Source: Apostichopus japonicus
Lineage: Eukaryota > Echinodermata > Holothuroidea > Aspidochirotida > Stichopodidae
DNA: 64,000 bases
Assembly: GCF_037975245.1 (NCBI RefSeq)
Contig: NC_092570.1
Span: 885,501 to 949,500, forward strand
Reading direction: 5' to 3'
In this document: one piece after another, positions 1-64,000 of the stretch
Layout of the letters: every line of letters begins with the position of its first letter
Position numbering within the stretch: position 1 is the first letter of the stretch
The notes under the pieces: generated by a model
Seen by the model: only the letters and a program-made list of their open reading frames with translations
What the model was told of the DNA's origin: nothing
Databases searched by the model: none
Position numbers and translations under genes: made by a program

Positions 1-377
1 TTCATTTGAAATCTTGACACCTTCCCTCTAATGCTAGCCAGCCCATCCACAACAAATGAGCACAAGGATATAATGTTTTAGAAAATTCTTAAGGTATACA
101 TCACCAAGATAAGATAGAATTAAGTTTATTTATTTTAGCTGCATCTGATATAAACATTTTTGCGATCTGACTCTCTGTCAGCATATCCTTAATATATATA
201 TATATTTCTTTAACTGCCTGTCTGTCTGTAGACAAGATTCTCTCATAAATCAATACAGGCCAGGAAGCATACTGGATCAATGTTAGAATAGCTGATTGGG
301 TCATTAAAATATCAGATATATCGCTGTGTCTGTCTCTATTATTATTTTTTTATTTTTTTTTTATTTTCTATTACTAA

Positions 378-431
<54 letters not shown>

Positions 432-553
432 TATCATTATCATTATCATTATCATTATCATTATTGTTATTATTATTATAATTATCATTTTTATTATTAT
501 TATTGTGATTATCATTACTATTATTACTATTGTTATTATATATAACCTCTTAC
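1..553. other. Left edge: COG7 intron with trinucleotide microsatellite
   Basis: No COG7 exon is recognisable here. The last exon seen ends at 554 with a GTAAGAGG donor in phase 2, so the next exon should lie further left. Bases about 333-541 are a long imperfect ATT/ATC trinucleotide microsatellite. The open frame at 101-304 on the minus strand does not resemble the expected COG7 sequence. Confidence 0.7.
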
Positions 554-3500
554 CTTCTTGGTGACATTGGAGCTAAAGCAGATGGAGACATAGGCTGGAT
601 ATTATGAGTGGTGGCAGCATGCAACAATGTACTACTCAGATGAAGATCAAATTCCTCACACTGCAGTATTAGCTCACCTGAGAAATGAGAAAGATTAAAA
701 TGGACAGTAAAAACAAAGGTAGTTTCCAATCTACATGAGTCCATACATTGTGTACTGTTTAGTCAGCACATATTTAGGTTTCCTTGGCTGTTGAGAATTA
801 CATTCCCTGCATACACTGGTACACTGGCTTGAATGTGCCTTCCTCACCTCTATTTCACACCTCCCAACAACCAACTACTCATGGCCCTGCCCTCCCCCTT
901 CCCCAAATTCCACACTCCTCTTTTACCTCCCTCCAACCCCAAAAAAAGGCAACCAAACCAAGCTACTATACATGATGGTCAATTGGTAATACTTAGTTAT
1001 AGTTTCGTACCACAAGCCTGAATGATTTTTAAAGCATGTTGGAATTTTGTCCAGTCTTCTCCTAGAGCGCCCTCGCTTGGTGAAGCCACGTCTTTGGACG
1101 TCTCCTGTTCGTGAATGTTCGCAAGCAGATCCAGTGCTGATGTAAATCTTTCGCAGTATGCATGAAACAAGCTCTGTGAAGTCAATAAAACTACCAAACA
1201 TGATGATCAAAAAAAAAAAAAGACGGAATCGACTAATGCTAAGGACAAGGTCCATAGCAAGCACAAACGGTATGCAAGATATCCGTACGGTGACATTCCT
1301 GTAACAGTGTGACAATGTTCCAATGGCATGCCTCCCACCTACCCTCCCCTCACTCTGACTTAGTAAGGGACATTTAACTTATACATTAGTTAGGGTAAAC
1401 ACATGCATCTATGAATGTGTAAATGTTATATATGGCTTTTCAAACTCTTAGAAAACAAAATAATGGTAATAAGAGTAAAGGAACTATATCGGATACCTTG
1501 AGGGCGCTTTGTAATCCACATGACCCCAATCCATCTGTGAGAGATGTACATCTTTCTAAAGCCTGTAAACAAAATGGAAGACAGAAAATATGCAGACTAT
1601 CACCATGACAACCTGAGAGATAAATCCATGTTAATTGATGTGAAGGTTTATCATGTAAACTAAAATTAGTTTACCATGTAAAATCGCATTAGTTACCATG
1701 CAAAATCACTTAAGTTTACTATGTAATATCACATTATTGCAAGCACAGTGGATATCTTTAACTTTTGCTTTCAACTTTTCCATAACTATTTTCAGATACA
1801 GTCAATTCCTTTTTCTTGGAATGCAAGCTTTTCATCTTAATAAAATACTGATTTTTGCATTCTTGTGTTATTAGTTTACATGTTACCCTTTCTTTTCCAC
1901 GTTTTTGATAACTTTGCACATAATGAGCAAAATCACTCACAATCTATCTATCTTCTTATTTTCTGTCTTAATTTTTCTTTAATATAAACACAATTAACCT
2001 TGATGCAATATTTTGATAGGTACATACATATCAAACTTAGGAAAGAAGTTTACCTCATTTGCAAGTTTAAAGAGTTTACCAACAGAATCAGACAGCAGCT
2101 GAGCACAGTCTATTAAATCTCGTCTCTCCTACAAAACGAAAAGAAGAGGAAACCATCACATGATGAATAGGCTTGACCGAATAAAACTAAGGTCCACCTC
2201 ATGTTATTTCTCACAAAACTAAAGACAAACCTCCCTTGACTCTTCACCAAAAACTTAAAGGGGTCACACACCCCAGCATCATCTTGAGTTTATATGATTG
2301 AGATCCTTACAAACAACAACTCCCCCCCCCCCCCATTCCCCATCAACTTCTCTAGTTGAGACATATCCTATTTTACAAGTCATGTAATGTATGGGAGTTG
2401 TCACTTTTTAAATCTGTGATGTCACTTTCTAAATCTGTGATGTCACGTTTTAAATCTGTGATGTCACAAAGCCAAGGATCTGAACCCTTTAACAATCTCT
2501 TTGTTTGTCTTTTCATATTTTCAAGGTAGAATCGTAAACAGTTTTGACATTCAAACCGATGCCATCAGTAGGTAATGTAAAGGGCTTTGATATGTTAGAT
2601 TCAGCATTTGTAAAACCCATCTAAACATTGCAAGAAACTTTTGCTCAATGATATCATATTTAGACTTGATCAAGTCATCACTCTATATGTGTGACAACAC
2701 ATTATTAAATCTGTGATATCTTCTAGATGGATTAAGATGTTTCTTATCTGATTGGAGATGTTGTTCATGTCACCTACCTCTTTCAAATAGACCAATAATG
2801 ATGGATGAATTTTGTCTCTTTTAAGTTTTTTGAGTAAATATTGAAGAAGTATGGATAAGAACAGAAGTCAAATCTCCATGAACTACTTTTAGTTGCACCA
2901 CAGTTCGGATCTAAAAATTAGTTTTGGCAAGTGCAAAGAAATGGTTTCATAAGTATCCCCACCAACAGAAGGTCTAATTAACCCACTTTGTAGAGGACGG
3001 GTCCTGCATTCCCGAAGTTACTTGATTTAATCCTACCCTAGCCAATAATTTTTTTTTTGCTCTTTCAAAATGGGGCGGTTAATATCAGCCCTTTTTCTCA
3101 ATTTTTCCATCTGCTCATCACTAGAACTTAATACCTTTTACAAGGAGAAATTTAAAATTGCACAAGTTTGCACGATACCATTTGAATGCCGGTGAATTCC
3201 TGGACGAGATGTTCCTCCTCCAGTTGACCATACAGGAGAAGGTGAGGAATTAAAGGAGCATTGACTGCCTGGACCAGCTTAAAGAAGTGACTCTTCCCGA
3301 GGGAATCTGTGAGGAGGAGACAAAAATTATCAAGTTCTGAAACAGAGATGACCAAGTTTACATCAAAATTCACATAAAAAGTTTATAAGGCAACAATTTG
3401 AACTGAATTTGAATATTTTGTCAGATCCGACTTTCATACCATTCCAGTTCATTGGATAAACTGCTTAGGTTTATTTTTCATATCATCATCAAAAAAATAA

Positions 3501-6500
3501 TTTGATTCCATTTTAATCTGTATTTTTCGTTGAGCTTCCATGTGACTATTGAAAAGTTTAAAGTTGAGTTGTAGCTCTGTGCCAATCTTTACTACCAAGC
3601 ATCATACCTGGATACCTATCAATCTAACTAAGAGACCTACTTGGTTAATATCAAATGGTTGTCACAATGAGAAAGTCATTAACAATTTAAATCAATATGG
3701 AAAAGTTTGCAATTCAAAAATTGAATACATTGCTTTGGTTCACTTGCAAACCCTGTTAAAATATTAGCAGTCTAATGCTACACTCCAGATGTAAGCATCT
3801 TTTAACTGGTTTAGAGTATAAATTATTACAATAGTATACATGATACACAAAGGTGAAGACTGACTGTATAGATACATGACTGGGAGAAACATCAATTTAA
3901 ACAGAGAACTCACCTGTGACACTCTGTGCAGCATTCTCTAACGACTTCAGAAACCTCTGAAGAATCTGTGCATAAAGAAAGAGAAGGAGTAAACTATCAC
4001 TATTGATATAGCTGAGAAATTGAAATCCCACCTCTGACACCATGCAGGACAGTGGAAATGTGCATGATCATGTGTATTTGAGGTCAACCATGTCTCCTAC
4101 ATATAACACTTCAATAACAATTGGTTATATACTACAGCAACCAATCACCAACAGTGATGACTCAGAAAAATGTTAATTCCCACAGCTGACACCATGTTCA
4201 AGAAATCCATCTATACGATAAGCACAGAGGTGCTTATCGTATCTTCATTTCTGCGTATTTTATGTGATACTCAAAGGACAGTGGTGACCAAGTGTCCAGA
4301 GCAGTGAATGGTACTTGTCAAGTTATATTACTTCCTTACACCCTTGCATCCCAGAAATTACTTTAGTATTGTAATATGACAAATGACAAAGTCAATCTCC
4401 CAAACATGTCCACTCCCACTACTGTTAGCAATATAAGCAACTCTGTGCCTCACCATATAAACAACCCAACTGAGTCAAGAAATTCCAGAGCAAAGAACTG
4501 TTTCAGCACATCTCTGTAGCATGTGAGGATGCCTTTAATATGAAGAAACATTCTCTTAACATAAAAGTTAGTGAATGCACTATCATAAATATGGCAATTT
4601 AAGGTTTACTACACTTTAAAAACAAACACCTCACTCCAGCTGTTTATATCCTGATAAAGTGATTTAAGGAAAAGTGTGGAAATGCATCTAAGCATTCCAA
4701 GCTGTCATATTTTGCATATGTTTGACAGTATGAGTAATACCTGTCTTATCTCTAGTAGGACTGGCAGGGGGTTTCCCTGGAGAGCTGTATCAATCAGAGA
4801 CGGTAACGAAGGTTGTAGACCGTTAATTGTTTGAGTTAGAAGCTCGGAGACCACCTCCACAGGATCAGGGAATACCTGCTCGCACCACTTTATCTGAAAT
4901 TAAAGGAAAATTACAAAAAACATATATGAACCAACCAATAAAGCACTTCATTGAGCTAACAGATCAAGTTTCCCATTTCAAAAACTTCAAAACTACTCGA
5001 TATTGCACATGAAAAGTTCATAGAGCTATCTATCACTCCTATAAATGTCAAAGGCTTTGTGTGTATGTTAATATCATACAAGTTAGTTTTAGAAGGAATC
5101 CATCTTTTCCACCAGTAACAGCCATCTCTCCCCTCAACTCCCATCTCTTTCACCCAATCTACCCTCCCACATACTGGAACATAATTATATACAACCTCAA
5201 TATCAAACAAAGAAATATAATCACACTGAGGAAGATTACAACTTTAACAGAAGAAAATATTCTGCTGTGTCTCTTTTGGCACAGAACAACCCCCCCCCAC
5301 CTCTTCCCCAACACACAAAAATATCCCACCCCCCAAACCCCATAATATCTCAAAATATCATAGGGTAACTGATGGAGCCTTAATCTTACCTCTTGATGCC
5401 AGATGGATATTAGATTATCTGTAAAGTTCGGCAACCAATCAACAAGTGGCTTCTGTTGACTATCTTGCTGTAGTTGCTGCCATTGAGCTTGAAGGGTGCC
5501 CTTGAAAAACAACAAGCAGAAAAACATCTCCCAATTGAGGAAACCAATGAGTCACCATTTATGGCACTGGTACTCTAATTTTTTTTTAACTTTTTAACAT
5601 TTTAAATCTTCTTCTGAATAACTTATCTCTGAAAAGTCTTGTTTATGAGGCCAGATAAATAAATCATTGACAGTAATTATCAGAGTTTAATATTAATAAA
5701 TACCTTCTCAAAATGTTATGTCCCAAAGTTTAAACAAAAAATACCTTATGACATCTGTGATAGTAGTTGCGTAACTGTGAGAGTCTTTCTATATCAGTAA
5801 ATATCTTCACATACTGCTGGGCTTGTTCTATCAAGAAAGAAAGTTTTCCAAAAAATGGATTTAGAGAAAAATTGGGCTGCCATTACAAAGTCAAAACAAT
5901 GTCTTGGTGGGGTAAATTTGAAAATGTTATTACAGTCCATGTCATCAGCTATCATATGGTGGGTAGGACATGTCAGTTCAAATCTTCTATCCCTGCTCTA
6001 ACGACATTTGGAAATTGAAACATTGAGTGTGTCAATGGAGCAATTAATTGAGGCATGCCACCTAGAATAACTGCAGATCATTCATTACATTTCAAATACA
6101 CTTCACAAATACAAGAGCTTGCCTGGCAAAAAGAGGAATACAAATTATGCAACGTTTGTGGAGAAATGTTGGCAGCAAACCTAACAAATGGTCTAACGAG
6201 TTCAAACTGTTTGTTGCGATGACTTAAATCTATAGGAGAGACTCACCTAATGAATGTGTAGTGAAAGCTGCAACTATTTGGGGGCTGACCATGGCCTCCA
6301 ATCTGTTCTTCAATGTTTCTAAATGTTGACATCTCTCGTCGTAATCACCGCAATGGGACAGCATACTCTGAAGTATAATCATGAAAAATATAGCTGAAAC
6401 AACTAGATAAGTATCTGCCCTGCAGGAAGTTTTACTTCATTAACTTTGTAATAATATACAGCTATTAAGGTGTGCTAAATTCAGTGAGTTCATTTTCAGA

Positions 6501-9500
6501 GTTAAAAAGGGGCAATGAAATGTTGTGGCTGGAACAGGATTTGAACTGGTTGCGCTAGTCAGATGCAGGACTCCCAGCAAACAAATGTCTATATAGGACA
6601 ACCAGCAGCCACAAGGGGGTGGATAACTGAGTTGGTATTGCACCTCAGGAAATGTAATACTGTCGTCACTGGTTCAAATTCAATTATACCTACAAATTTC
6701 TTTGCATCTTTCAACTTTGTCTGTAATTTCTCAATCAGTATTTTGTTGGCCATTTACTTTAATATCAATTTCAAAGAGAGGAATTTCACTTCTAAAAAAA
6801 TTAATGCTGCTTAAAGTATCGTAGGAAGCACTTTTACTTTGTAGACGTAATAATAACCTAGCCAGAGGACATGATTGAAACTTGAGAAATATTTGGGGGA
6901 AAATCAAAACAATATCTATTGTGTCACTTGGATCAAAATTAAGAATGTTAGTTTACGTTAATCTAAAAATGAATACTTTCTTCTTTACATTTACATTTTT
7001 TTATTTATGTTGCCCAGGAATAAGTATCCCAATTTCATTATATGGTGATGCAAAACCCTACAATTTAGCTTAAACTCACCAGACTGTGCTGCATTGCAAT
7101 CAACTTGTTTGCAATCTACAAAGAAAAAATAAGAAACACAATACTAGATTAAGAGACATTCAATAACCCATATTTAATAATCACATTTATACTTTAATAT
7201 ATCATCATCAAAATACTAAACATTGTTAGAATTCCAAGGAATGCACACTTTCTTCGCCTTTTGCATCTGAAAACAAAAATGGATATTATAATTATTATTA
7301 TTATCTTGAACACTATTCTGTTTGCTTACTCGGTTTTCTGGGTTTGTTTCTTCATATGAAATTTCCTTCATGAACTATTCCAGTGCATTTAAGTACTTTT
7401 ATTTATGCAAACTGGAGAAGTTTTCTTAGATCTTCCATTCTACAGGATACACACACAAAAATGAGATATTTATACACTGGAAAGAAAATTTGCACTCAAT
7501 TATAATCTTCTTTGCTTCCTTTTGTATGGTGGGACTTCATTTCTTCATACATGTCACAGTTATTGCTCTGTTAACAATAAGACTTACTGCTGTTGGGTCT
7601 TGACTTTGAAACACTTCCTCCACATCAGCCATGAGAGTTGTCCAGTTATCTGCTTCCTGGAGAAATCAGGTCAAGGAAAAGTTCAAAGTTTTTGGTGTTG
7701 CATAAGGAGGTGCTCAGCGTGATCATTGCTAACAGACTAGCTTGCCAAGATGGTACGTACATTCTCGCACAAATGGTCAAAACAGTATGCTAACTTCAAG
7801 TTGATGTTGATAAATATTAAGATATTGTGAGATAAAGAAAACTCTGTATCTGTGTATTACATTGGCTAGACTAGTAATGTTTTCTTGCAAGCAATGAGGT
7901 AAAGGGCAACATACGTCAGGTTTTCCAATATTTCCCTAATAATCTGAGCTAAACAATTTAACAGATCAGTAAACAGTTTTTGTGCGGTTTATGGAAACAA
8001 TTTAGTGATCAATCCAAAAAAAACTTTGAGACCAATAGGTTGCGAGTTAAGTTGCGAGGTTGCAAGTTAGAAGACAAAGTCATCTCACCTGAAGGGCATC
8101 AGAAGCAGCTTTCATCTTTGATTTGACAACATCAACCTCTAAAAGCATCTTCATAGAGTGAGAAGTATCTTCCTCAACCTGGTAGAAACAAAATTGAAAA
8201 CAATCATTCTTGTATTTAGGTTTCATCCTTAACGCTCAAATGTTCTAATTTCCAAAGAAAATAATTCTTTATAACTTGGTAGATTTCCCATAGCAACAGA
8301 AGTTTTTCTTTTTTCCAAACAAACATCTTTTAATTCTGTGATTCTAATGATCTTGTACACAATCACTACCTGTAATACATTTGCTACTACGTATAATTTA
8401 TTTTATCTGCTCCTTTCCAATTTATTCACCTTTTTGATGTCAGCTTTGACTAACTGCATTTGTTCCTTCAGAAACAGCGCTTCCTGCTTGACAGCTTCCA
8501 CATCTCGAAGGACTCTCGGTAAATTCTGTAAGGCCTGTTGGCTGGTTTCCTCAAGAGAATTATTCACCTCCTGTTAAGAGATAACACAATATATAAAAGC
8601 ACTCTTCAATAGATAAGAATGAACAAGAGGCAACACTCAGATCAACCTTGGGACCATTGGAAAACTAATTTACAAGAAGAAACTTTGATAATAAAAACAA
8701 ACCAATTCTATGTGAATATTACATCTGTGAATATTCTGTGAATAATCTGTGAATATCTGAATGTTATGGTGATTCTTGTGTAACGACATTCCTGCTGAAA
8801 TACATATCTGAAATGCCAATGATGTAAAGGTTCTTTGGTAGACAAGTTTGATGCCCTTACTTATAGGAATTACTCAGTTAAAGCTAGTTGTTACTTACCT
8901 GAATAAACAGCTGTAGTTTCATCACAAGCGTAGCGGCCTGAGCCTGTAGAACAAACAGCAACATTCTGTTAAAAGATTCCTATACATTATACAGTATTGA
9001 ACTCAATTAAAACCAAGTCAATAAGTAATGAAAATTGACTGGGAAATACTTAAGACAATGGAAAAGAGCAGAGAAATTTCATGGCCAGAACAGACTTTGT
9101 ACCAGTGACCTCTGGACTTGTAACCCAGAGGTCACCGGTGGTTCAAATCCCATTCTAACTATAATATAATTAGCTCTATACCATTGTCAATTCAAACCGG
9201 TAGGTAATTGGTTTTGATTTATTGGGTCTAAAGCCTGTTGTTAGAATTTTAAGGCTGCTACTTTTTTTTTTTTCTCTTTCGTTCTTATGCAACCTTAGTA
9301 CTTCAATATTCAACAAAAGGTACAGTTGCAATAGTTAAATGGTTGTTTGTATATATGAGATCCTTAAAAGAAAGGAAATGTTTAACACTATAGCTAAAAC
9401 TAGAAAATGAGGAAAATGAATGCTTTGATTATGTTTTTTGAGTTACTAGAATATCAGGAAGTGTTTATTTGTTAAGTTCAGGTAAGTTCACTTACATCTT

Positions 9501-10728
9501 TTTGTTCAGGTGAGTCCTTCTGGGCCTTGAATGCTGCATTAACCCAGTCTTTCACATCAAAGTTATCATCTAGAAACTTTGAAAAGTCCTTTTCGAGGAG
9601 AACAAAAAGATGGTTGCATAAGTTTGTTCTTTAATGATACACGATAACTAATTGTCACAATTTATCTACAACTCTGTAACATTCTACTTAAGAAATGGAA
9701 TAGTCAAAACCTTACTAAGGGATCTATTACTTAAAACATATTTACTGTAAAGACAATAATGAACAATCATACACAGAAAAGTTGGTTCCCAGCAAGTCTG
9801 ATGTCAATTTTTGACTTGTTTAATGGAAGGTTGAACCAAAATTAACCACTCTAGGTGATGTTTTCAGGCTAAAGAAACAGAATACCTTTAGAGGTAATTC
9901 ATCTCTGCTGAAAGGGTTGAGTACGGTATCACCCGGTACAAGTGGCAAACTCAACATAAAATGAATATTTAACAGAGCCAAATTTCAAAACTTGTTTAAC
10001 AGCCTCACATTGATTTGAAGCCATACTTGAAGAACACTAACAATTCTCCAAATGTGGTTTGCACAAAAGTAGTGCCAAGAGGTGATGTACATTTGCAAAG
10101 CTATGCCCAAATCATCACTATCAATGTAACTTCTTTTGTTTGTGTTAGCTTTGTTAAATTAGCTGGACTGTTATTTGTGTAGGTATAGTAAAAAAAAAAT
10201 GATAGTATCCAAAAAAAATTCTTTCCAAATGTTCATCCAAGTAAATTTCAGATGCAATCTGCTCTTTTCAAGTAGATTTCATCGTAATACATCCCAGTGT
10301 GCTGCCATTTTTGGTGAAGAAACTGCCACATAAATTGCCCAGAATTTTCTCAAAATGTGAAAAATGTATATCTAGCCTAGGCCTAGTCGTAATTTCTTAC
10401 CCTAACTTAGAATAAGTGTGCATGTTGTCAATATTGCAAAGGCTAGGCTAGATATGAAGACATAAGAGAAATTTATTCAGCAAGTTCAAAGTCTTAAGTG
10501 CGTCATGATTGGGCTCACCATGCTATTACCGATTGACATTTGGTAATAACCAAAGAGTCAAGAATCTGTTGGTAGTATCATATTAGAGTAGTTGATCAGT
10601 GTAGCGGAACTGGACAATTCACACACAACTTGAGTTCCTACATGAACTTAAGTTAGACCTACACCTAAATGTCGAGGAGCAACATGAAATCCGGTCAGTT
10701 TATCTTCCAAATAAGACATACTTACCAT
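554..10728 (-). CDS. COG7: Conserved oligomeric Golgi complex subunit 7 (partial, C-terminus off window)
   Basis: COG7 is a subunit of the COG tethering complex (lobe B), which acts in retrograde vesicle traffic at the Golgi. Exons in transcription order: 10728-10726 (ATG only), 9588-9496, 8943-8899, 8570-8430, 8178-8089, 7656-7588, 7115-7080, 6367-6247, 5827-5745, 5500-5390, 4893-4741, 3956-3914, 3306-3179, 2128-2054, 1562-1497, 1173-1011, 677-554. All join in frame with GT-AG borders and give about 514 residues of a family length near 770. Diagnostic stretches are the N-terminal [20 protein letters not shown], then [66 protein letters not shown] and [19 protein letters not shown]. The early part is helical, as expected for a COG subunit. 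The ATG is supported by an in-frame TAG seven codons upstream. The ATG is the final codon of exon 1 and splits directly onto the donor. Identity is very secure; individual borders are inferred. Confidence 0.95.
2399..2467. repeat. 21-bp tandem repeat, three copies plus part
   Basis: Three units begin at 2399, 2420 and 2441, with a fourth start at 2462. The unit starts TGTCAC and ends AAATCTGTGA. It lies in a COG7 intron. No function is evident. Confidence 0.85.
6500..6690. repeat. Possible degenerate tRNA-like/SINE remnants
   Basis: Inside a COG7 intron, the minus strand carries CAGTTCAAATCCTG (near 6535-6550) and the plus strand carries CTGGTTCAAATTC (near 6668-6682). Both resemble the RNA polymerase III B box (GGTTCRANNCC). 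They face opposite ways, with a repetitive-looking stretch between. No intact tRNA cloverleaf can be drawn, so these are at most decayed SINE ends. Confidence 0.3.
9105..9135 (+). repeat. Perfect 11-bp hairpin with tRNA-like 3' half
   Basis: GTGACCTCTGG at 9105-9115 pairs perfectly with CCAGAGGTCAC at 9125-9135 around a nine-base loop that contains CTTGTAA. It is followed at about 9140-9151 by GGTTCAAATCCC, a B-box-like sequence. This resembles the anticodon and T arms of a tRNA-derived SINE in a COG7 intron. The T stem is mispaired and no acceptor stem is seen, so it is not called a tRNA gene. Confidence 0.4.
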
Positions 10729-10740
10729 ATTGATCACAGC

Positions 10741-13700
10741 AGTGGGCTAGGGAAGAAATTTACATTTCCTTTCAGGTTGAAATGAATGATAATGTCATTG
10801 ATGATGTGGAGCGCTTGTCAACGTTACTCGCACTTTCAATAAATTGAATGCATACGCAACGTCAATATTACATTTCAGCTCAGACTTTCAAACACTTTGC
10901 GAAAGCTAAATTCGACTAAGGAATGCCGTTTGAAACTGTAAAAGTCAGACTTTAAGTTAACACCATACCTGACATAAACTAATATTTTTTTCTTATTTAA
11001 TGTTGCTATTTATATGTTAAACTCGTAACCTTCTTTGAGGAATGAAATGAGAAGAAATTAAATTATAAAGTGTGTTTCACAGCTGATAAAAATAGACAGT
11101 AATGTTTTACCATGATAAAGTACAAAAACTTTAGTATATTGATGTTGTCCTGTCACACAATACATGTAGGGATAGTTTTCATTCAGGAGGCAGGCTATGG
11201 TAATCTTTCATTCACACTGATGACATTTCTTCATATGGTTTCTAAAAGCACTGCTGACAGATGATAATGTCCGCAATGTTCTTCCGTGTAGCGAAGAGCT
11301 AGATGAAAAAAGTGAATTTCTTTCAAATCTTTTGAACCAACATGAACGTTTCAACCCCTCTGCAGATTTAGGCCGTACCTGAGACAATACGAACTGTGTT
11401 GCAAATTGCAAAACCCATGGCATTTAACAATGGGAATGACGGTACAACTAGGCATGGATGGGGGGAGGGGGAGGGGAGGGGAGGGGTAAGTAATGACAAT
11501 AGCGGCAATATATTATAATAATCCAAATCCAATGAAATCCTATACTTCCCTACACTACACCGGTAATGTATAGGTATTCGCAAATAGCCGAATCGATAGG
11601 GTTAGTCTTAACCCAAGGCATCTTAAATATAAGGTCATAGTATAACCAGGGACTGGGCTCCAATTGAGGTTCATGGCGTCTAATCTCTGAAGCACCCCGA
11701 TAAAGTATATGACGGATGACCCAAGGTTGGTCTTTCATGTGAAAAGTTCATCTCGAATGTATAATTCTTTGGAGTAAAATTTACATTGTTTAGCCGTCGT
11801 CTCTTCGTCGTAACGATAAAAGTGTGTACACTTGTTTAATCCAGTGTATTTGTTTCTGCGGACGTCTAAGAGTAGGCTTGTATGGTATGGTACGGGGGGG
11901 GGGGGGTAGAAAAGTTATCACGGCTAAATAGTCCTGACATTAGTGGAATTCTCGCAAGAAAAAGAAACATCCACGAACTGTCCCTGCTGCCCGGCTAATT
12001 CGGAAGTTTGCAAATGCAAAGTTAAGCGATCTATGTTATTTATTTAACATTAAAGGGTATACTCGGTTAGAGTAAAGCTAATTGCACCGAGGCCCTGCAT
12101 ATGCAAATTTACGTACTAAAAGAGTTGATTGGGGAAGGATTACGTAACTCACAAAGTGGTGTATGAGTGACAAATACTGTATGTCCTAATTTATACTATA
12201 GTACATTAATATTTGGTTCCTATATGAAGTCACGTAATCACTTGTAGCTACTAACAACTCTTACAAATTTCAGAATATTTTTAATCGCGGATTTTATTAT
12301 GTTAACTTTGCATGAAAAATTTCACCGAAGTTTGGAAAAATGAAATATAGGACAGAAAACAAGCTTATTTTGCTGAAAACTCTAACAATGATATTCAACT
12401 GGTAGTAACAATTTAATCCTTTGTCCGTTGTTTTCATCTTTCTGACATATCTTGGGCTAATCTAAAATTATATATATCTGGGTTCATAGAAGTAGGTTAC
12501 ACCGTCACGCCATCCGCGGCTACATATATTCTAAAACATGTTATCGTCACAACGTTAACCCTCACGTAATATCTGTAAGAGGAACCGGTCCGTGACATAA
12601 TATCGATTGCAGCTATGACCTGCTTAGATTAAAAGTTCATAAGATATTTATAAATTCATGTTTCAGATTTTATGTATTTCAGGTAAACAATTTATCTACT
12701 GTGTTCTGACAATGTAATAAATATTTCAGTTTGTTATGGTTTATTATACGACCGCCATACACATCATGCTAGCATGCGTTCTATGCGTGGTCATGTTGTA
12801 ATCTATATACTGCAGGCTGTGCGATTCGATGAGCTCGGCCTCTTCGATTTTCCATCCGTCATATAGGTGCTCTGTACGGGTTGTACACAGATCTACTAAA
12901 GGTCTCCGGAAGCAGCCTTATCCAGTGGAAAGATTCTTCTAATTTACCAAATTATTCCCACACATAAAGAGGGTTAATGTTACAGACATTGCAAAGTACG
13001 ATAGGCCAAGTAAGCCTAAGTGTTCTGAGAGTGCAGTGGCAGAGAATAAAATCTAAAACATAAGATCTTTTTTCACTAGCATACTTGGAAGGATGACACA
13101 GTTCCTGCAAATCGTATATGTGTAAGAAGCAATTAATGGTGTCGTACCTTAATTAATTGCTTCATTGATTTAAACACTAACATCGTCACTTTCCAAAGCC
13201 GCTATAGAGCATATGATTGTTTGTAACTGACATTGTACTACCAACATGTGGAATCTTCTTATTTCTCCCAGGTTTTGTTTTTTTCTAAAGCGCCTAAAAT
13301 CACATTCAGTGCTCCAGATGCATGGCCGCCCAATCTCCATCCTCAGTCCCGGAAAATCGTTCAGTTGGGAGATTTTTTTGATATAACATTCAGCCGGGAA
13401 AATAATAAAGACCAGGAAGGTCTAAGTCGCGGATCCAGGCTTATTTGGTGGGGGATGTAGGGAGGTTACACCCCTTTTTTCAACCTTATAAAAATACTTA
13501 AAAGTATTTTCACAACCTTGACGGCTTTTAGACCTTTATAGTCTAAGTATACTTTTTATTCTGAGGGAGAACCCCCATATCACCCGACAAGAGAGTCAAC
13601 TTACACGAATCCGGGCCACCCCCCTCCCCCTCGCTTCTCATTTTCAAATCATGGGTCCGACCCCTGATTATGAATGGGAATTATGGGCAAGAACAAGTAT

Positions 13701-15192
13701 AGACCTACCTTCATAACTTCGTTAGGGAAGTCATCCTCTTCTGTATGAAATATGCTATGTGCTTTGTCGGTAGAGAAAGAAAATGGCGTCGTATAATGAA
13801 GACTATACACATACTTCTGGGCAAGACCGAAGAATAATGAACTTCGATCGATCATTTATTTCATCTGGTTGAGATCATCTGTCACACATTCAAACATTTA
13901 GTTCTCTTCATTAGCTTTAATAATACTAATAACAGTTAATTTATATCAAATACAGAAGGGAATAAAATATCACGCTTCTTGGTTTGATCGAGGTATTTAT
14001 ATACAAAATGGAGAAAAAAAATAAAATATTGTGTGCCAAACTAGAACTTAGATCAAACATGAAAATACAAATGCCCAAAATAAGTAAAATATTGGTACTT
14101 AATATAAAAATTGAGCAATACTTTTTAAGTATTATTATAGAAATTGTTCGTTAAAAGTTCTCGTTCTATAGAAATCAAGGTGATAAAGATGATGCTAATT
14201 TATATCCTTATCTAATTCCAATCAAATATAAACTACTGTGTTAATTTGTTAAGTATCAATTTAAAGCAAAAACGATAAAAACATATAGGTACGATATGAA
14301 ATTATTTGAAATCAAAGTAAAATAAAAATCGAACAAATACTATATTAAAATTAATGAAGCAAGTTGTATAAGAATACAGAACCATCATTCATTTAAGATA
14401 TCAATGTGAATAATGACAAACGGAGCAGTCATGATAAAAGAAAAAATCAAAACTTTGACTGAAATTGCGCTGAACCGCTAAAAGTTTTCTTCCAATGCCC
14501 ATATTCTAAATTTTACCCTTTTGTTTATTATAAACCAATTGGAATTGTTATAATAATACCTAAACTATTTGAAATCATTTCAATTCTTTCATTGTTCGGT
14601 CATGGCAAGAGAAGGCTGGAAAGAAGGATTGGGGTTCGTTATAGCTCACTATCCAAATTATTTATAGATTTTAGTTATCAATATTCGATTTACATATTTC
14701 ATGGGTAGTTTGTCTGACATCCCTACATATGCATAACGGTACACATGAAGTTTTTTGTTTGTTTGTTACGTGACATAATCCAATGATATGCCATGCACAT
14801 GCGCAGAAGGATTCATTAACGAAACACACATTCCTCTTTCGTAATCAACATGGCGTCCACATGACGTTTTCAACTTCCGTTTCAACAGTGTCCGTCGGCA
14901 ATGGGTCCTATATGACAATGCCACATTTCAACAGTGTACAATTAGTTATAACTCGAATATTTCCCGCCATTTGGCGAGGATAATCATAGACGACTAGTGA
15001 GGCTGTCTGTACATGCTAGTCTTTAAAGTTTAAGCGCATCCAGATTGGAAGACTGAGATGACTAGTTGCTTTTTTTTTTTTGGCGCTCCTCATGTTCTAC
15101 TTCTCAAATTCGTAAGTCGTCGTCTGCTCGGTTATATACTACGATACATCTTTTCCAAGGAAGTGAACATGTTTCCATGGCGACAAACAAGT
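10741..15192. other. Intergenic region between COG7 and the first MCT-like gene
   Basis: COG7 5' UTR and promoter sequence should lie just right of 10728. I see no further gene. Contents include a G-rich patch (11458-11486), a G-run (11894-11906), a GGATCC-containing repeat fragment (about 13425-13660) and a very AT-rich stretch (about 13860-14560). Short open frames here look like chance ORFs. The 3' UTR of the minus-strand transporter must lie just left of 15193; a minus-strand AATAAA occurs at 14524-14529 but is unproven as its signal. Confidence 0.6.
13425..13660. repeat. Putative interspersed repeat fragment with GGATCC-type ends
   Basis: The stretch has GCGGATCCAGG near its left side, GTTACACCCC shortly after, and AATCCGGGCC with C-rich tracts near its right side. 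Similar word combinations (ATCCAGGAT, TACACCCC, CTGGATCCGC with poly-C) recur at about 28415-28620 and 45530-45602. This suggests one old interspersed family. No clean termini or target duplications were found. Confidence 0.35.
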
Positions 15193-18100
15193 TCATCGGC
15201 AGTTTTTATCAGACTGTAAGACAGCGTTAGTAGCGCTTACTATGGAAATGACACACTTTCCAGAATCTTCCTCCTCAGCATCGTAGGCCTGATTTACATT
15301 TGCATTCTCTTCCTTCTTTCTCTCTTCATCATTGCTTGATTTAGTCACGTGGTCCGTGTCCTTGATATCTTCTTCGTGTGTCGATCTTCGTCTCTCTGTG
15401 ATCTCCAGGTAGAAGCTGTCACAGAAGACCACAACACTGGCCAGTACGAATGACCCTCCACACATTAAAAAAGACATGTCGTAGTTACTGGTAAGGTCGC
15501 GAATGAGACCTAAAATGTTGTAAAGAAGAATTGAAAATGAAACTATATAAACCATTACTACATAGTCATAGCCATAGTAAAATAGAATAATAATAATGAT
15601 GATGATAAGAATGGTTATTTGTTGACAGAAGATGTCACTACAATTATATATCTATTAATTGGATATTGAACTATACTATTATATTGAAGTAGAAATATAG
15701 ACTTGACCAAAGGAAAATTGAAGCTTGTTAAAATGAAAGTACGACTTTCCTCTTGCTACAGTTGTCGTAGTTACGTTTGAAGACTTCTAAAGTAAAACAA
15801 CTGCGGTTGTTGGTGTATAGCTCTTTGCTGACGTCATTCTATAGACTGTAATTGCTATCTCAAGCAAAACGAAGGGGATCAAATGGAAAATGGAAGAAAT
15901 GTACGGCATCGGAGACATTTCTGTATTTCTTGAAACTCAACTGCGATATAAACCTCATTTGTGACATTTAAATTTGTGACATAAAAGATGGTAAAATCAT
16001 CTCGTAATGATTATAAATATCGTGACGTCACTTACCCATGAAGAAGACACCGAAGAGTACACCGACCCCTTCCGATAGTAGGACCACGCCGATACTCGAA
16101 GAGACTTTATCCGCGGGTACACAAAGGCGAGCACAGTATACAGCCATGGAGTAAGATAGCCCCGAAAACAGTCCGAACCAGACAGCAATGGCAATCAGCA
16201 TGGAATAAGTACTAACGAACGGATTAGCAAAACTGAATAAAGAACAAAAGAGGTTAGCGATCCCGTAAAGGAATCGTGGTGACAAGATTTTAAAATCTAC
16301 GACAAATCCAGAGGCCACCCGGCCGATGATACTGCCAACACCAATCGCAGAAGTTAGATACGACGCTTGAAGTTTGGGGATATTGTTATCGTAAACAACT
16401 TTCGACTGAAAGAATACGAGTCCGGAGTAATAGCTGTAACCGACAAGAGCGTTAGCGATGCAGATAATCAAAAACCTGGGATGTTGCACTAATAGTTTTA
16501 GTCCTAGATTATCAGTGACTGAATGCACCGGAGCCGATATTAACTTTTCAAAGAGAGTCTCTCGATAAACAACGACGCCACTCTCAAGGGTAACTGAGCA
16601 ACGTTGACGTCTCTCGCTTGTCGTGACTTTCTTGGTGTTTTCTCTTTGCTTTATAAGAAACAGTTCTTTTGGTGTTGGTCTTACGAGCACACCACAGACA
16701 CTGGTCATCACCATGAAGGCACCAGTCACTTGCAAAGCTCCTCTCCAACCGACTTTGTTGCAAAAAAACTGAATCAGTGGCGGCAAAGCTACGATGCCCA
16801 TTCCTACCCCAGCAGACGACACCCCATTAGCCAATCCGAGCCATCTGTGAAAGTTGTAACCAATCGACGTCCACCCTGGTTGTAAGCATAAGCCGAGACT
16901 AATCCCTGAAAGAAATAATATAAAATTACTTACTTTTAGACAGTGTTAGTTTACTTCAGCGATATATTGGTAAATCAAGAGGTTACCAATAACCTGAAGC
17001 CAATTAAAACAACCGAGTAGGCAACGTGCTTATATAGGTAACCGTTTGTGTTAGATTTGAAATCATCAGTGCGCCAGTGGAGAATCCAGTACACTTCGTT
17101 CCCCTTTCCTCTACACAATGAGACGCCGATGAACGATATCCCCATGGATTTCTTACCCCAATTGCTTGCCCCCCCCCCCAACAAGCCCGCCCAAATGAGA
17201 TGACAGAAAGAACAAAACAATGTTATCACTACGCCAAATGAAAATATTATTGGCGTAGATGTTTATATTGTCGATCACATTCTTCTATCATTAGCACTGA
17301 CACCAACTGAATATATTGCAAGTCGACACGAGGAATACCTCTAAATCTAAATAACTTGCAGTTACTACTACAAACTCACTGATACCCCGGGATACCCCTC
17401 CTCCCCTCCTTGTGACATAGTTGTTTATGTTTATGTTTTGATATAAACTATAGATGTAAATAAAAGATTCACATTTGTTTTGACATATTTCTCAATGATT
17501 TTGGGCATACCTGCAATACAGTTCGTTATGTATAACTGCCACATATCTGAGGTAAATGAACCAGCTGCTACGGATGCCGCGAATAGCAAGCCCGCTATGA
17601 TAATGACTTTCTGGCAGGCGAGACGAGTAGCGAGGGCTCCTGCCAACAAGGCTGTGTGAAAACGAGAGAAACATTATTGGCTCAACTTATCATTTAAAAG
17701 AATCTGAAAGGTTGTACTCTTTGGGAGTATATCCCATTGACAGAGGTGTCAATTCCAAGGGAATGGTTGGGTCCGGGAAGGTGGGGGGGATGAGGGAGGA
17801 GGGAAGAGTAAGTTAGACTCGTATATATTCCCAAATTTGTGGTCTTTTTGTGGTTTAGTTATCATGTATGTATGCCACTACGTAAGGTAGTCTGTGAGAC
17901 TAACACGTTTCGCTTATGAGATGAAGAAGGTCGTGTGCCCATTTTTTTTTCCACAAAGAGTCATTATCTCTGATCTAAATTACCAACTGCAAATGTTATG
18001 GTATTGCAATTGCATGATTCCGTGTTCCGTTGACAAGTCTTTTTAATGACCAGCAATTGGGCAACCCCCCCCCCTCCCACCCCTTCCACCAGAATATGAA

Positions 18101-21100
18101 TATGCTTCCAAAACTTTCGATTTCAAAGAAACAGCTGCGTAACAAACCACAAAGTATAAATTATTTTCTAAACCGGAAAATATTCGGCACAGTTCCAAGA
18201 AGCTGTAACTCCCGTTCATTGTTTGAATGTCACGTGACATAAAATCCCTATAGTGATAGTAAATGACCTGTGCTACATGATCATGCTGGGCCTGACATAC
18301 TATCATATACTCAATATGAACGACCTTGTAGCTTCATTACTTTCGTTTTCATGCTGATTTTATGGAAATATCAAAACATCGAAATGACTTTATAGTCACA
18401 TGTCTTAAAATATTTTTTTCCACATAATAAATTAAATTACAACCTGGGTCAGTTCATATATGCTAACAATTTGACATGTGAATAATAACGTATTGATGAC
18501 GAAATCATTATTTATGAAAGTATTAATCTTCGTATGTGTAGCAACGTATTTACAAAATAATTATTATTCATATATTCATATCAACTTTTGATTCAGCATA
18601 TTTTAGACAATGAAGTTTAGCATTTTATTTCGTTTTTTAGTAGTCGTACTTTTATTACTTCTTCTGGTTAAATTTTATCGATTGGAAACTTCCTCATCAG
18701 GAAAATAAGAATTATACAAAATTTACTATAATTCTAACGTGATGTTTTCAGCAAAAATGTTAAAAATGTCGTTTTGCTTCCAAATATTAACTTTTTATTA
18801 TATCTATTTAGCCCAACTATACGTTGTAGACGTGCTAATGTTTCTCACAAAACCTTACGTAAAACCAAGTTATTAACATCAAAATGCAAATATGAGGAAT
18901 TAAATAAAGGCCTTGCCTTTGTAAAACTTAAGAAACCCAATTTTCATGAGAACATAACATATAGGCAAGTGTATACATTGTAACCATTCTACCTATTTCT
19001 GAAAACTCCACAGCCACTCCGCTATTCCATTCACCCACCCCGCATTATCCTACTTCACCCCACCCATGCACTGGCATGCAGGCCCATCACACCCCACGCC
19101 ATATACCCGGGTCACTTTATTCGTCCTATATGATGGGTCGTTATGAGTTGGCTATCAGATGGAGTCTTTAGGTCTAGACAAATAAGAAATGAGATTTTCA
19201 ACCTACTAGAACCGTTTTAAATGTATTTGAGAGAAGTATATTTCTCCTTTAAAATGGGCAGGGCATCTCTATTCAACCATTTTCCTTACATCAATTGTTA
19301 CCATTCCCTGGGCCTACTGCAACCGCCACCCCACCTCACCCATGCCTTCCATATACAGATCGATTTGTAACATTTCTTCACAAGCAAAGATACCTACAGC
19401 ACATCCCTGTTATTTCCCTTTCAGTGGTTTAACGGGTATACTGTTGTGTACTCACCTCCTACAGATGTAAAGAAGCCAATAATTACACCGACCCAACCCA
19501 CGTCTTTGGCATTGGCCCCAAAGTTCTCTTGCCATTCCACAAAAAATACACCAATTCCTTTCATATAACCTGAAAAATAATAATAAACAAACAAAATCTC
19601 ATTTTCATCATAAAAAAAGAGAGATTACGCAAGGGATTAATCCCTTAATCACCAGTAAAACAATGCCAACTGCGACATGAAGGATAGGGTCAAGGGTTAA
19701 CCTTGGCAGCTGAGTCGGTGTGAGCCAATAGATTAATTTTTAACCACCATATTTTGTCCAAGTTGAGCTCGAACCCGAGCTTGTTTAAATCCTCTTTTTT
19801 TGGGTTGTAAACAACCCAAATACACGAACAAGTAAATTCCAACTGCGACATGTAGGATAAGGTCAAAGGTTAACGTTGACAGCTGAGTCGGTGTGAGCCA
19901 ATAAATGTGCTTGGCTTAAGGGTCAAAGTTTAACTGTCACGAGATCTGAATAACAAAGCAATATTATTTCTTCCAAGGTTGTTGAGAAAAGATTGCCAAA
20001 TTTATAACAAAAAGGGCAAAAGTCAGAATTTAAAAGGGGGAGAAATTTTAGAAGGCGTTAAAGATGAATTATTGATCCCAAAGTGACAGTTGTATATTTG
20101 TAAAATAGTTTTTCATTAAGTTTGTAGCACGTGCGAAACCTTTTTTACTCTACGTGAAATTCAATCGAGTTATATTTCGTCAAACCGAGTCCAACCAAAG
20201 AGTTAAGATATTATGTTTCACCTGGTTTACTAACTACATTTGTCACTTCCAAGGTGTGGCTGGTACCTATACCTGTCTCTCCCGAATTCATTTGACTTAA
20301 TAATTCAAATAAATAATTAACTGAAGGTTATTCCTGTTTAGTACAATTTGATGTTATTTCACTATTTTTTCCGGTGTAGCAAATATTTATAATAAAGTAA
20401 ACTACCATTGTACTTGATTTTTTAAATGAAATTTCTGAAAACAAATGAATTAACACAGAGGGGGAAATGATTAAGCGGCTTGTCATGTGATGGTATACGA
20501 TTTGTGGCTCCTTTTAGCTCCATATTTAGGATGGTATTATCCAGCGTTACAACTGCTATCCTGGCGCAATATCACTGTACAACAATGTTAACATACATAT
20601 ACCAATCATACAATGTAAGAAGAAACCGTTCAGCGTTTGTATACACTATAAAACCGCCCTCTAAATTTCGCATTCGCAACCTTCAATTGCAGGTAACACA
20701 ATAAACAACATTGGAGTTTCCTCTTAAACTCTCATGTTTTGGGGAGAAAAGTAATGAAACCATTCAATCTATGGATCTCGTCACGGATCTATATAAGAAG
20801 ATTTTCAGAATTTTTTGGTGATATTTATAGGACACTTTCTCATCTGATACGTTCGGAACTGTCAATGCCGCTGCGGGTAATGTACTCACTCAGGTGGAGT
20901 TCAAAGGTGAGGTGAGCAAGTTCTTACTCCCAGGGCTGATTGAGGCAGGGGCGTGGATTGTTATTGGAAGGGTTAGAGGCAAAAGAAGGACTTAAAAATG
21001 TGTTTAATATAGCCATTATTGAAAAGTGCCAGGATGACAAATTATTGAGGATTTATTCAAACTCATTTTGGTGAAACAAACTAGAATGGTATCTTGGTGT

Positions 21101-21606
21101 GATTTTCCTAAATATGCGAACCAACCTCAGAAACGAAGAACGAAGAACATATGGGGCTATACCAGGGAGTTGTCATGGACCAACTCCCTGGCTATACAAA
21201 GAACCAATCTGCCTTTTGTCATTTTGAATTTAACCCTTCCGCTCTATACCGGCACCCACCCCGTCCTCATATACCCACCTCGTTCCATAATCTACCAAAT
21301 ACAGCAATAAACGTGGTTAATGGTTGAAAACATACCATCTCCTCCGAGTCAACATCTCCCCATGAACCCCCCCCCCCCCTCCCTCTCCACATCCCGACTC
21401 CAACAAACACACATAGGGAAAACGTTCAAATAAGTGGAGCAACTCCAATGTTACTTAATGTGAGAGCACATTACACGCACATGCTGAAATATAAAACAAA
21501 AGAATGTGTTACCTGCAAGTAGCATGGCATTAGTAAATGCGGCGGCAAGAACTACCCAGGCCCATCCTTTATCGGACGCCGTTGGTATCTCTCCTGGTTC
21601 CTTCAT
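15193..21606 (-). CDS. SLC16/monocarboxylate transporter-like MFS protein, complete (511 aa)
   Basis: Predicted plasma-membrane carrier of the major facilitator superfamily, MCT branch. Exons in transcription order: 21606-21513, 19569-19456, 17651-17511, 16905-16036, 15509-15193. All internal junctions are phase 1 and sum to 512 codons including TGA. The ATG has an in-frame TGA four codons upstream, and a 3' splice site at about 21631 implies a spliced 5' UTR. Family marks are the TM1 signature DKGWAWVV (residues about 12-19), the TM4-TM5 signature YNFHRWLGLANGVSSAGVGM, about 12 hydrophobic segments, a TM6-TM7 loop much shorter than in the paralogue at 33.8 kb, and an acidic, charged cytoplasmic C-tail rich in E, D and K. 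In TM8 the motif is VVDFKILSPR, so the Arg found four residues after the Asp in MCT1 is absent here. Substrate cannot be assigned; MCT9/12/14-like members are plausible relatives. Confidence 0.93.
19653..19903. repeat. Direct repeat pair, about 78 bp, offset 173 bp
   Basis: The segment at 19653-19730 recurs at 19826-19903. Both contain CCAACTGCGACATG and AGCTGAGTCGGTGTGAGCCA and differ by a few substitutions. They lie in intron 1 of the transporter gene. A local duplication or two copies of a small repeat are equally possible. Confidence 0.8.
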
Positions 21607-21840
21607 ATTGGAATATCACGTGGTTTCGTGCTGCAAAATTCAATGGTACGTATAAGACTGACCTCAAAGGACTACACATGAGAACTGACAGATTAAAATG
21701 ATAATTCCTAGACACTTGAAGAATCAAAGCGCGCTTTATCAAATAATGCTAACCTGACCACGCGGTGATGGAAAGTGACCGAACCCTTCGATGTCTAAAC
21801 CAGAACGGATCACTGAAACTACTGCTTAGCAACTAACGAT

Positions 21841-22203
21841 TAATACAATAAATAATAATAATAATTATAACACAAATATGGTGCTCATTATTGCACGTAA
21901 ACATACATTCAATGGCACCTTACAAAATCACAACCCTGGTCATTGGTAACTTGATACACCTACACACCAAAGTGTGCACAATTCAATCAATCTCTCCTGG
22001 GGCACCACAGTGCACCACAACCACGTGTCCCCCGGGGGACTTCCCATAGGGTGCAGCCACAAACCGGCGTACGCAACTATATTTACAAGTTACCTCGCAG
22101 GTTCCCATTTATACACCTGGGTGAAGAGAGGCAATGGAGATAAAGCGCCTTGCCCAAGGACACAACGCAATGATCTGGCCAGGGCTCGAACCTGTAATCC
22201 TTA
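21841..22203 (-). repeat. tRNA-derived SINE, minus-strand copy
   Basis: Read on the minus strand, it starts near a B-box-like ACAGGTTCGAGCCCTGGCC, continues with TGTGTCCTTGGGCAAGGC and GCCTCTCTTCACCCAGGTGT, and ends in an ATT/AAT-rich tail (21841-21868). The body matches, unit by unit, the plus-strand copy at 34841-35218. The A-box half is not recognisable, so this copy may be 5' truncated or altered. It sits just upstream of the minus-strand transporter's first coding exon. Confidence 0.8.
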
Positions 22204-22257
22204 GATCACATATACGCAAGGGGGCTGGGACGGCTTGCATTGATACTACGCCTCCAC

Positions 22258-22472
22258 CAGTGGCGTAACCAGGGGGTTTGCAGGGGGCGAAAGTCCCCGC
22301 TCTCAAAAGTTTCGCCCTCCCCCCCTGCTGCCCCAAATGAAATATGATAATACAATATAACTGAATAATTAGATATGGCGATACCCTATTTTAAACAATA
22401 TTGCCCCACTTGTCAATCTCTTCGACCCGCTCTGAAGCCCCTCTAATTAAGAAGTCATGTTACGCCTATCAA
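22258..22472. mobile_element. Possible short hAT-like non-autonomous element
   Basis: The left end reads CAGTGGCGTAACCAGGGGG, a form common at animal hAT-type element ends (recalled, not searched). The right side carries GTTACGCC at about 22459-22468, an inverted match to GGCGTAAC. The inverted match is only about 8 bp and I found no target duplication, so borders are approximate. The interior has a poly-C run and no ORF of note. Confidence 0.35.
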
Positions 22473-22486
22473 TGGACCATGCATAG

Positions 22487-22590
22487 ACCATCGGTCTCGC
22501 GGAACATCGGTCTCGCGGACCATATGTTAGCGGAAATTCGGTCTCGCGGACCTTCGGTCTCTCGGACCTTCGGTCTCGTGGAATTCCCCC
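22487..22590. repeat. Short imperfect repeats of a CGGTCTCGCGGAC motif
   Basis: The words ATCGGTCTCGCGGA, TTCGGTCTCGCGGACC, TTCGGTCTCTCGGACC and TTCGGTCTCGTGGA follow each other with a period near 17 bp, ending in a poly-C run at 22576-22584. The CpG-rich word is partly self-complementary (GGTC...GACC). It looks like a cousin of the subterminal repeats in the element at 24352-24713. Confidence 0.6.
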
Positions 22591-23952
22591 CCCCCCACCC
22601 CAGAGGAATCTCATGTGTTGTACATTATAAATTCATTAGAATAAATTAAACAATGTGAAGTTTATGCTCCTATCTATACGCTCAAGCCTAAGGCCTTATT
22701 ATGGCCAGAATGAAATCTTTCGTAAGGGGGGGGGGCTGAGGGGGGTGAGGGGGATTTGACCAACGGGTAACCTATTGAGGACCATTGTCAACACTATACA
22801 CACGACTGTATAGCTTTGATGATCACATTAGGTTGAGTATCATATAGAACTCTGTGATCTGGTAAAAATCTTGCAAACTGGCAAGAAAAGACGGGTTGAA
22901 ATAGATTTAAAATGTTTCTTTAATCTGAGAAGCGTCTTATAAGCTATAAAATCAAAAAAGATTTAGGTGAGATAGTGAACGAGAGTTTCTTCATATTTCA
23001 TATAGTTTACTTTTGAAGTTCATCAACAGATTGTTTGCATGGGAAAACACAGAGAAACCTGGTAGTATGGCACGGTGCCAAATTTGGTCCTGAAGTCATA
23101 TCTTTCCATTGGTCAAAAGGTTACCCCCCTGTAGAGACAGGTGAGATATTCAATACACTTGACAGTGAATGGTTCCAGGAATTGATTTAATCAGAAACTA
23201 TTTTCTGAAGAAAGAATTTTTGCAGCAAGAAAAACGTGACAGTTGTATCTCGGTTATTGAACCCATGGGTGTAGCTGGCATACATAATTATATGCTTAAA
23301 CGTAAAAGTCCATTCTACACGATGGCTTTACCATACAGTACCGACTATGGCATCAAATAAACTATAAACAACAACAACAACTTGGGGGGGGGGGGGTGGG
23401 TGAGGTTGAAACCGCTTAACAACTGACCCATCCAGCCCCTTAGTAAGTGTTGATCCCTCCATATCAATCCGTATAGATTACATAAACATACCCGAGGTCG
23501 GAGTTAAAGAGCCAACTAGGGAGGGATTTCTAAAGGGGAGGAATTTCTAAGTATTGAGGATTCTCATCATTGTGGGCGCAAGGGGTTTTATCCAACTTTT
23601 GTGGTTACTTTTTGTCATGTATGGAAATATTTCAAAGGAAAGAGGTTTTCTTAAAAAATATGATACAAAAATTTAATAAAAGAAGTTGGGATTCTGCACC
23701 ATTGGTAGACCCAACCTAGCCTAAACTGTAGCCATCTTAGTAGGTTGGAACACAAGATAGAGACATGGAAATTTGTGATGATTATTAAGAAATTAAAAGA
23801 AAATGAATTATTGTGTATAGGATGTGCATAACAGTGCTATCGTGGACATTTAATAATACTGGACTAAGTCATCATCAATTCTCAACTCCAAACTGGGAGA
23901 TTATATACGTATAAGGGGCCTATATACGTGATCTTGGTGAGTCACATTCATA

Positions 23953-24012
23953 TATTGGACACATCCCTATGTTCCGACGTCTCTATGTTCCGCGGTCGTC
24001 TCTATGTTCCGA
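23953..24012. repeat. Solo end of the CTATGTTCCGACGTCT repeat element
   Basis: ACATCCCTATGTTCCGACGT followed by two more CTATGTTCCG units is the same as the left terminus of the TIR element at 24352. No matching inverted end was found to its right before 24352, so it appears to be a truncated or solo copy. Confidence 0.6.
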
Positions 24013-24351
24013 CAAAAAGAAAAAATTCGGAGCATTTTTTTTCATCCCAAAATTTGGTTGTACCAAGAAAACTAGATTCACATTACGCAAGCTTTTAGTA
24101 GCGATCCTTGTGTAACCCCCTCAACCCATTCATCATGTTTTAAGTACGGTATGAACACATCATAGTAAATAATTATCCTTTGAGAATTGTTGGTTGAAAT
24201 AAAGTTGAATTAATTAAATAGCAGTTCACCCACGACCATATTCAGCTATACATCGGTATACAAATCAAGGAACGATTACAGGTCTTGTCATTGCAGCTCT
24301 CCTCTCCAATCTCGCTCAAACGCCGAAACACTCCTCAAAAAGTCTTTTACC

Positions 24352-24713
24352 GGTGACATCCCTATGTTCCGATGTTTCTATGTTCCGACGTCTCTATGTT
24401 CCGACGTCTCTATGACAATTTTTTTTCGGGGAATAATTTTTTTGGACCCATTTTTTTTTTGGGGGGGGGGGACTCAATTTTGGTCCGAAAAATTTTGGTC
24501 CGAAAAAATTTGGTCCGAAAACTTGTTGGTCCAAAAAAAATTGAGAAAAAAACCATTTTAGTCCGAAAAAATGTTGGTCCGAAAAATTTGGGTCCGAAAA
24601 ATTGGGTCCGGAAAAATGTTGGTCAAAAAAAATTATAAGTCCAAAAATTATTTCGTATTGTCGGAACATAGAGACGTCGGAACATAGAGACGTCGGAACA
24701 TAGAGATGTTACC
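24352..24713. mobile_element. Non-autonomous TIR transposon, 362 bp, 8-bp target duplication
   Basis: The element is flanked by CTTTTACC at 24344-24351 and again at 24714-24721. Its ends are inverted repeats: GGTGACATCCCTATGTTCCG on the left, and on the right the reverse complement of GGTAACATCTCTATGTTCCG. Each terminus continues as three tandem CTATGTTCCGACGTCT-like units of 16-17 bp. The middle is an A/T-rich array of about ten GGTCCGAAAAA words. No transposase is encoded. An 8-bp duplication with TIRs fits a hAT-type MITE, but the family is an inference. Confidence 0.8.
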
Positions 24714-24869
24714 CTTTTACCAGGCAATTGGAGATTACTTGATTGATAATACCAAGAAATACGAAGCCTTACCTCTATCAGCACTTTCAAATCAGCGTTA
24801 AAGACGTTTTATTTCAAACAAAACTATGGTTAAGTGTATTCAATTGTATTCTGTTTGTTTTGTTAAGCG

Positions 24870-24930
24870 CATTAACCCCTGGGATTTTGCGCTATATAAG
24901 CACCGGTAATAATAATAATAATAATAATTG
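24870..24930 (+). repeat. 3' tail of a SINE-like repeat
   Basis: TTGCGCTATATAAGCACCGG followed by about seven AAT units resembles the 3' end of tRNA-derived SINEs (GCGCTATATAA plus a trinucleotide tail). The 5' part could not be delimited. Confidence 0.5.
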
Positions 24931-25739
24931 TACTTCAAAGTGTTTCGTAAAAGCATGTCGCTACTCACGTGGTAGAACCACACATGCATGGCATTGGTGT
25001 TTCGTGCACATGCGCCCGCAAGCAACTCAAAGGTTCAAAGGGGCCATGCAACAGTAAGCTAACTGTTGACCGAATATAATACACCATATCATACTTTAGT
25101 GAAATCCTTAATCCCGCAACACTCCCATTGCTTACCTCAAGCACCCCGCTCACCACCTCGTTATCACCACCAACTTGCTTTTTTTTTCATCCTCTCCAAC
25201 CCCTCCACCTTCCCTACTCCCCCTGCCTGCCTCCTATTTTGACGAGAAAATGAGAAAACATGAACTAACGTTTTATTTGAATGAAATATATTCTCACCTG
25301 ATATAACGACTAAACAGTATCTCTTCTATCCAATGCTTTTGTCTTATGGTCTATACCGTCTGCAAAATGCGAAATCCTTACCAAATATCGTGTTGCAGTA
25401 CCATCGCGCCGGCTTTCACTAGAGCATAGAGACTGGGTGTACCGGTGAAGGATGTGCGAAACAAACCTTCAAACTTAAATTTATATATATATCTGTTTTA
25501 TCTTAACTTCATTTACAATTTCATATTAAATTCCAGTCATATTTCACTATGCATGCAGCTTCATAACCTCTTATCACCTTAGAGTTGGCACGTGGTGCGC
25601 CTCGAGCCTGTTGTTGACGCTTATGGTGGTTATATACTATTTTTCCATTGGCTAATCCAAAGGACAACTTATGACATTTTTGTTTTGTAACTTTAACTTC
25701 CAATCACGTGCCAATTCAACAAATACTAAATTATTTAAA

Positions 25740-25965
25740 TATCATCCCTAGGGGTGGTTCTTTGCCCAAAGGTGACGCCATAACTACGAGCGATACCCTC
25801 GATGCGGTCCTCGCTGACTCACCTACGGATCGTATTGCACATCCGCCAATCTCGAAACTTTTACTTCCGCGTAGCAACGCCGGTAAAACAGTGAAAAGCA
25901 CACTCTTCGATACCGGCCGTTTGAATGGCATGATCACGGAATGGGTTCTGTATGGGTCGTGATAT
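25740..25965. other. CpG-rich island of unknown role
   Basis: This 225-bp segment is distinctly richer in G+C and CpG than its AT-rich surroundings. Both strands stay open over it (plus 25708-25962, minus 25731-25973), but neither product resembles a family I know. Possibilities are an upstream promoter or 5' UTR exon of the minus-strand transporter, or a repeat fragment. I cannot choose between them. Confidence 0.3.
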
Positions 25966-27229
25966 ATATCCATGGACTTTATAATGTGTTATTCTGCGAC
26001 TTCATGTTATTACTGGATCTTACATTTCGCAAGGGTTTGGTTGGTCACTTTTGACATGACTTTTTTCTCGAAATATGAATATGCATAAGCGAAGTCATAG
26101 GTCAGTAAAATATATGTCAAAATTATCACTTGTCTGGTATAGTGTTCACGTATGTTGTTAGTTGTCTTAATTTGTTATTGTCATGTTACAAATAGATTGT
26201 AAATCACGTGAGCAGTCTGTCATTGTGTCATGGGAAAACTTTCCGCTCTTCCTTTACGGACAAATTTCGTTTACCATTAGGATAAATAGGCCTAACGTAC
26301 ATCAACACTATACATTACATAGCATATGCTGGAAACCATGTATCTTGATTAAACCAAAAAGCCTGAAGGCCTCGTGATTCCTTGTCTTATAAGTCTATAT
26401 ATGGAAACACCTGAATGGTAGAGCAAACTAATTAAGAAAATGTGTCCGAAAGACAAGTACCAGAACATCAGAAAAGAGTTCCAGATAACTTGACAATTGC
26501 AAAGGTATTACTCTTCGTTGCTGGAGTTATCATGTTTACAAAGTTGTCAGTTGACCTCAAATGACCATTCACGTCCACCGAAAACATTATTGGTGCATCC
26601 ATGTTTTACATATGGAGTTCATCCAAAGGCTACTCTGTGAACGTGTTTACAATGTTTTCAGACTGTGACCTCTGTTGACCACAAACGACCTTTGTTCTTA
26701 AGTTATCGTGTGTACAAGCCAAGGCGTAACACACATACTCCCACGCACACTTGCACACCACCACCATCGACGTGACATAGCGCAGGTTCATGTTGCCTCT
26801 GGCAAGGAATGAACAACTTTAACTTTAATGACGGTTCGAATCCCTAACAATTGTTACAGTGTATGTTTTCAACATGTCTGTAGACGTTTCTGACTTCATC
26901 CATGTTCACGCTTGAGGAAAACAATGCGCCATTTCTCCAGTCTACATAAACCACTAAGTCAATGACAATCAACATCGGGATTCGCTGAAACAGAGGGGTC
27001 GGTAGCCTGGTAGTCCCCATGGAATATTATGTCACCGGATCCTTTTGTTGTACTCTCAGTTTTTCTTAAATATAGTATTAAAATACAAATACACTTTTCT
27101 TTATTCCCTTTATTTCCGGGACTCCTGATTGAACCCGGGCACCAGCCCCTCCACACCTACACCCTCCACCCCTCCCCTGTCCCTGGTCCCGTCCTGACAC
27201 GTGTATTTGGTGCAACCAGGACGATGACG

Positions 27230-27316
27230 AGGGGAGGGATGGAGGGAGGGAGGTAGGGATGGAGGGAGGTAGGGATGGAGGGAGGCAGGGATGGAGGGAG
27301 GAAGGCAGGGAGGGGA
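27230..27316. repeat. G-rich minisatellite (GGGATGGAGGGAGG)
   Basis: Roughly four units of GGGATGGAGGGAGG with T, C or A spacers run from 27236 to 27310. The plus strand is almost free of C. The many GGG runs could form G-quadruplexes. Confidence 0.85.
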
Positions 27317-30300
27317 AGTCACATGTGGTTGGGCAAAAAACATGGAGCCCATTTGCTCTTCAGAATCAAAGGTTAGAATCCATTGTGGATATTTCGTCGG
27401 TGTGTAAGACTAGGAAGCTGTTTCATTTCCATTGTAAGACACTTATAGTTCTCATTGTACAAACATGTAATCACAACAAGTTAAACACCGTACTGAGTAT
27501 TTCGCAAGGTCAACTATTGGAATTTCTTCAATTCTCCAGCCAAATTTTCATCCCTTCTAACTGGTATGCTGGAACCTTTCGCAAAATAAGTTCCTAATTC
27601 AATTTATATGTTTACGTATTAACCGCGTCACCTCTTGTAAGGCAGAGAGAAATCATGCCAAAAATACACGAAGGGTATTACATCGTACGAGTCAAGTTGT
27701 CACCAATACCGAACTAAATAAGGGTAGGCCAACGAAAATATTTGATAGTAAAAGACTGTTGGAGGATCAAAGGTGATAGGTCAATTACAACCTTATAGGC
27801 TCATTTCCAAAAAGGTCAACTTCAAATTTTATTGATAAAGAAAATAACTTGTTTTTTCGGGTTTTCTCAGAAGTTTCAGTAGTTAAAGTTATATATATAG
27901 TGAACTCAAAAAACTCAAATGGAAAGGAAAAAGAGTGTATTTTCCTTCACAGGAAAAAAAGTGACAGAAAAAAATTGGTGTCATATTACGTATATTTTTC
28001 GATCAGTTTTTGAATGAAGATCATCTGTTCAGTGGAACTTGACCTAAGTTTTCCCCTATGTAAAAGTAATCTCCGCTATTTCAACATTTGAAAAATTTCC
28101 TTGAAAAAGTCACTATTGCTTCTGGAAGCACTTGTTTGCCTCGCTCTATTATTTTTCATCGATATTAAAATCCTGTCACAAAGAATTTTTTTAGCGTCTT
28201 TCATTTCAAGTATGAAGGGACAACAATTACCAACTTTAAAGTATTTGTTACTTGAATCTTTAGTTTCCTTCATTTGTTATAAGCCTACATGGAAGTGTCT
28301 TAGCGACATATTTGATAATTCAAACTCAAGTGTGCCCTATAAGCGCGCATAATTATGGAACAGGCATGGGGAGTATAAAGAGATTTTCAAAGGTGGAGGT
28401 GGGGGGGGGGCATAGGCAGATCCAGGATTTTATAAAGGGTAGGGTGTGTACCCTGAAATTGAGGGGTATGGGGGTTGGGGAACTCCCCCACAGCCAGAAA
28501 ATCACAAGTTTAGTCGTCATAAACGGGACATAGGATGCACCAATAAGTATACTTTCGAATTTTATGTAAGGTTAAAAATGGAGCGTTCAACCCCCCCCCC
28601 CCCCCCTAGTTGGGTTAGAGACGTATGAGTAAGCCCATAGTAAAGTAACACATGTAGAATATCAAACGGTTCGAAAAAGTATGCAGCTTCCCCTGTCGTG
28701 TAACGTCAGTTTCATAAACCTAGTTTTATTTTGTGAAAGTACTCGTAAAATACTCGTCCTGAGCAAGTTGCAAGTACTTTAAATCGAGTATGAGAATCCA
28801 AGGATTTCGTACAATACATCCGGGCCGGTAGCCACGGGGGTGGGGGATTGCCTTAGAATTTTTCTTACGCCCCCTATCCCCATTTTGTAAACATTTTCGG
28901 TTTCAGTAATGGACCCCTGTGATGGATCCATGCAAATGTCCCCCTCAACAAAAATTCGGCACCTCCAAGTCTGTCTGTCCAAATTTGACAAGCTGGCTAT
29001 GCGGGCCCGAATACATCTGTACTACGCGTACAAGTTTGTATCTGGTTTTGGGCACAAACACGCAGAATGTGTTTGTTTGAAGTTTTCAGTCGCTCTCTCG
29101 TTGGAAATGGGCCAACATCTTTACTCTTAATACTAAAAAAATTTCATATCATGTACTTATCGTGCTCGTATGCACGTATGCATTAGCCCAGTTACAACCG
29201 ATGATGGTTTCACTACAATGAGTTTCTCGGCTGAAAATGTTTTTTTGTGGATTTTACCATTCAATAACAAAATCACATTACAATCGTTGACTTGAATATG
29301 AGAAGAAATTGCTCGGTTAGCGAAGTAAAAACATTAAATCTCTTCTTTTCATTATTATTACATAGACCTTGCAAAAAGGCTACAATTTTTAAAATTTTCA
29401 CTAAACCGAACTGGTATCCGTCTCCGGGAAATTCGCCTGAAAGAAGGGAGAAGGTGGACAGTGGACACAACGTTGAAATAAGTCGTATCTTTTTTGTTAC
29501 TATAAAATGGGTCTTCGTGGACACGCATTTAAAAAGAAAAAGTTAATACATCGAAAGTTTGAGATCATCTATAGGTCTACCCAGAAAATGTTGCCACCAT
29601 ATCATAAAAGTCCGGTAGTGTCCTGTCTATTGGCGCTGATAAGCTTTAACATTTCCAGAGTTGATCTGATGTAGGATGGGAGTGGAAGGGGGGGGGGTAG
29701 GGGGCCCTTTCGATTTACAATGACTTCGTGGATAATTTTGTGAAAGATAGTGGGCTCGTTCCAATCGGGAATCTATTTTTGTTTGTGTTTTTGTCTTTCG
29801 ATTTACCATCTGTATCAATGCGTTGCTGACTAATAGTTTATCCGTCAATCGCCAAAGGCATTTGGAGGTGAAAGCGAGGAGTACCTTCGTTGCGCTTGAA
29901 GTTTCTTCAGAGGAAACTGCAAAAAGGGTGAACACTTTGTGTTATGGTTTTTCATCGTGGAATCTCCAAAAACGAGACACCGCGTATTGACGACGCTATT
30001 GCTATCAGAGTCATAGATACGGTTCAGTTTGCCCAAACTCCCTGCTATGCCTTTGTGCATAGAAATTGACGTTGCTATGCCATTGCGTAAGTCCGCTAGA
30101 GAGGGCGCTATTACCAAACATTTTTTAGTAGTATTTCTCTGCCCTGAAATGTTTCAATCTACCGGATAGATTCAAACTGTTTGGCGATAAAAATTGGGTT
30201 GGATGTGTTTTGCTTTGGGGTTTTCTTTTTTGGGGGCGGGGGGGGGGGGTTGGAAGGAGGGATTCGGCATAAGATGTTCTCCCGTAATCATGTCCTGGCT

Positions 30301-31267
30301 GTAAACAAAACATATAAGCTATAACTGACCGTGAGCACGTTATAAAATAGTGACGTACTTAGGCGGGATTCGTCAAGTGAATGACAGAGAGATTGAAGAA
30401 CTTCCAGTAAACGATATTTTCCATCGGTCTGTGTTCTCTTGTTGATTTATTTACATGGTAAAATAATTTAAACTATATACAAGTATTTGATGATTGATTT
30501 TACATTTTAAATTTCATGAGACCTACATCTTCCATATTCTGCTGCAGACGTCCCTGATGCAACAATAATTATAAACTAGACTAAGCATTCTTGCTTGTCA
30601 CATCTAAACCTTGTGTATGCATATGAATCTTCAATAACAATATAGCCTAGCGGCATTTAAACCTGCGTATGGCATATCATTGGGATGGAAACGTCCTCTT
30701 CGTGCAGAGGGAGTAAATTTATGTTCTCTACCTCCACCTATCTCCCCTTTCCGGTAGCATACGCCCATTAAAAGCCCCATTGACTTACACACTAAATCAC
30801 AAAAGTAATGTCTTCTCTAAGCCTAGATAGAAGTTTTCACTTGCTAAACGCTACCCATCACTGGATAGCTGACAAGTTGGCCTTTCATGGCACCTTCAAT
30901 TTTCCGTACCATGACCATGTAGATTTTTGGCTACGAGAGCCGGAACTTTTCGTCACTTGTAAACAAACCTCTCCACTCAGTGGTAAACAAATTTCCTACG
31001 CTGCTCCTTGGAGGCCTAAAGGGGTCTAAAATTGCCTCAATTGACCCAATTTTTTAACCACATGTGCTTCCATTCATGTTCTTTAACATCAAAGCCACAA
31101 AAAAGCACATCCTAATTGATAACATAGCAAAAAAGTTGTTCTCCTGTTCCTAATTGGCACTTTTCCTGAAGGAGAACATTTGCCGCGGATTGATATAGAG
31201 GCTAATAGGAGTATGCCACCTTCCTGTTTTCCCTACTAATCATTCCTTCTCCCTATCCCCTCCTCTA

Positions 31268-31627
31268 TGGAACGCCAAAACCGACAAAAATGCGTTTGTT
31301 GGTCATGATGTGGATACTCTCATATCGCCACATAAGGACCAACGCGGTTCGTTGGTCCTTATGTGGATACTCGAATCGTCACATAAGGACTAACTATCTG
31401 CGTCATACGAGATCCTCACATAAGGACTTGTGAATATTGGCGGTCATTATGTGGCAGTGTTAGGATCGCATGATAAGTAAATGTACTTGGTCGTTATGTG
31501 GAGGTCCTTTTAGTGCCATATAAGGACCTTAATTGTTCTTGGTCATTCTGTGGCGATAAATTGTGTTCACATAATGACTTAGGTTAACATAATTTGTTTC
31601 TGCATTTTTGTCGGTTTTGGCGTTCCA
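31268..31627. mobile_element. TA-flanked MITE, 360 bp, 26-bp perfect terminal inverted repeats
   Basis: The left end starts TGGAACGCCAAAACCGACAA and continues AAATGC. The right end (31602-31627) is its exact reverse complement over 26 bp. A TA dinucleotide flanks each side (31266-31267 and 31628-31629), as in Tc1/mariner-type insertions. There is no ORF. The interior repeats CACATAAGGAC and its complement in both orientations, including a perfect 16-bp stem at 31328-31366. Confidence 0.88.
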
Positions 31628-32093
31628 TACTTCTCCTTATCCCTAAATACTATTCAAGTATTCAGAAGTTCAGATGATATAGGGCACCGGAAAATGCGGT
31701 TTTCACTTTGAAATGTTGTTGAGTCTATTGTTCTACGGTAGCCGCCATGCATCGTTGAAAGCGCATTCATAATAACGTCCACAATGTTTAATTATATCCG
31801 TCATCCAGATAACCACCCTATTTTCACAATATCAATTCCATGTAAACCATTGTCGCCCTGAACAATACTTCCTCCGCACTCCCCCTCCCTCCTCACCCCC
31901 TCCCCCTGGTACATGCATCCCTATCGATACTCTGGGATCTGTACCTACAGCTACAATTAATCTAGTATCGCTCATTTAGATCAAGTGTTAGCGTATTGTC
32001 TCTACATGCTATAGGAACAAAAAGAAGGAATATCCTGGTATTCTTTATATGATTTTATACATGCTACAGCAAGTTGAGCACAATTACAGTCTG

Positions 32094-32094
<1 letters not shown>

Positions 32095-32160
<66 letters not shown>
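32095..32160. repeat. (TA)n microsatellite
   Basis: About 66 bp of uninterrupted TA repeats, 1.65 kb upstream of the first coding exon proposed for the plus-strand transporter. Confidence 0.97.
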
Positions 32161-32164
<4 letters not shown>

Positions 32165-33812
32165 AGCCTATGTAGCCAGTACTAGCAATGGATTGCGACA
32201 GTCTGCACATGATGAAATTCAACACGTTTTCTAAAAGAAAAAGAAAACATAAAAAAAAACTAAGATAAAAAACACATTAAAGGCACACAATATATGACCA
32301 TAATATTAAATATTAATTGCTTTAAGTATGTGGTAGTTAATTTGCGTGTTTTTTCTTAAATGCAAAAGAAAATTATAAACAGAAAGTAGCTTTTGAAAGA
32401 TAAGAAACTGTCGCTAGAACCGGTATTTGAACCAGTTATACTTTGCCAGTGTGTTCTATACCCATCTATTTGTGTCAGTATAACCGTCAATAGGGAAAGA
32501 CGTTTTATACGGAATTTCAGTTATCTGAAGTTGTGGGCTATTTCAAATATCATACATTCTAATTGGGCTACTTAATATTCATTTCGAAATATCTGAAATT
32601 CTAATTAAGATATCTCGAGTTCCGGATATCTTAAATTCGCTTCCCGCTTTTGAGAAGTTGGAAAATGGGGCGAAATTGTCTCAGTGTAAGTAAAATTTAA
32701 CGAGATTGTTTTTCCATGATTTAACTTGTGTATTTAAATTAATGTTCGTGGTACAACTCTTTGTCATTTTTTCGTACCAGTTGTAGTACCAGAAATACTG
32801 CAAAACAAACCTTTGACCAATTATGACCAGTTTTCGGTACTTTAAACAGATTTGCGGTCAACCTAGATTCATCTCCCAATGACCCCTGTACAGTACCGTA
32901 GAAATACCGCATAGAAACAGGACAGCTGTTTGTCACATGACATTGTTTTTATTGCGCAATTGATATTGCTTTGTGGTATTGCGTTGCTTTTCACACACGA
33001 AGGGCAAGTAGTTTCAGTATAGGTGTACACTGTGCTAGCCTACATGTTGTTCAAAAATGGTTTTAGTGGTTAGTCCTTGTCCGTGCCTTAGTCATCACTG
33101 CCCAGGAGATAGAGCATAGTTCAACTGCCGCTATTTTGTCTCAATCCTTGTTTGTATCATCGTCTGCTTGTTGTGTCTGGACGTTTCAACCACATGTCAT
33201 AAAAGACATCGTTAATATCTTGGCTATTTGCCTAACTCTCTTTTAATCAAACGTTAGGTATGATTTGGCTTGACCCTTGGACGTGTTCTGCAGGAGCATG
33301 AATATAGGAGCATGAATATAGAAACACTTGCAGAGTAAACATGATTTAATGTAACGGATTCTGTTTACAACGTACTACTTCAGGTGGCGGTATCTTGACA
33401 ACAAAGATATTATAGCTTGCTCTCAATATTGGGCCTTGGAAAGTTGTCAAACTTGATCGTGGCAAGTTGATATTCCATTACCGGCGAATCGAGAAGCGAG
33501 TTACAACGTGCGAGGCGTATTGTCAACTACCGAATGGGCCTAGTAACTTCAGTTTTTCCGGTATTTTCCGGCTACATGTCTTTATTTTAAAATAGGTTAG
33601 ACTACATGATACAATTAATCATTTACTAAGGCAATCTAACGATAGTACATTGATTGCTAATCGTTTCTTTTTGTAATGACCCCAAGTGTTTTTATGAGCT
33701 GGTATATTCAGGATGTTAGTTGTTGACCTTACAAATCCTATTGTTGTATGAATACTTTGTGAGGCGAAGTCTTAAATCATCTGCGCTCATCTTTACTGTA
33801 CAAGTTTTTAAT

Positions 33813-36800
33813 ATGCCAGAAGAGGCACAGATTGAATTGTAAGTCTAGAATAGGGTGGACTGTTTGATTTGTAGAATTTGGAACACGTTGATAATAATCA
33901 GTGTTTGTTAATACTGCACTTATTCTCTGCTATATTAAAGACCTCCAAAATTGAATTAGTTTGATCCATCGAGTGTGTTTTACCTTGTAGTTGAGATCTG
34001 TGCATTTTGTGTTAGTTAAATCAAATTGGTTGATCATACCTTCATGGCACCAAATGTATGGCTAGAGTTAATGCAATACATTTAAAAGGATGCATTTTCT
34101 TATCCTGATTTGACTGTAGGCTACAAATAAGCAACAGTTATAGTCCTTACCATTTTAAAATGATTTTCACCTACATAATATTTTTGTAGATATCATGAGA
34201 AGTTTCCTGTCTTTGGAAGAACAATTCTGTCCAGGCAAGCCAGAGGCATTACTATTAAGTTTAAGACAATGCCTCACCGACCCTCCAGGGTATCCCAGGT
34301 GTCAATTAAGATCGGGGATATTGAAAGAGCTATCCCAGTGAAAGATGGCGGCAAAGCATGGCTCCTCGTTCTTGGAGCCTTTGTTTGCCAGATGTTATGT
34401 GCAGGTAAGTGAGGCTGTAAGAGGTCTTAAATTTCCAAGCCACTTATTTTATTTCAGAGTTTTAGTAGTAAAGAAAATTATTGATGCAAATATTTCATGA
34501 AATATAGTATATATCATAATTCCAATAGCTTCTGTAATTGAAAAGTACAGTAAAATTGGTTACGGTTTCCAGTTGCTGCAGAGAATTGTGCATAAACTTT
34601 AAAAATGGTCTATAGATGGCTCTTTTAATATCTGTCGGAACTTATAAAACATATTCATTGAACCATTAAGAACAGCAGTACATCACTAAAGGGCATAAGT
34701 GTACATACTTTCCATCTGGCACACATAATCACAGTGAATACTGAATACTGAATAACCTTGCATTACTTTGCTGTACTGTATATATGTAAGCACACAGGAT
34801 CTCATTCAACTTGCTGGTAGGCTTAGCATCGCTACTCATAGGCAGAGTATTGTGGTCAAGTGGTTAAGGCAGTGGACTTGTTATCTAAGGTTTGCAGGTT
34901 CGAATCCTGGCCAGATCCTTACGTTGTGTCCTTGGGCAAGGCACATTATCTCCATTGCCTCTCTTCACCCAGGTGTATTAATGGGGACTTGCGAGGTAAC
35001 TTGTAAATATTGTTGCGTGCGCTGGTTTGTGGCTGCTTCCTACAGGAAGTCTCCCAGGGGACATGTAGATGTGATGCACTGTAGTGCCCCAGGAGGGATT
35101 TTTTTAAATTGTGCACACTTAGGTGTCTGGGTGTGACATGTTACCAATGACCAGGTGTTAAGTGTTGTAAAGTCGTGTTAGAGGGGCCTTGTCCTTGAAC
35201 AAGACTGTAAACCTTTAAAATTACCTTTTACTCTACATATCGGTGCAATGCATGTATCATACCTATGCTCAATTGAATATTGTGAATATTCTCAATGGAT
35301 TTATTTTACAAACTATTCATCCTAGAACTAAGAGAAATTGATTGTCAAAACAAGTCACTTTAGTCAATATTAAAAATATGCTAGATAGTCAAATAATGGT
35401 CACAAATGCTGGGTGTGAAACATTTTAATGTCATACTCAAAGACATTGATATGTCTAATTGACCGCTCTGCTTTATATGGAAATAATTTGGAGGATCAGA
35501 ACTGCTAGGAATTTATACTTTTCTTTTTTCTAGTGATATTTAAGCATGCTAAAACTTTCCAATTTGCCAGTACGGGATGTATTTTGAAACTGAATCAGAT
35601 ATTGAGTGCTACAGCCCCATACGTAAGACTATTAATAACCATTTGTTAACTGGCATCTGACATTTAGTCCAGTGTCAAGACACCATGTCTGTAATAAGAA
35701 GGAAGTGAGGTAGATAAATATTGTAACCAGCGAGGAATTAAGTAAACCAATTGAGTAATACTTCATAAAAGTATGACATGATACTTTTTTAATAGGGGAA
35801 ATCAAGTTTCATTTATTCTGCAATACTTCAAGTCACTCCAAGATTAATGTATGGAGTCCAGTTACAGACTTGTTGACAATTGACAATTCATAATCATGGA
35901 CGTTAAATATGAATCTATAAGAGACTGACTTCGGTCAGCTTGCGGCTTTGATAAGCCAATGATGGCTTCTTCGCGAGTTCTTGCTTGCAGGAGGATCTAA
36001 AAATGCATGCATTACATGCGCACATGTATAGTTCTATACAGTGTCTGATGACTAGGACATATGACTAGGACATGTAGTAGTAGGAGTGGATATTCATAGG
36101 ACATGGTAGAGTACTACACACAAAGCCTGATTCAATGTCTACTTGACAAAGGTCAATAAATCAGCCAGTGGTAGGAAAGATGTACTGTGTCCCAGTGAAA
36201 GTCACCGTCACTCCATTGTTTGTGTGATGAGTCAAACAGCAGTGATGTTAGCTACAGTTCCTGTACAGTTTAAACAGGAATTGTTACCAAGTGATAGCAT
36301 CTTATCAGTAACATGATATGAATTATCCATTGCTTATGACATTTATCTGACCTAATGTTATCAATAATATAACATCCATGGTATGTTAGGTAAGTGTAGT
36401 GAGCCCTGTATCAGAGTTATATCCTAGCCACAATATCGTCAGTTGAACATTATGAAATGAAAGGGGGGGGGGGAGGGTAACTTGAGGAGGGGGAGAGGAT
36501 TACTTTGGAGAGAGAGGGGCAAGAGGGTTACTTTCGAGAGGGGGGGGATTACTTGGGAGAGGGTTTTTAAGGGAGTAAAGCAACTACAAAATTGTGGAAA
36601 ACTACTTTCATTAATATTGTTCTGAGTTCTATACCACCCCATGTCTTCTCATGAAAGATAATCAAAACTATGCATGTTTCTTGTAGTCCTTCTGTGAGGA
36701 CACTAGTAAATTGATACAATATTTCAACTATTTTAGTCCTCAAAACCCAGTCAATAGTGCATGTGTATATCCATTTTGCCTTATCCAAAGTTTATTGTTG

Positions 36801-39800
36801 CACAGATTTGCCACCATCGCACAGTGTAAATGTTCAGCATGTCTTGAGAATGATCTTGCTAAATAGGGAACCTGTTGTCTAGATCCGTTCATATTTGATA
36901 TCTTTTGAAGGATAAAGCATAGAGCTCTTATAATACCTATGCCTTTTTGCTGAGATCAGGTGTAGTATCTGTTCCCTTTCGAGGGGAATCGTGATATACA
37001 CCTGACGATGATCACACAGTCACAGTCCCAATACAAGGGTTCGGTTGTTTGGTTTTTCATGCCCAGGTTCTTTCCTGGGTGCTTTATCTTAAAAAGTATA
37101 ATACCTATGAGTCTGTGATTACGAAGCCAAATATACACTTGTTGACTGCCAGAAATATCTTTAAAAAAATAGCTGCTGTTTTGTGATCAGAAAGAATATC
37201 TATTTGTGAAACTTGCTTGCTGTCACTTGACAAGAGTTTGACTATCTCAAACAGCTGCACTTAATGTCTCCCAGCTGTGTATAGGCAAACTTGGCAACAG
37301 ACCCACATATAGATATCATGGGTACTTCATAGCAATATTATCTATCATATTATCGGTATATACTTAAAGATTTATTAAACCTTATCAATCCAATTTATAT
37401 AATTGGTCTTGTGCCAAGAATTGAGAAGCCTGGTTGGAAATTAACATGTTTTTGTACTTAATTTGGTTTGACACTGCAGTGCTGTATAACATTGTTTGGT
37501 GTTACCGTACAGAACATATGTTATAGTCTGCTTTCAAGATATAAAAAGTTTGAATATTCAGTGGTTCTGCCATCCTGTTAAAGATATGCTAAATGTTTCG
37601 TAAAAGGGTACCATTAATTTAATACAGTTTCTGTACCGTGTTGTGAAGGCTACATGTATGTATACCAATAATTTACAATGGGATGGGGGAGGGGGGCGGC
37701 ATAGGGGTCTATATGTTGTCCCTCTAGTCCACACTACATGCCACATAACCATTTGAAATGAGGTTAGAATTGAGTTGAAAGAATACCTATTTTCATTTTT
37801 TATAGGGAGATATTTCTTTTTGTATAATTAATTGCTTATATGACATGATTATAAAGGGAGAAATTGTCAAAAGTAGTACTGGTCCTGAGTAATAATGTCA
37901 TGTGTTTGCAACCAGAATGTTAATGAATGATCCTCCAAACCCCCATGAACTTACTGTAGTTACTGCTGGGTTAATTAAAGCTGATGAGATTGTCTCCTAA
38001 ATCCTTCACTTATTCAAATATATTGAACTAACGTTATCTAATTCACATCTATAATGAAAGGTTCTATATTACTTACACTTCATCAGTTGACCACTTGTGG
38101 TAGGTGCTGAAATATGCAGATTGTGCATTTCTAGCTTTCTGTTTAACTCTTGACTCAATATGCAGCTATAATACATTCAGTCCAGTCTGAATATTCCTTG
38201 GTTTTGCTTTCTGTGTTATTCAAAAGAAAAACGAAGAAGAAAAATAATGATTTATAATCTTAAAAAAGCTGTCATCATTTTAACAATAGAAGGTAATATT
38301 CGAAACTGATTTACAAGTTTACAATTAACTTTATCAATTTATGTCTCCATAATGACAGTTTTAAACTTCACAACCAAACTAGTGCAACTTTAATTATTAT
38401 CTTTTGGGTAATAACTTAATGACTAATGTGGAAATCTATGTTGGGTCAATTTCCTGTGTTATGAGGAATTACACAGTCCTTCACACTACTGTTTACATGC
38501 TATAGGTGTCTGTATAATATTTCAGCTGTTCTGATGTTGTTTTTCTTTACGCTTGGAACGTTTACTGTCACATTTTCAATGTGTCTTCATATATAAGAAC
38601 ATGACAATGAAGGGTACAGATCACAGAATAAAATTACTCTTTTCATTAGATATGCGTACAAAATCATAGCAAAAATGATAGACAATAGCTATTAAGACAT
38701 TGGTTGTGTTTGCCTATTGCCCCCCCCCCTCTCCCCCACCCGTACAAACTTGATTTGGGCTATACCACTGACCGTTTATATCACAATCTCTTTCGCATTC
38801 ACTTTTGATCTTAGGAAAATATTTTCAGATCGAACATTTATCTCCTGCAGGTCTGGTGCAAGGTATGGGTGTAACCTTCGTTGAATTACAGAACTACTTT
38901 GGCGCATCAGCCACTGACATTAGTTGGATAGGTAGCTGTCTAACCTTCTCAGCTTGTTCTATCAGTGAGTATGAACATTATATACTGTAAAATGAAATTC
39001 AGGGTTAAGTAATCTTGACACCAAAAGGAAATAATATGGAAATTGAAGTAATTGGTATGGAAGACATCCATGAGTCCCCAAAGAAAATGACGAAAGGAGT
39101 CTTAGAGTGGAATTTTGTGGTGTGTTAGTCTATTTCAATAGTTCTCTAGATTTGTTTTACCACGTTAGGCCCACACAAACACATTCACATATAAATGTGG
39201 CAAATGTCAGAAGTGCTGCAAACATATTCCCTCCAGCAGCTTAACTTGTTTTCAATGGTTTGAAAATTCTACCAAAATTATTATTATTATTATTAAGTCC
39301 ATTCAATTAACCTGCAAAGTGTATTCCTAGATGTAACTTCTCTGTTTTTAATTATTTTTTTTTATGTGTGTGTCTTTGCAGGCGTTGTTTCTGGTGCTTT
39401 AACTCGACAAATTGGCTGTCGTCCCGTGGTGGTCTGTGGAGGGCTTTTGGCATCAGTCTCAATGATTGCTGCATCGTTCTCTGAGGAGTTGTGGCATTTA
39501 TATATCACTATATCACTCACAGGTAACTTTAATTTATGTAGAAAGCTTTACTTTTATTGTGGTAGATTATTCTCCTGAAACTAAGGTAAGTGCATAAATA
39601 CAGCTGCATATCATTCATGGTACAGCACAATACATACTGTACAGCTAAAGCTCATTGGCTAAGGAGATTCTTGTAAGAACTGAACATGTTTAAAACTAGA
39701 AACAGTGCATTTGCGCTGCAAATACTTGCATTGAAGTCTGGTGGTATGGTACTATACCTTTGCTTGACGTTCTCGTGTTATACTGTTAATTCAACATCAC

Positions 39801-42800
39801 ACTCATAGTCAGCCTGTACAATTGTTTCTTAAAGGGTGTGAAGACTCGCGCACAAAGAAACGTCTCATGCCGGTAATCTGACCTAGTTTCGATTGAGGTG
39901 TAACAGAAGTGTTAGACACCACCATTGATCCCAGAAAATACACACACAGCTTGCTACCGTCGGTAATTAGACACTAGTGTACAGTCAGTACATACAGCTG
40001 CGGTCAATACCCACAGCACAGTGTACATAGCAGCGATGGACATGGTCTAGATAAAAGATAACAAGGTATCACGTTTCATTACTGTTTGCATTTTGTAGCG
40101 ACAACGTAGAAAACCTTATTTGCAAGCAACGGACAGTTAACTTTTTCAGAGCGCGGCACGTGGTTTGGGGCGAGTCTTCAGTGCCTTTAATAAAGGTGAA
40201 GACATGAGTCAATCAACCTGATTGGCATTTGTTTTACGGCTCAGGAGTCTTAAAGTTTGACGTACTGTGGCTGTACTGCTTCAAGCTAGCTCAGAAGTAA
40301 TGTGAAAGTTAAACCTGTTAATGTAACTGAATACTAGTTTCACATTATCGACACTGGGTAATGGAGTCAGATGTGTACAACACTAGTCAGCACAGCAAAC
40401 ACATGAGAAGATATGTTTCAAAGATTTCAACAAATTCATCGGCCTATGACCAATCGAGCAGTCCGTCCAGGAAGAATTGCCCACTTTTGCCTGCATAATA
40501 GTTATTTGGGCATCATTTACAACTTTAGTTATAGCCACAAGAAATAACTGGGACTGACAAGTAACGTTCAATTATTTTGACAATAATTTGTGACAAGTTT
40601 TAAAAGGGAAGCTTGGTCCGACCTTGTAGAGGAGAGATTTATCTTACAATTACTGGTCATGTTGTGAATGTGGTAAAAAATGAGACCACAAATAACATTG
40701 AAAGATTATAGTCTTAGTAATAACTGCTCTTATTTTTTCATTTATTTATTTCTTCTTAATTTTGTACTTGTTTCCAGGTTTTGGGTGTGGCCTTGCCCTT
40801 CCTGCAGCTATTTCAGTGATTGGTTTCAATTTCCAGGTTCATTTTGGCATTGCTAACGGTTTGCAGTACGCAGGGGTTGGTGTTGGTATCATGTCCATTC
40901 CACCACTCTTCCAGTTTCTGTTTGAACTTTACGCCTGGCAGGGAGCCTTATTGATCTATGGAACTGTCTTACTCAACGTCTGTGCATGTGGGCTACTTAT
41001 GAAGCCTGGTGCAGCAGAAATCTACAGCCTTAAAAACAAAGCCTCAAAATACTCGTCTGTGCCTGCCTCTGGAAACGAGTCAGGAATACAGAAACCAGTT
41101 AGTAGTGTGCTAAAGAGTGACAGAACTACTGAAAGATCTGTGCAGTTATATAATAAAGTCAACGATGATGTGTTTGAGAGTAAGTCGAGCGATTCAGCCA
41201 ACCCCAGTGCCCCAGCGGACAGTCTCGGCGGACAAAAGGCGGAGGAGGCACAGAATCAGTCTAGCCCGACCAGAAGGCAATCATCTGTGAGATTCGAAGT
41301 GGAAACCACAAGTATATTTGCAGAATTACCTAGTGAAGGTCTCCCAATCGAGGAAGACATTACGGACACACAACCGGCTCAACATAAGTGCCTTTCAAAC
41401 ATTGCTAAATCTTTTGGAGAAGCTGCGTCAATCGTCGGTGTTAACATTCTCTGGAAGCATCCAAACTTTGCATGCTTCGCCTTAGCCGTGATGATGTTCG
41501 GGTTTGGTTATTCCTCCTGTTTATACTATTTTATTCCACGTGCTATACAAGACTTGGGAATACCGGAGCTGGAGGCCTCACTGCTCATGACGGTGTTGGG
41601 AGTCTGTAGCCTGACAGCGAGACTCACGAATGGTCTGGTCGTCGATCTAGGGATCATCACTCCTCTGAAATTCTTTTGTCTGTCCTGCTTGGTGTGCTCT
41701 GTCAGTAGCTTCATCACTCCCTTTACACATTCGATTGTCGGCTCCTTTGTCTGTGCGGGTCTGTTTGGGTTAGCCAGCGGAGTTGCCAATCCCATGCTGG
41801 CCATGGTGTCTCGGGAACTTGTGGGACAGAAGGTGATGGCCAGTGCGTTGGGCATCTTGATGCTGTTCAATGGGATGGGTTCTGTAGCAGGCATTTTTAC
41901 CATGGGTGAGTATTTATACTTGCAAATTTAAAAAATATTGATTTTTACTTCATCATTTCAAATGCAACCTGTGCTGTGTGGTGTATTAACTAATTGGCAG
42001 AGGTATTCTCAAATTGCCAGTGTGTACTTGAGAATATCAGATGACTTTACATATGACTGTCTAGAGCCACACTTTCAAAACTATGTGTTGTGACCCAAAA
42101 AACAGGTTACCAAGATACCCAGGTTACCCAAAACTTCCTCCCTGTCACATAGTGACTTGTCACACAGTGATTCCACATTTTGATAAATATGTGTGTATGG
42201 GTTGTTGGATAAGTTTTAGTCAATGTCAAATCAATTGCAATCGATGGCAATCAAATCAGTCGATATGCAGTTAAATCATCAATCAATCATCATCAATCAG
42301 CATTGACGTATGCATTAACCTTTAGAATTGGTGGGTTTGCAACTAACCTCGGAAAATGGCAATGTGGGTCGACACAGATACAGATCAGGAGGCAGTGGTC
42401 TAGATGTAAGGTTTGATGTCAAATCTGTCAGGTGATATGATGGGAGAGTCACATGTCTACTTTTACAAATGAAGCACTGCAGAATGCGTGTAGGTGACAA
42501 TATGTGGTAGAAGTTGACTTACAATGTACCGTTGTGGGTCTTTATTACCATGGCTTATTTGTCATTGAAATCAAAGCTGTTTTCTAAAAGGTACTTGCAC
42601 TGGGGAGGGGACACTTGCCCCCTTAGAATTATGCCCCCCACCCCCCTTTGCACACAACACAGGGCTTCAAGGACAAAATATGGGAAGCAGGTGTCTAGAG
42701 TCAGTCAAATCAGTCAACAATTCATGGCAGCTATTTCATTTGTCAAATTGAGTTCTCTGAGATCCTGTGTGCTTAATAGTAATTTGAATTACTTATCTTT

Positions 42801-43198
42801 GTGGTCCCCATTACCATTAATTTATTTGCCATAAATATAAACTTTTATATAGCTTTATCAAGGGTACTTGCACTTCACTCTTTTTGGAAAACATTAAATT
42901 TTTTAAATATTTTTTTCAATACTTCTCAGGTTACGTCTTTGACCATTATGGTAACTACAGCATCTCTTTCTACATCGCTGGATGTGACCTTCTCCTCATC
43001 ATATTTGTGGTGTTTCTTGGAAAGGCCCTGACCAAGAAACTGCCATCCAGTAGAAGAGCAAGCAGGAATAGTTCTATAATTAAAGATGATTCTCTTGATA
43101 CACCAAAGAAATCACCACAAAGACACAGCATCAAGGAGGAGGACACCAAGGCCGCTCAAAGTGTCCGTCCTATTTCTTGTATGGAGAGCTCAGTGTGA
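33813..43198 (+). CDS. SLC16/monocarboxylate transporter-like MFS protein with long central loop (630 aa)
   Basis: Second MCT-branch carrier, divergent from the 15.2-21.6 kb gene. Exons: 33813-33838 (least certain), 34190-34404, 38851-38964, 39382-39522, 40778-41905, 42930-43198 (TGA). Phases are 2,1,1,1,1 and total 631 codons. An alternative start is the ATG at 34269, which begins MPHRPSRVS; the frame is open back to the splice site at 34190, favouring the upstream exon. Family marks are DGGKAWLLVL in TM1, FNFQVHFGIANGLQYAGVGV in TM4-TM5 and GxFxMG near the end of TM11. The TM6-TM7 loop is about 140 residues, hydrophilic, Ser-rich, with a basophilic-kinase-like RRQSSVRF. TM8 keeps Asp (VVDLGIITPLK) but lacks the Arg four residues later that MCT1 uses. 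The C-tail is basic and Ser-rich. Substrate unknown. Confidence 0.92.
34841..35218 (+). repeat. tRNA-derived SINE, plus-strand copy
   Basis: The head has an A-box-like TGGTCAAGTGGTTAAGGC (34853-34870) and a B box GGTTCGAATCCTGG (34897-34910). The T stem CAGG/CCTG is intact. The body contains TGTGTCCTTGGGCAAGGCAC, GCCTCTCTTCACCCAGGTGT and GTGTGACATGTTACCAATGA, shared with the minus-strand copy at 21841-22203. It lies in intron 2 of the plus-strand transporter. A 122-codon ORF across it is a by-product of the repeat. Confidence 0.88.
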
Positions 43199-43259
43199 GC
43201 ATGTTAGTATTACGTGGTGAGCTGTGGTTAAACTATGTCTTCTCCCGTCACATCAGTTA

Positions 43260-43265
43260 AATAAA
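43260..43265 (+). promoter_or_regulatory. Polyadenylation signal AATAAA of the plus-strand transporter
   Basis: A canonical AATAAA lies 62 bases after the TGA at 43196-43198, implying a very short 3' UTR if it is used. Cleavage would be expected about 10-30 bases further right. Confidence 0.6.
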
Positions 43266-45489
43266 TTTCCAAAAGCGACAATCTCATAATCGTTTATCTA
43301 TGACCTGCAAGTAGCAATCAGCAATTAATGCAAATTCAGGATATTTAAAACTTGAAATATTTTTTTTTTTTTTTTTAAAGTTGATTTGGCCTTGTAATTG
43401 GGAATTGGCAAGGAAAACTCGGAATTCTGTTAAAAAAAGCTAACCCAGGTGAAAATTGACTTTGAAATAATGGAAGAGGACCATATTCTCATTAACTATG
43501 TGAATTTTTCATGCAATGCTAACATAGGAGTTTCAAAATATTGATATTTAAAATGGTCAAAATTTGTAAGAGAGGAATCTGACTGATTACAGTAGGATCA
43601 TGAACATTGAAGGAAGATTTAAGACTTTTATAAAGGAGGGGGTAAGGCCTGGGGTCATAGAAGCCAACTCTCATGTTGGGGCCCTCCACCAGGTAAAATT
43701 GAAATGTCAAATTGTATACATTTTAAGGCTTATTAATACTAAAACACAGCTCTATAAGTAGAACTATACGTAAGATTGTACATTTGACTGTTTGTGTGAT
43801 GTTGAAGGGGTGCACACTTGTAACAGTGGTCTTTCCCGAATGTAAATATCCCCCGGCTGAACCCTTGCCCCCTTCTAAATCATCTCCCCTTGCTGATGAT
43901 AGGTGGTAGGGGACATGATTCTCCCCCCCCCCCCCCACCCTTAGTGCTTGCCACTACCTCAAACTTGCTAGATACCAAAGGAATTTGTAATTATTACTTC
44001 ATGAGCATGCAAAGCAAACCTTTTGTTTTATCTATTACAATCGTTTTATTGAGAAAACATTAATTAAATATTAAGTAATTAAATATTAATAACATTTACT
44101 GTAAATGCCTTCCAACATAATATTAATCCAGCTATAGTTTAGACTTTTATCTTGTTGCCATATTTATCTACCAATTCATTCTGATAAAAAGGCTTTCCAT
44201 AGAAATATTTCCTATAGTTTTATGTATTTAAGGGGAAAGGAAGTAAATGATACCTTGTTGAATGGAAATTAAAAGCAACATCATGGACAATTTAAATAAT
44301 CTTCTTAGAAAATTTCCTTCAATTTTTTAATTTAATCTGACATGCATTAGTTGTAGAAACTATTTTCCTTCTACCCCAAATGATGGATTTTTTTTCTATC
44401 CCAAATATTTGAAGATATGTTATTTGGCACATATGGCTTATTATGTGAATGTTTTCTTTTGTCATGACATTAATAATTACTACTGAAGGACAGGCCTCCC
44501 TCTGCCAAGGTCTAAATATTTTCTACTTCATTTTACGAACTTTTTGCTCCTTATATCCCTCATTTTCTCTCGAATAATTTCCATTGATAGTACATTATGA
44601 ATCGGTTTGTATGTATCATGTAAACTTGATATGTGTGACATCAGATCCACTTCTCCTATTGTTTTGGGGGAAGGTCAATGGTCATTTGAGGTCAAATAAT
44701 GGCAACCTTGTAAAGCTTAGATATACTTGATATGTAGGTCCACATTACAGCGTGAACATTGCTGTCAATAATTATCATAATTTAAAGATCATCATGTTAG
44801 TTGTTACCATGAAGTGTGGTAAGGATTCACTAAATGAGTTTGCCTTTTGGGTTCGGATTTTGGTTCAGTGAAAGCAAGAAATATATATTTTTTCATCATA
44901 ATATATATTGTATAGCATGTGTGTGCGTGTGTGTGCTAAATCAGTGAGCTAATGAGCAATTTACATTTTTTGTTTTGTGTATTGGGATTCAAATAACACA
45001 AACGGTTGTAATTGAAGAAGGCATTTTACCTTGGGTAGAAACATTCAAATACATTTTACAACTTGAACTCTGGTATGTGCCTCATTCATTTTTCTTGGCG
45101 ATCTTTGTTTATAACAGTAACTTCATATTGTTTACACGAATAAGCAAAGGCCTATATACACAGCAGTTGGCTGGAAAACCTGTTAATTAAAAATAAATTG
45201 TCAGTCCCATTATGACAGAACTAGCCTAATATAGCTGTAATATAAAATATTATTAAGATCAATTTATTGTATGTAGTAATAGCTATTCGGGCAACCAATA
45301 CCATAATGCATTGCCAGATATGAACAAGGTCTGACCCAGGATTATTCAAATGCAGGGTTGTTGCCCTGAGGACAACCCCAAAGTAGCAGCTAGGGTCTGG
45401 GGGGGTGGTCCTCCCCAGCAAAATTAATATCTTAGGCGTGAAATAGTATATTTGAGGCATATTTAGGCTTTAAATGAGGTCTTTAATTA

Positions 45490-45602
45490 TAGGTCTACAT
45501 GCCAAACCTCTTCCTCTTTTGTGCAGAGTTTACAAAAATGGGAGTGGGTGGGTGGGTAGGCTACACCCCATACCCCCCCCCCCCTGGATCCGCACGCCAT
45601 GA
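45490..45602. repeat. Fragment of the GGATCC/poly-C interspersed family
   Basis: GGTGGGTAGGCTACACCCC is followed by a ten-base C run and CTGGATCCGCACGCC. The combination resembles, in inverted order, the fragments near 13425 and 28415. No borders can be fixed. Confidence 0.3.
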
Positions 45603-46059
45603 AATCAACCACACTAGTACAGATGTTAACATCGCATATGTATAGCAACTTGTAATTGACATTGTAGTACTGTCTCATTTTGCTTTTAAATAGGGAAGAC
45701 CCAGTCATCATCTGTATAACTGTCGTATCCTACAACACATACAGGTAATCCGAGTATAGCGAATGCTTTTACTCATGATACGTTTGTAGGAAATACAATA
45801 AACCAAGTAAAATAAACATACTTGTCTTCTACTGTCACTAGTGTAAGTCCATTGCATGCAGTAGGCTACTTTGGATCCCCTGGACCCCAAACTTTGTTAC
45901 CTTCACCGTTTTCGACAGTGAAAATCTTACGTCATGTTAATTCTCTTACAATCTATAGTAAGGCTCAAGGCATGAATGGAATTGTTTCCAAGCTTATTAA
46001 GCCCGCAATTAAGTCACGTTAATCCTGTATGCCCTCGCATATATACACAGTAATGTGTT

Positions 46060-46380
46060 TCTCAGTGGAAGTTACCCTGAAATCAGTGAGATATCCCTTC
46101 GTTCAAGAAGGGTGACCCTGCCGTTGTGGAGAACTAATGCGGGGGATCCTCAGCACCCTTTCTGTTCTTCATCTACGTCAATTATGTGCACAATGTGGTA
46201 CCCAACGTTTCCACTCGCCGTTTATCGGATGATACCAATGTCTTTCATTTTTATGATTGCAAAAAGTTACTTGCCAAGGGGCCAGCCCCTCCGACAACTG
46301 AAACATTGGTTTGTCTCCAATAAACTTACCCTGTCTTGAGGTAAAGTTAAACAATCTTTCATTCTTATGATAAAATCCAC
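46060..46380 (+). pseudogene. Decayed LINE reverse transcriptase fragment
   Basis: In one frame the sequence gives FIYVNYVHNVVPNVSTRRL followed by SDDTNVFHFYDC (near 46221-46260). This matches the palm of non-LTR reverse transcriptases, where the catalytic motif is usually (F/Y)ADD; here it is LSDD. In another frame LRQLKHWFVSNKLTLS (near 46290-46337) matches the conserved LxxLxxWFxxNKLxLN that follows. A frameshift between the two and a stop after the second show it is dead. The layout fits Jockey/CR1/Rex-like LINEs. Its full extent is unknown. Confidence 0.7.
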
Positions 46381-47040
46381 TCTAGTTGCGATCAGATTGT
46401 TTCCGATGAGCTAACAATAAACAGATGGCATAGCAGGAAGAATTTAGAGGACTAACAATATATGATGAGCTTTCTTGGGTGAACTATATCACAAATCTTT
46501 GTATTTCTCGGGTGAAGTATATTATTTGTACTTTTTATCACGTATTAAGGGAGGTTCCTCCCAAAGCTACAATGGTTCAAATATGTTATTTATTTATTTA
46601 CTTCAAGCTAAGGTACGCCTTTGAGATTTATGTTACAACTAACGGATCATACTTCAGACCACATAAAATCCTGTAAAGTAGATTAATTTAAGCTACTTAC
46701 TCATATATAGACCAGCTCTCGTTATCCTATACTTGTATTCTGTACAAGGAGAGTAATTTGCTCATGATCAGTAAGATTCCTACTGCATTCAGTGCTGTTT
46801 TATTTATTACTATTGTAACAATAAGTTCCAAGATGTGAGCCATACCAGTGTTTCCAAATATACAGTAACTCGGCATATTACTCAGTATGATAAATTACTC
46901 CTCAATTACTACTGCTTCACCTTGTGGCAGTCCCTTTATTCTTCTCTTCAAACTCCTAAGTAACGTAATTCTTTTGAAAAGGAAACTGATGGCAGAACTT
47001 GTAAGCACTTATATGTAAGGTAGTTACATTCCTGTCCTTC

Positions 47041-47190
47041 TCATGTTAATCTCTTCTTTCTCATGTTAATCTCTTCTTTCTCATGTTAATCTCTTCTTTC
47101 TCATGTTAATCTCTTCTTTCTCATGTTAATCTCTTCTTTCTCATGTTAATCTCTTCTTTCTCATGTTAATCTCTTCTTTCTCATGTTAAT
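47041..47190. repeat. 20-bp tandem repeat, seven full copies plus part
   Basis: TCATGTTAATCTCTTCTTTC repeats without change at 47041, 47061, 47081, 47101, 47121, 47141 and 47161, with a partial eighth at 47181. The perfect identity points to recent expansion. Confidence 0.97.
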
Positions 47191-47836
47191 GTGATTGTTT
47201 TCAGTAATGCGTTCCTCGCTCATCTCTATCTATCTCTTTCTTAGTTCTCTGTTCCTCTCTTTTCCCTCTCTTTTCAGTTTTCTTTTGTCTATAAATTCTC
47301 AATATCTTTGTTGAAATGAAACTTCTTTGTTTGTGTTTTATGTTTATTCTTCTTTATCGTCACTATAGCCCGTTAACAATATTTCTGTTTTACATATAAT
47401 GCAGTGTCCTATTTGTCTACTGTAGTGGGTTTTTTCTGTACGATAATATAAGAACTAAATTTGAATTGAATATTGATTGATATAGTATATAGGGGGGGTG
47501 GGGAGAAACCCTTAAACTAAGACCCCTCCACCATCCCGCGACAACATCGTCCTCCTTTCCTCAGATAAAATGTTACATGGTATACCTAGCAAACCAACAA
47601 TACATTTTGTACTCAGGTATACCTATACATTGCGCGAGATCGTATATGGAAAATACAAACACTTTAAAATACTTTTGCTTTTCGCTTCCACTAATTTATA
47701 TCGTCGAAACCACTTGAATCTGTTGTGCAAACTATCTCCCATGGAGCAGCAGTTGGTGATGTTTCCTAGAACTTTGCCCCCACTTTGGGTTAATCAGCGC
47801 AAAAGTTATATATATATTCCAAATAAGGATAAAAGC

Positions 47837-48071
47837 GTATAACCTGCATCTGTTTTCGTCCTTGTTCTTGGTTACTTTCCAACAATGACAAGATGAAGCC
47901 AAGATGACTTCTAAACTTAGGTATGTTTCCTTGAAGCTTGGCAATGTTCATTTCATATTTCTTGCTTCTCAAGTTGTTTTCATGCTTTCCTCTCACTGTT
48001 GAAATAGGACCTCCATCTGTTTGCACAGCTTTTCTCTTCATCTCCAACGGCACAGGTGACGAGTAACACAC
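47837..48071 (-). CDS. Unassigned coding-like ORF or exon fragment
   Basis: The minus-strand frame starting at 48071 gives MCYSSPVPLEMKRKAVQTDG, a Lys/Arg-rich middle, and an amphipathic FRSHLGFILSLLESNQEQGR. A possible donor (CAG|GTTATA) follows the end of that helix near 47837, although GTTATA is weak. The composition looks more protein-like than neighbouring ORFs, but I recognise no family and find no partner exons. It could be an orphan exon, a gene remnant or chance. Confidence 0.25.
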
Positions 48072-51000
48072 TCAGCTGGAAATCTTTACATGATCATGAA
48101 GGAAAAAATATACGATCGGTTAGGTTTCTCTTTGAATTGGTTAGATGAATTGTTTGGTATATTAAATCCATATTTGGGGATTGCTTCCGTCTTTTGTTCC
48201 GGGGGGGGGGGGGGAAGGAGGGAGAAATTCGGGTCACTAAGTTAAAGCAGCAGCCTTCGATTTCAGTGAATCTGTGTATGAGAATCTTAAGTGAAATTGA
48301 TGGAAACGAACACCGACTTTCTCAGCTGTGTGTATTAATGTATGCTTGCACAGTGAATATGGATGGGGGTTGGACGGTGAGAGGGAGGGGGTGGGGAGAA
48401 TGGTACCCTGCCTAAAATCATCTGCAATCTATCACTTTTGTGCAGGGTTGATGAGAAGTAGGGACCAGAGTGAGACATCCCCAGGGGCCAAACCTGGTTT
48501 TCACGCAACACCTTTTGAAGGATAAAAGCGAAAGTGCTCACTTGTGAGTTCTACTGCCCAAATCATAACCCCCCCCCCCCCGACCCATATGAATTACTTA
48601 CTATATTAGGCAGTTAAATATCACTAACTCGTTACCTAGAGTATGAGGTTTAACGTTACACATTATACGATCACTATCTGCTCTATTCATCTTATTGTTA
48701 GAAAGGTGATGGGATTCTGGATAAGATCAAACAAAATGTCGTTCTGACTATTCGAAGATATTACCTTCAATTACATGGCAATGTCTCACTTCTTTGGAAA
48801 AGCCTTGTTTTTGCTGCAAATACTACCATAAAACAATACATTTAATTCAAAACCCCACATATAAACCTTATTTTTAGACTAAATATTTCAGAATGCACAT
48901 TTACGGTCCAAAGTTTTATTTTATTTCCCTGGTGATCCCCAGCCCCGCAACCCCCCCCCCCCCAGCACCCAAGGGCCTCACTCTGTCCTTTGAAAATCCT
49001 GAATCCTCTCTTGGACAATTTAGTGGGAAGCTGCTATAAGTGGCTTTAATTAAATGATATCAACAAAAGAACGAAATAAAAAAGATCATAAAAAGTTGCT
49101 GTTTTTCTTTGTTGTTTTTGTGTGTATTTTCGTAACATTCTTTGTGCTCAAATAGATGTTTTCATATAACTCAAAATTATACCAATTTGTCAAGAACAAA
49201 GAAGGAAGTCTTCAAACCCTCGTTAATCAAACTTTTTCTCTTTATCTTTCTATCCCTGGCTCCTTAGGTAACACATTTTTACATCCAAATAGCTTCCAGT
49301 TATGATAAATGTATGTATAAAAACAGAACGAAAACAGATAATTGTTTTCTACAGTTGCCCCGTTAGCCCACCAACACCCCCCCCCCCCCCCTTAACCCTT
49401 ATTTTAACTGCTACCACTTCGTTGGTCGAGGGTTAATTATATGTTCTTCAACAAGTACACTTTTGAACAGGACAGAAGGATCGATAAGTGCAAAGTAAGT
49501 TTTTGTCAGGACAAGGCAGAAATTGACAATTCACCACTGCAATTGTGCAGCTTTGAAATGGGCACCAAGACAATTATTGAAACATTTGAAAGGGCACCAA
49601 GTTCTTGCATTTTTTTTCAAAGAGAAAAAACAAAATACAGAAATGACACAAGTCAGGAATGATGAGATCATTTGTAAAACCTATACATTTCTACCCTAAC
49701 CGAGGGGTTGTTTTAATAGCTGTTTTCTCTGGTACAAATATCGATGGAGTTTCAGATAAAGATTTCAACACTGACTTGGGTTTGATATAGAAGTTGAATG
49801 ATTGTTATGAGAGCACAGACGGCAACTTGATTGAAGGGGCACGGAAACTGGATTGAAAGGGGCACGGCAACTAGATAAAATGGGGCACAACATTGGTTGC
49901 AGCCGTTAACAGATGATATTGAATGGTATTACGGTAAATGGCAATTTTCGCATCGGCGCCCTTGATTAATTCGAGCCCTGTTTTTGAAGACTTTTTGAAA
50001 TAACAATTTTTCATCAAAGACAATAAGTGATTCATGAATCAAACAAGTTAAAGAAAAAACTGTTGATAAATGAAGTTGGACAGTTCGCACTCTAACATTG
50101 GAGACAATATCTTAACCGGATAACAATAACATTTAGTATTCTTTATATACTAGCACATACAGAGAGATAATTTCTACCACTCCATAATGCATACCCCTTA
50201 ACCCTAACACACATATCAGCCCCCCCCCCCCCCGCCAAACATATTCTATCAACCCAGAAACTTCTGAAAATGCCACTGAATTCAAATTAACTGCAGGCAC
50301 ATACGTGAAACAATTTGACAATGGTTATGACACTGTGTTAGACTTCACATTTTTGTGGAGTTTATAAAAATCTTGAATAAAGAAAAATCATGCAAATACC
50401 CACGAACTATTGTAAGTTATTTATAAGTGTTTTGATTTTTTACCAAATGAAAGTAATACTGTTATTGGAAATGCCTTTTATCGTCACTTTGCAGTTAACA
50501 GAAGGGACAATAAGATGCAAATTAGGAATACACAACAAACTAGAAAGCATTTTTGTAAAAAAAAAAAGTAAGAATACCAGAAAAATTTTAATACTTTGGA
50601 TTAATGAGGATTAATAAAATCGTTTGGTTTAATATTACAGAAAAATAATATGACAAATCAACAGGGGAATAAAAATCAATTTACCGTCAATACCTTATGG
50701 CGATCCATGATAATGTAAGATTCAAAGATACGGTTTGAAACCTAACATCTTCTGTAATTTTAATGTGTTTATGTAGAAATAATTTTCTTTTTTTAAAAGT
50801 CAAAAATAAATTTACTTCTGAACAATTCCTCACGTAACAGTGACATAAACAACCATGTATTATTATGGCATTTTGAGCGACCAATCAGAATCTAGTACTG
50901 AGATCATGTGATCTTTTAGAATGAAGCCAGCGAGCAGCCTAACAGTGCTTTTAAACCTAGTATTATCACGTGTAGTGTCACCCCCACCCCCCCACCACCA

Positions 51001-52777
51001 CCACCACTAAACATGGTACTGTTGCACCTCGCATTATTTTACTTCGGAACGTAAATTGACTTGACAGGGTGAATGAGTGTAACACACAATGACGCCTATC
51101 CCAGAATTACTATACTACAAAAGATACAACTTTGTGTACAGCAGCAGCAGAGAGCAGGACCTGGTCAGATTATTATATATTTGCCATTTCAAGTGTTCGG
51201 GAATAAGAAAAATGAGAATCAAGACCAACTACATTAAAAAGAAAAATGTATGAAGTGATTTTTGGGAACGTTGGCAGATGAATTATGGACCATCCACTGC
51301 ACGTAACTTGTGCTAGTAATGTTGAACAGTGAGCTATTGTGACTTGGCCATGCAGAACAGAAAACTTTTACTAATATGTGGACGTGTAACAGTGAACTTA
51401 TTTTTGAGTCCTGAAAGCAATAACCCAATTGTTGAAATAATATTAAAAACATGATCATCGTTAAAAGCTGTATCCAAAGTGTAAGAACATCAATCAACAG
51501 TAACGCAAACTCCAATGTCTTGCCTCAAAAAAAAGTTGTGATCTGTAAAACACAATCATCTTATAATAATGGGTTTGAACTGCATGCTGTGAATAATTTA
51601 CACCAATGACATTAGTGAAAGCGACGTACATTTCAACTGCCAATTGGAGTAACACATAGTAAAACACCCTTGCTGAGAGGATATGTGACAAATTTCATAA
51701 TTGTTGACTGAGGTCAGAGGTCAATCAGGTCTCCCTGTAAGTCTCAAACTGAGCGACATGGTGCTTGTGGATTTCAATGTCACAACAGAAAAATGTTTCC
51801 TTCCATATCTAAGGTCAAACTTTTATGATCGTTTTACAGGAACAAGGGTCATCTCCTCATTGAGTAAAGCATCTTTTATTATTTTTTTTAACTTTACCAC
51901 CTGATAAGAGACATAATTTAGCTGAAGGCACCAGTCTGACAGTCCCCTAATTTATCTGATTGCACCAGTCAGATGTCTATGATCTACCCAAAGGCACCAG
52001 TTCGATGCTCATGATCTTGCTGGAGGTACCAGTTCAGTATAAATGATGTAGATATTGAGTGGTATCTGAATATAAATATTTCTGTCTGATTAAGCAGCAT
52101 GTGTAGTTAAATGAAGAAAAAAGAAAACCCCAGTGTTATTTTCATTGGCATGAGCTCGACCATGACATCATTGGACACTGAACTCTACTCTCTGTACACA
52201 TTTTCAGGAAGGTAGTTCCCCCATTTTGACCACCATTACCTCACTCACTCTCTGAACCGGGTTGGCACATTCATATGTCAAAGAAAAGTTGAATGGCTTC
52301 TGGCATTTTATGGGAACAAAAATAAAAATCTAAATATACATATTTTGAGAGACCCTCCAAAAGAAAAGGAAATGTCCCTTAATTGAAAAACATAAAAGAG
52401 CCAATGTGGTTTTATTTTCTTTCGCACAGCTGCTGCCTTGCGCGATTCTCCTTTGCAGCGATATTTCGGAGCGATTCGTTGGTCCCGTGAAATATTGATA
52501 CCTAACTATTAATACTTTCATAATATTCCTATCAGTGTAATCCAGTGACTGTACATATTTACACGTAACATCTTGTACCGATAAAGTGTACGGCACAGAA
52601 CAAAACCAAAATAAAATGACCTCTTGAATAAACCCGAATAAAGGTTTCTTTTGCTATCTATACATAATATAAAGTGCTTTTTACTTTTCAATCTTATAAT
52701 AAACTTGATATTACAGTTCAGTACTTTCTTTGTCTGTCTCTATAGGGGTTCCTCTAATTGCTCGGAGGAAATCTCCG

Positions 52778-53027
52778 TTATTTAACCAACTCTACATCTG
52801 AACCTAGGACCCTGCATATATGATCATCTAGTTCAACCAGTTCTATAGTCTTCCCCAAGTTTCTTTCCAAAATGCCGGACAGAAGGTTCGGTCCTAACAT
52901 CGCCGAGCTCTCCATTTCCTCTCTGGTTATGCTGTACACTGTGACGTCTCGATGGTTGTAGAGGAAGTCTGGTCGTCTCATGTCTAACCTCTGTAAAACG
53001 TCACTCAGAAGCAGCCAATTTGAAAAC
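52778..53027 (-). CDS. BCOR: BCOR-like last exon: PUFD domain
   Basis: This exon encodes 82 residues and the stop. NWLLLSDVLQRL at the start and VELDDHICRVLGSDVEL at the end match the first and last strands and helices of the BCOR PUFD fold. In the family this domain pairs with the RAWUL domain of PCGF1. The 3' splice site CCAAAG and the single base completing a Lys codon from the preceding exon fix the start. Confidence 0.93.
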
Positions 53028-56000
53028 CTTTGGAGGGAGACGAAAGATTTAAGCAAAGAAATATAAATATAAATACAAACATAAATATGAATAATGAATA
53101 TATAGATATAAATGTTGTTTAAGAAACTGGTTACACAATAGATATAAACAAATGTTACAGAGGACAATATACCACAACTAGGCTTGGCACATAGATCTTG
53201 AACCACATAGTTGGAAACTGAAATTTTTATAGAGAGCCTTGGTATATGGAAACAAACTTTCTACTTTTAGATTGGTAATTTTTCCTGCTTCTAAAAATGA
53301 GGGGAGAAGGGGTGGTGTACAGTTCACATGAGGAATATGGTGGAGTTATGCAAGGGGAAGATTGAGGGACAGGCCTGTGTCTTTTAATCCTGTCACAAAC
53401 TGAGGCCACTAACTTAAACTTTCAACTTCTGATTAAGCATCCTTGAAACAATAGCACAGGAAGGAAAGTTTACAAATACAATTGACTACAAAGTGGTTCC
53501 AAAGTACTATCTTCTGATATGTTTTATATTTTTAGATTATTGAATTCTTTTCTTGCTTTTTTTTTCCCCTTTCAGTTTCTTAAATCCTTTCATCTGGTGG
53601 AAGTGGCGTTCATGGTAAACAGCTTACGAAGAATTTTGTAAAATAATTGTTATCATTTTCAAGAATAAATGTAGCATAGTAATTAAAACTGATCTCAATC
53701 ACGTTCTTGATCAGTCATCGTCAATCTTTAATTTTAATTCCACAGATGCTCAGCTTGGACATGAGCAAAGAACCAACACTCCCATCATGTCTACTCACTT
53801 TTTAGGTTCGTCCAGATACATAGAAATAGAGGGCAGCAGAGGCTTGTCGCTGAGTTCAAACATGAGTTCGTCATCTTCGTCTTCTGGCGGCGACGCTTCT
53901 GGAGCACCGGTCATGAAGTCAATGCCAGTCTGGACTAAGTCCTCTGCAAAAAGTGAGGTCAAATCAAAACTGATATTTATTACCAACTGCAGTGAGGAGG
54001 AGGAGGGGCAAATATCAGTCGTGATTAGCATGATTAATTAGTCCCTAAGGCATTTGCATCACAACAGAAAGAGATTTTTCACTCCTGGGTAGATTATTTT
54101 GGGACCTAAGGTTCCTCACAAGGTTAGGTAATTTATTTTTTTTTTTATTTTATTTATTTATTTCCAGTATAAATATAAATATTTATAAAAAGGACATCAA
54201 AAGTGAGTATGTAACAAGAAATTATTTTAAAATGTTAGTGTACAAAACACAAAAACAATAAATAAAAAAAATATATATATATATACATATATATACACAT
54301 ATACACACATACATATACACATATGTACACATATATGCACATACACATATATACACATACATACATATACATACATATACATACATATACACATATATTC
54401 TCAAATTGCTTCAGCTTGTGACATGGAAATCTGTAACGTTTGTTTGTCTGATTAATGGACTAACCAAGCGATGAATGGTACTAGTAAGGGGGAGACAATA
54501 CTCTATTGTTATAGAAGGCAGACTGAATAATACATACCTGATGTTTGGAGAGAACTTTGGAAGCGAATATTATAATTGATGTTCTTGAGACCCTCTAGCT
54601 CCTCAACTGGAGCCAAGAAACGACCATTGATATCCTTGAGATACCCTGGGAAAAAAAATCAAATGAAAAAACTCTATGACTGTTTATTTGGGATACAGGG
54701 TTGGGTGTTGGGAGGGTGGGGAAGTGTGGGGGTTGGGAAGACCTACTTACCATGTACGATTGCTTTTGTCTCCTTAGATCGAGCTAGTTTCCTTGTGGAT
54801 CTACCAGCATATGGGGGGTGGGGGTGAGGGTGGGGTTGGGGGTGGACAAACCTACTTACCATGTACAAGTGTTTTTGTTTCCTTAGACCGAGCTAGTTTC
54901 CTTGTGGTTCTACCAGCATACAATGGTGGGTGAGGGTGGGGTTGGGGGTGGACAAACCTACTTACCATGTACAAGTGTTTTTGTTTCCTTAGACCGAGCT
55001 AGTTTCCTTGTGGTTCTACCAGCATACAATGGTGGGTGAGGGTGGGGTTGGGGGTGGACAAACCTACTTACCATGTACAAGTGTTTTTGTTTCCTTAGAC
55101 CGAGTTAGTTTCCTTGTGGTTCTACCAGCATACAATGGTGGGTGAGGGTGGGGTTGGGGGTGGACAAACCTACTTACCATGTACAAAGTGTTTTTGTTTC
55201 CTTAGACCGAGTTAGTTTCCTTGTGGTTCTACCAGCATACAATGGTGGGTGGGGGTGGGGGGGGGTAGACAAACCTTCTTATCATGTACAAGTGTTTTTG
55301 TTTCCTTAGACCGAGCTAGTTTCCTTGTGGTTCTACCAGCATACAATGGGGGGGGGGGGAGGGGGTAGACAAAACTACTTACCATGTACAAGTGTTTTTG
55401 TTTCCTTAGACCGAGCTAGTTTCCTTGTGGTTCTACCAGAATACGTCGCTATAAGAGGATCTCCTCCGTGGGCCAGGAGCAGACGACCGAGTTCAACCTT
55501 TTCGTTGTCAATAGCATCGTGGAGGGGTCTGAAACGTGGTCATATCATAGTGTGACTCTTTATTACTTTATTCCACTTAAAAAAAATCAAATTAATTATG
55601 AAAAGAGAGAAAAAGTTTGTTAATGAATTGACTTACTCTACTAAAAAAAAAAAACGTATCTAGAGGTAAAATTGTAGCTGGATCTTGGCGAACAGAGAGT
55701 CCAGGAAAGACGGTCCTGCAAAAATTAAAACAACTGTTCTGTTCTAGACTTTTGTATGTCACAAATTTCTGACTACTTCTCACTCAGAGGTATACTCTCA
55801 TCAAATTATCCAATCAAATTGTATCAGTTGCCTCTTTGGACTGGAACAGCTCACTGGCTTAACATTTCTTGGACTTTTCAAGTTGTACAGAATGCAAACA
55901 CAACACAATACCTTTAATGAGCAAGTACTAATATTAACATTTGGTAACCCTCTGAAATATCTACACCCCCCCTCCCCCCCTTCTGAATTCCAAGTCCTCA

Positions 56001-59000
56001 CATGGTCATCATTTTTGTCTTCCAATGTTATGAAATAGAAAACTAACCAGTCACCTTTAGTAGATTACAGAATTGTCAGGGAGATTCACAACCTGTCAAC
56101 CCTGAATATTGCAATTTATCCAACCCTTTTAAAATATGAATATTTCATAACCTTCTTTAATTCAAGACCTGATTTGTTATTACCTTGCCAGGAAGACTTC
56201 CACCTGACCTTGTTGCTAAGTATAAATATTCAATAAGGTTTTCAAGGAGAAGATATAAGGCCTCCTCCTGAACACTGTCAACAATTGTGTCATCTGTGAG
56301 TCTTGCATCTTTCACTAACTTTATCATAATCAAACTGTTAATAATTTTAAAGCAGTCGTCAAGGTCGAATTTTGGATTACGTTGGTTTACACCAGCATAA
56401 AGAATACATTAGTCGTATCAGCATTTAACAATTTTAAAACCTCTGACAAAAATCCATAATCTTCCACTCTCCATGCAGTTTCTGACTGAACACACTGTAG
56501 ATAACTTTGAAAGGCAAATTTCTGTTAAAAACTAAATATCAGTTTAATACCTTGTTCCATCTGCAGCACTGCCATTAACATCGGCCCCTTTTGCAATCAT
56601 ATGTTTGGCGACCTTAAGTCTGCCATTGACACAGCATTCATGTAATGGGGTGTAACCGGCGTTGTCCTTGGCATTGATGTCTTGCATGCAATAGTTAATA
56701 CAATACAAAGCAGAATCCTAGCAAGGAAAGAAAAAGGGAATGTGGAGTGAGGAAGCCTGTCATAAGCTCATTGCATCCCTACCTTTAAGTAAGGACTTCT
56801 AATTCCACATCTCGTATTAAAAAAAATACTATGCAATGCTGAAGTACGAATGACAGAGCCAGATAAATGTGGTGAGGCATTATTCTGATGAATGTCCTGT
56901 TTAAATATTTCTAGCACAATTTTATATTACCCATTTTCAACAACCGTCACCATTAGAGCCCTCCCCCTCCCCTGATAAAAATCAAGGGGGGGGATTCTGG
57001 CAGACGGAACATTACAGAAAATTCCTAGTGTACAGTATATAACATGTGTATGTAGTACAATCTAAACAGCCAAAAATTATTAAACATTGTTTCAAAAGTT
57101 GCAAAATCTTGCACCATTTTGAATCTCTTATTGAAAGCATCCTCCATTTTACAAAACCTACTCCTCCCCCCAAGGAACAACACACGATAGTTGCCCCCCC
57201 CCCCCCCCCGCCTATAATACTGAGATGATGTCCTATTGCAAATCTCAATGTAGAATTGGCAAGATGAATAGATTGATTTATTATCGTTTCGTGTGATTAT
57301 ATCTCTTTTTTTTAAGATACCAGTCATGTTATAATAATTATTAAACCTAAATAATTATTGTTCGAAAAACAAAACAAAAGTGTTTGCAAATTTTGTTCTC
57401 ATAGATGCTAAATCAGCTTCTCTTTGTGACCTTTCAAACTTAAATTACCCCCTCCAAAGTGTTCTTCAATTCCTTCCCACTATTCTTAACATAATTTCAA
57501 AAAATTAAACAGGTACTCCAAACTTACATCATGACCGAGTCGAGCGGATTTATGTAATAGCGTCTCCCCAAGTTTCTTGTTCACAGCAAGACGTTTCAAT
57601 TCTATGGATGAAGAAGATACAAAAGTCAGTAGAAGAAAATTGAGATGAGATGACATATATTAGTTATAAATCATAATGGATATTATCTGCCCTACAGTAA
57701 TTTTGTGATGATTAAGGTTTTACTGTCCTTCACATCAGAGGCCAGTAACAGGACAGCAAAAAAAAAAAAAGAGTCATCTCTAGAATTTCCAAACAAAAAA
57801 ACAGCTTCTTGGTTGGAAAATCTCTTACTAATTATATATTAGGAGTATTACCAAAATTAACATTGCAATTAATTGAACTAAGAAAACATTTTGTGCTAAT
57901 TTAAGAACATTAATCAGGGAGTCATAGTGAATTTTATGTGACACTAAACATTTTGTTTATACCTGGACACTTCTCACAACAGTGTAAAGAAAATAGAAAA
58001 ACATTTACTGAAAGAGAAAATTGGATTTTTTTTTTCTTCAAAACTTTCAGCCATGATCTAGTGTCTTTGAAATGGACTAGTGAAGTTATGTCATTAATTG
58101 TTAAACAATGAACTAGAGACTGTTGACAAACAAATTCAGCAATAAATTAGTGGAAATGCAAACAAAGGGTAGAAAGAAAGATTGACAAATTAGATATTGT
58201 TGGGTAAAAAGGGAAAGTACCTTTCTTCGAGTTGGGGAGATTAATGCTACACACTTTTCACCATATTTTGTCAATTTTTGGCAACATGTGAGATATGTTG
58301 TAAAATCAACAAGTTGCTTAAAATTTAAACATTTCCGGATATGTTTTTATTTTCTTCAAATTTCTTATCAGAATGGGGGGGGGTGGGGGGTGGGGGGGAG
58401 GCCCGTATTTTCTTGATCTGCACTGTAATCAATATATATGTTGTAAAATCCTTGCCGATGTAATCAAGTTTCATATTTTTCTTCCCTGTTTGTGAGGCTT
58501 TCCTTTGCTCCATGGTGCTTTATATAAAATTCATCATAGATTCAACAACACACATACAAGGATTTGGAAAAAGGAGAGAGGCTTGCAGCCTCACAAAGTG
58601 TTGTAGCTCCCTACAAATCCAAAAACCTTAGTAGTAAACATAATCAACTCGCACCTTACATTGCTGATCACTGAAAAATAGCGATGAAAACCAAAAATAT
58701 TTCTTCCTCCCATCCAACCCAACAGAAACCCCCCCCCCCCTCCTGACACCACCCAACCACCACCAAGAGGAAGGTAGCAAAGTATAACATTCCCAATTCA
58801 GAGGATGATAAGTTGAATGTTGAGGGCAGAAAATAGTGTCCTCCAACTTTATAAAACCCATTCCTCTTTTTCTGGCTCCCCTCTACAAGTAGAGAAATTT
58901 GCAGAGCTCAGGGAGGGTATGTATCTGTCCTAAATATTGCTGTACAAAAATCTGAAACTGGTTTTAACGCACTTATAAATATTGAAATAAATATTACAAT

Positions 59001-62000
59001 CTTACCTCTAGGGGGTGGAGGGATGGAAGGGCTTGAGTCAGGGATAATCCTGGCCTTGAGTAGCTGTAAGCAAAAATATGAAATGATCCGTGAACTTTAT
59101 AAATGAACGAGGTAAGTAAAGTTTCAGAAGATAGAATTCAATAGAGTCCAAAGATCAATTCAATATTTATCTATTGATATGAATTATACACTGTTTGAGT
59201 ATTGCCTTGCCCTGCCCTTGTAAGAAACACTAGCTACATGGAGTCCTCAATGACCCCTTACAGCATTTTTTGTTAAATTTAGCAACTTAATAAAAGCCTT
59301 CCTGTCAATGAAGTTTACCACCAACCATGGAATGGAGTGTCAACAGTCACAAGATTGTAAATACAAAACAAATATATGCAAATGCATGGAAGCTTTCATT
59401 TGCTAACGAAAAAAAAAAGGACCTTTAGAGTAACTAAGAATTGGTGATCAACAGTTTACTAATTGTGTCTGTTTTGAAAACATACCAGCACCACACCATC
59501 CAACTAATATTTTATCCCACAAACTCACCCTCCTTCTGACCTCAGTGCCTCACGGCCGCTGTCTCCTTCCATTCAAACACCATACAACACATTCGTACTA
59601 ATGACACACAATCACCATTCAAACACCATACCAGCACCACACCATCCAACTAATATTTTTTCCCACAAACTCACCCTCCTGACCTCAGTGCCTCACCGCC
59701 GTTGTCTCCTTCCTATCAAGCACCTAGCAAACACCATACAACACATTCGTACTAATGACACATCACCATTCAAACACCATACCAGCACCAGACCATCCAA
59801 CTAATATTTTATCCCACAAACTCACCCTCCTTCTGACCTCAGTGCCTCACCGCCGATGTCTCCTTCCTTTCAAACACCTAGCAAACACCATACAACACAT
59901 TCATACTAATGACACATCACCATTCAAACACCATACCAGTACCAGACCATCCAACTAATATTTTATCCCACAAACTCACCCTCCTTCTGACAGCAGTGCC
60001 TCACCGCCGCTGTCTCCTTCCCTTCAAACACCTAGCAAACACCATACAACACATTCGTACTAATGACACACATCACCATTCAAACACCATACCAGCACCA
60101 GACCATCCAACTAATATTTTATCCCACAAACTCACCCTCCTTCTGACCTCAGTGCCTCACCGCCGATGTCTCCTTCCTTTCAAACACCTAGCAAACACCA
60201 TACAACACATTCATACTAATGACACATCACCATTCAAACACCATACCAGTACCAGACCATCCAACTAATATTTTATCCCACAAACTCACCCTCCTTCTGA
60301 CAGCAGTGCCTCACCGCCGCTGTCTCCTTCCCTTCAAACACCTAGCAAACACCATACAACACATTCGTACTAATGACACACAATCACCATTCAAACACCA
60401 TACCAGCACCAGACCATCCAACTAAGATTTGATCCCACAAACTCACCCTCCTTCTGACAGCAGTGCTGCCCCGCCGATGTCTCCTTCCTATCAAACACCT
60501 ATCAAACACCATACAACACATTCGTACTAATGACACAATCACCATTCAAACACCATACCAGCAACAGACCATCCAACTAAGATTTTACCCCACAAACTCA
60601 CCCTCCTTCTGACAGCAGTGCTTCCCCGCCGATGTCTTCTTCCATTCAGATGCATTGCAAACAACCCAGATGTACTTGGCTTATCAGTGTTAAAAGACCA
60701 ACCAGCAGCGCTTCCGACTAATCTATTTCTGTTCATCGGTGACGGCCACATTTTCCCTTCCCTCTTTGCTGGTTTCTTGACGTGCGACACCACCTGCCAA
60801 TCACCACTTTCGTGGAATTTTCCAGTTAGGTCCTTCCTTTGAATCCGAACTTTAAGTTCGACGTGGGGCGACATTAACCTTCTTTCATAATCCTCGTTGG
60901 TGTTGAGGCTGTCTTCGTCCTCTACACCACAATCGCCACCGTCCATGACTATCTTTGTTGATTTCGTACTTGGCGGTGGAGAAGAGGACACTTTGCACCT
61001 CCGTCTTCTCGGGGATTCTCTGGTCTCTTCGCTGCTGTCATACTTTTCGTTTGCTTTTGGTAACTTCACCTCTTGGCATGGCTGTCCCATCTCGGCTTGT
61101 AAGCCCTGCTTCCTTAACACGGCTGTCCTCCTCCGTCTTCTCTCCATCACTTTCTGTCTCTCCTTCTCTATCTCCTGTTCGTAACGGTCGTCGCGGTGAT
61201 ATGACGATGCCATGGCTGCCTGCCGTCCTGAGGGAAAAAAAACAGCCAAAAACTGATGGGTGACCACTTGCCGATGAAAAGTAAAATATATTGCAAGAAT
61301 TTGATAGTGAAAGTAGAGCTATCCAGCAGGCTATGACAAAGAAAATTCCTTCTTAGGACGAGAAGTACGAGGAAGAGATTTAGAAAGGTAGTCATGTAAA
61401 CAAACAGGAGAACAGGAAAGATTGAATTTGGGCAATACTTCCTGACTACTTGAAGCATCAACTACAAACTAACACCGGTAAAAAATCAGACTAATTGACT
61501 GGAAAGGCTACTGTTTGTGTATTTACTAAGAGTATGTCTTACTTCTGCCATCCGCATTGCGAGTCCTCACTTGCAAAACCTCTGGGCTAAAGTCCTCATA
61601 TTTAGGTTTCATCGCGGGGGCTGGTGTCCTACGGACTTGCGGAGGCTTCCGTTTAGTACCTAAATGAAATATCCCCAAAAGTCTTTGTCAGTTGCCAAAT
61701 TTTTGATAACCATGAATGTATGGTAACAACCCATTTATATACAGTAAACTACTACAATTGCACCTTGCAAAAATATTACTGACTATTACTAATTATTGGA
61801 GAGATGGTATGTTTAGAGGAATACGTTACATTAGTCTGCCCCATTGTAGTAAAAAAAGTTGTGAGATTTATTCAAAGCTCATAATTTCAATCCAATGCTG
61901 ATTATTAAGGTGACCATTCAATTTCCAGATATCCATAAAAGTACTTGGTTTAATTAATTTTCATACAGGATTCCATGTGACCATTTAACAAATATTGGCT

Positions 62001-64000
62001 TGACCAAACATTGGTCAGCATCGAATGGAACCGTTTGCTTATTTGCCCACCTTCGAGTGGAGAGAAAGACCATCACATTTTGCTTCAAAAACATAAAACA
62101 TTAATGTACAAATCTCTCTCAATTGACCTCTTCTGTGCAATTCTCACCTTTTCTTGATGATGCTCTCCTGGGTACGATGTGGTAGTATCTTCTAACCCGG
62201 CGTTTTCTTTTGCGTCTCGGCCTCGTGCACTGTCTGTCCGCGTCTGCTTCGGGTGAGACCTCCCCATTATCACTCATCTTGCTCTCCTCGCCCATGGTTG
62301 ATACGTCGTGTTTACTTGTTGGTACATCTTTACTGACCTCTTCACTGACCTCTTCACCATCAAGTCCTTCTTCTTCTTTGTCATCATCTTCAAACAGCTG
62401 ATCCTAAGGAAACAAGCAATATTCGTAAGTTTGAAGTCACATTTTTCTCATATAACAAGACCCTAAGTAATGGCTACCTGAGGCATTAAAGTTCACGCGA
62501 TGCTTCATCGCGAGCAAAAATGCTTCACAAGTTATGCAACCCAAATTGGATCAGTGGTTCCAGTAATTCTAGTTGTAGTTGGTTTTGTAACAGATTATAA
62601 ACGCCAATAACAATGCTGGAACGTTATAACTGATCCCTACCCCTCAAACATTTTACCAGATTTTTCAAAGACATTCTTCTGCGGAGAAAGTAATGTATCT
62701 TATTCAACACTACATTCATTGACCTATGTGACAGAACAAAATTTGCCCAACACAGCTAACTTAAGATGATGAAAACAATCTCGAAGACACATTAGCACTG
62801 CCAATGTCTTATTGTTACAGTGGATATCTTAATCATCTCATGACTACTTAAATGTATGCTGACAAAACAACAAAAACATAAAGAGTTCAAACAATAAGAA
62901 AAAGAACATGAAGGGTAAACTCACGGGCAGTTGACACTCCTTGTCAGCTTGATCAGCTCTGGGTATAATCTTTGTGTCTGTGTAGTTCTCCACAGTTGGT
63001 GGGTCTACGTCTGTCGCTTCCATTAAACTTCCCTGCAACACATCCTCTGCCACCACAGGTGTCAACTTCGACCGTTCATTAAGGGCAGCTAGCACTTTCC
63101 TCCTTGGATCGTAAGAAACAGATTTAATACTACCGGGTGCACCCAGATTGGGTTCTGCTGTTAGTAACTCGCTACCCTTGTCTGACAAATCAGAGTTTGA
63201 ACTTTGACCTGGCATCTCCATGTTGCTATCAGATTCCGTTTTAATCGTAAATTCTTGTTTGATATCTTTGTCATATTTGAGACCCTCGTCTTTAATTCCC
63301 GCTTCCTGTTTGATCTGAATGCCGTGGTCGTGGTCGGCAGATTCGATCACATCGGTTGCTTTGCAATCAGCTTCACAGGCTGTTGCTGCCTCTGCCACCG
63401 TTATTAAACCTTGGGATATATTTTCAGGATTGCACTTGTCTGATAATGAGGGACATTTACTGTATGTCACAGCTCCTGACACTATAACACTGTTCGAAGT
63501 TAAAGGCACAAATCCCATCCTTGCGTCTGAGGATTTTATCAACGGAGGTGGGTTGTCCGCGTCGTCGATGTCTCGTTTGAAACTTTCAATCGAAACCGGA
63601 GCATCCAGAGGATTTGTTTGAGGAGATCCAACTCTTCCCGAGACATCATCTGTGACAGTTTTCTCAACGGATCCTTCCGAATGTTCACTCGTTAAGTCAA
63701 TCACCTCTGAACTATCTGAACTTTCGTCAATGCACTTTGAGATCTCATGGGCGATGATGTCTCGGAAGTTGATCGCACAGCTTTTGGACCTCTGGAGTTG
63801 TGAACTGTGGTTCTTCCGTAGAGTCTGAAACAATTGCAGCTGCTTCTCCTGATCTTTCTCTTGGAACAGATCCCTTAAGGTTGGGTTCATATTTGCTAGA
63901 ATGTGGTCCCGGGCAATCTCGGGGTTGATCAAATTCTTTCGATTGCGGAGATGAGACTGTATAGCACCGAGTTTGTCCTGCTGCGGATGAAGGTTTGGAT
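52778..64000 (-). CDS. BCOR: BCOR/BCORL1-like Polycomb PRC1.1 corepressor (partial, N-terminus off window)
   Basis: BCOR is the scaffold of the variant Polycomb complex PRC1.1; its ankyrin repeats and C-terminal PUFD domain act in the nucleus, and PUFD binds PCGF1. Exons in transcription order: >64000-62925, 62403-62148, 61659-61543, 61227-60602, 59063-59006, 57601-57528, 56717-56551, 55528-55383, 54645-54538, 53943-53799, 53027-52778 (TAA). All phases agree, giving the last 1006 residues. Ankyrin repeats: VNKKLGETLLHKSARLGHD, DNAGYTPLHECCVNGRLKVA, then PLHDAIDNEKVELGRLLLAH with GGDPLIATYSGRT. An acidic linker ending LSDKPLLPS precedes PUFD, which begins FSNWLLLSDVLQRL. The upstream part is low-complexity, with an acidic then strongly basic exon (RRKRKRRVRR, likely NLS), a SUMO-interacting motif and four SUMO-acceptor-like sites. 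Orthology rests on the ANK-linker-PUFD order; BCOR and BCORL1 are not separable. Confidence 0.93.
54263..54400. repeat. AT/AC-rich microsatellite (ATACAT/ACACAT)
   Basis: About 135 bp of alternating TATATA, ACATAT and CACATA words in a BCOR-like intron. The tyrosine/valine/cysteine-rich minus-strand ORF across it is an artefact of the repeat. Confidence 0.93.
54690..55440. repeat. Minisatellite of about 106 bp carrying exon end plus splice donor
   Basis: Seven donor-bearing units can be placed by their CTTACCATGTAC word (minus strand GTACATG|GTAAG), near 54745, 54854, 54960, 55066, 55172, 55279 (donor mutated to AT) and 55380. The rightmost is the true end of the ankyrin exon 55528-55383. 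The others repeat its last 50-60 bases, the donor and about 45 bases of C-rich (minus-strand) intron. The last unit in transcription order (54745) is diverged yet still codes in frame for GRSTRKLARSKETKAIVH, against GRTTRKLARSKETKTLVH in the exon. The plus strand of the spacer is G-rich (GTGGGTGAGGGTGGGG). Confidence 0.93.
59480..60601. repeat. Minisatellite of about 154 bp carrying exon end plus splice donor
   Basis: Eight copies of the word ACTCACCCTCC (minus strand GGAGG|GTGAGT) lie near 59524, 59670, 59821, 59975, 60131, 60285, 60442 and 60597. The rightmost is the donor of the 626-bp BCOR-like exon ending at 60602. The other seven repeat the final 40 or so bases of that exon, the donor and about 110 bases of intron. 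Within the repeats, exon GGCGGGGAAGC has become GGCGGTGAGGC, which creates an extra donor-like GCG|GTGAGG in several units. Plus-strand ORFs across the array are by-products. Confidence 0.93.
62148..62403 (-). CDS. BCOR: BCOR-like internal exon: acidic stretch then basic NLS-like stretch
   Basis: The first half is acidic (DQLFEDDDKEEEGLDGEEVS). The second half is strongly basic (RPRRKRKRRVRRYYHIVPRR), a likely nuclear localisation signal. The exon is 256 bp and ends in phase 1, joining GTKRKPPQVRR in the next exon. The function is inferred from composition only. Confidence 0.85.
62925..64000 (-). CDS. BCOR: BCOR-like large upstream exon (partial) with SUMO motifs
   Basis: The frame is open for 358 codons from the window edge to a GTGAGT donor after CQLP, in phase 0 with the next exon. 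The sequence is mostly disordered, rich in S, D and E. VIDLT followed by an acidic/serine tail (63690-63704) matches a SUMO-interacting motif. IKQE, IKDE, IKQE and IKTE (63234-63314) match the SUMO-acceptor consensus. The conserved-looking helical start (INPEIARDHILANMNPTLRD) was not recognised as a named domain. Confidence 0.85.

Follow-up and report, generated by a model that had tools for sequence, protein, structure and literature searches.

Tandem exon-end-plus-donor units in a BCOR-like gene of the sea cucumber Apostichopus japonicus, probably a near-neutral minisatellite of the lancelet 'mirage' kind

The window, a 64,000-nucleotide stretch of the Apostichopus japonicus genome (NC_092570.1, positions 885,501 to 949,500), carries on its minus strand a gene that, judged by its domains, is BCOR-like. 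An open frame at 52778..53260 (minus strand) contains a PUFD domain (Pfam PF16553, E 1.9e-10), which identifies the gene, and ankyrin repeats lie on the same strand (PF00023, E 2.6e-07); in minus-strand order the ankyrin repeats precede the PUFD domain, as in BCOR. A candidate internal coding exon of this gene, upstream of both domains and 626 nt long (60602..61227, minus strand), ends in GGAGG/GTGAGT, the slash marking the border; a frame check found 208 open codons, phase 0 at the end, and a pyrimidine-rich acceptor ahead (ttttttttccctcag). The exon matched 0 families in Pfam, and its strand and reading frame alone tie it to the BCOR-like gene. The probable next exon (59006..59063, minus strand; ttacag acceptor, gtaaga donor, phase 0) was read from the sequence alone.

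The 626-nt exon leads into a tandem array whose intronic portion (59481..60601, minus strand; TRF and unit alignments) consists of seven further units, each made up of exon end, donor, and intron start. TRF reports a 154-bp unit over 59574-60648 (6.9 copies, 93% matches) and also a 310-bp register across 59481-60648. The last exon or exon-like bases before the eight donors are 60602, 60447, 60290, 60136, 59980, 59826, 59675, and 59529, giving donor-to-donor spacings of 155, 157, 154, 156, 154, 151, and 146 bp in that order. The initial annotation, which described an exon of 626 bp followed by seven units of about 154 bp, each bearing GGAGG/GTGAGT, was accurate in these respects. The proximal donor with its flank (60589..60606, minus strand) and the seven distal copies, located by unit alignment and motif search (59516..60451, minus strand), all read GGAGG/GTGAGTTTGTGGG, with 8 of 8 GT dinucleotides intact. 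A search for GGAGGGTGAGTTTGTGGG that allowed up to two mismatches returned 8 matches in the window, every one exact and placed either in the array or at the end of the exon, and 0 in 100 shuffles. The additional GCG/GTGAGG donor-like sites that had been claimed for some units are present in five of the seven further units (after 60315, 60161, 60005, 59851, and 59697; 59691..60317, minus strand), where they score 5.7 versus 6.5 for the main donor under a weight matrix.

The units bear traces of their history. An earlier estimate that each repeats about the last 40 exon bases holds for the clear part of the exon-derived stretch, which covers about 45 nt, and may be too short for the whole, given that weak exon similarity may extend to about 80 nt of the unit (shuffle test on six mutually related units, uncorrected P of 0.0005, 0.001, 0.0035, 0.005, 0.021, and 0.128). 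Some of the unit's apparent intron, out to about 80 nt, may be decayed exon. Among the seven aligned units, from which the partial eighth (59529) is excluded, identity ranges from 84 to 100%: the inner units are homogenized, with those at 60290 and 59980 being 100% identical, and the edge units have diverged, with the most diverged of the seven (59675) being 84.1% alike to the unit at 60602. Shifted by 310 and compared with itself, the array matches exactly over 315 bp (59758..60382, minus strand), and this match, together with the identical units, points to a probable recent copying of a two-unit block. The same exact repeat suggests a recent change in array length, and the array may well be polymorphic in copy number. 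With one unit as query, a search of the genome gave 9 matches, all inside this array; the search ignores very common words, so these matches are no proof of absence elsewhere.

A second array lies on the last ankyrin exon of the same gene (54741..55444, minus strand; TRF and unit alignment). Its 106-bp unit likewise repeats an exon end with its donor, and donors follow positions 55383, 55283, 55178, 55072, 54966, 54860, and 54751. The donor at 55283 is dead (GT to AT), leaving 6 of 7 GT donors intact. The initial annotation's proposal that the same kind of duplication had struck one gene twice is borne out by this anatomy, as is its view that the two arrays are unrelated in sequence. The genome search with the 154-bp unit matched nothing in the 106-bp array. 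The chance that both arrays of one gene would span donors at random positions is about 0.01 (0.112-0.14 x 0.066-0.083), a crude figure that assumes 8 to 10 donors for a case chosen after the fact. Two border arrays in one gene are unusual, yet they are a post hoc pick from a genome that seems to hold others. The window holds further tandem repeats of other kinds. A perfect 20-bp repeat of 7.7 copies (100% identity) occupies 47038-47190, and several arrays of 15- to 16-bp units occupy 22489-24706, where CTATGTTCCGAC at 24362 and GTCGGAACATAG at 24660, on either side of a AATTTTGGTCCGAAA array, belong to arrays that are in part mutual reverse complements and are perhaps transposon ends.

Repeats that multiply splice signals have precedents. 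The human gene IFI6 (6-16) reportedly carries a minisatellite that supplies multiple splice donors to its interferon-induced transcript, with alternative donors being used; its unit is reportedly short (12 bp) compared with the approximately 154 bp of the sea-cucumber unit. The closest parallel comes from lancelets, for which the accessible portions of two reports (PMC3087553, PMC3902484) describe 'mirages', minisatellite-like tandem duplications across an exon-intron border that create many copies of splice signals. They occur in Adh3 and the globins BflGb6 and BflGb9, the name is also used for TnC, and PGBD5 is likened to them; the BflGb6 unit measures 150 to 160 bp, mirage copy number differs between two haplotypes, and regular splicing is undisturbed by RT-PCR (PMC3087553, PMC3902484). 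The sea-cucumber arrays share with the mirages units of exon, border, and intron with splice signals in many copies and, as far as those portions go, homogenized inner units, diverged boundary units, and occurrence in several genes of one genome. They differ in their echinoderm host and in the presence of two unrelated arrays in one gene; moreover, splicing by RT-PCR and haplotype copy number are described for the lancelet arrays, whereas the sea-cucumber array is known from one assembly's sequence. In human duplicated genes, according to the available part of PMC2812944, internal tandem repeats at exon-intron boundaries are linked to novel introns and half of the variable repeats lie in coding sequence, whereas the sea-cucumber copies sit in an existing intron. 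A literature search, mainly of open-access titles and abstract openings, revealed no recognized echinoderm report of such arrays and found repeats under the name 'mirage' for lancelets only; the accessible text of a Holothuria glaberrima genome paper (PMC13228809) and of a paper on an abalone intronic minisatellite (PMC6905558) does not describe such arrays.

We scanned the genome for tandem donor motifs in several spacing classes, with the motif read backwards as control. The 82-112 class, defined by three exact copies of CAGGTAAGT at that spacing, is the sole class listed whole for both motif and control; it yielded 52 matches in 10 loci versus 37 in 6 loci for the reversed motif, a locus ratio that agrees with that of single motifs genome-wide (8,084 versus 5,473; binomial P 1.0). 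The 146-176 class gave 126 versus 30 raw matches, most of those listed coming from arrays on C22, C9, and C2, and at least 8 versus 8 distinct loci; the two classes together comprise at least 15 distinct loci versus 10. The 113-143 class gave 179 versus 31 raw matches, counts that are not broken into loci for motif or control, and one satellite on C3 alone accounts for the 100 matches listed. We read the 4- to 6-fold raw excess in the 113-143 and 146-176 classes as array length, not locus number. A scan for three copies of GGTAAGT gave 1,023 matches versus 1,268 for the reversed motif, with many overlapping matches of an 18-bp satellite among the matches listed. Tandem donor motifs are about as frequent as single motifs predict, and this motif sample holds no excess; its power is small, which leaves room for a modest border preference. 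These surveys also brought up other sequences. At about 10.93-11.21 Mb of G000:C3 lies a satellite of about 147 bp, on both strands, with exact CAGGTAAGT in many units. COX1-like fragments with in-frame TGA at approximately 14745-31219 of G000:C29 are probably stretches of mitochondrial DNA carried by a contig that is nuclear or unplaced. The mitochondrial contig has, by its open frames, the order COX1-ND4L-COX2-ATP6-COX3-ND3-ND4-ND5-ND6(-)-CYTB and later ND1-ND2, and presumably AAA codons at sites of conserved Asn; that gene order and AAA for Asn are echinoderm features.

Twenty tandem-donor loci were fetched: 10 from the 82-112 class, 5 more from the GGTAAGT scan, and 5 more from the 146-176 class, a set that excludes the 18-bp satellites of C1 and the C3 satellite. 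As read from sequence, 7 of the 20 (L005, L007, L010, L011, L014, L017, and L024) are likely exon-end arrays. In L024 (G000:C2:28048938-28050349), the end of a KRI1 exon and its donor recur in 54-bp units with at least 25 exact donor motifs, and among the homology-supported ladders of this survey it is the longest: a Pfam match to Kri1_C (E 5.6e-28) reaches the last residue before the donor, and the tail beyond the array is, we assume, also KRI1. L007 adjoins a BCR-like exon (weak PDB match, E 0.064). The calls for L005, L010, L011, L014, and L017 rest on an open frame and an acceptor only, and in L005 the exon part common to the units is only about 11 nt. PDB and Pfam searches with L005, L010, L011, and L014 gave no match; to our eye, L010 resembles VPS39 and L005 a fibronectin fold. 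Other genes of A. japonicus thus appear to carry the exon-end-plus-donor structure as well, a recurrence that the fetched loci document in part. The 102-bp unit at 2468-2975 of L017 (G000:C2:5701100-5704800) copies roughly the final 75 nt of a transmembrane-like exon and includes an internal CCTAAACAG that could act as an acceptor in every copy. At about 21.52 Mb of G000:C22 (L023 and L065), about 35 tandem copies of an 87-bp unit, all bearing the donor motif, lie beside a 77-aa open frame.

The recurrence of border arrays had initially been ascribed either to a mutational mechanism specific to exon-intron borders or to selection for donor arrays, and our data lend little support to either. 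Were borders favored as start sites of tandem duplication in this genome, two unrelated arrays in one gene and seven likely exon-end arrays among 20 fetched loci would be expected company, but the locus counts (10 versus 6, and at least 15 versus 10) match those of single motifs. Open frames of at least 50 aa lie upstream of 9 of the 19 arrays whose upstream sequence is readable, compared with 13 of 40 single motifs sampled consecutively along C1; the difference runs in the predicted direction but falls short of significance (Fisher P 0.39). When the letters of upstream sequence are shuffled, 9.3% of cases reach 50 aa. L009 has its 79-aa frame inside its own array, and excluding that frame gives 8/19 (P 0.56); L020, with an 89-aa frame, is among the 9 and outside the seven likely exon ends; and L061-L064, four of the 13 singles with frames, look like one tandem gene family, which, counted once, gives P 0.15 (9/19) and 0.37 (8/19). 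L023 stands outside the 19 because its array ran past the fetched stretch, its upstream sequence being L065; adding it gives 10/20 (P 0.26), and adding also L067, the upstream sequence of C2:6712339 from the GGTAAGT scan, which has no open frame of 50 aa, gives 10/21 (P 0.28). No frame of 50 aa was found at L006, L008, L012, L013, L015, L016, L018, L019, L021, or L022. The counts lean to more exon ends among arrays, and from their direction a modest border preference is possible; a preference that would account for the arrays nevertheless seems unlikely.

Selection could maintain the array if distal donors were used in some tissues, with premature-stop transcripts tuning expression of the BCOR-like gene, or if repeated U1 sites blocked early polyadenylation. 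The eight intact donors and the second array in the same gene would fit such a role, as would the reading frame: any transcript that passes over the proximal donor, the sole donor that keeps the frame open if used, meets an in-frame stop at 60539..60541 (minus strand; frame check), before the second donor, and all seven distal donors therefore lie behind a stop. Distal use would thus be predicted to yield a protein without the ankyrin and PUFD parts or an mRNA open to NMD. In the 106-bp array, too, a stop stands two codons past the proximal donor, ahead of all six distal places. Against such a role, however, stand the dead donor of the 106-bp array, donor conservation that, despite 19 consecutive invariant columns there, is not significant among the units (P 0.055, column shuffles), the similar array in the unrelated gene KRI1, and the normal splicing indicated for lancelet arrays in the accessible part of PMC3087553. 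We see no good evidence of selection on the donors; weak selection is possible, and maintenance of the array by selection is improbable. It is more improbable still that the array marks a stage in the gain of an intron or exon, with its copies going on to serve as cassette exons or as alternative 3' ends of an exon. A model of this kind was put forward for lancelet globins (PMC3087553) and new introns are described at human border tandem repeats (PMC2812944), insofar as the available portions of these papers convey, but the unit appears, by reading and not by scoring, to have no pyrimidine-rich acceptor ahead of its exon part, and distal donor use leads to a stop.

We consider it most probable, at roughly 80%, that the array is a near-neutral, border-spanning minisatellite of the lancelet 'mirage' kind whose proximal donor is the one used. 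Tandem duplication would have started within the exon and ended within the intron, so that on the 5' side exon and donor stayed whole and the added copy came to lie entirely in the intron; with the full exon and donor in place, such a duplication would scarcely be exposed to selection. Unequal exchange would then have enlarged the array, the 310-bp two-unit block being the latest step. If, as we infer, the spliceosome uses the exon-proximal donor, then the copies leave with the intron and would be almost invisible to selection. Some observations weigh against this reading: the eight identical donors with their 19-column run, which selection could also produce, the low random-placement chance (about 0.01) of two donor-spanning arrays in one gene, and the absence of strong homology support for 6 of the 7 other exon-end arrays.

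The sea-cucumber array belongs to a type of repeat that is already known, though seldom remarked on; it is most likely harmless, and it cautions that tandem donors within one gene need not signal regulation. We also offer a broader and tentative idea, for which the odds are somewhat unfavorable: that in this sea cucumber tandem duplication crosses exon ends unhindered and has left perhaps hundreds of ladders, each with between 3 and at least 25 identical donors, from which the proximal donor is nearly always picked. The figure of hundreds is extrapolated from 5 of 10 likely exon-end loci in the 82-112 class, an excess of about 2,600 CAGGTAAGT, and an assumed 100,000 donors. If this were true, the choice would be set by exon context rather than by site strength or acceptor distance. 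Mirage-type repeats are extended here to a second phylum, the echinoderms, with signs of them in several genes of one genome. Their ladders of identical donors would allow 5' splice-site choice to be studied in natural experiments, and the border duplications would be natural material on how new introns could arise.
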